Positions 1-29,269 of a stretch of DNA of 29,269 nucleotides are shown one piece after another. The first letter of the stretch is position 1; every line of letters begins with the position of its first letter. The stretch comes from a virus. The stretch spans positions 1 to 29,269 of the IMG/VR virus record IMGVR_UViG_3300047548_000387. One strand, written 5' to 3'. The notes under the pieces are model-generated. The model searched no databases. It had not been told where the DNA came from and saw only the letters and a list, made by a program, of their open reading frames with translations. Position numbers and translations under genes: made by a program.

Positions 1-288
1 CGGAATACGATACTGACCGATAGCGTTACCCATCAGTCGAGTGCCACCACCGACACCGGTCTTCCAAGCCTGGTCTAGAGTGACTTCACCGCGTAGGAAA
101 CGGTTCACCTGATAACCACCATTGACGCCAACAGTGACTCGATCGCGATCTAGAGTACTAGAACCGATATAACCACCGAGGTATAGACCAGGTTGATCTA
201 CATTTGTAGAAATTACTGGCTTTGTCTGAGCCATTGCAGCAGTAGTCATGCTAAGTAGTGCAGCCATAGTAAGTAGAAACTTATTCAT
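1..288 (-). CDS. Outer-membrane beta-barrel protein, partial (C-terminus beyond window)
   Basis: The frame runs from an ATG at 288 leftward off the window edge, giving 96 codons. An AAGGA ribosome site lies a few bases upstream of the ATG. The first 21 residues form a clear Sec signal peptide (MNKF, hydrophobic core, then AAMA-Q cleavage site). What follows (PGLYLGGYIGSS, then VGVNGGYQV and GEVTLDQAW) has the alternating Gly/aromatic pattern at the start of OmpA/OmpX-like porin-family barrels. Families of this type sit in the host outer membrane. I infer that the phage protein is exported there, perhaps to alter the surface of the infected cell. The truncation prevents counting strands, so the exact family is open. 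Confidence 0.7.
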   Translation of the reverse strand, partial: MNKFLLTMAALLSMTTAAMAQTKPVISTNVDQPGLYLGGYIGSSTLDRDRVTVGVNGGYQVNRFLRGEVTLDQAWKTGVGGGTRLMGNAIGQYRIP

Positions 289-313
289 ATATTCATTCCT
301 TATTTGCAAATAT

Positions 314-388
314 TGGAGCTGGGTACGAGACTCGAACTCGTATCTATAGGGTGGAAACCTAGCATAATAGCCTTTATACTAACCCAGC
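314..388 (-). tRNA. tRNA-Gly (anticodon TCC)
   Basis: Read on the minus strand this folds as a complete cloverleaf: acceptor GCTGGGT/ACCCAGC, D stem GTAT/ATGC, anticodon loop TTTCCAC (TCC), T arm ACGAG-TTCGAGT-CTCGT, discriminator T and an encoded CCA. The top pair of the anticodon stem is mismatched. It lies between the OMP and aldolase genes and is read in their direction. Confidence 0.93.
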
Positions 389-392
389 ATGT

Positions 393-1022
393 TTAATCAT
401 AGATACCAGACTCTAGAACGATCTTAGCAATATGTTCAAGACGTTCAATGTGTTCGTAGGCACGCCACGGTGTTTTATCAACTGATACAACTCCATGCCC
501 TTCAATACCAACAATATTATACTTAGTAGTACCGTCTGGTTGTAGCTCTAGATGTTTAGCAACTGCTTCACCTAGATCCCATGATACAGGTGGTGTATTC
601 CTAATAGTTGGTGCCACCATCGTGTATCGTGAAATTTCTGGAAATTCTTCCCTTAGTTCATGAAGAAATACTGTAGCTCGCATAGCAGCAACAGTGTAAG
701 TTGAATGCACATGCATGACTACTCGAGTATCCCAGTCTTCAGGTAGAGTCTGTTGAAGAAGAAAGTGTAGCGGGAACTCACCACTTGGTCGAAGATTAGA
801 AGAGATGTTCGTGTAAGGTAGTTCTACCGGTGTACGATTCTCACCGAGATTGACAGACAGCTTCTTGAACTGATCAGGGTTAAGCGTGTGTTTACGCACA
901 TCGGTAGGAGAAATGTAGAAGAATGGCTGTTCACGGTAACGCAGTGAAACGTTACCGTCACGTGACGTCATCAGTCCACGCTCATAAGCTTCTACCATTA
1001 AGTCACAGCAAGTTTCTAGCAT
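393..1022 (-). CDS. Class II aldolase/adducin family protein
   Basis: This 209-aa protein has the layout of the zinc-dependent class II aldolase family (L-fuculose-phosphate aldolase, ribulose-phosphate 4-epimerase, methylthioribulose-1-phosphate dehydratase). The DGNVSLR substrate loop lies at residues 22-28, the candidate catalytic Glu82 sits in RPSGE, and His104-x-His106 plus His176 (EGHG) match the three metal ligands. The start at 1022 is chosen because GAGGA lies 9 bases before this ATG; a further in-frame TTG at 1037 overlaps that site. The gene sits just downstream of the methyltransferase gene. The substrate cannot be told from sequence. A role in methionine salvage or sugar-phosphate chemistry would be an inference from the family only. 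Confidence 0.85.
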   Translation of the reverse strand: MLETCCDLMVEAYERGLMTSRDGNVSLRYREQPFFYISPTDVRKHTLNPDQFKKLSVNLGENRTPVELPYTNISSNLRPSGEFPLHFLLQQTLPEDWDTRVVMHVHSTYTVAAMRATVFLHELREEFPEISRYTMVAPTIRNTPPVSWDLGEAVAKHLELQPDGTTKYNIVGIEGHGVVSVDKTPWRAYEHIERLEHIAKIVLESGIYD

Positions 1023-1033
1023 AGTATAAATCC

Positions 1034-1609
1034 TCAAGAATAAGTGATATATCGCTGTAGTTCATACATAGCAACTGCGGCGGCAGACGAAACATTTAGT
1101 GAACGAATGACACCACGTTGTGGGATATGGAAGCATTGATATTTATCTGCGATACAAGACGGAACGCCGTTCTGTTCGTTACCCAGTACCAAGCAAGGTG
1201 TAGCAAATGGATCAGTATCAGAGAGCCACTGATTCATTTCTTTGATATCGAAAGAATCATCAGTCTTTTCAATAACGACTGGTGTGATATCATGTTTCAA
1301 CACCATGTCATCAAACGCTTGACAAATGGCGTTTGAATCTGTAATGTCGTCAAAGTCATGCTTAACAATATCGATGTAGTGATGGGCTCCAACAGTCGAC
1401 CTTAGATCATATCGGCGCCGACCAAAAATAAATACTCGGTTAGCACCAAAAATGTGAGCTGATCGAATGCAGTTACCGATATTTAGATCATGCTCTAGGT
1501 TCATCAGACACACATCATAACGAAGTCGAGATTCTCTAGAGACAGCTTTTAGCTCTGAGACTTCTAAATGCTTGTATTCATCATGTACGTTGTAACACAT
1601 GTTATCCAT
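1034..1609 (-). CDS. SpoU/TrmH-family RNA 2'-O-methyltransferase
   Basis: This 191-aa SPOUT-fold enzyme shows all three family motifs. Motif 1 is N43-IGN-C-IRS with the catalytic Arg49, motif 2 is CLVLGNEQNGVP at 139-150, and motif 3 is HIPQRGVIRSLNVS at 161-174. The second and third form the trefoil knot that binds S-adenosylmethionine. The family methylates ribose 2'-OH in tRNA or rRNA. The position beside eight tRNA genes suggests tRNA as substrate, which is inference. The protein is short and lacks the extra N-terminal domain of the RlmB type, resembling compact TrmH/TrmL enzymes. No good ribosome site is visible before the first ATG; Met4 is an alternative start. Confidence 0.9.
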   Translation of the reverse strand: MDNMCYNVHDEYKHLEVSELKAVSRESRLRYDVCLMNLEHDLNIGNCIRSAHIFGANRVFIFGRRRYDLRSTVGAHHYIDIVKHDFDDITDSNAICQAFDDMVLKHDITPVVIEKTDDSFDIKEMNQWLSDTDPFATPCLVLGNEQNGVPSCIADKYQCFHIPQRGVIRSLNVSSAAAVAMYELQRYITYS

Positions 1610-1704
1610 CTTACAAGTTAAGGATATGGGATATACTCACCGAATAACAGAAAGTATTGTCTTATGCTATATCCCCATATAATATAACAGCATCCGATTT
1701 ACTA

Positions 1705-1739
1705 ATCATCTTAATAGAACCGGAACTATTTAAGATGAT
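1705..1739 (-). other. Hairpin in the tRNA-Tyr trailer
   Basis: ATCATCTTAATAG at 1705-1717 is complementary to CTATTTAAGATGAT at 1726-1739 with one bulged base and an 8-base loop. It lies just 3' of the tRNA-Tyr CCA on the transcribed strand and upstream of the methyltransferase start. There is no T tract, so it looks like a processing or stabilising structure rather than an intrinsic terminator. The rest of 1610-1741 holds no gene that I can see. Confidence 0.45.
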
Positions 1740-1741
1740 AT

Positions 1742-1827
1742 TGGTGGGAGATCAGGGTATCGAACCCTGTCAACACAAAGGCCATGGTTTTACAGACCAG
1801 TCGGCGTCCTTAGCCGAATACTCTCCC
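1742..1827 (-). tRNA. tRNA-Tyr (anticodon GTA), long variable arm
   Basis: An 86-nt class II tRNA. The acceptor is GGGAGAG/ATCTCCC (last pair mismatched), the anticodon loop CTGTAAA is closed by TGGT/ACCA, there is a long variable arm, the T arm is CAGGG-TTCGATA-CCCTG, the discriminator is A and CCA is encoded. Confidence 0.92.
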
Positions 1828-1832
1828 AAGAT

Positions 1833-1906
1833 TGGCATGGGTGCTAGGATTTGAACCCAGACAAACGGATTTGGAGGCCGTTATGCTACCGTTACATCAC
1901 ACCCAT
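1833..1906 (-). tRNA. tRNA-Trp (anticodon CCA)
   Basis: The acceptor is ATGGGTG/CACCCAT, the D stem ATGT/GCAT, and the anticodon loop CTCCAAA (CCA) is flanked by ACGG/CCGT. The T loop is TTCAAAT. Discriminator G, normal for Trp, is followed by an encoded CCA. It follows tRNA-Tyr closely in the same orientation. Confidence 0.92.
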
Positions 1907-2049
1907 AAGATCAGTATTGTGGCAGGTGAGGTATCTCTTCTTGACTCGCAAGAGCTGAAGTGCCCATTCTCCTTTTATAGACTGATCAGATCTACTCTAC
2001 CATGTATCGCCTGCAGACCGAGCTAGGTAGACTTTACTTACCACAAACT
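1907..2049 (-). other. Unassigned 143-bp spacer inside the tRNA cluster, structured ends
   Basis: No canonical tRNA or convincing gene fits here. On the minus strand GCAGGCGA (ending near 2013) can pair with TCACCTGC at 1924-1931 with a single mismatch, like an acceptor stem. A GGTAGAGTAG segment resembles a D loop, and CTTG-CGAGT-CAAG forms a small hairpin. I could not fit a T arm, so this may be a decayed tRNA or another structured RNA. Confidence 0.25.
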
Positions 2050-2126
2050 TGGTATCACGGACGAGAGTCGAACTCGCATTATCCAGAATGAAAGTCTGGT
2101 TTCCTAGCCAATTAGAAGACCGTGAC
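2050..2126 (-). tRNA. tRNA-Glu (anticodon TTC)
   Basis: The acceptor is GTCACGG/CCGTGAT, with one G-T pair. The anticodon arm is CCAGA-CTTTCAT-TCTGG (TTC), the T arm CGAG-TTCGACT-CTCG, the discriminator A, and CCA is encoded. Confidence 0.92.
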
Positions 2127-2136
2127 AAGATATTGA

Positions 2137-2210
2137 TAGTCCTGGACAAACTCGAACCGCCAACCCTCAGATTCGTAATCTGGTGCTCAATCCAATTGAG
2201 CTACAGGACT
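2137..2210 (-). tRNA. tRNA-Arg (anticodon ACG), CCA not encoded
   Basis: The acceptor is AGTCCTG/CAGGACT, the D arm follows the GCTCAATTGGAT pattern, and the anticodon loop is TTACGAA (ACG). The T loop is TTCGAGT and the discriminator A. The next bases are TCA instead of CCA, so the 3' end would need host CCA addition. The A34 wobble base would normally be edited to inosine by host TadA. Confidence 0.9.
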
Positions 2211-2217
2211 AATAGTC

Positions 2218-2607
2218 TTACTTATTATTTTCATCGTATCTTTCTTTGATGAGCCTAATCAATTCAGGATCACGATACACAAAATCGTCAGGAAGATTGA
2301 GTTGAATAATCGTTACAGAATCAGGACTCAAACCGCAATCAGATAGACGTTGAAGAACAATATCTGTATGATCTTGTTCCATTGTAACAATTTCATCTGC
2401 CCAGTGAAGATGTACAATATCTAGTGGAATCAGTGCATATTCTCGTGAAATACCAACCGCTCGCGTATTGAAGTTATATGGTTCTTGAGATAGAACTACA
2501 GCTGCAGTTGGAGATCGCAGTAGACCAGCAGAACAAACACACAGTACCCTTTTGATTTGTCCTTGAAAAGGACTTGCTGCGTTTCCAATTCTATTCATTG
2601 TACCCAT
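2218..2607 (-). CDS. Low-molecular-weight protein-tyrosine-phosphatase-like protein
   Basis: This 129-aa protein carries the phosphatase P-loop VCSAGLLRSPTA, i.e. Cys25-x5-Arg31-Ser32, after a beta strand (RVLCV). Acidic residues near the C-terminus (D107/D108, D113 in a DP pair) could supply the general acid. Length and motif match the small 'predicted protein tyrosine phosphatase' group (COG4551-like) better than full-length LMW-PTP, which has a Gly-Asn in the loop. It may dephosphorylate a host protein or small molecule; the substrate is unknown. The start is supported by AAGGA seven bases upstream. It has its own sigma70-like promoter (2633-2661) and lies between tRNA genes. Confidence 0.78.
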   Translation of the reverse strand: MGTMNRIGNAASPFQGQIKRVLCVCSAGLLRSPTAAVVLSQEPYNFNTRAVGISREYALIPLDIVHLHWADEIVTMEQDHTDIVLQRLSDCGLSPDSVTIIQLNLPDDFVYRDPELIRLIKERYDENNK

Positions 2608-2632
2608 GTTATTTCCTTATTATGTATGATCT

Positions 2633-2661
2633 TATATATCATAGATCTATAAGATAGTCAA
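2633..2661 (-). promoter_or_regulatory. sigma70-like promoter for the phosphatase gene
   Basis: On the minus strand TTGACT (2661-2656), a 17-base spacer and TATATA (2638-2633) lie about 25 bases before the ATG at 2607. The element has the same TTGAC(A/T)-17 layout as the other leftward promoters in the window. Confidence 0.6.
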
Positions 2662-2669
2662 TAACATTT

Positions 2670-2744
2670 TGGTGCTCCCATTCGGAATCGAACCAAATTA
2701 TCCGGAGTACAAATCCGGCGCATCACCTTTTATGCTTTAGGAGC
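2670..2744 (-). tRNA. tRNA-Thr (anticodon TGT)
   Basis: The acceptor is GCTCCTA/TGGGAGC, the anticodon arm CCGGA-TTTGTAC-TCCGG (TGT), the T arm TTTGG-TTCGATT-CCGAA, the discriminator A, and CCA is encoded. Confidence 0.93.
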
Positions 2745-2748
2745 AGAG

Positions 2749-2825
2749 TGGCTCCTGGTGTTGGAATCGAACCAACCTGATGAACAGATTAACAGTCTGC
2801 TGACACACCTTGTGTCCGACCAGGA
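2749..2825 (-). tRNA. tRNA-Asn (anticodon GTT)
   Basis: The acceptor is TCCTGGT/ACCAGGA, the anticodon arm CAGA-CTGTTAA-TCTG (GTT), the T arm GTTGG-TTCGATT-CCAAC, discriminator G (as expected for Asn), and CCA is encoded. Confidence 0.93.
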
Positions 2826-2839
2826 TTATTATAATTGTG

Positions 2840-2955
2840 TGGCGTTAGAGGAGGGATTTGAACCCTCTGTCTCCGCCCATTGAGCGGAAGGCTTCATCCA
2901 TCAGCCCAAGGAACGACTTCCTTGAGACAGCCCGTCGACTGTCTTTGCTCTCGCC
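2840..2955 (-). ncRNA. Many-armed structured RNA with tRNA-like 3' half
   Basis: Read 5' to 3' on the minus strand, GGCGAGAG (2955-2948) can close on CTCTAACGCC (2850-2841) with two bulged A's. Five hairpins stand in a row between them: GACAG/CTGTC (8-base loop), AAGGAA/TTCCTT (GTCG loop), GGCT/AGCC, CCGC/GCGG and GAGGG-TTCAAAT-CCCTC. The last is a perfect T arm, and CTCTAAC-G-CCA follows as in a tRNA 3' end. The GGCT arm is like a D arm. The presumed anticodon loop (TCAATGG) lacks U33, and no GTTAGAG is present to make a normal acceptor stem. It could be a tRNA pseudogene with rearranged arms or a new RNA. It lies between real tRNAs and in their direction. Confidence 0.5.
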
Positions 2956-2971
2956 ATAGATTGCAAGACTA

Positions 2972-3010
2972 GCCGTATCGCACGGCAATAACTCTTAGTA
3001 TACTAAGAGT
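2972..3010 (-). other. Two hairpins upstream of the structured RNA
   Basis: GCCGT/ACGGC (2972-2976 with 2982-2986) is followed by the perfect 20-base palindrome ACTCTTAGTATACTAAGAGT at 2991-3010. Both fall between tRNA-Lys and the structured RNA. They could be processing signals, further arms of that RNA, or a protein-binding site. Confidence 0.5.
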
Positions 3011-3033
3011 TCGCATTCTACGCTCGTCTTTAG

Positions 3034-3113
3034 TGGAGGATCACCAGAGAATCGAACTCTGCAAAGACACGGATTAAAAGCCCGCCGCACACACCAGTGA
3101 GTGCATGTGATCC
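3034..3113 (-). tRNA. tRNA-Lys (anticodon TTT)
   Basis: The acceptor is GGATCAC/GTGATCC, the D arm GCAC...GTGC, the anticodon loop CTTTTAA (TTT) is flanked by CGGG/TCCG, the T arm is CAGAG-TTCGATT-CTCTG, the discriminator T, and CCA is encoded. Confidence 0.92.
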
Positions 3114-3122
3114 ATAAATTAG

Positions 3123-3317
3123 TTAAAGAATATCTACGAGACGACCGGTATCATGTTCGACACAACGAACACGCTTACCATTAAAGCGACTGTGTACTGA
3201 CTTCATGGCGTTCAAAACCTCAAACATACTAGAACGACCAAGTAGCTCACACGTGTTCCACTCGCCGTTGTAGTCCTGGTACTGAATTGCCGCGTTCTCT
3301 ACGATATTATCGCTCAC
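3123..3317 (-). CDS. Small protein of unknown function
   Basis: A 64-aa soluble protein, not recognised. The GTG at 3317 is preferred because GGAG lies 7 bases upstream of it, whereas the in-frame ATGs at 3332 and 3329 have no ribosome site and overlap that GGAG. The C-terminal half (GKRVRCVEHDTGRLVDIL) looks like a small beta fold. It has its own promoter with an inverted-repeat operator (3348-3384), so its expression is probably controlled separately. It lies directly upstream of tRNA-Lys. Confidence 0.65.
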   Translation of the reverse strand: MSDNIVENAAIQYQDYNGEWNTCELLGRSSMFEVLNAMKSVHSRFNGKRVRCVEHDTGRLVDIL

Positions 3318-3347
3318 GTTTATCTCCATCATTTAGTTTGTAAGTTA

Positions 3348-3384
3348 CTTATACCACAATTTTGGTAATATGTCAACCAAAATT
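3348..3384 (-). promoter_or_regulatory. Promoter with overlapping inverted-repeat operator
   Basis: On the minus strand TTGACA (3376-3371), a 17-base spacer and TATAAG (3353-3348) make a near-consensus sigma70 promoter. The -35 box is framed by a perfect 9-bp inverted repeat, AATTTTGGT (3358-3366) and ACCAAAATT (3376-3384), separated by 9 bases. That is the layout expected of a dimeric repressor site. Confidence 0.65.
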
Positions 3385-3630
3385 TTAAGGTTCTAGTCCC
3401 ATGTTTAAAAGTTCTTGAACGTAAGAGAGTGCTGCGATCTTAGCACCCTCGAGTGAGTAGTACATACCCTTAGCTACTACAGGTTTATTGTTCCATCTGA
3501 TGTAATAGATAGAGTGATCCGGTCGATACACTATACAGACGTCAGTAGTCACCAAGTTTAAGACACCCGGTTCTATCAACATCCACTCTTCCGGATTGTT
3601 GTCTTCAAACTTAGCTCTATCTAGTTCCAT
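3385..3630 (-). CDS. Protein of unknown function, 81 aa
   Basis: Not recognised. It has an acidic N-terminus (MELDRAKFEDNNPEEW), a central strand-rich part with two Tyr-Tyr/Tyr-Ile segments (SIYYIRWNNKP, GMYYSLEGAK) and a helical C-terminus. AGGAAA lies 4 bases before the ATG. It is the last gene of a leftward set of four (4468 to 3385) with short gaps, probably read from the divergent promoter at 4510-4538. Confidence 0.72.
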   Translation of the reverse strand: MELDRAKFEDNNPEEWMLIEPGVLNLVTTDVCIVYRPDHSIYYIRWNNKPVVAKGMYYSLEGAKIAALSYVQELLNMGLEP

Positions 3631-3642
3631 CTGGTTTCCTAG

Positions 3643-4095
3643 CTAAAAGTTACCATTCCCCATTCCACAATCATAGACCCACATACCATTATCGATCCAC
3701 ATCTCGCAGAGACGCTTGCGATCTTCAAACACTGCTTCTGGGTTGAGACCATCTTTACGCATCTCGTGCAGAAGTTCTAGCTTAACATCAGTATCTGGTC
3801 GTCGGTCACCTTCTCTACGCATGTATAGATGCATGTTATCCTTGAAGTAAGGATAGACAAATTCGTAGATCCAGTCGATCGTCATCCTACGATATTTATC
3901 ACTGCGACCAGTACAAAAGATCACCGTGTGCCCAGCCTCGATCAGAGACCTAATGATGAAGATGCTTGGAAGGATCGGCTTATCGCGATCCATCTTAGAA
4001 AAGAAAGCATCCCAGTCAACCGGTTTCTGTTCGAGATGATGGAGTCGATGGTTGATGTCAGCTACCGTTCCATCGATGTCAAAAATGAAGTCCAT
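3643..4095 (-). CDS. HAD-superfamily phosphatase, polynucleotide 3'-phosphatase-like
   Basis: This 150-aa protein has the HAD motifs in order: FDIDGTVAD with Asp6/Asp8 (motif I), FCTGR with Thr62 (motif II), Lys105 and FEDR with Asp125 (motif IV). The overall look (D-G-T-V-A-D-x-x-H-R at the start, F-x-D-R-x-x-x-C-E-M-W near the end) resembles the phosphatase half of T4 PseT/Pnkp without the kinase half. PseT removes 3'-phosphates so that nicked tRNA can be religated, so a similar repair task is plausible but inferred. Its ATG overlaps the stop of the upstream small membrane gene (TAATG), implying coupled translation. Confidence 0.82.
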   Translation of the reverse strand: MDFIFDIDGTVADINHRLHHLEQKPVDWDAFFSKMDRDKPILPSIFIIRSLIEAGHTVIFCTGRSDKYRRMTIDWIYEFVYPYFKDNMHLYMRREGDRRPDTDVKLELLHEMRKDGLNPEAVFEDRKRLCEMWIDNGMWVYDCGMGNGNF

Positions 4096-4193
4096 TAGAT
4101 ACCCACCGTAAATACCAGAACAATAACGAACACACCGACGATGAAAAGGTCAGTGAAGAGAGCCGCGGCACGCTTGTGTCCGATAGCAAGCAT
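4095..4193 (-). CDS. 32-aa single-span membrane protein
   Basis: An ATG at 4193, with AAAGGAG 7 bases upstream, opens a 32-codon frame. The N-terminus is short and basic (MLAIGHKRAAA), followed by a continuous hydrophobic helix (LFIVGVFVIVLVFTVGI) that ends the protein. The stop overlaps the phosphatase start (TAATG). The strong ribosome site and the exact coupling make it a likely real gene. Function is unknown. It could be an inner-membrane effector; it lies far from the lysis genes, so a holin role is not supported. Confidence 0.7.
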   Translation of the reverse strand: MLAIGHKRAAALFTDLFIVGVFVIVLVFTVGI

Positions 4194-4204
4194 CTTAGTC
4201 TCCT

Positions 4205-4468
4205 TTAACTATACTGGCGACGAGTGGAGTCGGTATCGTTGAACGAATGTTTATCACCTGCATCATCGTAACGAATACCGGGCTGATGGCCCGTTGGAAC
4301 TTCGTTCGAAGTCAGATACCTATACCCACGATAGTTGCCAGTAGCATGAAGCACATACTCCAGAGTTGCGATCATACCTTCACGATACTCAGGCTTGTCC
4401 CAGCTGACGGACAGGGTATTGTTTACGAGCTCAGTGAGCTCACTGACGCTGAAGGTCTTGCGACCCAT
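4205..4468 (-). CDS. Small phage protein of unknown function
   Basis: This 87-aa protein begins MGRKTFSVSELTELVN, a start I recall from many small phage early proteins of unknown role. The ATG at 4468 is chosen because GGAG stands 7 bases before it; an in-frame ATG 24 bases upstream (4492) lacks a site. The N-terminal helix (residues 6-20) and a second helix around EYREGMIATLEYVLHATG could be a small DNA- or protein-binding fold. The C-terminus is polar and probably flexible. It is the first gene behind the leftward promoter at 4510-4538. Confidence 0.75.
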   Translation of the reverse strand: MGRKTFSVSELTELVNNTLSVSWDKPEYREGMIATLEYVLHATGNYRGYRYLTSNEVPTGHQPGIRYDDAGDKHSFNDTDSTRRQYS

Positions 4469-4497
4469 GACAGTCTCCTGCAGAGGCCCCATGCCTC

Positions 4498-4538
4498 ATT
4501 CATAGTCAGATCCTATACCATCCGGAAAAATATGTCAA
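4498..4538 (-). promoter_or_regulatory. Leftward early promoter (mirror copy of 4843-4884)
   Basis: On the minus strand TTGACA (4538-4533), a 17-base spacer containing TCCGGATGG, and TAGGAT (4515-4510), followed by CTGACTATGAAT to 4498. The stretch TAGGATCTGACTATGAAT is identical to that of the rightward promoter at 4866-4883. It drives the leftward set starting at 4468. Confidence 0.75.
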
Positions 4539-4591
4539 CCACCCATTTTGTGAGCGACCAAAAAATTTTAAGAGGAGCTTTAAGACGCAAA

Positions 4592-4613
4592 CCTAATCAT
4601 ATCAATGGGTTAG
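4592..4613 (+). repeat. 22-bp direct repeat, copy 1
   Basis: This copy contains CATATCAATGGGTTAG and is identical over 22 bases to 4627-4648; the two copies start 35 bases apart. Inverted copies lie at 4741-4759 and 4821-4835. The core ATGGGTTAGGA recurs at the rightward -10 box (4860-4870). Confidence 0.85.
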
Positions 4614-4626
4614 GACCCAAAGCATT

Positions 4627-4759
4627 CCTAATCATATCAATGGGTTAGCTAAAGACGAGGGTTCTCGTCGACCTAAGAGACCTAAGATGGGTATCCCATC
4701 CATGAGTGGGGCTTAGGTGGACCAGAATCCCTCTGGAGACCTAACCCATTGATATGATT
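4627..4759. repeat. Large imperfect palindrome in the divergent control region
   Basis: The outer arms are direct-repeat copy 2 (4627-4648) and its inverted copy (4741-4759, 19 of 19 bases complementary). Inside them GAGGGTTCT (4657-4665) pairs with AGAATCCCTC (4724-4733, one bulge), then CCTAAG (4672-4677 or 4681-4686) with CTTAGG (4712-4717), then the tip hairpin GATGGG-TAT-CCCATC (4686-4700). The whole could extrude as a cruciform or fold as RNA. It holds no gene. Candidates are an origin, a regulator-binding array or a small RNA. Confidence 0.75.
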
Positions 4760-4820
4760 TACATAAATTTTTTTTCAAAAAAATTCTGGAAAAAAACCTA
4801 ATTAGATCAAGCACTTAGCG

Positions 4821-4835
4821 CTAACCCATTGATAT
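4821..4835 (-). repeat. Partial inverted copy of the 22-bp repeat
   Basis: CTAACCCATTGATAT matches 15 bases of the inverted repeat. It ends 7 bases before the -35 box of the rightward promoter, a suitable place for a regulator-binding site. Confidence 0.7.
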
Positions 4836-4842
4836 CGTTGGG

Positions 4843-4884
4843 TTGACTTTTTTATCCGGATGGGTTAGGATCTGACTATGAATA
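4843..4884 (+). promoter_or_regulatory. Rightward early promoter
   Basis: TTGACT (4843-4848), a 17-base spacer with ATCCGGAT, TAGGAT (4866-4871), then CTGACTATGAATA. It is nearly identical to the leftward promoter at 4498-4538, including 18 identical bases from the -10 box onward. The ATG at 4878 falls where transcription should begin, so it is probably part of the promoter rather than a start codon. Confidence 0.75.
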
Positions 4885-4898
4885 AGGGAATGACTGAT

Positions 4899-5132
4899 AT
4901 GTTCAAGACGGTCAGGGTATCAAACGGACACTTTGATACGTACTGGAACGGTGTCAAGATGCCTTACACGATCGTGAACGGCAGTCTTGGCCTCTCTGGC
5001 CGTAACACCGTTAACATGTACGGCGTCTCTCACGGAAGCAAGGTGAACTGGATCGGTTCTCTGGCCTCTTGCAAAAAGTTGCTCGAGCGCAAGTTTGCCA
5101 CTCTTCAGAGGAAGTTAGATGCTCATGACTAA
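4899..5132 (+). CDS. Small protein of unknown function, 77 aa
   Basis: Not recognised. The start at 4899 (MFKTVRVSNG) is chosen because AAGGGA lies 9 bases upstream. The in-frame ATGs at 4878 and 4890 fall in the conserved promoter leader; 4878 would be leaderless. The protein is rich in Gly/Asn with short strands (FDTYWNGVKMPY, NMYGVSHGSKVNW) and a basic C-terminal helix (KKLLERKFATLQRKL). It is the first gene of the rightward early set and overlaps the next gene by 14 bases. Phage genes in this position often encode host-takeover proteins, which here is only a guess. Confidence 0.72.
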   Translation: MFKTVRVSNGHFDTYWNGVKMPYTIVNGSLGLSGRNTVNMYGVSHGSKVNWIGSLASCKKLLERKFATLQRKLDAHD

Positions 5133-5322
5133 GCGCTACGCAGTCGTGGTCGAGACCATTCACATTGCTAAAAAGCCGACGTTCAAGATCAAGCGGTTTG
5201 ACAGCCGCAGAGCGGCCCTGCTTGAACTTGATCGCTTAGAAGATAAGCATGACGGGTCATGGTTTAAGCGGGTCTACATGGTAGATTCTGTTGTTGACTC
5301 TAATGTGCTGCTCCCAGCTTAA
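5119..5322 (+). CDS. Small basic protein of unknown function, 67 aa
   Basis: The start at 5119 follows AGAGGA at 6 bases; the ATG at 5125 is an alternative. The protein starts with a beta strand (KRYAVVVETIHIAKKPTFKIKRF), then a helix (SRRAALLELDRLEDKH). This strand-strand-helix plan resembles small KTSC/DUF-like phage proteins, but no family is recognised. Its start overlaps the end of the previous gene, so the two are translationally linked. Confidence 0.7.
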   Translation: MLMTKRYAVVVETIHIAKKPTFKIKRFDSRRAALLELDRLEDKHDGSWFKRVYMVDSVVDSNVLLPA

Positions 5323-5341
5323 AAACATAAAGGAAAACACT

Positions 5342-5542
5342 ATGAAGAAGATTCTCGTATTTGCAGCCGGTCTGATGGTGTCTGCGTGTGCCGTCGAGGT
5401 TCAGCCCGGTGTCTATGGCTCGACCTATGTCGCTCCAGCCCCGGTTTATGTTCCTCGCCCGGTCTACGTCCCACCCCCGGTATATTACGTACCGCGTCCG
5501 GTTTATCGGCCCCACTACTATAGGCATTATCCTCGCTATTAA
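5342..5542 (+). CDS. Short Pro/Tyr-rich lipoprotein
   Basis: This 66-aa protein has a type II signal peptide (MKKILVFAAGLMVSAC, lipobox VSAC with Cys16). Its mature part consists of PVYVPRP/PVYVPPP/PVYYVPRP repeats and a His/Tyr/Arg tail. AAGGAAA lies shortly before the ATG. An in-frame ATG at 5291 has no such site and would bury the signal. Pro-rich short lipoproteins include Rz1-type outer-membrane spanin subunits, but a more typical spanin pair exists at 6816-7462. Similar Tyr/Pro-repeat lipoproteins are common in proteobacteria with no known role. It is probably anchored in the outer membrane. Confidence 0.75.
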   Translation: MKKILVFAAGLMVSACAVEVQPGVYGSTYVAPAPVYVPRPVYVPPPVYYVPRPVYRPHYYRHYPRY

Positions 5543-5545
5543 CTA

Positions 5546-5573
5546 TTGACATTTATCCTGATGTGTGTATAAT
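5546..5573 (+). promoter_or_regulatory. Consensus early promoter
   Basis: TTGACA (5546-5551), a 16-base spacer and TATAAT (5568-5573) match both sigma70 boxes exactly. The following CAGGTACTGAGG resembles the leader behind the primase promoter at 24127. It drives the gene at 5611. Confidence 0.85.
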
Positions 5574-5610
5574 CAGGTACTGAGGCAAAGGTAATAGTAA
5601 TGAGGTTTCA

Positions 5611-5937
5611 GTGAAACTGTTGCTCTGTGTATCATGTTCAGATGTGTTTAGTCTCAGTACTAAAGGAATCAAGACTTGTTCTTGTGGGAAGACTAGTGGT
5701 GAATACGTCAATCATCTAGACGCTGTAGTTACTGGTCAAAAGAATAAGTTTGTAGTTCTTGGTTTTGCTAATGGTTCACTTGTTGATGCTATTCGTGATC
5801 AATTCAAATATGGCGATGGTTTAGTCAAGATGGATTATGGTCATGAAATAGTCACTAAAGGTCGTGAATTCTTTGCGTTCATCATACCCGATTGTGCTTC
5901 GACTGTCAAGAGGATCTACACAGATGCAGCTTCTTAA
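5611..5937 (+). CDS. Zinc-ribbon-like protein of unknown function
   Basis: This 108-aa protein starts at GTG 5611, with GAGGT 4 bases upstream. Four cysteines near the N-terminus (C6-x2-C9 and C23-x-C25) suggest a small zinc ribbon. The remainder alternates strands and helices and contains GFANGSLVDAIRDQF. Proteins of this type are frequent in phages and unassigned. A nucleic-acid or RNA-polymerase contact is a common role of such ribbons but is inference here. It has its own consensus promoter and overlaps the next gene by 14 bases. Confidence 0.72.
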   Translation: MKLLLCVSCSDVFSLSTKGIKTCSCGKTSGEYVNHLDAVVTGQKNKFVVLGFANGSLVDAIRDQFKYGDGLVKMDYGHEIVTKGREFFAFIIPDCASTVKRIYTDAAS

Positions 5938-6301
5938 GCCTCACATCAACAACATCGGCTCGCATAAGTCTAAGCCGACTGCTAGACAGCTGCAGGCTAA
6001 GGCTGAACACGAGGCTTGGCTTAAGAAGAACGGTGTGCACCCAGACCAGCTCAAGAACAAGCCTAAGAGTAAGATCGCTCTGCCTAAGTTCAAGCGTGAC
6101 GACACTCAGCTGTCAAACACGATCGTCGATGGTGGCAGGGATCGATCTATCATGGGTAACCTGTACAAGGAGTCCGACGCGACTAAGCGTGGTGTTCTTA
6201 ACAACGTCGCTAAGACGACTCAGCTCTATAACAAGGGTGGCTACGGCGTGGCTGTCCCGTCAGACGGAAACATCCTCGGTTCTAGGTCTCGTCGACTATA
6301 A
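5924..6301 (+). CDS. Basic protein of unknown function, 125 aa
   Basis: The start at 5924 (MQLLKPHINN) is chosen because AAGAGGA lies about 9 bases upstream and it overlaps the previous stop by 14 bases. A longer frame from 5864 would lie wholly inside that gene. The protein is Lys/Arg-rich and low in hydrophobics, with a helix at about 18-35 (TARQLQAKAEHEAWLKKNGV) and a Gly-rich C-terminus ending RSRRL. It may be nucleic-acid binding. I do not recognise the family. Confidence 0.68.
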   Translation: MQLLKPHINNIGSHKSKPTARQLQAKAEHEAWLKKNGVHPDQLKNKPKSKIALPKFKRDDTQLSNTIVDGGRDRSIMGNLYKESDATKRGVLNNVAKTTQLYNKGGYGVAVPSDGNILGSRSRRL

Positions 6302-6307
6302 AAACTG

Positions 6308-6336
6308 TTGACTTTCGCCTAAATATGTGTTACCAT
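6308..6336 (+). promoter_or_regulatory. Early promoter
   Basis: TTGACT (6308-6313), a 17-base spacer and TACCAT (6331-6336), followed by the CATTGAGTACTGAC leader. The TTGAGT after the -10 region recurs behind the promoters at 7696 and 9241. Confidence 0.6.
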
Positions 6337-6363
6337 CATTGAGTACTGACTAGAGAGGGTGTC

Positions 6364-6540
6364 ATGAAGTACACATGCACGTATAATGAGCTTCAGCGCG
6401 CTGACTACGGATCAGCGAGTGGTAGACTCGTAGAGAAAAAGAAAGACTTTTCCAGCTTTAAGGACGCAGTGGAGTTCTCACGCTCCATCACGAATCGCGC
6501 TAACCTAATCGGCAAGCCCATCATTGAGGAGGTGAATTGA
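6364..6540 (+). CDS. Small protein of unknown function, 58 aa
   Basis: AGAGGG lies 4 bases before the ATG. The product (MKYTCTYNELQRADYGSASG...) has two strands and a helix (SSFKDAVEFSRSITNRANL) and ends IGKPIIEEVN. That plan is common in small phage proteins of about 60 residues. No family is recognised. The next gene starts 1 base after its stop, and the GAGGAGG inside its 3' end serves that gene. Confidence 0.68.
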   Translation: MKYTCTYNELQRADYGSASGRLVEKKKDFSSFKDAVEFSRSITNRANLIGKPIIEEVN

Positions 6541-6541
6541 C

Positions 6542-6655
6542 ATGACTGACCATAAGATGATCACCAAGTATGACGCAGCTTCTAATCGTTGGGTCATGGG
6601 TTACTACCTGAACTGGAAGTTTGTAACGGTAGCTACATGGAGTGCAGCTGCTTAA
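6542..6655 (+). CDS. 37-aa protein of unknown function
   Basis: The ATG at 6542 follows GAGGAGG about 9 bases upstream. The product is rich in aromatics (RWVMGYYLNWKFVTVATW) and may form a small beta hairpin. It ends 7 bases before tRNA-Cys, so it is probably co-transcribed with the two tRNAs. Evidence for coding is the ribosome site and tight packing only. Confidence 0.55.
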   Translation: MTDHKMITKYDAASNRWVMGYYLNWKFVTVATWSAAA

Positions 6656-6662
6656 AAGTTAA

Positions 6663-6738
6663 ATCCTTGTGGTCGAATGGCTAGGCACTGGTCTGCAAAA
6701 CCAGATGAATGTGGGTTCGAGTCCCACCAAGGATTCCA
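6663..6738 (+). tRNA. tRNA-Cys (anticodon GCA)
   Basis: The acceptor is ATCCTTG/CAAGGAT, the D stem GTC/GGC, the anticodon arm CTGGT-CTGCAAA-ACCAG (GCA), the T arm GTGGG-TTCGAGT-CCCAC, the discriminator T, and CCA is encoded. Confidence 0.94.
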
Positions 6739-6741
6739 TGA

Positions 6742-6815
6742 AGGGAGTTCGTTCAACGGTAGGACACTAGACTTTGAATCTGGTCATATAGGTTCGATTC
6801 CTATACTCCCTTCCA
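6742..6815 (+). tRNA. tRNA-Gln (anticodon TTG)
   Basis: The acceptor is AGGGAGT/ACTCCCT, the D stem GTTC/GGAC, the anticodon arm CTAGA-CTTTGAA-TCTGG (TTG), the T arm ATAGG-TTCGATT-CCTAT, the discriminator T, and CCA is encoded. It ends directly against the stop of the minus-strand spanin gene. Confidence 0.94.
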
Positions 6816-7100
6816 TTAATCTTTACGTCTCTCAAGTCTCTCTTTGGCTTGAGAGACGTATTTTTTTATGGCTTCCATGCTATTTTTGCAAGTCATGTTA
6901 TTGCTATGAAGCTGTGCTATTAACCTAGCAACTTGTATATCTGTTAGAGTTTTAGTTTCTGGAAAGCTTCTGACAGTAGGACATATATACATTGAATCAT
7001 CAGGCACTATAGGAACTAATTTTTCCTTAGTTACTAATTGAACATCTGGATCCCCACAAGCTACTAGTAAGAACGGTAAGCTCAATATTATTTTTTTCAT
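6816..7100 (-). CDS. Outer-membrane spanin lipoprotein (Rz1-like)
   Basis: This 94-aa protein starts with a lipoprotein signal (MKKIILSLPFLLVAC, lipobox LVAC with Cys15). The mature part has a short Pro-containing stretch (KLVPIVPDDSMYICP) and a C-terminal helix rich in Lys/Arg/Glu. It lies right after a coiled-coil membrane protein with a 4-base overlap, the usual layout of separate spanin genes. The pair fuses inner and outer membranes at the last step of lysis. The last codons overlap a rightward terminator hairpin (6825-6867). Confidence 0.8.
   Translation of the reverse strand: MKKIILSLPFLLVACGDPDVQLVTKEKLVPIVPDDSMYICPTVRSFPETKTLTDIQVARLIAQLHSNNMTCKNSMEAIKKYVSQAKERLERRKD
6825..6867 (+). 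terminator. Rho-independent terminator after the tRNAs
   Basis: A perfect 12-bp stem, ACGTCTCTCAAG (6825-6836) with CTTGAGAGACGT (6848-6859), an 11-base loop, then A and seven T's. It ends rightward transcription of the tRNA pair and lies inside the 3' coding end of the opposing spanin gene. Confidence 0.92.
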
Positions 7101-7462
7101 TTACGTTCCTTGAGCTGTTCGATAGTTTTTCTTATTACTAAAGAGCTTGGTCTATCTGACTTCTTTGCGTCAGCAGAGTCTAAATATTCAGTTATCGAGC
7201 CAAGTTGCTCGTTTAATTTTTGATTCTCTGTCTCTAAATCTTTAAGTGCTTGTTCTCTAGCTCTGTTAACATCTTCTTGAGCTTTAAGCAACTCTTCTTT
7301 ATCTTTTATAGTCTGTTCAAGTTGACGTTGATTATACTCCATCAATGCTTCGCGTTTGATAGCTCTACGCCACACATAGTATGTAGTAGTAACAGATCCA
7401 AATAAAAACATACCAATAAATAAATACACGAGAATTTTACTTCCGCCTAGTAAACCAAGCAT
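7097..7462 (-). CDS. Inner-membrane spanin (Rz-like)
   Basis: This 121-aa protein has one N-terminal transmembrane helix (about residues 9-30, ILVYLFIGMFLFGSVTTTYYVW) and then a long charged coiled coil (about 35-90, with many Glu/Lys/Gln heptads such as QLEQTIKDKEELLKAQEDV). Its C-terminus is basic. This is the topology of an i-spanin: anchored in the inner membrane, crossing the periplasm to meet the lipoprotein partner encoded next. GAGG lies about 10 bases before the ATG. The gene after it overlaps by ATGA. Confidence 0.82.
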   Translation of the reverse strand: MLGLLGGSKILVYLFIGMFLFGSVTTTYYVWRRAIKREALMEYNQRQLEQTIKDKEELLKAQEDVNRAREQALKDLETENQKLNEQLGSITEYLDSADAKKSDRPSSLVIRKTIEQLKERK

Positions 7463-7489
7463 TTATCTTATACCTCAAGGATTAAAGAG

Positions 7490-7681
7490 ATGTACGTTCT
7501 AGAAGAAGAATTTGTCAGGATGGCTTCTGAAAAATTTGAGTATGGTAATTCATATGCTTATTTATTAACAATTGGTGATAAGTATAAAGAATCTGGATTA
7601 ACACCAATTTACATTTATGATCCAGAAGAAAACAGCGTGTATGTAACTACAGAAGAAAAAATGAATAATAAGTATCACTGA
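7490..7681 (+). CDS. Small acidic protein of unknown function, 63 aa
   Basis: It starts 27 bases from the divergent spanin gene, with AAGGA/AAAGAG before the ATG. The product is acidic, with an N-terminal helix (EEEFVRMASEKFEYGNSYAYLL) and a C-terminal strand pair (TPIYIYDPEENSVYVTT). No family is recognised. It is followed by the Hsp20 promoter. Confidence 0.62.
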   Translation: MYVLEEEFVRMASEKFEYGNSYAYLLTIGDKYKESGLTPIYIYDPEENSVYVTTEEKMNNKYH

Positions 7682-7695
7682 GTTGACGATAGTGA

Positions 7696-7725
7696 TTGAC
7701 AAGTCATGAGTGTATGATATAAATA
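7696..7725 (+). promoter_or_regulatory. Early promoter overlapping a late-promoter box
   Basis: TTGACA (7696-7701), a 16-base spacer and TATAAA (7718-7723) form a sigma70-like promoter. The same bases give TATAAATA at 7718-7725, the T4-type late box. TTGAGT follows. The Hsp20 gene may therefore be read both early and late. Confidence 0.65.
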
Positions 7726-7782
7726 TAATTGAGTCGCCTAATGGGACTCAATTATGAACCTTGCTTTAACAGGAGGAAACCT

Positions 7783-8259
7783 ATGACTCTATGGAAAACA
7801 TATAACTTTGATACTTCAAACATGGACCGCTACTTTGTCGGTGCAGATAAGATCATGAAGCAAATGGCCGAGGGTGCAGCTTTTATCGCTAATACCGCCA
7901 TGTCAAATTTCCCGCCATACAACATCAAGAAAGTAGAAGATAACAAGTATGTTATCGAGATGGCTGTGGCTGGCTTCGGGCGTCAAGACATTGAGATCAC
8001 CCTAGAAGAAAACAAGCTACTTATCAAAGGTAACACTAAAGTAGATTCCGATGAGACAGCTAAGTCTCAATATCTCTATCAGGGAATCGCTGCTCGAAAC
8101 TTCACCCGTGCTTTTACACTTGCTGACAACGTTGAGATTAAAGATGCTGAACTCATTAACGGAATGTTGAGAGTGTGGCTTGATCACATGGTCCCAGAAA
8201 AGACAGTGAAAAAGATCGAAGTAGTAGATAAAGAAACAAATAAGACAGTAAAAGAATAA
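7783..8259 (+). CDS. Small heat-shock protein (Hsp20/IbpA-like)
   Basis: This 158-aa protein has an alpha-crystallin domain at about 44-146. It begins FPPYNIKKVEDNKYVIEMAV, has the LLIKG strand, and ends with the conserved A-x-L-x-NGMLRVWL signature (122-133). A C-terminal IEV resembles the IxI/V oligomer motif. Such ATP-independent holdases are common in T4-like cyanophages and other marine phages. There they are thought to protect virion or replication proteins. The ATG at 7783 is chosen because GGAGG lies 6 bases upstream; an in-frame upstream codon at 7729 lies in the promoter leader. Confidence 0.93.
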   Translation: MTLWKTYNFDTSNMDRYFVGADKIMKQMAEGAAFIANTAMSNFPPYNIKKVEDNKYVIEMAVAGFGRQDIEITLEENKLLIKGNTKVDSDETAKSQYLYQGIAARNFTRAFTLADNVEIKDAELINGMLRVWLDHMVPEKTVKKIEVVDKETNKTVKE

Positions 8260-8270
8260 AGAAGAAAAAA

Positions 8271-8447
8271 ATGATTAATAAACTCTGGAGCCGCCCTAAA
8301 AAGTGGCTCCTTTCTATTGATGCATACTTCACAGTACATCAAGACTTAGGAAGACTATCAGACAGACAACTAGCAGATATCGGTATATCAAGAAGTGATA
8401 TCGAGTTTTACGCAACAAGAGCTTATATAAAAGCAAAAGAAGGCTGA
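8271..8447 (+). CDS. DUF1127 (YjiS-like) small protein
   Basis: This 58-aa protein carries the DUF1127 signature LGRLSDRQLADIGISRSDIE (residues 27-46), where families typically read L-x-x-L-x-D-R-x-L-x-D-I-G-x-x-R-x-D-I. In alphaproteobacteria such small proteins bind RNA or take part in small-RNA turnover and phosphate/carbon regulation. A phage copy could act on host RNA regulation, which is inference. A weak AAAGAAG ribosome site precedes the ATG. The next gene begins 1 base after its stop. Confidence 0.82.
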   Translation: MINKLWSRPKKWLLSIDAYFTVHQDLGRLSDRQLADIGISRSDIEFYATRAYIKAKEG

Positions 8448-8448
8448 C

Positions 8449-8586
8449 ATGCATCGCATTTTTGAATTACTAAATATTTATATCCTATCAACAACAAACC
8501 TAAAATATTTTGATCACATTTCATATATGGAATCAAAAAAGATTCGTCGAGAGATCGATAGTAAACAGACACCGCACTTGGTTTAA
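8449..8586 (+). CDS. 45-aa protein of unknown function
   Basis: It starts 1 base after the DUF1127 stop and ends just before a strong terminator, so it is the last frame of the Hsp20-DUF1127 transcript. The product (MHRIFELLNIYILSTTNLKYF...) has a hydrophobic helix at residues 4-14 and a basic C-terminal part (ESKKIRREIDSK). No ribosome site is obvious. It is supported by position and reading-frame integrity only. Confidence 0.5.
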   Translation: MHRIFELLNIYILSTTNLKYFDHISYMESKKIRREIDSKQTPHLV

Positions 8587-8588
8587 AT

Positions 8589-8613
8589 AGAGAGAGCGAA
8601 AGCTCTCTTTTTT
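8589..8613 (+). terminator. Rho-independent terminator with GAAA tetraloop
   Basis: AGAGAGC-GAAA-GCTCTCT (8591-8608) is followed by T's at 8609-8613. It closes the Hsp20/DUF1127 unit just before the endolysin gene. Confidence 0.9.
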
Positions 8614-8632
8614 ATTTTAACAGGAGAATGCA

Positions 8633-9244
8633 ATGATTACATTAGTATTACTACAATCTATTTTTCCACGCACAAAAGTAAGTGTGTTAGAAAATTGTGT
8701 AGATGCTTTGATCACTACATGTGAAAAATACGAGATTAATACACCTGAGAGAGTAGCTATGTTTTTAGCTCAAATTGGTCATGAATCGGCAGGTCTTAGT
8801 GTTATGAAAGAAAATCTAAACTATCGTGCAGATAGACTAGCTGTTGTATTTCCAAAATACTTTCGCAATGTTAATCCAGCAGATTATGCTCATAACCAAG
8901 AAGCTATAGCTAATCGTGTATATGCTAATCGTATGGGTAATGGTGATGAAGCTTCTGGTGATGGCTATCGTTATCGTGGTCGCGGATTCATTCAGCTAAC
9001 GGGTTATAATAACTACTCATCATTTGCAAATGACATGGGTATGAGTATTGATGAAGCTGTTGATTACTTAGAAACAGTAGAAGGTGCTGCTATGTCTGCT
9101 GGGTGGTTTTGGGACAAAAATCATCTCAATAACTGGGCTGATAGTTCAGATGTAATCACTGTTACTAAAAAAATTAATGGTGGTACACACGGTTTACAAG
9201 AGCGTGAGCATCTATTCCACCAGGGAATGAACTTACTAGGTTGA
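8633..9244 (+). CDS. Endolysin, glycoside hydrolase family 19 (chitinase-like)
   Basis: A single-domain GH19 enzyme of 203 aa. It shows FLAQIGHESAG with Glu51, KENLNY with Glu60, and the family hallmark YRYRGRGFIQLTGYNNY at about 112-128. In phages of Gram-negative hosts, GH19 endolysins cut the glycan strands of peptidoglycan. There is no signal peptide or N-terminal membrane helix, so it needs a holin to reach the wall. CAGGAG lies 6 bases before the ATG. The gene stands after a terminator, with the spanins nearby on the other strand. Confidence 0.93.
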   Translation: MITLVLLQSIFPRTKVSVLENCVDALITTCEKYEINTPERVAMFLAQIGHESAGLSVMKENLNYRADRLAVVFPKYFRNVNPADYAHNQEAIANRVYANRMGNGDEASGDGYRYRGRGFIQLTGYNNYSSFANDMGMSIDEAVDYLETVEGAAMSAGWFWDKNHLNNWADSSDVITVTKKINGGTHGLQEREHLFHQGMNLLG

Positions 9245-9269
9245 CAAAAGTACTTTCCTGTATTATGGT
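9241..9269 (+). promoter_or_regulatory. Early promoter of the DNA polymerase gene
   Basis: TTGACA (9241-9246, overlapping the endolysin stop), a 17-base spacer and TATGGT (9264-9269), followed by GTTGAGTCAGGAG. The leader shares TTGAGT and TCAGG with other early promoters here. Confidence 0.65.
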
Positions 9270-9297
9270 ATGAATAAGTTGAGTCAGGAGAGTATAA

Positions 9298-11814
9298 ATG
9301 TCTTCATTTTACACGAATGTTTTTGTTCGTGGTGACAAAGTATACGTCCGCGGTTATCGTGATGATAAGCGATTCGCGGACGTAATTGACTATAAACCTT
9401 ATATGTTTATTCCTGCTCGTCGTGAGTCCAGGACAGAGTTCAGGACTCTGGGTAGTAAGCCGGTTGAAAAACTGTACTTTGACTCCATCAGAGACGCTAA
9501 AGACTTTGTGCGACGCTACGAAGGTGTCGATAACATGGAGATCTTTGGCCTCAATAACTTTGCTTACTTGTATATCTATGATAACTACCGTGGTGAGATC
9601 AAGTATGATCCCAACCGTGTAAATGTCATCTCTCTCGATATCGAGACAGATTCTAGTGGCGGGTTTCCAGATATTGAAAAGGCTGATAAAGAGATCACCG
9701 CTATCACCGTGTCACGTCGTGGTGAGAAAGTAGTGTTAGGCCTGAAGCCATACACTCCGAAAGAGAGTAACATCACTTATATTCATTGCAAAGATGAGTA
9801 TGACTTACTAGAAAAGTTTCTACGTATCTGGCAGTCCGGTAGGTATCTTCCAGACGTGATCACCGGTTGGAACATTGAGTTCTTCGATCTTCCATACATC
9901 GTGAATCGAATCACAAACGTACTCGGTCGTGAACAAGCTAAGAAGCTTTCACCATGGGGTATGCTTGACGAGAGGACCATAGAGCTACATGGTCGAGAAA
10001 ACAAGGTGTATGTTCCTGCCGGCATCACGGTCCTAGATTACTTACACCTATATAAGAAGTTCTCATTCAGTAATGAAGAGAGTTACAAGCTTGATCATAT
10101 CGCAGAAGTTGTCTTGGGTGAAAAGAAAGTAGACTATCACTCGCAGGGATATACATCTCTAGACGACTTATATCAGAGAAACTCAGAACTTTTCTACGAT
10201 TACAATATCCAAGACGTAGCACTGATCGATAGGTTTGAGGAAAAACTAGGTTTTATCGCTCTAGTCATGGCTTTTGCTTATGATGCTAAAGTAAACTACA
10301 TCGATACAATGACCACGGTAAAGCCCTGGGACATCATCATTCATAATTACTTGCTCGATCGTTGCATCGTCATTCCACAGTTTAAAAGGGGTACATTCAA
10401 TGGTGGTCTAGCTGGTGGTCATGTTAAGGACCCAAAGATCGGTATGAACCACTGGGTGGTGTCATTTGATCTCAACAGTCTCTACCCACACTTAATCATG
10501 CAGTATAACATCTCACCTGAGACTAAAGTTGGTCGTGAACAGTACTGGCCAATGCTAGACTCGATTGTCGATGGGTATGCTGTGATTCCCAATGATGGTT
10601 GCTCATACGCGGCAAACGGAGTCAAGTTTAGCAAAGATAAGCAAGGGTTTCTACCGGCTCTTATGGAAAAAATGTATGACGATCGAAACATCTTCAAGAA
10701 AAAGATGATAGAAGCTAAAAAGAAGCTTCAAGAAACTGATAAGGCGTCACCGGAGTATAGGTCACTCACTAATGAAGTCGCTAGGTATCATAACTTACAG
10801 TTAGCAAAAAAGATTCAGTTGAACAGTGCTTACGGTGCCCTCGCAAACGAATACTTCAGGTGGTTCGACTTTGATATGGCTGAAGCTATCACACTATCTG
10901 GTCAGTTGTCTATTCGTTGGATTGAGCGTGAGATGAATTCATACTTGAATCGAGTGTTAAAGACAAAAGACGTCGACAGAATCATTGCTAGTGACACTGA
11001 CTCATTATACGTGGATATGTCTGACATAGTTAAGCTACTTGATACTAAAGATATAACTAAAATAGTCAATGCACTAGATCAGTTTTGTGAAACTAAAATA
11101 CAAAAAGTTATTAATGAATCATATAATAATTTAGCTTTATATATGAACGCTTATGCACAAAAGATGTTTATGAAGCGTGAGACAATCGCTGAGAAAGGCA
11201 TCTGGCGTGGTAAAAAGATGTACATCCTCAATGCTTGGAACATCGAGGGTGTGCAGTACAAAGAACCACAATTAAAGATACAGGGTATCGAAGCAGTGAG
11301 GTCGTCTACACCCAAGGCGTGTAGGTCGAACATTAAAAAAGCTTTGTCTATCATTATGAATAGCGACGAAAAGACTCTGCAACAATTTATTGCTAATTTC
11401 CATAATGAGTTCATCAAACTTCCGTTTGAAGAAGTAGCTTTCCCTCGTGGGGTGAAAGGTATGGATAAGTATCATGATCGTCATAGTGTTTACATCAAGG
11501 GTACACCCATTCATGTAAAAGGCGCATTACTTTATAATGATATGATAAAGAAACTTGGTCTAGAATCTAAATATGAAATGATTGGTGATGGTGACAAAAT
11601 TAAGTTTGCATACTTAAAAGTACCAAATCCACTCAGAGACACAGTTATTTCGGTAGCTGACAGACTGCCGCCGGAGCTAAACATCGATAAGTATATTGAT
11701 AGAGAAACACAATTTGAAAAATCTTTTCTCAATCCTATTAAGTCTATACTTGAAGTCATCGGATGGGAAGTAGAAAAACGTTCAACATTGGAGAGTTTTT
11801 TTGGCCAAGTATGA
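9298..11814 (+). CDS. 43: Family B DNA polymerase (T4 gp43-like)
   Basis: This 838-aa replicative polymerase has a 3'-5' exonuclease domain: Exo I SLDIETD with Asp114/Glu116, Exo II WNIEFFDLPY with Asp197, and Exo III YNIQD with Asp306. The polymerase domain shows motif A FDLNSLYP with Asp391, motif B KIQLNSAYG at 505-513 and motif C SDTDSLY at 565-571. The C-terminal LESFFG resembles the sliding-clamp contact peptide of gp43. Length is close to T4 gp43 (898 aa), slightly shorter. GGAG lies 5 to 9 bases before the ATG. The stop overlaps the next gene, which starts at a TTG 14 bases before it. Confidence 0.97.
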   Translation: MSSFYTNVFVRGDKVYVRGYRDDKRFADVIDYKPYMFIPARRESRTEFRTLGSKPVEKLYFDSIRDAKDFVRRYEGVDNMEIFGLNNFAYLYIYDNYRGEIKYDPNRVNVISLDIETDSSGGFPDIEKADKEITAITVSRRGEKVVLGLKPYTPKESNITYIHCKDEYDLLEKFLRIWQSGRYLPDVITGWNIEFFDLPYIVNRITNVLGREQAKKLSPWGMLDERTIELHGRENKVYVPAGITVLDYLHLYKKFSFSNEESYKLDHIAEVVLGEKKVDYHSQGYTSLDDLYQRNSELFYDYNIQDVALIDRFEEKLGFIALVMAFAYDAKVNYIDTMTTVKPWDIIIHNYLLDRCIVIPQFKRGTFNGGLAGGHVKDPKIGMNHWVVSFDLNSLYPHLIMQYNISPETKVGREQYWPMLDSIVDGYAVIPNDGCSYAANGVKFSKDKQGFLPALMEKMYDDRNIFKKKMIEAKKKLQETDKASPEYRSLTNEVARYHNLQLAKKIQLNSAYGALANEYFRWFDFDMAEAITLSGQLSIRWIEREMNSYLNRVLKTKDVDRIIASDTDSLYVDMSDIVKLLDTKDITKIVNALDQFCETKIQKVINESYNNLALYMNAYAQKMFMKRETIAEKGIWRGKKMYILNAWNIEGVQYKEPQLKIQGIEAVRSSTPKACRSNIKKALSIIMNSDEKTLQQFIANFHNEFIKLPFEEVAFPRGVKGMDKYHDRHSVYIKGTPIHVKGALLYNDMIKKLGLESKYEMIGDGDKIKFAYLKVPNPLRDTVISVADRLPPELNIDKYIDRETQFEKSFLNPIKSILEVIGWEVEKRSTLESFFGQV

Positions 11815-12124
11815 TCAAGGCGGTGGATGCCCGTGCGGGTTACAAAAAGAGTGTGACCCTGATTGTGAACATTATTACGTATGGGATAATAAAGTTATGA
11901 AACAAGAAGATGATTTTGGATTCTCATTTGCAGACTCAAGTGAGCTTTCAGCAGAAGTAGATACTGCTACAGAGAAGCTAGAAAAGCTCAGGGCTATGAT
12001 TCTACCATTTTTGAATAATCTTAAAAAGAATCCAGAAAAAGATATGATCAAGTGGAATGGCGCTGATCGCGTAAAGAAGATTGATGAATTCATAAAGAAA
12101 ATTAACGATTTAGTTGACAATTGA
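11801..12124 (+). CDS. Cys-containing small protein, TTG start
   Basis: This 107-aa protein begins at TTG 11801 with GGAG about 7 bases upstream and overlaps the polymerase 3' end by 14 bases. Its N-terminus holds CPCGLQKECDPDC, a cluster of four Cys that could bind zinc or an iron-sulfur centre. The C-terminal half is a charged helix pair (EKLEKLRAMILPFLNNLKKN, RVKKIDEFIKKINDL). I recall the C-terminal pattern from small proteins near replication genes of marine T4-like phages, but cannot assign a function. The position between polymerase and UvsX suggests a replication accessory role. Confidence 0.75.
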   Translation: MAKYDQGGGCPCGLQKECDPDCEHYYVWDNKVMKQEDDFGFSFADSSELSAEVDTATEKLEKLRAMILPFLNNLKKNPEKDMIKWNGADRVKKIDEFIKKINDLVDN

Positions 12125-12142
12125 TACATATTAGTATACTAT
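12114..12142 (+). promoter_or_regulatory. Promoter of uvsX
   Basis: TTGACA (12114-12119) with TACTAT (12137-12142) at 17 bases, or TATACT (12135-12140) at 15. It lies at the very end of the preceding gene and about 25 bases before the UvsX start. Confidence 0.55.
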
Positions 12143-12167
12143 ACAATATACAATACGAGGATTATAC

Positions 12168-13208
12168 ATGAGTTTAAAAGAACGACTAATTAAAAATAGT
12201 ACTATCGATCACACCGCTATCCTGACCGAATCTAAGGTGTATGGTCGCAAGGACATGATCCCGACAATCATTCCTATGATTAATGTAGCGCTGTCAGGTA
12301 AAATTGATGGTGGACTAACACCGGGGCTGACTGTACTGGCAGCACCATCAAAACACTTCAAGACAGCATTCTCTCTACTCATGGCTGCTGCTTACTTAAA
12401 GAGACATCCAGATGGTGTTATCTTGTTTTATGACTCTGAGTTTGGTACACCAGAGTCTTACTTCAGCTCCTTCGGTGTACCTCTAGAATCAGTCGTTCAT
12501 ACACCAATCACTGACATCGAACAACTTAAGTTTGATGTCATGCAACAGCTGCAAGAGATCAAGCGTGGTGATAAAGTCATGATCATCATTGACTCAGTCG
12601 GAAACTTAGCTTCAAAGAAAGAAGTAGAAGACGCTCTGAAGCAAAACTCAGCTGCAGACATGAGTCGAGCTAAACAGCTCAAGTCACTGTTCCGTATGGT
12701 CACACCACACTTGACTATCAAAGACATTCCCATGGTAGTTGTGAACCATATCTATATGACACAAGAAATGTATTCTAAGCCAGTTGTTAGCGGTGGAACT
12801 GGGATATATTATTCAGCCGACAATATCTGGATCATTGGTAGGCAACAAGATAAAGATGACAAAGAACTAAAGGGTTATCACTTCATCATCAACATTGAGA
12901 AATCACGATACGTAAAAGAAAAGTCTAAAATCCCAATCACAGTCAACTATGACTCTGGTATCAACAAGTGGTCAGGACTACTAGATCTAGCTATCGAGTC
13001 TGGTCACGTCATCAAGCCAAAAGTCGGCTGGTACGCAGTGGTCGATAAAGAGACTGGTGAGATCGGCAAGAACATGAGAGCCGCGGACATCGTAGACAAT
13101 CGTGACGTCTGGAGTCACTTACTAGAGAACACTGACTTTGCTGAGTGGATCAAGAATAAGTATACACTAGCAAACGGTGAACTCATACATGAGGAAGAAG
13201 ATGAATGA
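12168..13208 (+). CDS. uvsX: UvsX, RecA-like recombinase
   Basis: A 346-aa strand-exchange ATPase. Walker A is APSKHFKT at 59-66 (T4 UvsX has a similar GPSKSFKS). The catalytic-type Glu91 is in DSEFG, and Walker B is MIIIDS with Asp142. The central VVSGGTGIYYSADNIWIIGR region matches the DNA-binding loop area of the family. It pairs single-stranded DNA with duplex for recombination-dependent replication. GAGGA precedes the ATG at 8 bases. The acidic C-terminus (HEEEDE) is typical. The stop overlaps the next gene. Confidence 0.96.
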   Translation: MSLKERLIKNSTIDHTAILTESKVYGRKDMIPTIIPMINVALSGKIDGGLTPGLTVLAAPSKHFKTAFSLLMAAAYLKRHPDGVILFYDSEFGTPESYFSSFGVPLESVVHTPITDIEQLKFDVMQQLQEIKRGDKVMIIIDSVGNLASKKEVEDALKQNSAADMSRAKQLKSLFRMVTPHLTIKDIPMVVVNHIYMTQEMYSKPVVSGGTGIYYSADNIWIIGRQQDKDDKELKGYHFIINIEKSRYVKEKSKIPITVNYDSGINKWSGLLDLAIESGHVIKPKVGWYAVVDKETGEIGKNMRAADIVDNRDVWSHLLENTDFAEWIKNKYTLANGELIHEEEDE

Positions 13209-13458
13209 TGCTAAGTGGCTAAACACATACTACAGTAAAGATGGAAGGAAGCATGCGGTTATAAATGCCACGTCTTCTTTTATCTATGTTGAGTTTTATA
13301 CTGATGACGTCATAGTGGGTGGTATTGAAGTATCAAAAAAAAGCATTTATTATGCTCAGTCAATAGCTGAAAATTTTTGTAGTGGTATCATTCAAGTAAA
13401 GCCATGGGGGTCTAATGAAGTTCTCAAACGTAATCTTCGCCAACCTGATTCAAAATGA
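13201..13458 (+). CDS. Small protein between uvsX and the helicase gene
   Basis: This 85-aa protein starts at 13201, where GAGGAAGAAG precedes the ATG; the frame is open upstream to 13177 inside uvsX. It overlaps uvsX by 8 bases and the helicase gene by 44. The first half alternates strands (KHAVINATSSFIYVEFYTDDVIVGG), followed by a helix (KSIYYAQSIAENFCSG). T4 has gene 40 in this place, but I see no clear similarity to it. The nested layout argues for co-expression with UvsX and helicase. Confidence 0.7.
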   Translation: MNDAKWLNTYYSKDGRKHAVINATSSFIYVEFYTDDVIVGGIEVSKKSIYYAQSIAENFCSGIIQVKPWGSNEVLKRNLRQPDSK

Positions 13459-14806
13459 AGAATACAGCAGGAAAGTAGTACCATACGTCAAAGAAGAATA
13501 CTTTGAGTCTCTACCAGAAAAGACAGTATACAAACTAATCAACACTTACGTAACTAAGTATAATAAGTTCCCTACACATCAAGCACTCAAGATCGATCTC
13601 GAGAACTCCTCTCTAGAACAACGGGTGTATGACGAATGTGAGACCATAATCGCAGAGTCTCAGCAAGTCGGTGACGTGGATCAGGAATGGTTACTAGATA
13701 AGACTGAAAAGTTTTGTCAAGAACGTGCAGTCTATAACGCTATCATGGATAGTATCCAAATCCTTGATAACAAAGACAAGTTACGCACTAAGGGATCGAT
13801 CCCACAGATCTTGTCTGAAGCTCTAGCAGTCAGCTTCGATACAAACATCGGGCATGATTGGTCTGACGATGCTGATGATCGATATGAATACTATCACCGA
13901 GTAGAAGATCGTGTACCTTTTCGTCTTGAGTATCTGAATAGGATCACGAAAGGTGGTTTACCAAAAAAGACACTCAACGTGATTCTTGCTGGCACACACG
14001 TCGGTAAGAGTCTATTCATGTGTTCTACTGCTGCTAGTAACTTGCTTGATGGAAAGAACGTTCTATACATCACAATGGAGATGGCAGAAGAAGAAATTGC
14101 TCGACGTATCGACGCTAACATCTTGGACATTCCGATTGGTGAACTTGACGTTATCGATAAAGATAGTTTTGATAAACGAGTTACACGAGTAAAAAGTAAG
14201 ACTGCTGGAAAAATCATCATTAAGGAATATCCGACTTCATCTGCTGGCTCCGCTAATTTTCGTCACTTGCTCCAGGAGCTAAAGTTAAAGAAAAACTTTA
14301 TTCCAGATATCATATACATCGATTACTTAAATATTTGTGCTTCATCACGATTGAAGATGAACTCAAATATCAACAGCTACACGTATATCAAGGCTGTCGC
14401 TGAAGAGTTACGTGGTCTAGCTGTTGAGTTTAATGTGCCTATCGTCTCAGCTACTCAGACTACTCGGTCTGGCTATAGTAACAGTGACGTCGACGTGACT
14501 GATACTTCTGAGTCATTTGCTCTACCTGCAACTGCTGACTTCATGCTTGCTCTAGTAACTTCTGAAGAACTAGAATCACTTGGTCAAATCATGGCTAAAC
14601 AGTTAAAGAATCGTTATACCGACCTGGGCAAGTGCCGTCGATTTGTCTTAGGAATTGACCGAGTAAAAATGAAGCTATATGACGTCGAGGAAGATGCTCA
14701 AGACTTAGTCGATGATCGACCGGTCATGGATAAGTCAGAATTTGGTCAACGAGATAATGTCAAGAAGAAAAAGTTTGGTCTGAATGATTTTGAAGGATTC
14801 AAGTGA
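13415..14806 (+). CDS. 41: Replicative DNA helicase (T4 gp41/DnaB-like)
   Basis: A 463-aa hexameric 5'-3' helicase. An N-terminal helical domain (1-150) is followed by a RecA-like core with Walker A AGTHVGKS (192-199), the ITMEMAEEEIARRI segment (219-232) typical of DnaB H1a, and Walker B IIYIDYL with Asp303. SATQTTRSG carries the H3 Gln. Length is near T4 gp41 (475 aa). It would work with the gp61-like primase encoded at 24171 and with UvsX and polymerase. Its start lies inside the preceding small gene and its stop overlaps the next start (TGATG). Confidence 0.96.
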   Translation: MKFSNVIFANLIQNEEYSRKVVPYVKEEYFESLPEKTVYKLINTYVTKYNKFPTHQALKIDLENSSLEQRVYDECETIIAESQQVGDVDQEWLLDKTEKFCQERAVYNAIMDSIQILDNKDKLRTKGSIPQILSEALAVSFDTNIGHDWSDDADDRYEYYHRVEDRVPFRLEYLNRITKGGLPKKTLNVILAGTHVGKSLFMCSTAASNLLDGKNVLYITMEMAEEEIARRIDANILDIPIGELDVIDKDSFDKRVTRVKSKTAGKIIIKEYPTSSAGSANFRHLLQELKLKKNFIPDIIYIDYLNICASSRLKMNSNINSYTYIKAVAEELRGLAVEFNVPIVSATQTTRSGYSNSDVDVTDTSESFALPATADFMLALVTSEELESLGQIMAKQLKNRYTDLGKCRRFVLGIDRVKMKLYDVEEDAQDLVDDRPVMDKSEFGQRDNVKKKKFGLNDFEGFK

Positions 14807-14979
14807 TGGGTAATTACTTTATCAAAAGTGAAGATGGTAAGTTTCATGTGATTGAGCGTGATACTGATCAAAATATTAAGTCATACAACAACTACTGTAA
14901 AGCAAAGAAACAATGTGACTTATTAAACTCAGGAGTTGGCTTCGATGGTTGGACTCCAGCATTTATTATTAAAACTTAG
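14806..14979 (+). CDS. 57-aa protein of unknown function
   Basis: Its ATG overlaps the helicase stop (TGATG), so translation is coupled. The product (MGNYFIKSEDGKFHVIERDT...) has a beta hairpin followed by a helix (NNYCKAKKQCDLLNSG) and ends FIIKT. This strand-helix plan is common in small phage proteins. A perfect 11-bp hairpin starts at its stop codon and probably marks the end of the replication transcript. Confidence 0.68.
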   Translation: MGNYFIKSEDGKFHVIERDTDQNIKSYNNYCKAKKQCDLLNSGVGFDGWTPAFIIKT

Positions 14980-14999
14980 TAATACAATTATTACTAAGT
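14974..14999. terminator. Hairpin at the end of the helicase unit
   Basis: ACTTAGTAATA (14974-14984) pairs perfectly with TATTACTAAGT (14989-14999) around a CAAT loop. No T tract follows. Instead the last base is the first T of a TATAAATA late box. It may stop or stabilise the upstream mRNA. Confidence 0.6.
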
Positions 15000-15006
15000 A
15001 TAAATA
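14999..15006 (+). promoter_or_regulatory. T4-type late promoter box TATAAATA
   Basis: An exact TATAAATA followed by GAACAA, the same extended TATAAATAGAACAA found at 15155 and 22038. It stands just before the structured stretch 15012-15152. Confidence 0.75.
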
Positions 15007-15011
15007 GAACA

Positions 15012-15152
15012 ATGCAGCATTATACGTCAAAGAACGTAACGTGGCAAGAAGTAATAAGAAAAAGGAATAGCTGAGGCTTTAACGGTGGTGGTTCCGCTCA
15101 GCAATGCTGCCGACTCATGAAAGAGTCAGATCGAAAGGTCTGACTCTTTTTT
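15012..15152 (+). ncRNA. Candidate structured small RNA between late promoter and terminator
   Basis: GCAGCATT (15014-15021) pairs with AATGCTGC (15103-15110), and GCTGAG (15070-15075) pairs with CTCAGC (15097-15102) directly inside it. A terminator hairpin follows at once. The only ATG frame (15012-15074, 20 codons) has no ribosome site. The late box at 14999 would start a transcript of about 140 nt ending at the terminator. Known T4-like phages carry small stable RNAs, but I recognise no family. Confidence 0.55.
15121..15152 (+). terminator. Strong rho-independent terminator
   Basis: AAGAGTCAGATC-GAAA-GGTCTGACTCTT (15121-15148), a 12-bp stem with one G-T pair and a GAAA tetraloop, followed by T's to 15152. 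It separates the small-RNA cassette from the next late promoter. Confidence 0.93.
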
Positions 15153-15154
15153 GT

Positions 15155-15162
15155 TATAAATA
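15155..15162 (+). promoter_or_regulatory. T4-type late promoter box TATAAATA
   Basis: An exact TATAAATAGAACAA, 3 bases after the terminator T tract. It should drive the late block beginning with the gene at 15348. Confidence 0.8.
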
Positions 15163-15171
15163 GAACAAAAA

Positions 15172-15320
15172 ATGAAGTACATTTATATGATGATGATATT
15201 GGTAATCACAGACATTTTGCTAAATTAAAACAAGATCATCCGGGAGTTCGTTTAGTGTCTCATATCATTAAACATAATGAAAAGACCAACAAGACTAACG
15301 TTAAAACAGTGAGACATTAA
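15172..15320 (+). pseudogene. Start-less reading frame, possibly frameshifted small gene
   Basis: An open frame ending at TAA 15320 reads EVHLYDDDIGNHRHFAKLKQ, then DHPGVRLVSHIIKHNEK and a basic tail, which looks like real protein. It has no in-frame start after the TGA at 15141. The only nearby ATG (15172) is one base out of frame and stops after 18 codons. One missing A after that ATG would restore M-K-V-H-L-Y-D-D-D. It may be a decayed gene, a sequence error or a frameshifted product. No family is recognised. Confidence 0.4.
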
Positions 15321-15347
15321 CACTAAAATATAATTAGGAAAAATAAA

Positions 15348-16088
15348 ATGTCAGCTAAATCAGACGCCTATGAAAAATCTATAGCAGATTCTATCAATGC
15401 TATAAAGGGAATGAAAGCCGAAAGACCTCCTGGCGACACTTCATTATCTGATGTTTTGATAACTAAGTATATGGATAAGAATACTAGAGCTTGGGTAGAA
15501 GTTAAAATGGGTCATAGTGATAATTTATCTAACCCAAGAGTTTTTTATAAAGATAATAAGTGGCAGACCACTTATCAAACACCCGCGGCTAAAGAAGCCG
15601 TAAGAATATTGAATGAGTCTAACCAAGCAAATGATTTTTTAGAAAAAATTTCAAAATTTAGTGGTATACCGTTAAAGTCAATAAAAATTCCAACTACACA
15701 ATCTGGTCTTAAAGAAGAAGGTGCTGTTCCTTTATTTGTCATGAAAAATTATTTTTCACAACCGGGTGTAAACAGATACATCACTAATTTAGAAAATTAT
15801 AATATCGGTAAGTTAGTAACAGAGCATTATACAAAAGGTAAGAAAGAACCGGCTTATTATATGCAAGCTGGTGATGATTTCTATCTGATTTCATCGACAA
15901 ATCCATTAAAGCTAAACAGGGGTATACCATTATTAAGCGGACATGGCGACTTTAAAGTTAGAATATCTACTAGATCACAATTTTATGAAGTACAGGCTGA
16001 AATAAAAATCACAAATATGCCAAATAGCAAATATTCAGTAGCGCCAGGAACTAAAAAATCAAATCCATTTAATCAAGAAAAAAAATAA
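15348..16088 (+). CDS. PD-(D/E)XK-nuclease-like protein
   Basis: This 246-aa protein has PPGDTSLSDVLITKY (Asp30/Asp35) followed by AWVEVKMGHSDNL with Glu51-x-Lys53. Spacing and strand pattern fit the D...ExK active site of PD-(D/E)XK nucleases. Phages use this fold in holiday-junction enzymes, recombination nucleases and host-DNA degradation; the exact role here is unknown. AGGA lies 8 bases before the ATG. It is the first gene behind the late promoter at 15155 and is followed 1 base later by the ligase-like fusion gene. Similar proteins occur in marine T4-like phages as unknowns. The nuclease call is from motif and context only. Confidence 0.6.
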   Translation: MSAKSDAYEKSIADSINAIKGMKAERPPGDTSLSDVLITKYMDKNTRAWVEVKMGHSDNLSNPRVFYKDNKWQTTYQTPAAKEAVRILNESNQANDFLEKISKFSGIPLKSIKIPTTQSGLKEEGAVPLFVMKNYFSQPGVNRYITNLENYNIGKLVTEHYTKGKKEPAYYMQAGDDFYLISSTNPLKLNRGIPLLSGHGDFKVRISTRSQFYEVQAEIKITNMPNSKYSVAPGTKKSNPFNQEKK

Positions 16089-16089
16089 C

Positions 16090-18063
16090 ATGTTACTATT
16101 CTCATCATTCATTACAGAATCTCTAGATGTTGACAAATTAAAACATTTAGAACATGCGGAAGATCACATCATTCATGGCGGTGTTAATGGACTTAATCAT
16201 GCTTCTGACAATCTCCATGATCTTCATTCTTTTCTTACTGGTGGCAAGTCTAAATCAAAAGTAACCACAAAATATGATGGAAGCCCAAGTGTAGTTTACG
16301 GTATTCATCCTGAGACCAAAAAGTTCTTTGTTGGTTCCAAATCAGTCTTTAATGTTAACCCAAAGATTAACTATACACCACAAGACATAGACAAGAATCA
16401 TGGGCATGCACCAGGACTAGCTGAGAAACTAAAGCATGCATTGGAGCATCTCCCAAAAGTCATGCCAAAGGAAGGTGGCGTCTATCAGGGTGATTTCTTG
16501 TATGACAAAAATGATGTAGATGATTCTGGTGATCACTATAAATTTGCACCAAATACTATCACTTACTCAGCCCACAAAGACTCATCCCAGGGTAGAAAAA
16601 TAGCTGCGTCTAAAATTGGTTTTGTCACTCACACGAAGTACACCGGCAAGGACTTGACTAACATGAAAGCCGGGTTTGATGTGGATCATTCTAAGTTTCA
16701 ACAAGATCCAGACGTTAATCACGTGAATCCAGAAATAAAAGATGCTTCTACAGCAAGGTATAGCACAGCCATGCAGAGAAAGTATCAAGATCATATGATA
16801 CAAGCAGCCGAACATTACAAGAACACGCCGCCAGAAGCTCTAGAAAAACTCGCTACACACGACGAGCACCTGAAACCATACATCAACCAGACGGTGAGAG
16901 ACGGTACAGAACCCAACGTCAAAGACTACGTGTCACATTTGGAACAAAAAAGAAACAAAGAAGTAGATAAAGTAAAGACACCCGCGGCTAAAGACAAAAA
17001 AGCATCTACTTACGATAACCTGATCAATGACATCAAAGATAATCATAAACATTTTGAGAATACTTTTGGTATACATAAGCATCTACAAAAAGCTAAAGAC
17101 GTACTAGTCAACGCCCTAGGTAACCCGACTGAATTCAAACACACAGTCGGTGGTAAAGAAGTAAAGCCCGAAGGATTCGTGTCTATCCGAGGTGGTAAAC
17201 CGACTAAGCTAGTGGATAGAGCTGAGTTTAGTCGACTAAACTTTGCTAATAATCGTGGGCGCGGTGAGGGTGCTCCAACTGATTTGGATACGACCACTAA
17301 GCCAGAAGAACGTGACACGAAGAATCCACACGTACTAGCTTTTGGTCGCATGAATCCGCCAACTGTCGGTCACGGGGCTCTTGTTGATAAAGTAAAAGAA
17401 TTAGCTGATGCTAATAAAGCTAAACATTCTATCGTGCTGTCACACTCGCAAGATCCAGAAAAGAACCCGTTACCTGCGGACGTCAAAGTCAAGCATGCAA
17501 AAAGGATGTTTCCAAGCGCAAACATCGAAGCGGCTACGGATGAGGCACCGACGTTCATTCACCAAGCAAAGAAGCTACACAAACAAGGTGTAGACCATCT
17601 TATCATGGTCGGTGGCTCCGATCGTGTCGATGAGTATAAAAAGATACTTGATAAGTATAACGGTCCTGGTAAAGACTTTAACTTCAAGCGAATAGACGTA
17701 GTGTCAGCCGGTGAACGTGATCCAGACGCCGAAGGTGTTACTGGTATGTCTGCATCAAAGATGCGTAAACACGCGATGTCTAGAAACTTTGGTGAGTTCA
17801 AGAAGGGTATACCATCGACCGTACATCCGGAACACGCTAAAGAATTATACAACGACGTTCGTAAACACATGGATATCCCTATAGGTCCGGATACCAGTTC
17901 AGCCGCTCTATCTAAACACGCTAAGAGAGACGATGAGATAGGTGTTAAAGCTAGAAAAGAAGCCGAAAGAAGAGCGCAAGAAAAAACGACGCTCAGAGTA
18001 AAACCAAAACAATCAAAGCCCATGAAAGAAGACGTCTTGTCATTCAGGGCATTTAACGGGTAA
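16090..18063 (+). CDS. Ligase-like (KxDG) and nucleotidyltransferase fusion protein
   Basis: A 657-aa two-domain protein. The N-terminal part holds KYDGSP with Lys61, the KxDG nucleotidyl-lysine motif of nucleic-acid ligases and capping enzymes. FFVGSKS (79-85), VYQGDFLY (131-138) and SKIGFVTHTKY (173-183) stand where later ligase motifs are expected. The C-terminal part (412-595) is a Rossmann nucleotidyltransferase: FGRMNPPTVGHGAL carrying T-x-G-H, VGGSDR, and TGMSASKMR in place of the ISST-x-x-R motif, as in NMN adenylyltransferase and PPAT. The middle and C-terminus are helical and basic. I infer an enzyme that joins or modifies nucleic-acid ends, perhaps using NAD or CoA-type nucleotides made by its own second domain. 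Confidence 0.8.
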   Translation: MLLFSSFITESLDVDKLKHLEHAEDHIIHGGVNGLNHASDNLHDLHSFLTGGKSKSKVTTKYDGSPSVVYGIHPETKKFFVGSKSVFNVNPKINYTPQDIDKNHGHAPGLAEKLKHALEHLPKVMPKEGGVYQGDFLYDKNDVDDSGDHYKFAPNTITYSAHKDSSQGRKIAASKIGFVTHTKYTGKDLTNMKAGFDVDHSKFQQDPDVNHVNPEIKDASTARYSTAMQRKYQDHMIQAAEHYKNTPPEALEKLATHDEHLKPYINQTVRDGTEPNVKDYVSHLEQKRNKEVDKVKTPAAKDKKASTYDNLINDIKDNHKHFENTFGIHKHLQKAKDVLVNALGNPTEFKHTVGGKEVKPEGFVSIRGGKPTKLVDRAEFSRLNFANNRGRGEGAPTDLDTTTKPEERDTKNPHVLAFGRMNPPTVGHGALVDKVKELADANKAKHSIVLSHSQDPEKNPLPADVKVKHAKRMFPSANIEAATDEAPTFIHQAKKLHKQGVDHLIMVGGSDRVDEYKKILDKYNGPGKDFNFKRIDVVSAGERDPDAEGVTGMSASKMRKHAMSRNFGEFKKGIPSTVHPEHAKELYNDVRKHMDIPIGPDTSSAALSKHAKRDDEIGVKARKEAERRAQEKTTLRVKPKQSKPMKEDVLSFRAFNG

Positions 18064-18069
18064 ACAAAT

Positions 18070-19377
18070 ATGGCGCAGTTCAGGACCGATCAATCAAAAT
18101 TTTTACCAGACGGCAAGACTATTCATGAAGTAGTCATGCTAGGGAGTAGACTGACTGCTTCTGGTACTGCTACAGATGCTTTTGGAAGATTAAGAGTATC
18201 AAACCCGCTCACTCTGTTTGACTCATTTCATAGGTATCAAGAAAACGATAAGTTTACCACGAGTACGAGTGGGACCGCCAATACTCAGTACCAAGTGAAT
18301 GAGTCAGTGATAGACATGAACGTCGGTACTACGTCCGGTGATAAATGTTACCGTGAATCCAAGAGAGTATTCGCGTATCAGCCCGGTAAGTCACTGTTGA
18401 TCTTGAATACTTTTGTTTTCAACACCCAAAAGACTAACCTCAGACAGAGAGTCGGTTACTTTAACACAAATAACGGTGTGTTCTTTGAGAACGATGGTAC
18501 CGGTAACTACCTCGTGTTACGTAGCTACGTGACTGGGTCAGTAGTAGAGAGGAGAGTCGCTCAAGCTGACTGGAACTTCGATAAGTTTGATGGGTCTGGT
18601 CTTTCGTCACAGGCTCAACACTCGGATCATGGTAACTTAGACGTATCAAAAGCAAATATATTCTGGATAGACATAGAATGGCTCGGAGTCGGTGACGTAA
18701 GGTGTGGTTTCGTCATCGATGGACAAATGATACCGGCTCACATATTTCATAATGACAATCAAAACGTGACTACATATATGACTACGAGCATACTACCGGT
18801 TCGTTACGAGATAGAAAATACCGGTACTACTGCCACTGCGTCTAAGATGAAACAGATATGTTCATCGGTCATATCAGAGGGTGGTTACCAGCTCGAGGGT
18901 CGAGCGAGAAGCATAAGCATACCGATAACTTCACCCAAAGACTTACCGACAGCTGGTACTTTTACTCCGGTATTGTCTATACGGTTAAAAGACTCGTTCA
19001 AAGACGCGTTAGCCGTGCTGAAAGACGTAGAATTCTTTGGTGTCACCAACAACACAAGCTATCGTTACAAGATCACGATAGGAGGAGCACTCACCGGTGC
19101 ATCATGGACATCAGTTGGAAATGATTCTGCCATAGAGTATGACACGGTTGCTACTGCTATAACTGGTGGTAGAGACGCACAGATAGGATATGTTAACGTG
19201 TCAGCCGGAGCTGGTGGTGCAGCAGTAAATTTATCTAGAGAAATGTTATTTGCCTATCAACTTGAGAGAGACGGATTTGCAGCAAGTAACAATGGTATAA
19301 TAATCACTTTGTCCGGCACCGGCGCCGCCAACGGTAATGACGCAGTCGGTGCTATGACTTGGGAAGAGATAACTTAA
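18070..19377 (+). CDS. Virion structural protein (marine T4-like phage type)
   Basis: A 435-aa beta-rich, Ser/Thr/Asn/Gly-rich protein with few charged clusters. The segment AFGRLRVSNPLTLFDSFHRY (residues 39-58) is a start I recall from virion-associated proteins of cyanophages and other marine myoviruses. The C-terminus (GTGAANGNDAVGAMTWEEIT) is Gly-rich and looks solvent-exposed. It may be a fibre, neck or surface decoration protein. It starts 7 bases after the fusion gene without a clear ribosome site and is followed by a late promoter. Confidence 0.72.
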   Translation: MAQFRTDQSKFLPDGKTIHEVVMLGSRLTASGTATDAFGRLRVSNPLTLFDSFHRYQENDKFTTSTSGTANTQYQVNESVIDMNVGTTSGDKCYRESKRVFAYQPGKSLLILNTFVFNTQKTNLRQRVGYFNTNNGVFFENDGTGNYLVLRSYVTGSVVERRVAQADWNFDKFDGSGLSSQAQHSDHGNLDVSKANIFWIDIEWLGVGDVRCGFVIDGQMIPAHIFHNDNQNVTTYMTTSILPVRYEIENTGTTATASKMKQICSSVISEGGYQLEGRARSISIPITSPKDLPTAGTFTPVLSIRLKDSFKDALAVLKDVEFFGVTNNTSYRYKITIGGALTGASWTSVGNDSAIEYDTVATAITGGRDAQIGYVNVSAGAGGAAVNLSREMLFAYQLERDGFAASNNGIIITLSGTGAANGNDAVGAMTWEEIT

Positions 19378-19379
19378 TT

Positions 19380-19387
19380 TATAAATA
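19380..19387 (+). promoter_or_regulatory. T4-type late promoter box TATAAATA
   Basis: An exact TATAAATA, here followed by AAGAAAAA rather than GAACAA, 25 bases before the gene at 19412. Confidence 0.65.
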
Positions 19388-19411
19388 AAGAAAAAATTAG
19401 GAACCTAACAC

Positions 19412-19888
19412 ATGATTGATGAAAAAAGAGGATTGTGGGATAACATCCACGCTAAGAGAAAAAGAATCAAGGCTGGTTCTGGTGAACGCATGCGTAAGCC
19501 AGGTTCAAAGGGTGCACCGACAGCTGCAGATTTTAAAGCTGCAAGTGAAGAAGTAAATGTTTTATCTGTCATCAAACGTATCGTAAATGAATCTCTATAT
19601 GAATGTAATGGTAACTGCACTTGTGGCAAGAAACCACCGGTATCAGAAGCTGAGTATCAAGGTCGAAGTGTACCTCTTGGTAAACCAATGAAAGGTGATG
19701 TAAAGAAGTCCAAAGTTTATGTAAAAGATCCTAGCACAGGTAATGTAAAAAAAGTTGAGTTTGGTGATCCAAACATGAAAATAAAAAAGAATATTCCGGC
19801 TAGACGTAAATCTTTTAGAGCTAGACACCGTTGTGATAATCCTGGTCCTAGAACAAAAGCACGTTATTGGTCGTGCCGCGCTTGGTAA
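19412..19888 (+). CDS. Basic protein with conserved Cys/Arg-rich C-terminus
   Basis: A 158-aa protein with a basic N-terminus (GLWDNIHAKRKRIKAGSGER, then MRKPGSKGAPTAADF), a helix with ECNGNCTCGKK in the middle (three Cys within eight residues) and a C-terminus KSFRARHRCDNPGPRTKARY-WSCRAW. The two ends are patterns I recall from conserved proteins of marine T4-like phages with no established function. The Cys and Arg content suggests a metal-binding, nucleic-acid-binding or capsid-internal protein. TAGGAAC precedes the ATG. The Dps-like gene follows after 17 bases. Confidence 0.7.
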   Translation: MIDEKRGLWDNIHAKRKRIKAGSGERMRKPGSKGAPTAADFKAASEEVNVLSVIKRIVNESLYECNGNCTCGKKPPVSEAEYQGRSVPLGKPMKGDVKKSKVYVKDPSTGNVKKVEFGDPNMKIKKNIPARRKSFRARHRCDNPGPRTKARYWSCRAW

Positions 19889-19905
19889 TAGATTGGAAAT
19901 AAAAA

Positions 19906-20343
19906 ATGGATGATTTAATACAACAGATGAAGGTAGTGCTAGCAAGCACTTTTGCTTTTTACTTGAAAGCGCACAACTTTCATTGGAATATCGAGGGTCC
20001 TGATTTTGCTCAATATCATGGTTTTCTTGGGGATTTGTATGAAGAAGCATTTGGCGCAGTCGACATTATAGCCGAAAAAATAAGAGCATTGAATTCATAT
20101 GCGCCTGGTAGCTTATCTAGATTTTCTCAACTATCAGTCATTGATGATCAAATCAATATACCAACAGCTTTAAAGATGATAAAAGAACTAGAATTAGATA
20201 ATACAAAGCTTAAATTAGAGTTAAACAAAGCTTATAAACTAGCAGAGTCTGCTGGTGAGATTGGTCTAGCTAACTTTTTACAAGACCGAATTGATATTCA
20301 CTCTAAGCATGGTTGGATGCTTAGATCAATTGGTAAATCCTGA
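19906..20343 (+). CDS. Dps/ferritin-like protein
   Basis: This 145-aa four-helix protein has the Dps ferroxidase signature. AHNFHWNIEGPDF (His26) and YHGFL (His38) come first, then LYEEAFGAVDIIAEKIRAL with Asp53 and Glu57, at the spacing known for the inter-subunit iron site. Length is slightly below bacterial Dps (about 160 aa), and no long Lys-rich DNA-binding tail is present. Dps proteins form 12-mers that oxidise iron with hydrogen peroxide. A phage copy could protect DNA or be packaged. It lies in the late block and its stop overlaps the next start (TGATG). Confidence 0.85.
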   Translation: MDDLIQQMKVVLASTFAFYLKAHNFHWNIEGPDFAQYHGFLGDLYEEAFGAVDIIAEKIRALNSYAPGSLSRFSQLSVIDDQINIPTALKMIKELELDNTKLKLELNKAYKLAESAGEIGLANFLQDRIDIHSKHGWMLRSIGKS

Positions 20344-22034
20344 TGTCATACAGAGTCGGCAGAATTATTGGTTCAAAGGGTCCTTCTTTTAGAGCACAAG
20401 CAACGTCCAAACCAGATAGTTGGAGAGACACCGGTGGTATTGACGTTGGTGCTAGACGTAATTATGATCATGAACATGCTGCCGTAAAGAAAGCAGAAGA
20501 CGATAAAAAGAAGCGTGAAGATCTCATTAAACAAAGAAATCAGGAAGCAGAACGTAGAATGAAAGATACTATGAGAGAAGAGATGGATTCTAAGGGTACT
20601 GAAGCTCGCGTAAAGATCAAGAACGTTTCGAGACCAGATGATCCCGAACCAACTTCTGCTGACTCAAAGTTAAGTAAGACCGGACAAATCAAGAACAAAA
20701 TCATAGACGAGGAGAAACCGCTCATGAGCGACAAGACACTAGGGTTACCGAGCGGTTTGATCGCCGCCGCGCGCACCGTCATGGAAAAGAAACATGACTC
20801 TGACGATGACGACGCACGAAAGATGAAGGGTGGTAAGACAAAAGTTGATCTTGAACCAGAGACAGATGACGACGTTCGTGCTGATGATGAAAAGAGTCCC
20901 AAGAAAAAGACTGTAAAAGAAGCCACTCACCCAAAGACTGACAAAGAAAAGAAGTTAGCTGCACTGGCCCATCCTAAAGACAAAATTACTCATAAGGATG
21001 TACTAGTCGGTCGTGGAGTATTGGCTAAAGAAGAACTTGATCTAGAGTCTCTCACCGAGGAAGAATTAGAAGAAGTATTGAAGAAATCACAACCCGCTGG
21101 TGATTGGATCAAAGACTTTGTTCATTCTGATGACCCAAAGTTCGCTGGTAAATCAAAGAAGAAGCGTATGCAAATGGCTCTAGCTGCTTATTACGCCAAG
21201 CAACGCAATGAAGAAGTAGAGATTAAAGAAGCTGCTAAGAAACCTGGATCAGTACCAGTAGTCACAAAAAAGATCGACTTTGAAAAAGTAAAACAAGTTA
21301 GAGATGCTAGAAAAGCCGCTAAACAAGCCAGACACCAAGATACATCACACTTGCCATCAGGTTGGACAACTACTTGGAACAGAAATGAGGAAACAGATAT
21401 GGAACTATCCGACGAAGAACTAGAACGTCTGAATGAAATTGCTGCTCAACTAGATGAAAAAATTACACCATCAGAATTAAGGGCTCAATTAAAAGCTAAA
21501 GCAGCTTCAAAGAAAACAAATGATTCTGAAGCAAAATCAACAACTGTAAATGAATCAACAAAAACACATCATCAATCAATGGCTCTGTATCATGAGCGTA
21601 TGTCTTCTGCTAGCGATATCTCTGATTCTCAGAAAGAAATGCATAAAAAAGCTGCCCAACAGCACAAAAAAGCATCTGTAAAGCCTAAAGGGCATTCAGC
21701 ATTAGCTAATAATATGACTATATCTCTACTTTCAGAAGAAGTTGAACTAGATGAAGCAAAGCGTGGTCGTCCACGTAAGAATCCAGTGCCAGACCAAAAG
21801 CCAGGCGAAGATGAAGAACACGAACACATCATCATGCAGCTTCGTAAGGTAGTCTCTACACATGGTGCTTTACCGGTAAAGCATCTCGATGGTAAGTCAA
21901 CCAAACTAACACCACAACTAGCTCAGCACGCTTTGAATAAGCATAACGCGATGAAGACTGCCGCTGAAAAGCAAGACTTTGAACAAAAACTACATAAGAG
22001 TCATGACTCCATGAGATCTGCTTTGGGTGGTTGA
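20343..22034 (+). CDS. Large charged, low-complexity protein with AT-hook; probably virion-associated
   Basis: A 563-aa hydrophilic protein dominated by Lys, Glu and Asp, predicted to be largely disordered with coiled-coil stretches (KKREDLIKQRNQEAERRMKD). A repeated local theme is an acidic helix of the LSEEE/LDEA type. A conserved block DWIKDFVHSDDPKFAGKSKK (about 254-273), continuing KKRMQMALAAYY, is found in proteins of marine T4-like phages. Near residue 472 lies KRGRPRKNP, a textbook AT-hook that grips the DNA minor groove. It may be a capsid-core or DNA-associated protein packaged with the genome. Translation is coupled to the Dps-like gene. Confidence 0.65.
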   Translation: MSYRVGRIIGSKGPSFRAQATSKPDSWRDTGGIDVGARRNYDHEHAAVKKAEDDKKKREDLIKQRNQEAERRMKDTMREEMDSKGTEARVKIKNVSRPDDPEPTSADSKLSKTGQIKNKIIDEEKPLMSDKTLGLPSGLIAAARTVMEKKHDSDDDDARKMKGGKTKVDLEPETDDDVRADDEKSPKKKTVKEATHPKTDKEKKLAALAHPKDKITHKDVLVGRGVLAKEELDLESLTEEELEEVLKKSQPAGDWIKDFVHSDDPKFAGKSKKKRMQMALAAYYAKQRNEEVEIKEAAKKPGSVPVVTKKIDFEKVKQVRDARKAAKQARHQDTSHLPSGWTTTWNRNEETDMELSDEELERLNEIAAQLDEKITPSELRAQLKAKAASKKTNDSEAKSTTVNESTKTHHQSMALYHERMSSASDISDSQKEMHKKAAQQHKKASVKPKGHSALANNMTISLLSEEVELDEAKRGRPRKNPVPDQKPGEDEEHEHIIMQLRKVVSTHGALPVKHLDGKSTKLTPQLAQHALNKHNAMKTAAEKQDFEQKLHKSHDSMRSALGG

Positions 22035-22037
22035 TAT

Positions 22038-22045
22038 TATAAATA
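22038..22045 (+). promoter_or_regulatory. T4-type late promoter box TATAAATA
   Basis: An exact TATAAATAGAACAA starting 4 bases after the previous stop and 42 bases before the ATG at 22080, which has AAGGAG. Confidence 0.82.
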
Positions 22046-22079
22046 GAACAACTCAAGTTATCTTTTAAGGAGAAATAAA

Positions 22080-22811
22080 ATGCCATTATGGGGTAGGAAT
22101 GACCAGGCGGTCACAGCTAACTCTACTACTACCAGGGAGTCCTCAAACGGAGCTCCCATTGGTACCTGGGCCTTAGTAAAGGGTGACCAAGTCGGTCGTA
22201 CCTCAGGCGCTAACGCTCACTTCGGTAACACTTCACCGATGTCACGCGCTAACGTCGATGTGCGTATGTTTAATAACGTGACACCGGGTGTCTTTATTCC
22301 GAATCAAGCAGTGGGTGTATTTGGTGCTGACGCTACTGAGACTGGTGTAAATAATAATGCCAAAGGTATCTCTCATGCTGGTTGGTTGCTACGTACTGCA
22401 GGTACTGGTCCGCTAGTTTCATTTGCAATTAATTCAACTGCTACTGCTACAGGATATGATAATACAGATATTATTACTGTAAAGTCACAACAAGCTGGTG
22501 GTAATGCAACAATTACATTTACAACCAATTCAACTGGTGGTAACCTAGTATTCACGATAGCTACTGCAGGTGCTGGATTTGATGTTGTAACTATTCCTAC
22601 ATCAAACATCTCAGTGACTAACGCGACTGGTGGCACCGCTGCTGGTAACACGACCGTGAGTGCATTCATCGCCACCGCTGGTGGTAGAGCTGGTCGTGTT
22701 CACTTTGAAACATTGGTAGCAATGGGTAGCCTCGGTGCTCAAACTGCTCCATATGGCACACCAGCACTTGTCGCTGACGCATCTGACGACGCTATCTTGC
22801 CTGATTCCTAA
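22080..22811 (+). CDS. Virion structural protein, Gly/Thr/Ala-rich
   Basis: A 243-aa beta-rich protein. Its start MPLWGRNDQAV and its end GGRAGRVHFETLVAMGS, then DDAILPDS, are the hallmark ends of a virion protein family I recall from cyanophages and other marine T4-like phages. The middle (GNATITFTTNSTGGNLVFTI) looks like an inserted repeat of short strands, perhaps an exposed domain. AAGGAG lies 7 bases before the ATG, and a late promoter precedes it. Exact location in the particle is unknown. Confidence 0.8.
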   Translation: MPLWGRNDQAVTANSTTTRESSNGAPIGTWALVKGDQVGRTSGANAHFGNTSPMSRANVDVRMFNNVTPGVFIPNQAVGVFGADATETGVNNNAKGISHAGWLLRTAGTGPLVSFAINSTATATGYDNTDIITVKSQQAGGNATITFTTNSTGGNLVFTIATAGAGFDVVTIPTSNISVTNATGGTAAGNTTVSAFIATAGGRAGRVHFETLVAMGSLGAQTAPYGTPALVADASDDAILPDS

Positions 22812-22827
22812 TAGTTGATTTATTGTA

Positions 22828-23112
22828 ATGGCAAACGAAGCTAAGAAAGTATCTGAGCTATCCGTAGCAACTACCCTGTCTGCGAATGACAGGGTAGTCG
22901 TGTTAGTAAACCCATCATCTACAGCTAACGTAAAGACTATCACCACTAGTAATTTTGCTAACAGTGTGGCTGCTAAGTTTATCAGCAATACAGTCCCAGC
23001 TAGTAATACATCTAACGGGTCTCCAGGTCAAATAGCATATAGCAATACACATATTTATGTTTGTGTTGCTAATAATACTTGGGGAAGGGCAACTCTCACA
23101 CTCTCTTGGTAA
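22828..23112 (+). CDS. Small virion/tail-type protein
   Basis: A 94-aa protein with an N-terminal segment KKVSELSVATTLSANDRVVV, a start shared by many phage tail and fibre-associated proteins. The C-terminal part (GQIAYSNTHIYVCVANNTWG) resembles the cap of collar or fibre proteins. No ribosome site is clear. Its stop overlaps the next ATG (TAATG). Probably a structural protein of the late block. Confidence 0.65.
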   Translation: MANEAKKVSELSVATTLSANDRVVVLVNPSSTANVKTITTSNFANSVAAKFISNTVPASNTSNGSPGQIAYSNTHIYVCVANNTWGRATLTLSW

Positions 23113-23516
23113 TGTTTCATGAAAAGATAACTGATGATAATTTTTTGGTATACTGTGCTAAAGTCTATGACAACCCTCAGATGACTAAGTCTGACGAGTT
23201 TTTAGAGGATCTGGATCGCATTAAATATATCAAAAAATTATTGACTCGTTATGAAGATACTGGTGAATTAAAAGAACGACTAATACTGAATCATATAATT
23301 ACATTACATAACTGTTTCAACTTACATCTTTCAAGAATCTTATTTTTAAAGATGGAAAAACAATTCAGGTATGTAAAACCTTTTTTAATAATGATAAATG
23401 CTTTGCCGGATGTTCTTTATAATGTTGGTAAATATGACAAGATATACACAGACACCATACTGATGGACGACGGAGTCATCAGAGCTTTAAGGAAGATAGG
23501 TCTTGAAACTAGATGA
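23112..23516 (+). CDS. Conserved marine-phage protein of unknown function, 134 aa
   Basis: The start at 23112 (MFHEKITDDNFLVYCAKVYD) is chosen because the ATG overlaps the previous stop. The longer frame from 23079 would run inside that gene. The protein is all-helical (EDLDRIKYIKKLLTRYE, ERLILNHIITLHNCFNLH). It contains the pattern LILNHIITLHNCF that I recall from an unassigned family in cyanophages and marine myoviruses. A structural or assembly role is likely from position. Confidence 0.72.
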   Translation: MFHEKITDDNFLVYCAKVYDNPQMTKSDEFLEDLDRIKYIKKLLTRYEDTGELKERLILNHIITLHNCFNLHLSRILFLKMEKQFRYVKPFLIMINALPDVLYNVGKYDKIYTDTILMDDGVIRALRKIGLETR

Positions 23517-23676
23517 AGACATGACGTCTGCTATTCCCGCTAACGCTGCCGGTTCCGGTGGTGTTGAGGGCATTGGTGTCGGACCAAAGGGTGAGCCGGG
23601 TGTGTATCTAAAGAAAAAGAAACTCCGTCAGATTGTCATGAGTAAAGTGCCACTCAAGAGACTAACCCCAAAGTAA
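23503..23676 (+). CDS. Small conserved protein with SAIPANAAGSG motif
   Basis: A 57-aa frame from TTG 23503 (read M-K-L-D-E-D-M-T-S), with AAGGA 9 bases upstream, overlapping the previous gene by 14 bases. The ATG at 23521 would give 51 aa but lacks a ribosome site. The sequence SAIPANAAGSGGVEGIGVG, then GPKGEPGVY, is a motif I recall in small proteins of marine T4-like phages. The second half is very basic (LKKKKLRQIVMSKVPLKRL). Its role is unknown; a structural or DNA-packaging helper is possible. Confidence 0.65.
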   Translation: MKLDEDMTSAIPANAAGSGGVEGIGVGPKGEPGVYLKKKKLRQIVMSKVPLKRLTPK

Positions 23677-23687
23677 GGTAACTAACC

Positions 23688-24089
23688 ATGGCGCCTCCTA
23701 ACAATCAAGACGAAGCACGCTTCAATAAATTAGAAGAAGCTATAACAAAAATGTCAGATGTTGCTTCTGACATGTCAAAAATGTTAGCTGTCCACGAACA
23801 AAGATTGAATCAACAAGAAAAACTTTCTGATTCTATTGGATCTAAATTGGAAAAAAGAAATGACGAAGTAGACAAGAAATTTGATCAAGTCTATGATGCT
23901 ATTAAAGCTGGTGATGATGCTATCATCACTGAGATGAAAAAGATAGCAGAAATTCGTGCTGGTCAATTGTTTGAATTAAATGAAAAAATATCTAAATTAG
24001 AAAAATGGAGATGGATGGTCGTCGGTGGAGCCATGGCTGCCGGATACGGGTTATCATTATTTTTTAATCTGTTGAAATTTATTCACTGA
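23688..24089 (+). CDS. Coiled-coil protein with C-terminal membrane helix (XhlA/holin-like)
   Basis: This 133-aa protein has a long coiled coil (about 10-105, with KLEEAITKMSDVASDMSKML and KLEKRNDEVDKKFDQVYDAI). A single C-terminal transmembrane helix follows (about 109-130, WMVVGGAMAAGYGLSLFFNLL). Length and plan match XhlA of Bacillus prophages, a membrane-anchored partner in lysis. Similar unassigned proteins occur in marine T4-like phages. No other holin candidate is evident in this window, so a lysis role deserves thought. It is the last gene of the late block; the primase promoter follows. Confidence 0.6.
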   Translation: MAPPNNQDEARFNKLEEAITKMSDVASDMSKMLAVHEQRLNQQEKLSDSIGSKLEKRNDEVDKKFDQVYDAIKAGDDAIITEMKKIAEIRAGQLFELNEKISKLEKWRWMVVGGAMAAGYGLSLFFNLLKFIH

Positions 24090-24104
24090 ATTGTAATTTA
24101 GCCA

Positions 24105-24132
24105 TTTACAAGCGCTCAAAGGTGTATATAAT
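24105..24132 (+). promoter_or_regulatory. Early promoter of the primase gene
   Basis: TTTACA (24105-24110), a 16-base spacer and TATAAT (24127-24132). The leader TATAATCAGGAATTGAGG matches the one at 5568 in 16 of 18 bases. Confidence 0.75.
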
Positions 24133-24170
24133 CAGGAATTGAGGAAAAAACAATTTGTGATGGTTATATT

Positions 24171-25196
24171 ATGCTTTGGTTGGAACAAAAATATATCGGT
24201 CTCCTGTCTAATCGACTAAGGAACTTCAAGCGTAAGTCTGCTAGCCTGTATAACTTTTCTTGTCCCATCTGTGGTGACTCAGAGACAGACAAGGGTAAGG
24301 CTAGGGGTTACGTGTATGTTAAGCAGGGTAAAACCCTGTATCATTGCCACAACTGTAATGTCACTTCTGGTTTCGAGAAGTTTCTGAAAACTATTGACGA
24401 GAGTCTGTATAAAGAATACTCAATTGATAAGTTGAGAGATTCAAAGACTCCACAACAAGTGGATTTAGAACAGTTTGTAAGCAAAATGAAAAAGCCAGTA
24501 TTCATGCTTACTGAGCCATTCAAGGGTTTAAAGAAAGTAAGTCAGTTAGACCCAGATGACCCGGTAAAAAAACTGGTAATAGATAGAAAAATCCCTAACC
24601 CATATCATGCTAAACTATTCAAGTGCCCTAAGTTCTTTACTTGGGCAAATAGCATAGTGCCCGGTAAATTTGACGATGAGGCTCTGCTATATGATGAGAC
24701 GCGGCTACTCATCCCGTTCTTGACTAAAGATAAGAAGATGCATGCTTTTCAGGGTAGGTCTCTTGAATCAAAGTCAAGGACTAAGTATATCACAATCGTG
24801 GTCGATGAGACAGTACCCAAGGTGTATGGCCTAGATCAACTGGACGAGACTAAAAAGATCTACGTGTTCGAGGGTCCGATCGACTCTATGTTTGTACCAA
24901 ACTCCATCGCCACTGCCGGTGGTGACTTGACCGCGACAGTCACTAGCTTCCCGCGAGACAAGCTAGTCATCGTCTATGATAATGAGCCGAGGAATCCCGA
25001 CACCAAGAAAAAGATTGACAAAGCCATCGTCAATGGTTATAATGTCTGTATATGGCCGAGTAACCTCGAGCATAAAGACGTCAATGACATGGTGTTAGCT
25101 GGATTGAGTCCAGAATTTGTCAAGTACATCATCGATACTAACACACATCGTGACCTCAGGGCTAAGATGGCTCTGAACTCTTGGTCTAGAGTCTAA
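24171..25196 (+). CDS. 61: DNA primase (T4 gp61-like)
   Basis: A 341-aa primase. An N-terminal zinc-binding domain has CPIC (Cys31/Cys34) and YHCHNC (Cys59/Cys62). A TOPRIM catalytic fold follows with YVFEGPIDSMF carrying Glu234 and Asp238, GGDLT, and LVIVYDNEP with Asp270. It makes RNA primers on the lagging strand together with the gp41-type helicase encoded at 13415. Length equals that of T4 gp61 (342 aa). It stands apart from the other replication genes behind its own consensus promoter. The ATG has no strong ribosome site nearby. Confidence 0.95.
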   Translation: MLWLEQKYIGLLSNRLRNFKRKSASLYNFSCPICGDSETDKGKARGYVYVKQGKTLYHCHNCNVTSGFEKFLKTIDESLYKEYSIDKLRDSKTPQQVDLEQFVSKMKKPVFMLTEPFKGLKKVSQLDPDDPVKKLVIDRKIPNPYHAKLFKCPKFFTWANSIVPGKFDDEALLYDETRLLIPFLTKDKKMHAFQGRSLESKSRTKYITIVVDETVPKVYGLDQLDETKKIYVFEGPIDSMFVPNSIATAGGDLTATVTSFPRDKLVIVYDNEPRNPDTKKKIDKAIVNGYNVCIWPSNLEHKDVNDMVLAGLSPEFVKYIIDTNTHRDLRAKMALNSWSRV

Positions 25197-25226
25197 TATA
25201 TAGAACATCCACTGGTGAAGAGAGGC

Positions 25227-25496
25227 ATGAAGTTTACAGTAAAAGCTAATTATTTTGCTACAGGTGAGGGTGTTACTACAATCATTGCATATTATCATGC
25301 AAAGGATTCCACTGCTGCATTAAAACGTTTTCACGAAGAGTTTAGCTCATTCATGGTTCGTGGCGCAGAAGTCACTGAAGGGTATGATACCGAGAGTGAC
25401 GTAGCTAGGTTCTTAGTCAGTGAGAATAAATTAAAGATACTAAATGCTGAAAGTTTTGTAGAATATTCCGCCAAATCTTATATGAATTTTTCTTGA
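25227..25496 (+). CDS. Protein of unknown function, 89 aa
   Basis: The ATG at 25227 follows AGAGG at 1 to 6 bases and is preferred over an in-frame GTG at 25215. The protein has strands (MKFTVKANYFATGEGVTTII) and two helices (STAALKRFHEEF, ENKLKILNAESFVEY). Not recognised. It lies 30 bases after the primase gene and 10 bases before the next, so these are probably one transcript with ThyX. Confidence 0.65.
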   Translation: MKFTVKANYFATGEGVTTIIAYYHAKDSTAALKRFHEEFSSFMVRGAEVTEGYDTESDVARFLVSENKLKILNAESFVEYSAKSYMNFS

Positions 25497-25506
25497 GGAT
25501 AACAAA

Positions 25507-25851
25507 ATGGGCATTGATACTTATTTTTATACCATCTATGGTGTTAAAGTAGATTGGGATGATGACTTTAATGAAGCATATGATGCTGTATATGATAATG
25601 CTGATACACCATGGGTATTACTTGATGGTATGGGCGGTGAATACATGATTTTTGGTTTTCCTCTATTTACGTCTGGCAATTTACGTTGGGGGTTTGAAGA
25701 TGGTGATTATTATAAAGAGATTGATAATCTACCAGAATTAGATTTTAAAGAAATAGATTATAGAAAAGAATTTGCTAAAAAGTTTCCAAAATTCATTCAC
25801 TTACTTGAAGATAAACCATTCAAGCTTATTAGTCTAATTCATTATTCTTAA
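25507..25851 (+). CDS. Acidic protein of unknown function, 114 aa
   Basis: A strongly acidic protein rich in Asp, Tyr and Phe (YGVKVDWDDDFNEAYDAVYD, EYMIFGFPLFTSGNLRWGFE). GAGGA lies 9 bases before the ATG. Acidic small phage proteins can mimic DNA and block host DNA-binding proteins; that is a possibility only. The position between primase and ThyX does not settle it. Confidence 0.62.
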   Translation: MGIDTYFYTIYGVKVDWDDDFNEAYDAVYDNADTPWVLLDGMGGEYMIFGFPLFTSGNLRWGFEDGDYYKEIDNLPELDFKEIDYRKEFAKKFPKFIHLLEDKPFKLISLIHYS

Positions 25852-25881
25852 TAAGATATAATAGTTATGGGATATAACTAA

Positions 25882-26532
25882 ATGAATACAGCTAAAATTA
25901 TTGCAATTACCAACCCTCTGCTTGTAGGTATCAATACAGCAGAGGATTTTATTTCTTATACAGCACGTGTAAGTAATCCATCTAATCAAATGAATACTGA
26001 AACTTCAGAACGACTACTTAAATACTGTATTCGTAACAAGCATTGGTCTATTTTTGAAATGGTTAATGTGGTCATGCAGATTGATACTACTAGGGACATC
26101 GGCCGACAAATCCTTAGACATGCTTCATTTCGGTGGCAAGAATTTTCTCAACGTTATGCCGATCCTACTCAAGACCTTGGGTTTGTCACTCGAGAAGCTA
26201 GACTTCAAGATGATAAAAATCGTCAGAACAGCGTGGAGATCGATGATCCAAAGCTCATCATGGAGTGGGAAGCACGTCAACAGTATCTTATCTCAATTGT
26301 TAAAGAACAATATCAGTGGGCTATCGAGAATGGTATTGCAAAGGAACAGGCTCGTGCAGTACTTCCGGAAGGTCTAACTGTATCACGTATGTATATGAAT
26401 GGTACGCTTCGTTCCTGGATCCATTTCTGCGAGCTTCGTATGGGTAACGGTACACAAAAAGAACATCGTGAAGTGGCGACTTCAGCGTGGAACGAGATCA
26501 CGAAATATTTCAAGTTTTTAACTAATCAATAA
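25882..26532 (+). CDS. thyX: Flavin-dependent thymidylate synthase ThyX
   Basis: A 216-aa enzyme making dTMP from dUMP with methylene-tetrahydrofolate, NADPH and FAD. The ThyX motif is RHASFRWQEFSQRY at 79-92. It keeps R-H and the Ser at the normal spacing but has Ala81 where the third motif residue is usually Arg. The EMVNVVMQIDTTRDIGRQIL lead-in and AVLPEGLTVSRMYMNGTLRS (active-site Arg region) are as in the family. It stands 11 bases before nrdA, so dTMP and deoxyribonucleotide synthesis are made together for replication. Confidence 0.95.
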   Translation: MNTAKIIAITNPLLVGINTAEDFISYTARVSNPSNQMNTETSERLLKYCIRNKHWSIFEMVNVVMQIDTTRDIGRQILRHASFRWQEFSQRYADPTQDLGFVTREARLQDDKNRQNSVEIDDPKLIMEWEARQQYLISIVKEQYQWAIENGIAKEQARAVLPEGLTVSRMYMNGTLRSWIHFCELRMGNGTQKEHREVATSAWNEITKYFKFLTNQ

Positions 26533-26543
26533 AGAGGTAGCCT

Positions 26544-28832
26544 ATGAGTATTAACGTAACTAAGAGAGACGGATCCACTGAGCCACTGAACCTAGAAAAA
26601 TTTCACCGCGTCGTGGCTTGGGCATGTGAGGGTCTCTCTAACGTCTCTGAGAGTGCCGTAGAACTAAAGTCACAGATTCAATTTTATAACGGCATCAAGA
26701 CACGTGATATTCAAGAGACACTCATCAAGGCTGCGTCTGAACTTATCACAGAAGAAACACCTAATTATCAATACGTAGCATCCCGACTCATAAACTATCA
26801 CTTGCGTAAGCAAGTATACGGTGGACCAAACCCATATGATCTGTTCACCCACGTAGTAAACGTAGTGTCAGATGGTTACTATGACCGCGAGCTTCTCAAT
26901 TGGTACACCGATGAAGAATATAAAGAACTAAACACTTACTTAGTACACGATCGTGACTTTACTATACCATATGTTGGAATGGAACAACTTCGTGGCAAGT
27001 ATTTAATTAGGAATCGTGTTAGCAACAAATATTACGAGACTCCACAGATGATCTTTATGCTCATTCCAATGGTGTTATTTCGTAATTACTCAAAAAATGA
27101 ACGACTAAAGTGGATCAAGGATTTTTATGATGCAACTTCTACATTCGAAATCTCTCTGCCGACTCCTATCATGGCTGGTCTACGCAGTCCACAAAAGCAA
27201 TTTAGTAGTTGTGTGTTGGTTGACTCCGATGATTCGCTAGATTCTATTAACGCGACTACTTCTGCTGTAGTCAAGTACGTATCACAAAAAGCTGGTATCG
27301 GTATCAATGGTGGACGTATTCGTGCCATTGGTTCAGCCATTCGTAATGGTGACGCGACTCATACTGGAGTCATTCCTTTCTACAAAATGTTTCAAGCGGC
27401 TGTTAGATCATGTAGTCAAGGTGGTGTGAGAAACGGTGCTGCTACTCTTTATTATCCTATTTGGCATTACGAAATAGAAGATCTATTAGTATTAAAAAAC
27501 AACAAAGGTACTGAAGATAATCGTATTCGTCACATAGATTACGCGGTTCAATTCAATAAGTTGATGTATGAGAGACTACTGAGTGGTGGAGATATTACTT
27601 TATTCTCACCATCTGATGTTCCTGGATTGTATGAAGCATTCTTTGTAGATTACAATAAGTTTAAGTCTCTTTATGAAGCCGCTGAAAAGAATAAAAATAT
27701 TCGTAAGAAAACTATCTCCGCACTAACACTTTTTACATCTTTCATTCAGGAACGCAAAGATACAGGCCGCATATACTTAATGAATGTAGATCATGCTAAT
27801 GATCATGGTTCATTTATTAAAGAAGTAGCAACTGTTTATCAAAGCAATCTTTGTTGTGAAATAGATTTGCCAACTAAACCATTAGATAATATATTTGATT
27901 TCAGTGGTGAAATAAGTCTCTGTACTCTTGCAGCAATCAACTGGGGGAAAATTCGTGCTACTTCTGACTTTGAGCGTCCTGCTCGACTTATTGTTCGGGC
28001 TCTTGATGAGCTTCTTGATTATCAAGATTATCCTGTCATGGCAGCAAAAAACTCAACTATGACTCGTCGTCCTCTTGGCGTCGGCATCATTAATTTTGCT
28101 TACTGGCTCGCTAAAAATGATCTCACTTATTCAAATATTGATATAAATGGATTGAATAAAGTCCATGAATATGCTGAAGCTTGGTCCTATTATTTGATTA
28201 AAGCTTCAGCAGATTTAGCTATAGAAAAGGGTGCATGTCCAAAATCAAATGAGACTAAGTACTCGTTGGGTATGTTACCAATTGATACGTATAAGAAAAA
28301 CGTTGACAATCTGTCAGAACCAGTTTATAAGATGGATTGGAACTCTTTACGTATTCAACTCACTGAGACTGGCATCCGTAATTCCACACTGATGGCTCTA
28401 ATGCCTGCTGAGACTTCAGCACAAGTGTCTAATTCTACTAATGGTATTGAGCCCGTAAGAGCTTTGATCACAGTTAAACAAAGCAAAGATGGTGTATTAA
28501 AACAAGTTGTTCCTGAAATTCGTAAACTTAAGAATAAGTATGACTTACTATGGGAACAAACATCACCAGAAGGATACTTAAAAATCTGTGCTGTTTTGCA
28601 AAAGTTTATTGATCAAGGTATATCGGTAAATACAAGTTATAATCCTAAGCATTATGATGGTGAACAGATACCAATGTCTGTATTAATTAGAGATATTGTT
28701 CAGTTTTATCAAATGGGTGGAAAGCAACTGTATTATTTCAATACTATGGATGGTGCCGGTGAGTTGGAAGTGCTTCCTGAATTAAGCAAGGATGAAGTAG
28801 AAGAAGCAGATTGCGATAGTTGTAAGATATAA
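26544..28832 (+). CDS. nrdA: Ribonucleoside-diphosphate reductase alpha subunit, class Ia
   Basis: A 762-aa protein with an N-terminal ATP-cone (TKRDGSTEPLNLEKFHRVV). The redox pair is Cys223 (SSCVLVD) with its partner later in the chain. The radical-site segment is NLCCEI with Asn435, Cys437 and Glu439. PAETSAQVSNSTNGIEPV is the substrate phosphate loop, YYFNTMDG carries the radical-path tyrosines, and CDSC near the end (Cys757/Cys760) accepts electrons from thioredoxin or glutaredoxin. Length is close to T4 NrdA (754 aa). AAAGAGG precedes the ATG. The beta subunit is not in the window and is probably downstream. Confidence 0.97.
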   Translation: MSINVTKRDGSTEPLNLEKFHRVVAWACEGLSNVSESAVELKSQIQFYNGIKTRDIQETLIKAASELITEETPNYQYVASRLINYHLRKQVYGGPNPYDLFTHVVNVVSDGYYDRELLNWYTDEEYKELNTYLVHDRDFTIPYVGMEQLRGKYLIRNRVSNKYYETPQMIFMLIPMVLFRNYSKNERLKWIKDFYDATSTFEISLPTPIMAGLRSPQKQFSSCVLVDSDDSLDSINATTSAVVKYVSQKAGIGINGGRIRAIGSAIRNGDATHTGVIPFYKMFQAAVRSCSQGGVRNGAATLYYPIWHYEIEDLLVLKNNKGTEDNRIRHIDYAVQFNKLMYERLLSGGDITLFSPSDVPGLYEAFFVDYNKFKSLYEAAEKNKNIRKKTISALTLFTSFIQERKDTGRIYLMNVDHANDHGSFIKEVATVYQSNLCCEIDLPTKPLDNIFDFSGEISLCTLAAINWGKIRATSDFERPARLIVRALDELLDYQDYPVMAAKNSTMTRRPLGVGIINFAYWLAKNDLTYSNIDINGLNKVHEYAEAWSYYLIKASADLAIEKGACPKSNETKYSLGMLPIDTYKKNVDNLSEPVYKMDWNSLRIQLTETGIRNSTLMALMPAETSAQVSNSTNGIEPVRALITVKQSKDGVLKQVVPEIRKLKNKYDLLWEQTSPEGYLKICAVLQKFIDQGISVNTSYNPKHYDGEQIPMSVLIRDIVQFYQMGGKQLYYFNTMDGAGELEVLPELSKDEVEEADCDSCKI

Positions 28833-28842
28833 GGATACAAAC

Positions 28843-29269
28843 ATGGCTCATCTCATAGCAAACCTTCCACCAATCAGATGTTTCATCAGAAAAGAATTTT
28901 TGTATGATCATGAAAGAGGTCATGGTGAGTATGAGCCATGTTTTTGGGTGACTATAAAATCTATACGCGGTGAAGCTTTTAGAATAGAATCATATTTGTA
29001 TAATTATGGTGCTTTATATGATAAGCTACCGCTGCATGCTTATGTTTGGAAAACAGATGTCGATGAATCTACATTTATGTCACTTGATTACTTACAAATC
29101 TGGGATTGTATGTCATATGATATTACAGTATTAGAAAAAAAACTGATAAGTGGACTCCGTTGTAAGTTTCTTAATAAGAAAAAAGAATGGGTATGGGGAA
29201 CTTATATGTTTACTATTGACAGTTGCTCTCCTGATGTTAACTTATTAAATACAAGCTTTAGTGAAGATG
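28843..29269 (+). CDS. Conserved phage protein next to nrdA, partial
   Basis: The ATG at 28843 follows AAGGA at about 6 bases, and the frame runs off the right edge after 142 codons. The start MAHLIANLPPIRCFIRKEFL and segments FRIESYLYNYGALYDKLPLH and LQIWDCMSYDITVLEKKL are patterns I recall from an unassigned protein beside nrdA/nrdB in marine T4-like phages. No catalytic motif is seen. Function is unknown; linkage to ribonucleotide reductase suggests a helper role. Confidence 0.75.
   Translation, partial: MAHLIANLPPIRCFIRKEFLYDHERGHGEYEPCFWVTIKSIRGEAFRIESYLYNYGALYDKLPLHAYVWKTDVDESTFMSLDYLQIWDCMSYDITVLEKKLISGLRCKFLNKKKEWVWGTYMFTIDSCSPDVNLLNTSFSED

Follow-up and report, generated by a model that had tools for sequence, protein, structure and literature searches.

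A Predicted Five-Hairpin RNA With a tRNA-Like 3' End and a Conserved Upstream RNA Motif in a Phage tRNA Cluster

The Locus

The DNA analyzed here (the window, 29,269 nucleotides) is the IMG/VR virus record IMGVR_UViG_3300047548_000387, positions 1 to 29,269. Its DNA polymerase matches 2578 phage records, the best 20 of which are 48–49% identical and belong to Synechococcus phages, Sinorhizobium phages and one marine virus; from these relatives, we take the virus to be T4-like. ARAGORN called ten tRNAs in the window, of which eight occupy the minus strand within 314–3113. The predicted RNA with a tRNA-like 3' end, here termed RNA b, is placed between tRNA-Lys(ttt) and tRNA-Asn(gtt) and is encoded on the same strand as the tRNA-Lys, tRNA-Asn and tRNA-Thr genes called by ARAGORN. 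A conserved RNA motif, termed element a, is positioned 9 nt upstream of RNA b (Table 1); it was absent from the earlier note on this DNA, which had described RNA b from the sequence.

Table 1. Features of the locus, with the T4 RNA used for comparison (window positions except in the last row).
Feature	Position	Strand	Basis or remark
tRNA-Lys(ttt), upstream neighbour of RNA b	3034..3113	-	ARAGORN
Element a, conserved four-helix RNA motif, 66 nt	2965..3030	-	12 distinct sequences, covariation
Element a P1, 5' strand AAGAC, pairs with 2969-2965	3026..3030	-	Changes on both sides in 4/5 pairs
Element a P2, GCG-TAGAA-TGC	3013..3023	-	Changes on both sides in 1/3 pairs
Element a P3, variable hairpin, perfect 22-nt palindrome in the window	2990..3011	-	Changes on both sides in 8/8 pairs
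Element a P4, GCCGTGCGATACGGC, forms the search seed together with the TAG after it	2972..2986	-	Identical in 12/12
RNA b, predicted five-hairpin RNA with tRNA-like 3' end	2841..2955	-	MFE fold, hairpin statistics
RNA b closing stem, 5' strand GGCGAGAG	2948..2955	-	Pairs with 2850-2841 in MFE
RNA b hairpin 1, GACAG-TCGACGGG-CTGTC	2926..2943	-	Sequence; MFE
RNA b hairpin 2, CAAGGAA-GTCG-TTCCTTG, 7 bp, GTCG loop	2907..2924	-	MFE
RNA b D-like hairpin, GGCT-GATGGATGA-AGCC, GG in 9-nt loop	2890..2906	-	Sub-threshold Rfam tRNA match
RNA b anticodon-like hairpin, TCCGC-TCAATGG-GCGGA, 5 bp and 7-nt loop	2872..2888	-	MFE; Rfam fragment
RNA b T arm, canonical, GAGGG-TTCAAAT-CCCTC	2851..2867	-	Sequence; MFE
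RNA b 3' closing strand CTCTAACGCC (2850-2841) and encoded CCA (2842-2840)	2840..2850	-	Sequence; MFE
tRNA-Asn(gtt), downstream neighbour of RNA b	2749..2825	-	ARAGORN
HAD phosphatase, PNKP type, near the tRNA cluster	3643..4095	-	PF25109, E 3.3e-22
T4 RNA C (rnaC, species 1 RNA)	AF158101 70908-71046; L339 1109-1247		139 nt

Predicted Fold of RNA b

The MFE plan of RNA b (117 nt folded) consists of five perfect hairpins inside an 8-bp closing stem, which is the architecture that the earlier note had drawn, and its energy of -54.9 kcal/mol (z -4.68) was equalled by none of 200 shuffles. The D-like arm, anticodon-like arm, perfect T arm and encoded CCA reported for the 3' end are all present in the minus-strand sequence, and so are the two additional perfect hairpins 5' of the tRNA-like part (2943-2926 and 2924-2907). 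The T arm carries a TTCRANY loop, while the D-like hairpin aligns to the D arm in a sub-threshold Rfam tRNA match. The anticodon-like loop TCAATGG has C at position 33 and thus, as had been noticed, no U33; in the MFE structure this hairpin closes further, to a 3-nt loop. The claimed lack of a matching acceptor strand also holds, as GTTAGAG, which would be needed to pair the tRNA-style acceptor CTCTAAC, is absent from the minus strand of 2826–3120. RNA b has no 7-bp acceptor stem of tRNA, and its closing stem is built of 4 + 4 bp with an AA bulge, in which both Cs of the CCA are paired if the CCA is the 3' end. The stretch TCGACGGG is located at 2938-2931, starting after 17 nt from the 5' end; MFE hairpin 1 is 8 bp long with a GACG loop, so that this stretch forms no open 8-nt loop there.

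In a larger run, the energy of RNA b was reached by 2 of 4000 shuffles. Its 27 Watson-Crick pairs in five disjoint hairpins were reached by one shuffle in 5000 and by 5 of 2916 windows from both strands of the record; three of these five overlap RNA b (one being the opposite strand and one covering part of b and part of element a), one covers neighbouring tRNAs (2701–2817, 30 pairs) and one lies at 14921. None of 4000 shuffles combined five or more hairpins with at least 7 pairs that span 100 nt or more, and a share of paired bases as large as that of RNA b appeared in 177 of 4000. A z below that of RNA b (-4.49 in the same run) was obtained for 6 of 648 other 117-nt windows of the record, and the ten tRNAs of the window gave z between -0.6 and -3.3 (40 shuffles each). 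The fold of RNA b is extreme for this record, though not unique. The closing stem alone is weaker evidence and could be due to chance (about 1.6%): when the 27 bases upstream were shuffled 20,000 times, 319 of the shuffles gave at least 8 pairs, against 9 in RNA b by that count.

RNA b Against tRNA and tmRNA Models

ARAGORN found no gene on the RNA b strand in its bacterial tRNA, intron or tmRNA modes; its mitochondrial mode made one call, on the strand opposite to RNA b. Rfam gave no match at gathering scores and none across the whole of RNA b. With lax filters on 128 bases, a tRNA fragment (RF00005) of 18.2 bits was found (gathering score 29, E 0.12), which is limited to model positions 8–63 and covers the D-like, anticodon-like and T arms; the other listed families were no better. 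As a predicted structure, RNA b holds up, and it is no standard tRNA.

The earlier note had also likened a stretch of RNA b to tmRNA. This likeness is confined to the letters of TCGACGGG and their distance from the 5' end, which fit the tmRNA D-loop stretch UCGACGGG; the stretch is partly paired in the MFE structure, and no Rfam match to tmRNA (RF00023) was found up to E 10. The sole test for a tag reading frame, the tmRNA mode of ARAGORN, called no gene. For the rearranged tRNA-Ser/Leu that had been suggested as well, slight support was obtained, in that the 3' end of RNA b has its best resemblance among the loci compared to the tRNA-Ser(gct) of the three related contigs L015/L019/L021 (89% over 27–28 nt). 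The note had further proposed a tRNA mimic that might act on the host ribosome, or else a new small RNA; the ARAGORN and Rfam results agree best with the latter, a small RNA whose 3' end is tRNA-like.

Search for Relatives of RNA b

A second contig of 44 kb (L003/L085/L256) carries the same 208 bases with zero changes. Over 21,811 bases, its identity to the window is 99.995%, and it therefore offers no evolutionary test of RNA b. BLAST and nhmmer searches of 347 sequences returned identical copies only (window, L001, L002, L003, L085, L256), the next match being a 27-nt T-arm match with E 0.007. When the 208 bases were compared by BLAST with 50,697 phage records, 251 matched and none covered 80% of the query; the best 40 of the 251 are T-arm and other short matches. 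A diverged RNA b was found neither among the relatives by DNA polymerase nor, among the matches listed, by aldolase. The exact search for CAGTCGACGGGCTG gave at least 120 stretches; among those listed, RNA b occurs only in L085, with the same sequence as in the window. The pattern of TCGACGGG, 50–80 nt and a T arm was present at 39 loci, namely L085 and 38 others, none of which is a second RNA b; ARAGORN calls a tRNA in 18 of these 38 stretches, one of them of unknown type. Since RNA b is one sequence only among those searched, the sole other copy being identical, it offers no covariation, and both selection on it and a function are putative.

Three of the 38 loci are tmRNA-like (L230 1146-1256, L237 12682-12789 and L227 1447-1526, minus strand). 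These RNAs are about 80–111 nt long, which leaves little room for the usual message part, and score 67.3, 65.6 and 51.9 bits with the Rfam tmRNA model (gathering score 47).

The closest relative that covers the site is L018/L095, whose gene order is similar and in which aldolase, methylase and phosphatase are 93, 91 and 85% identical to those of the window and three small neighbouring ORFs are 61–80% identical. RNA b is absent from it between tRNA-Lys and tRNA-Thr, where a GIY-YIG endonuclease gene and element a are found. This endonuclease gene (L018 3350-4050, minus strand) lies between tRNA-Lys and element a, and none is present there in the window. In another contig, L097, element a is followed by a tRNA.

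Element a Is a Conserved RNA Motif

Element a follows the plan P1 - RA - P2 (GYG..NGC, loop NAGAA) - P3 hairpin - P4 GCCGTGCGATACGGC - TA - P1'. The exact 18-mer GCCGTGCGATACGGCTAG occurs at 15 IMG/VR loci, 13 of which reach at least 52.9 bits with the covariance model R1, while L089 and L086 reach 48.5 and 26 bits. Alignment A1 holds 12 distinct sequences including the window, with identical copies merged and L086, L089 and L336 left out. In A1, 13 of 21 pairs have changed on both sides and 89.9% of the cells pair; the covariation score is 0.548, compared with 0.147 (sd 0.027) for shuffled alignments and 0.080–0.139 for slid partners, and it is somewhat favoured by the structure having been drawn from the same sequences. 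The covariation is carried by P1 and P3, whereas P4 is invariant across the 12 because it was the search seed. The window copy, itself one of the 12 in the model, scores 80.7 bits with R1. The covariation supports the view that element a is probably a folded RNA under selection, and we regard it as the more important result of this follow-up than RNA b.

R1 was run on 81 and 48 sources (L098–L216 and some others were left out) and gave one match in each of ten records searched. Two scans in which parts of P4 were varied and its 5' part was kept yielded no new locus; L337 and L338, obtained in a third such scan, were rejected as members. A text search of 336 sequences for the seed with up to 4 changes found no new member, and a relaxed pattern found no element a in a genome collection of 84,980 species (contigs of at least 3,000 bases), in which the exact 18-mer has one locus, L336, of 30.2 bits with R1. 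Phage BLAST of element a returned seven records, all Sinorhizobium phages (phiM12, phiM7, phiM19, phiN3), matching in the 18-nt seed only; the full element is present in phiM12, unannotated, with 52.9 bits. These copies lie in isolated phages, which makes element a testable. Just downstream of it in phiM12 (L217 3053-3162), an unannotated tRNA-like sequence carries a T arm and CCA, and its anticodon loop is overlong. Plasmid BLAST produced just two partial matches, at E 5.

Rfam has no match to element a in the window up to E 10. Across 13 loci with the 18-mer (11 full members; 131,394 bases), the Rfam hits at gathering score are tRNAs only, and one of these tRNA hits, in L092, spans element a as an insert. 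The letters of P4 had no match in the literature searched, and element a as a whole was found neither there nor in the Rfam 15 scans made.

Element a Inside tRNAs

In two of the 12 distinct copies, those of L092 and L093, element a interrupts the anticodon loop of a tRNA. The intron mode of ARAGORN, which is unaware of element a, called a 71-nt intron in both. When 71 nt were excised in silico at nine positions, one point shared by both loci gave tRNA-Asn(gtt) for L092 and tRNA-Phe(gaa) for L093. The products were att and aaa when the cut fell before this point, also gta at other junctions, and tRNA-His(gtg) in both when it fell 2–4 bases after the point. By the identity rules of tRNAs, the bases before the CCA, G and A, are expected for Asn and Phe and not for His, and for this reason, Asn and Phe are preferred over His. 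No other tRNA-Asn or tRNA-Phe was called in L092 or L093. On its own, the intron mode provides weak evidence: of its 33 distinct intron calls in the loci examined, most resemble by eye two neighbouring tRNAs joined, and a set of 3000 random stretches of 270 nt drew 2 calls, both of one kind with a 79-nt insert.

A third contig, L226 (775-924, minus strand), carries a tRNA-Phe that is interrupted at the same point, between positions 34 and 35, by 79 nt unrelated to element a by model R1; this is a second small insert in a phage tRNA.

Other copies of element a lie between genes, and the L083 copy lies inside an open reading frame of 699 codons; these placements, like the tRNA-His(gtg) obtained with later cuts, speak against an intron. 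Genes resembling homing endonucleases are found within 0.4 kb of element a in 4 of the 12 distinct loci, namely L092 (HNH), L095 (GIY-YIG), L091 (T5orf172) and L097 (GIY-YIG), a count that covers 20 chosen flanking ORFs in 11 loci and four in the window. In the window, the PNKP-type phosphatase gene lies 0.6 kb from element a; its possible relevance to an excision mechanism is suggestive only.

The restored anticodons suggest that element a may be excised from tRNAs, and self-splicing, self-cleavage followed by repair, or the action of a protein are candidate mechanisms. Our best guess makes element a intron-like and excisable, and functionally separate from RNA b; it may represent a new class of mini-intron or ribozyme. 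To our knowledge, about 70 nt is much smaller than any known self-splicing intron. If the excision is real, a 71-nt unit leaving the anticodon loop of a tRNA would be far below the known self-splicing introns, or it would point to an unknown splicing enzyme.

Other RNAs in the Window and in Related Contigs

A stretch of 143 bases between tRNA-Glu and tRNA-Trp (window 1907-2049, minus strand) is 87.5% identical to L018 2774-2913 and shows, by eye, paired changes in two hairpins. It was rejected as a further structured RNA, as its fold is no better than shuffles (z 0.01), and it has no Rfam match up to E 10. A tRNA-Lys-like sequence in L097 (10665-10749, minus strand) and a tRNA-Tyr-like one in L092 (13208-13295) have by eye the T loop AGCGTTA in place of TTCRANY. 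A tRNA-Arg(acg)-like gene that ARAGORN misses is seen by eye at L097 3340-3356 and upstream (minus strand); its anticodon arm is preceded by no D arm and followed by a long stretch. Between tRNA-Gly and tRNA-Pro of L085 (4725-4817) lies a tRNA-Ser(tga)-like gene, again recognized by eye and uncalled by ARAGORN. In tRNA clusters of related phage contigs, ARAGORN calls permuted tmRNAs (L012 1090-1453 and L058 14997-15387).

Interpretation

We favour the reading, with about an even chance (roughly 0.5), that RNA b is a non-decoding, tRNA-like RNA from the tRNA operon that acts in trans and resembles RNA C of T4, and that element a is an independent RNA upstream of it. For RNA b, the sequence, the position, the predicted fold, the T arm, the missing U33 and the RNA C-like architecture are what is seen. 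From its strand and spacing, RNA b would be transcribed with the tRNAs; the T-arm minihelix and the acceptor-like stem suggest that it could be released by the tRNA maturation enzymes (RNase P and 3' trimming), and its compact fold would keep it stable. In the weakest step of the proposal, RNA b might act in trans by occupying tRNA-handling proteins and not by decoding, because it keeps the 3' minihelix of a tRNA, has no usable anticodon and bears two extra hairpins.

A dead or recombinant tRNA, perhaps a tRNA-Ser (discriminator G), left by recombination without its 5' acceptor strand and now decaying, is a doubtful but serious alternative. The resemblance of the 3' end to tRNA-Ser(gct), the partial Rfam match with its normally spaced D, anticodon and T arms, and the absence of RNA b from the relative L018 all agree with it, and relatives also contain odd tRNAs that ARAGORN misses; however, decay is expected to break stems first, and RNA b has five perfect stems, two of them where no tRNA has a hairpin. 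It is also unlikely that RNA b is a mini-tmRNA, with an acceptor, a TCGACGGG D loop, a T arm and a message part shrunk to hairpins, which would bind SmpB and the ribosome without tagging. L230 and L237 pass the tmRNA threshold at about 110 nt and with 7-bp acceptors, and therefore short tmRNA-like RNAs exist in viral contigs; in these two, the distance from the acceptor strand's first base to TCGACGGG is 15 nt, close to the 17 nt of RNA b, and mitochondrial tmRNAs without an mRNA-like region are known, according to a reference title in PMC10085705. Against this, both the Rfam tmRNA model and the tmRNA mode of ARAGORN pass over RNA b, its acceptor has a bulge, and in the MFE structure part of TCGACGGG is paired and no stem joins the D and T regions.

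Two further explanations involve an insert or element a itself. That RNA b is a real tRNA with an excisable insert (hairpins 1 and 2) between the acceptor strand and the D arm would agree with the tRNA spacing of TG, the D-like and anticodon-like hairpins, V and T, and with the example of element a, which shows that phage tRNAs can carry small inserts; yet RNA b without the insert would still have no U33 and a 2-nt bulge in the acceptor, and the intron modes of ARAGORN find nothing on its strand, which makes this explanation highly improbable. Slightly better, though still quite unlikely, is that element a and RNA b form one functional unit, for example with a as a ribozyme or processing element that frees b. 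The two are only 9 nt apart, and in phiM12 and phiN3 an odd tRNA-like sequence, bearing a T arm and CCA and uncalled by ARAGORN, likewise comes after element a; but the fold of the phiM12 sequence does not surpass that of its shuffles (z -0.80 and -0.32), normal tRNAs follow element a in L095 and L097, and in most other contexts no tRNA-like RNA stands, by eye, right after it. A more far-reaching proposal, which we put forward tentatively, is that element a, at about 70 nt, represents a new class of mobile RNA that excises or cleaves itself, is inserted in phage tRNAs and is helped by neighbouring homing endonucleases; RNA b would be an RNA on a tRNA scaffold, evolved in a tRNA cluster of that kind to act on tRNA-binding host factors.

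Comparison With Known Systems

With tRNA (RF00005), RNA b shares the canonical T arm, the encoded CCA, and D-like and anticodon-like hairpins at normal spacing, and it differs in having no U33, no 7-bp acceptor and two extra hairpins, as well as in its score of 18.2 bits against 29. With tmRNA (RF00023) and the short tmRNA-like L230 and L237, it shares TCGACGGG about 17 nt from the 5' end, a 3' T arm and the lack of an anticodon, whereas the bulged acceptor, the missing Rfam match up to E 10 and the lack of an ARAGORN tmRNA call set it apart. Element a recalls the group I introns of bacterial tRNA anticodon loops, as its insert lies in the anticodon, between positions 34 and 35, and genes resembling homing endonucleases stand beside some copies; in contrast to these introns, the insert is 71 nt in all and has no Rfam group I match. 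A 2014 review of bacterial group I introns (PMC3984707) places every phage intron observed until then in a protein-coding gene.

The closest known kind of RNA b is T4 RNA C. The T4 tRNA cluster carries two stable RNAs, rnaC and rnaD, of which rnaC (z -4.57) folds into an acceptor-like stem, hairpins and a T arm, and rnaD (z -0.83) folds no better than most shuffles. Sequence similar to rnaC is present in 720 phage records and covers at least 80% of its length in 698; among the 60 rows listed, the homologues mostly have no annotated feature. Eight homologues, drawn from these 60 rows together with the T4 record, were aligned; of the 46 predicted pairs, 17 have changed on both sides, including one acceptor pair and two T-stem pairs, and the T loop is not conserved and does not stay TTCRANY. 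For five of these loci, Rfam yielded no match to rnaC at E values up to 1. The eight-homologue model, run with filters off, scores RNA b at 5.5 bits in the T arm alone, by which RNA b was ruled out as a member of the rnaC family; its best match in window 1700–3300 is element a (11.2 bits, E 0.011), a weak one.

RNA b and RNA C are thus alike in plan and not in sequence. Both are sited in a tRNA cluster, and in both a 3' T arm is continued by an acceptor-like stem while hairpins replace the D and anticodon arms; in folding strength (z -4.68 for RNA b and -4.57 for RNA C) and in length (115 and 139 nt) they are similar. RNA C differs in having two hairpins, one of them long, before the T arm where RNA b has four, and in lacking the CCA that RNA b encodes. 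On the predicted structure, RNA b conforms to the RNA C-like plan of an acceptor-like stem on a T arm, no decoding arm and a place in a tRNA cluster. The roles of RNAC and RNAD are given as unknown in papers of 2010 and 2022 (PMC3014915; PMC9697503), so that T4 RNA C is there still without a known function, and the latter describes RNAC as made late in infection, with a Northern blot check (PMC9697503). A second, unrelated RNA of the RNA C plan, from the tRNA cluster of a different phage, suggests that phages have at least twice turned the 3' minihelix of tRNA into a non-decoding RNA, and with two RNAs of one plan, the question of what RNA C does becomes open to comparison.
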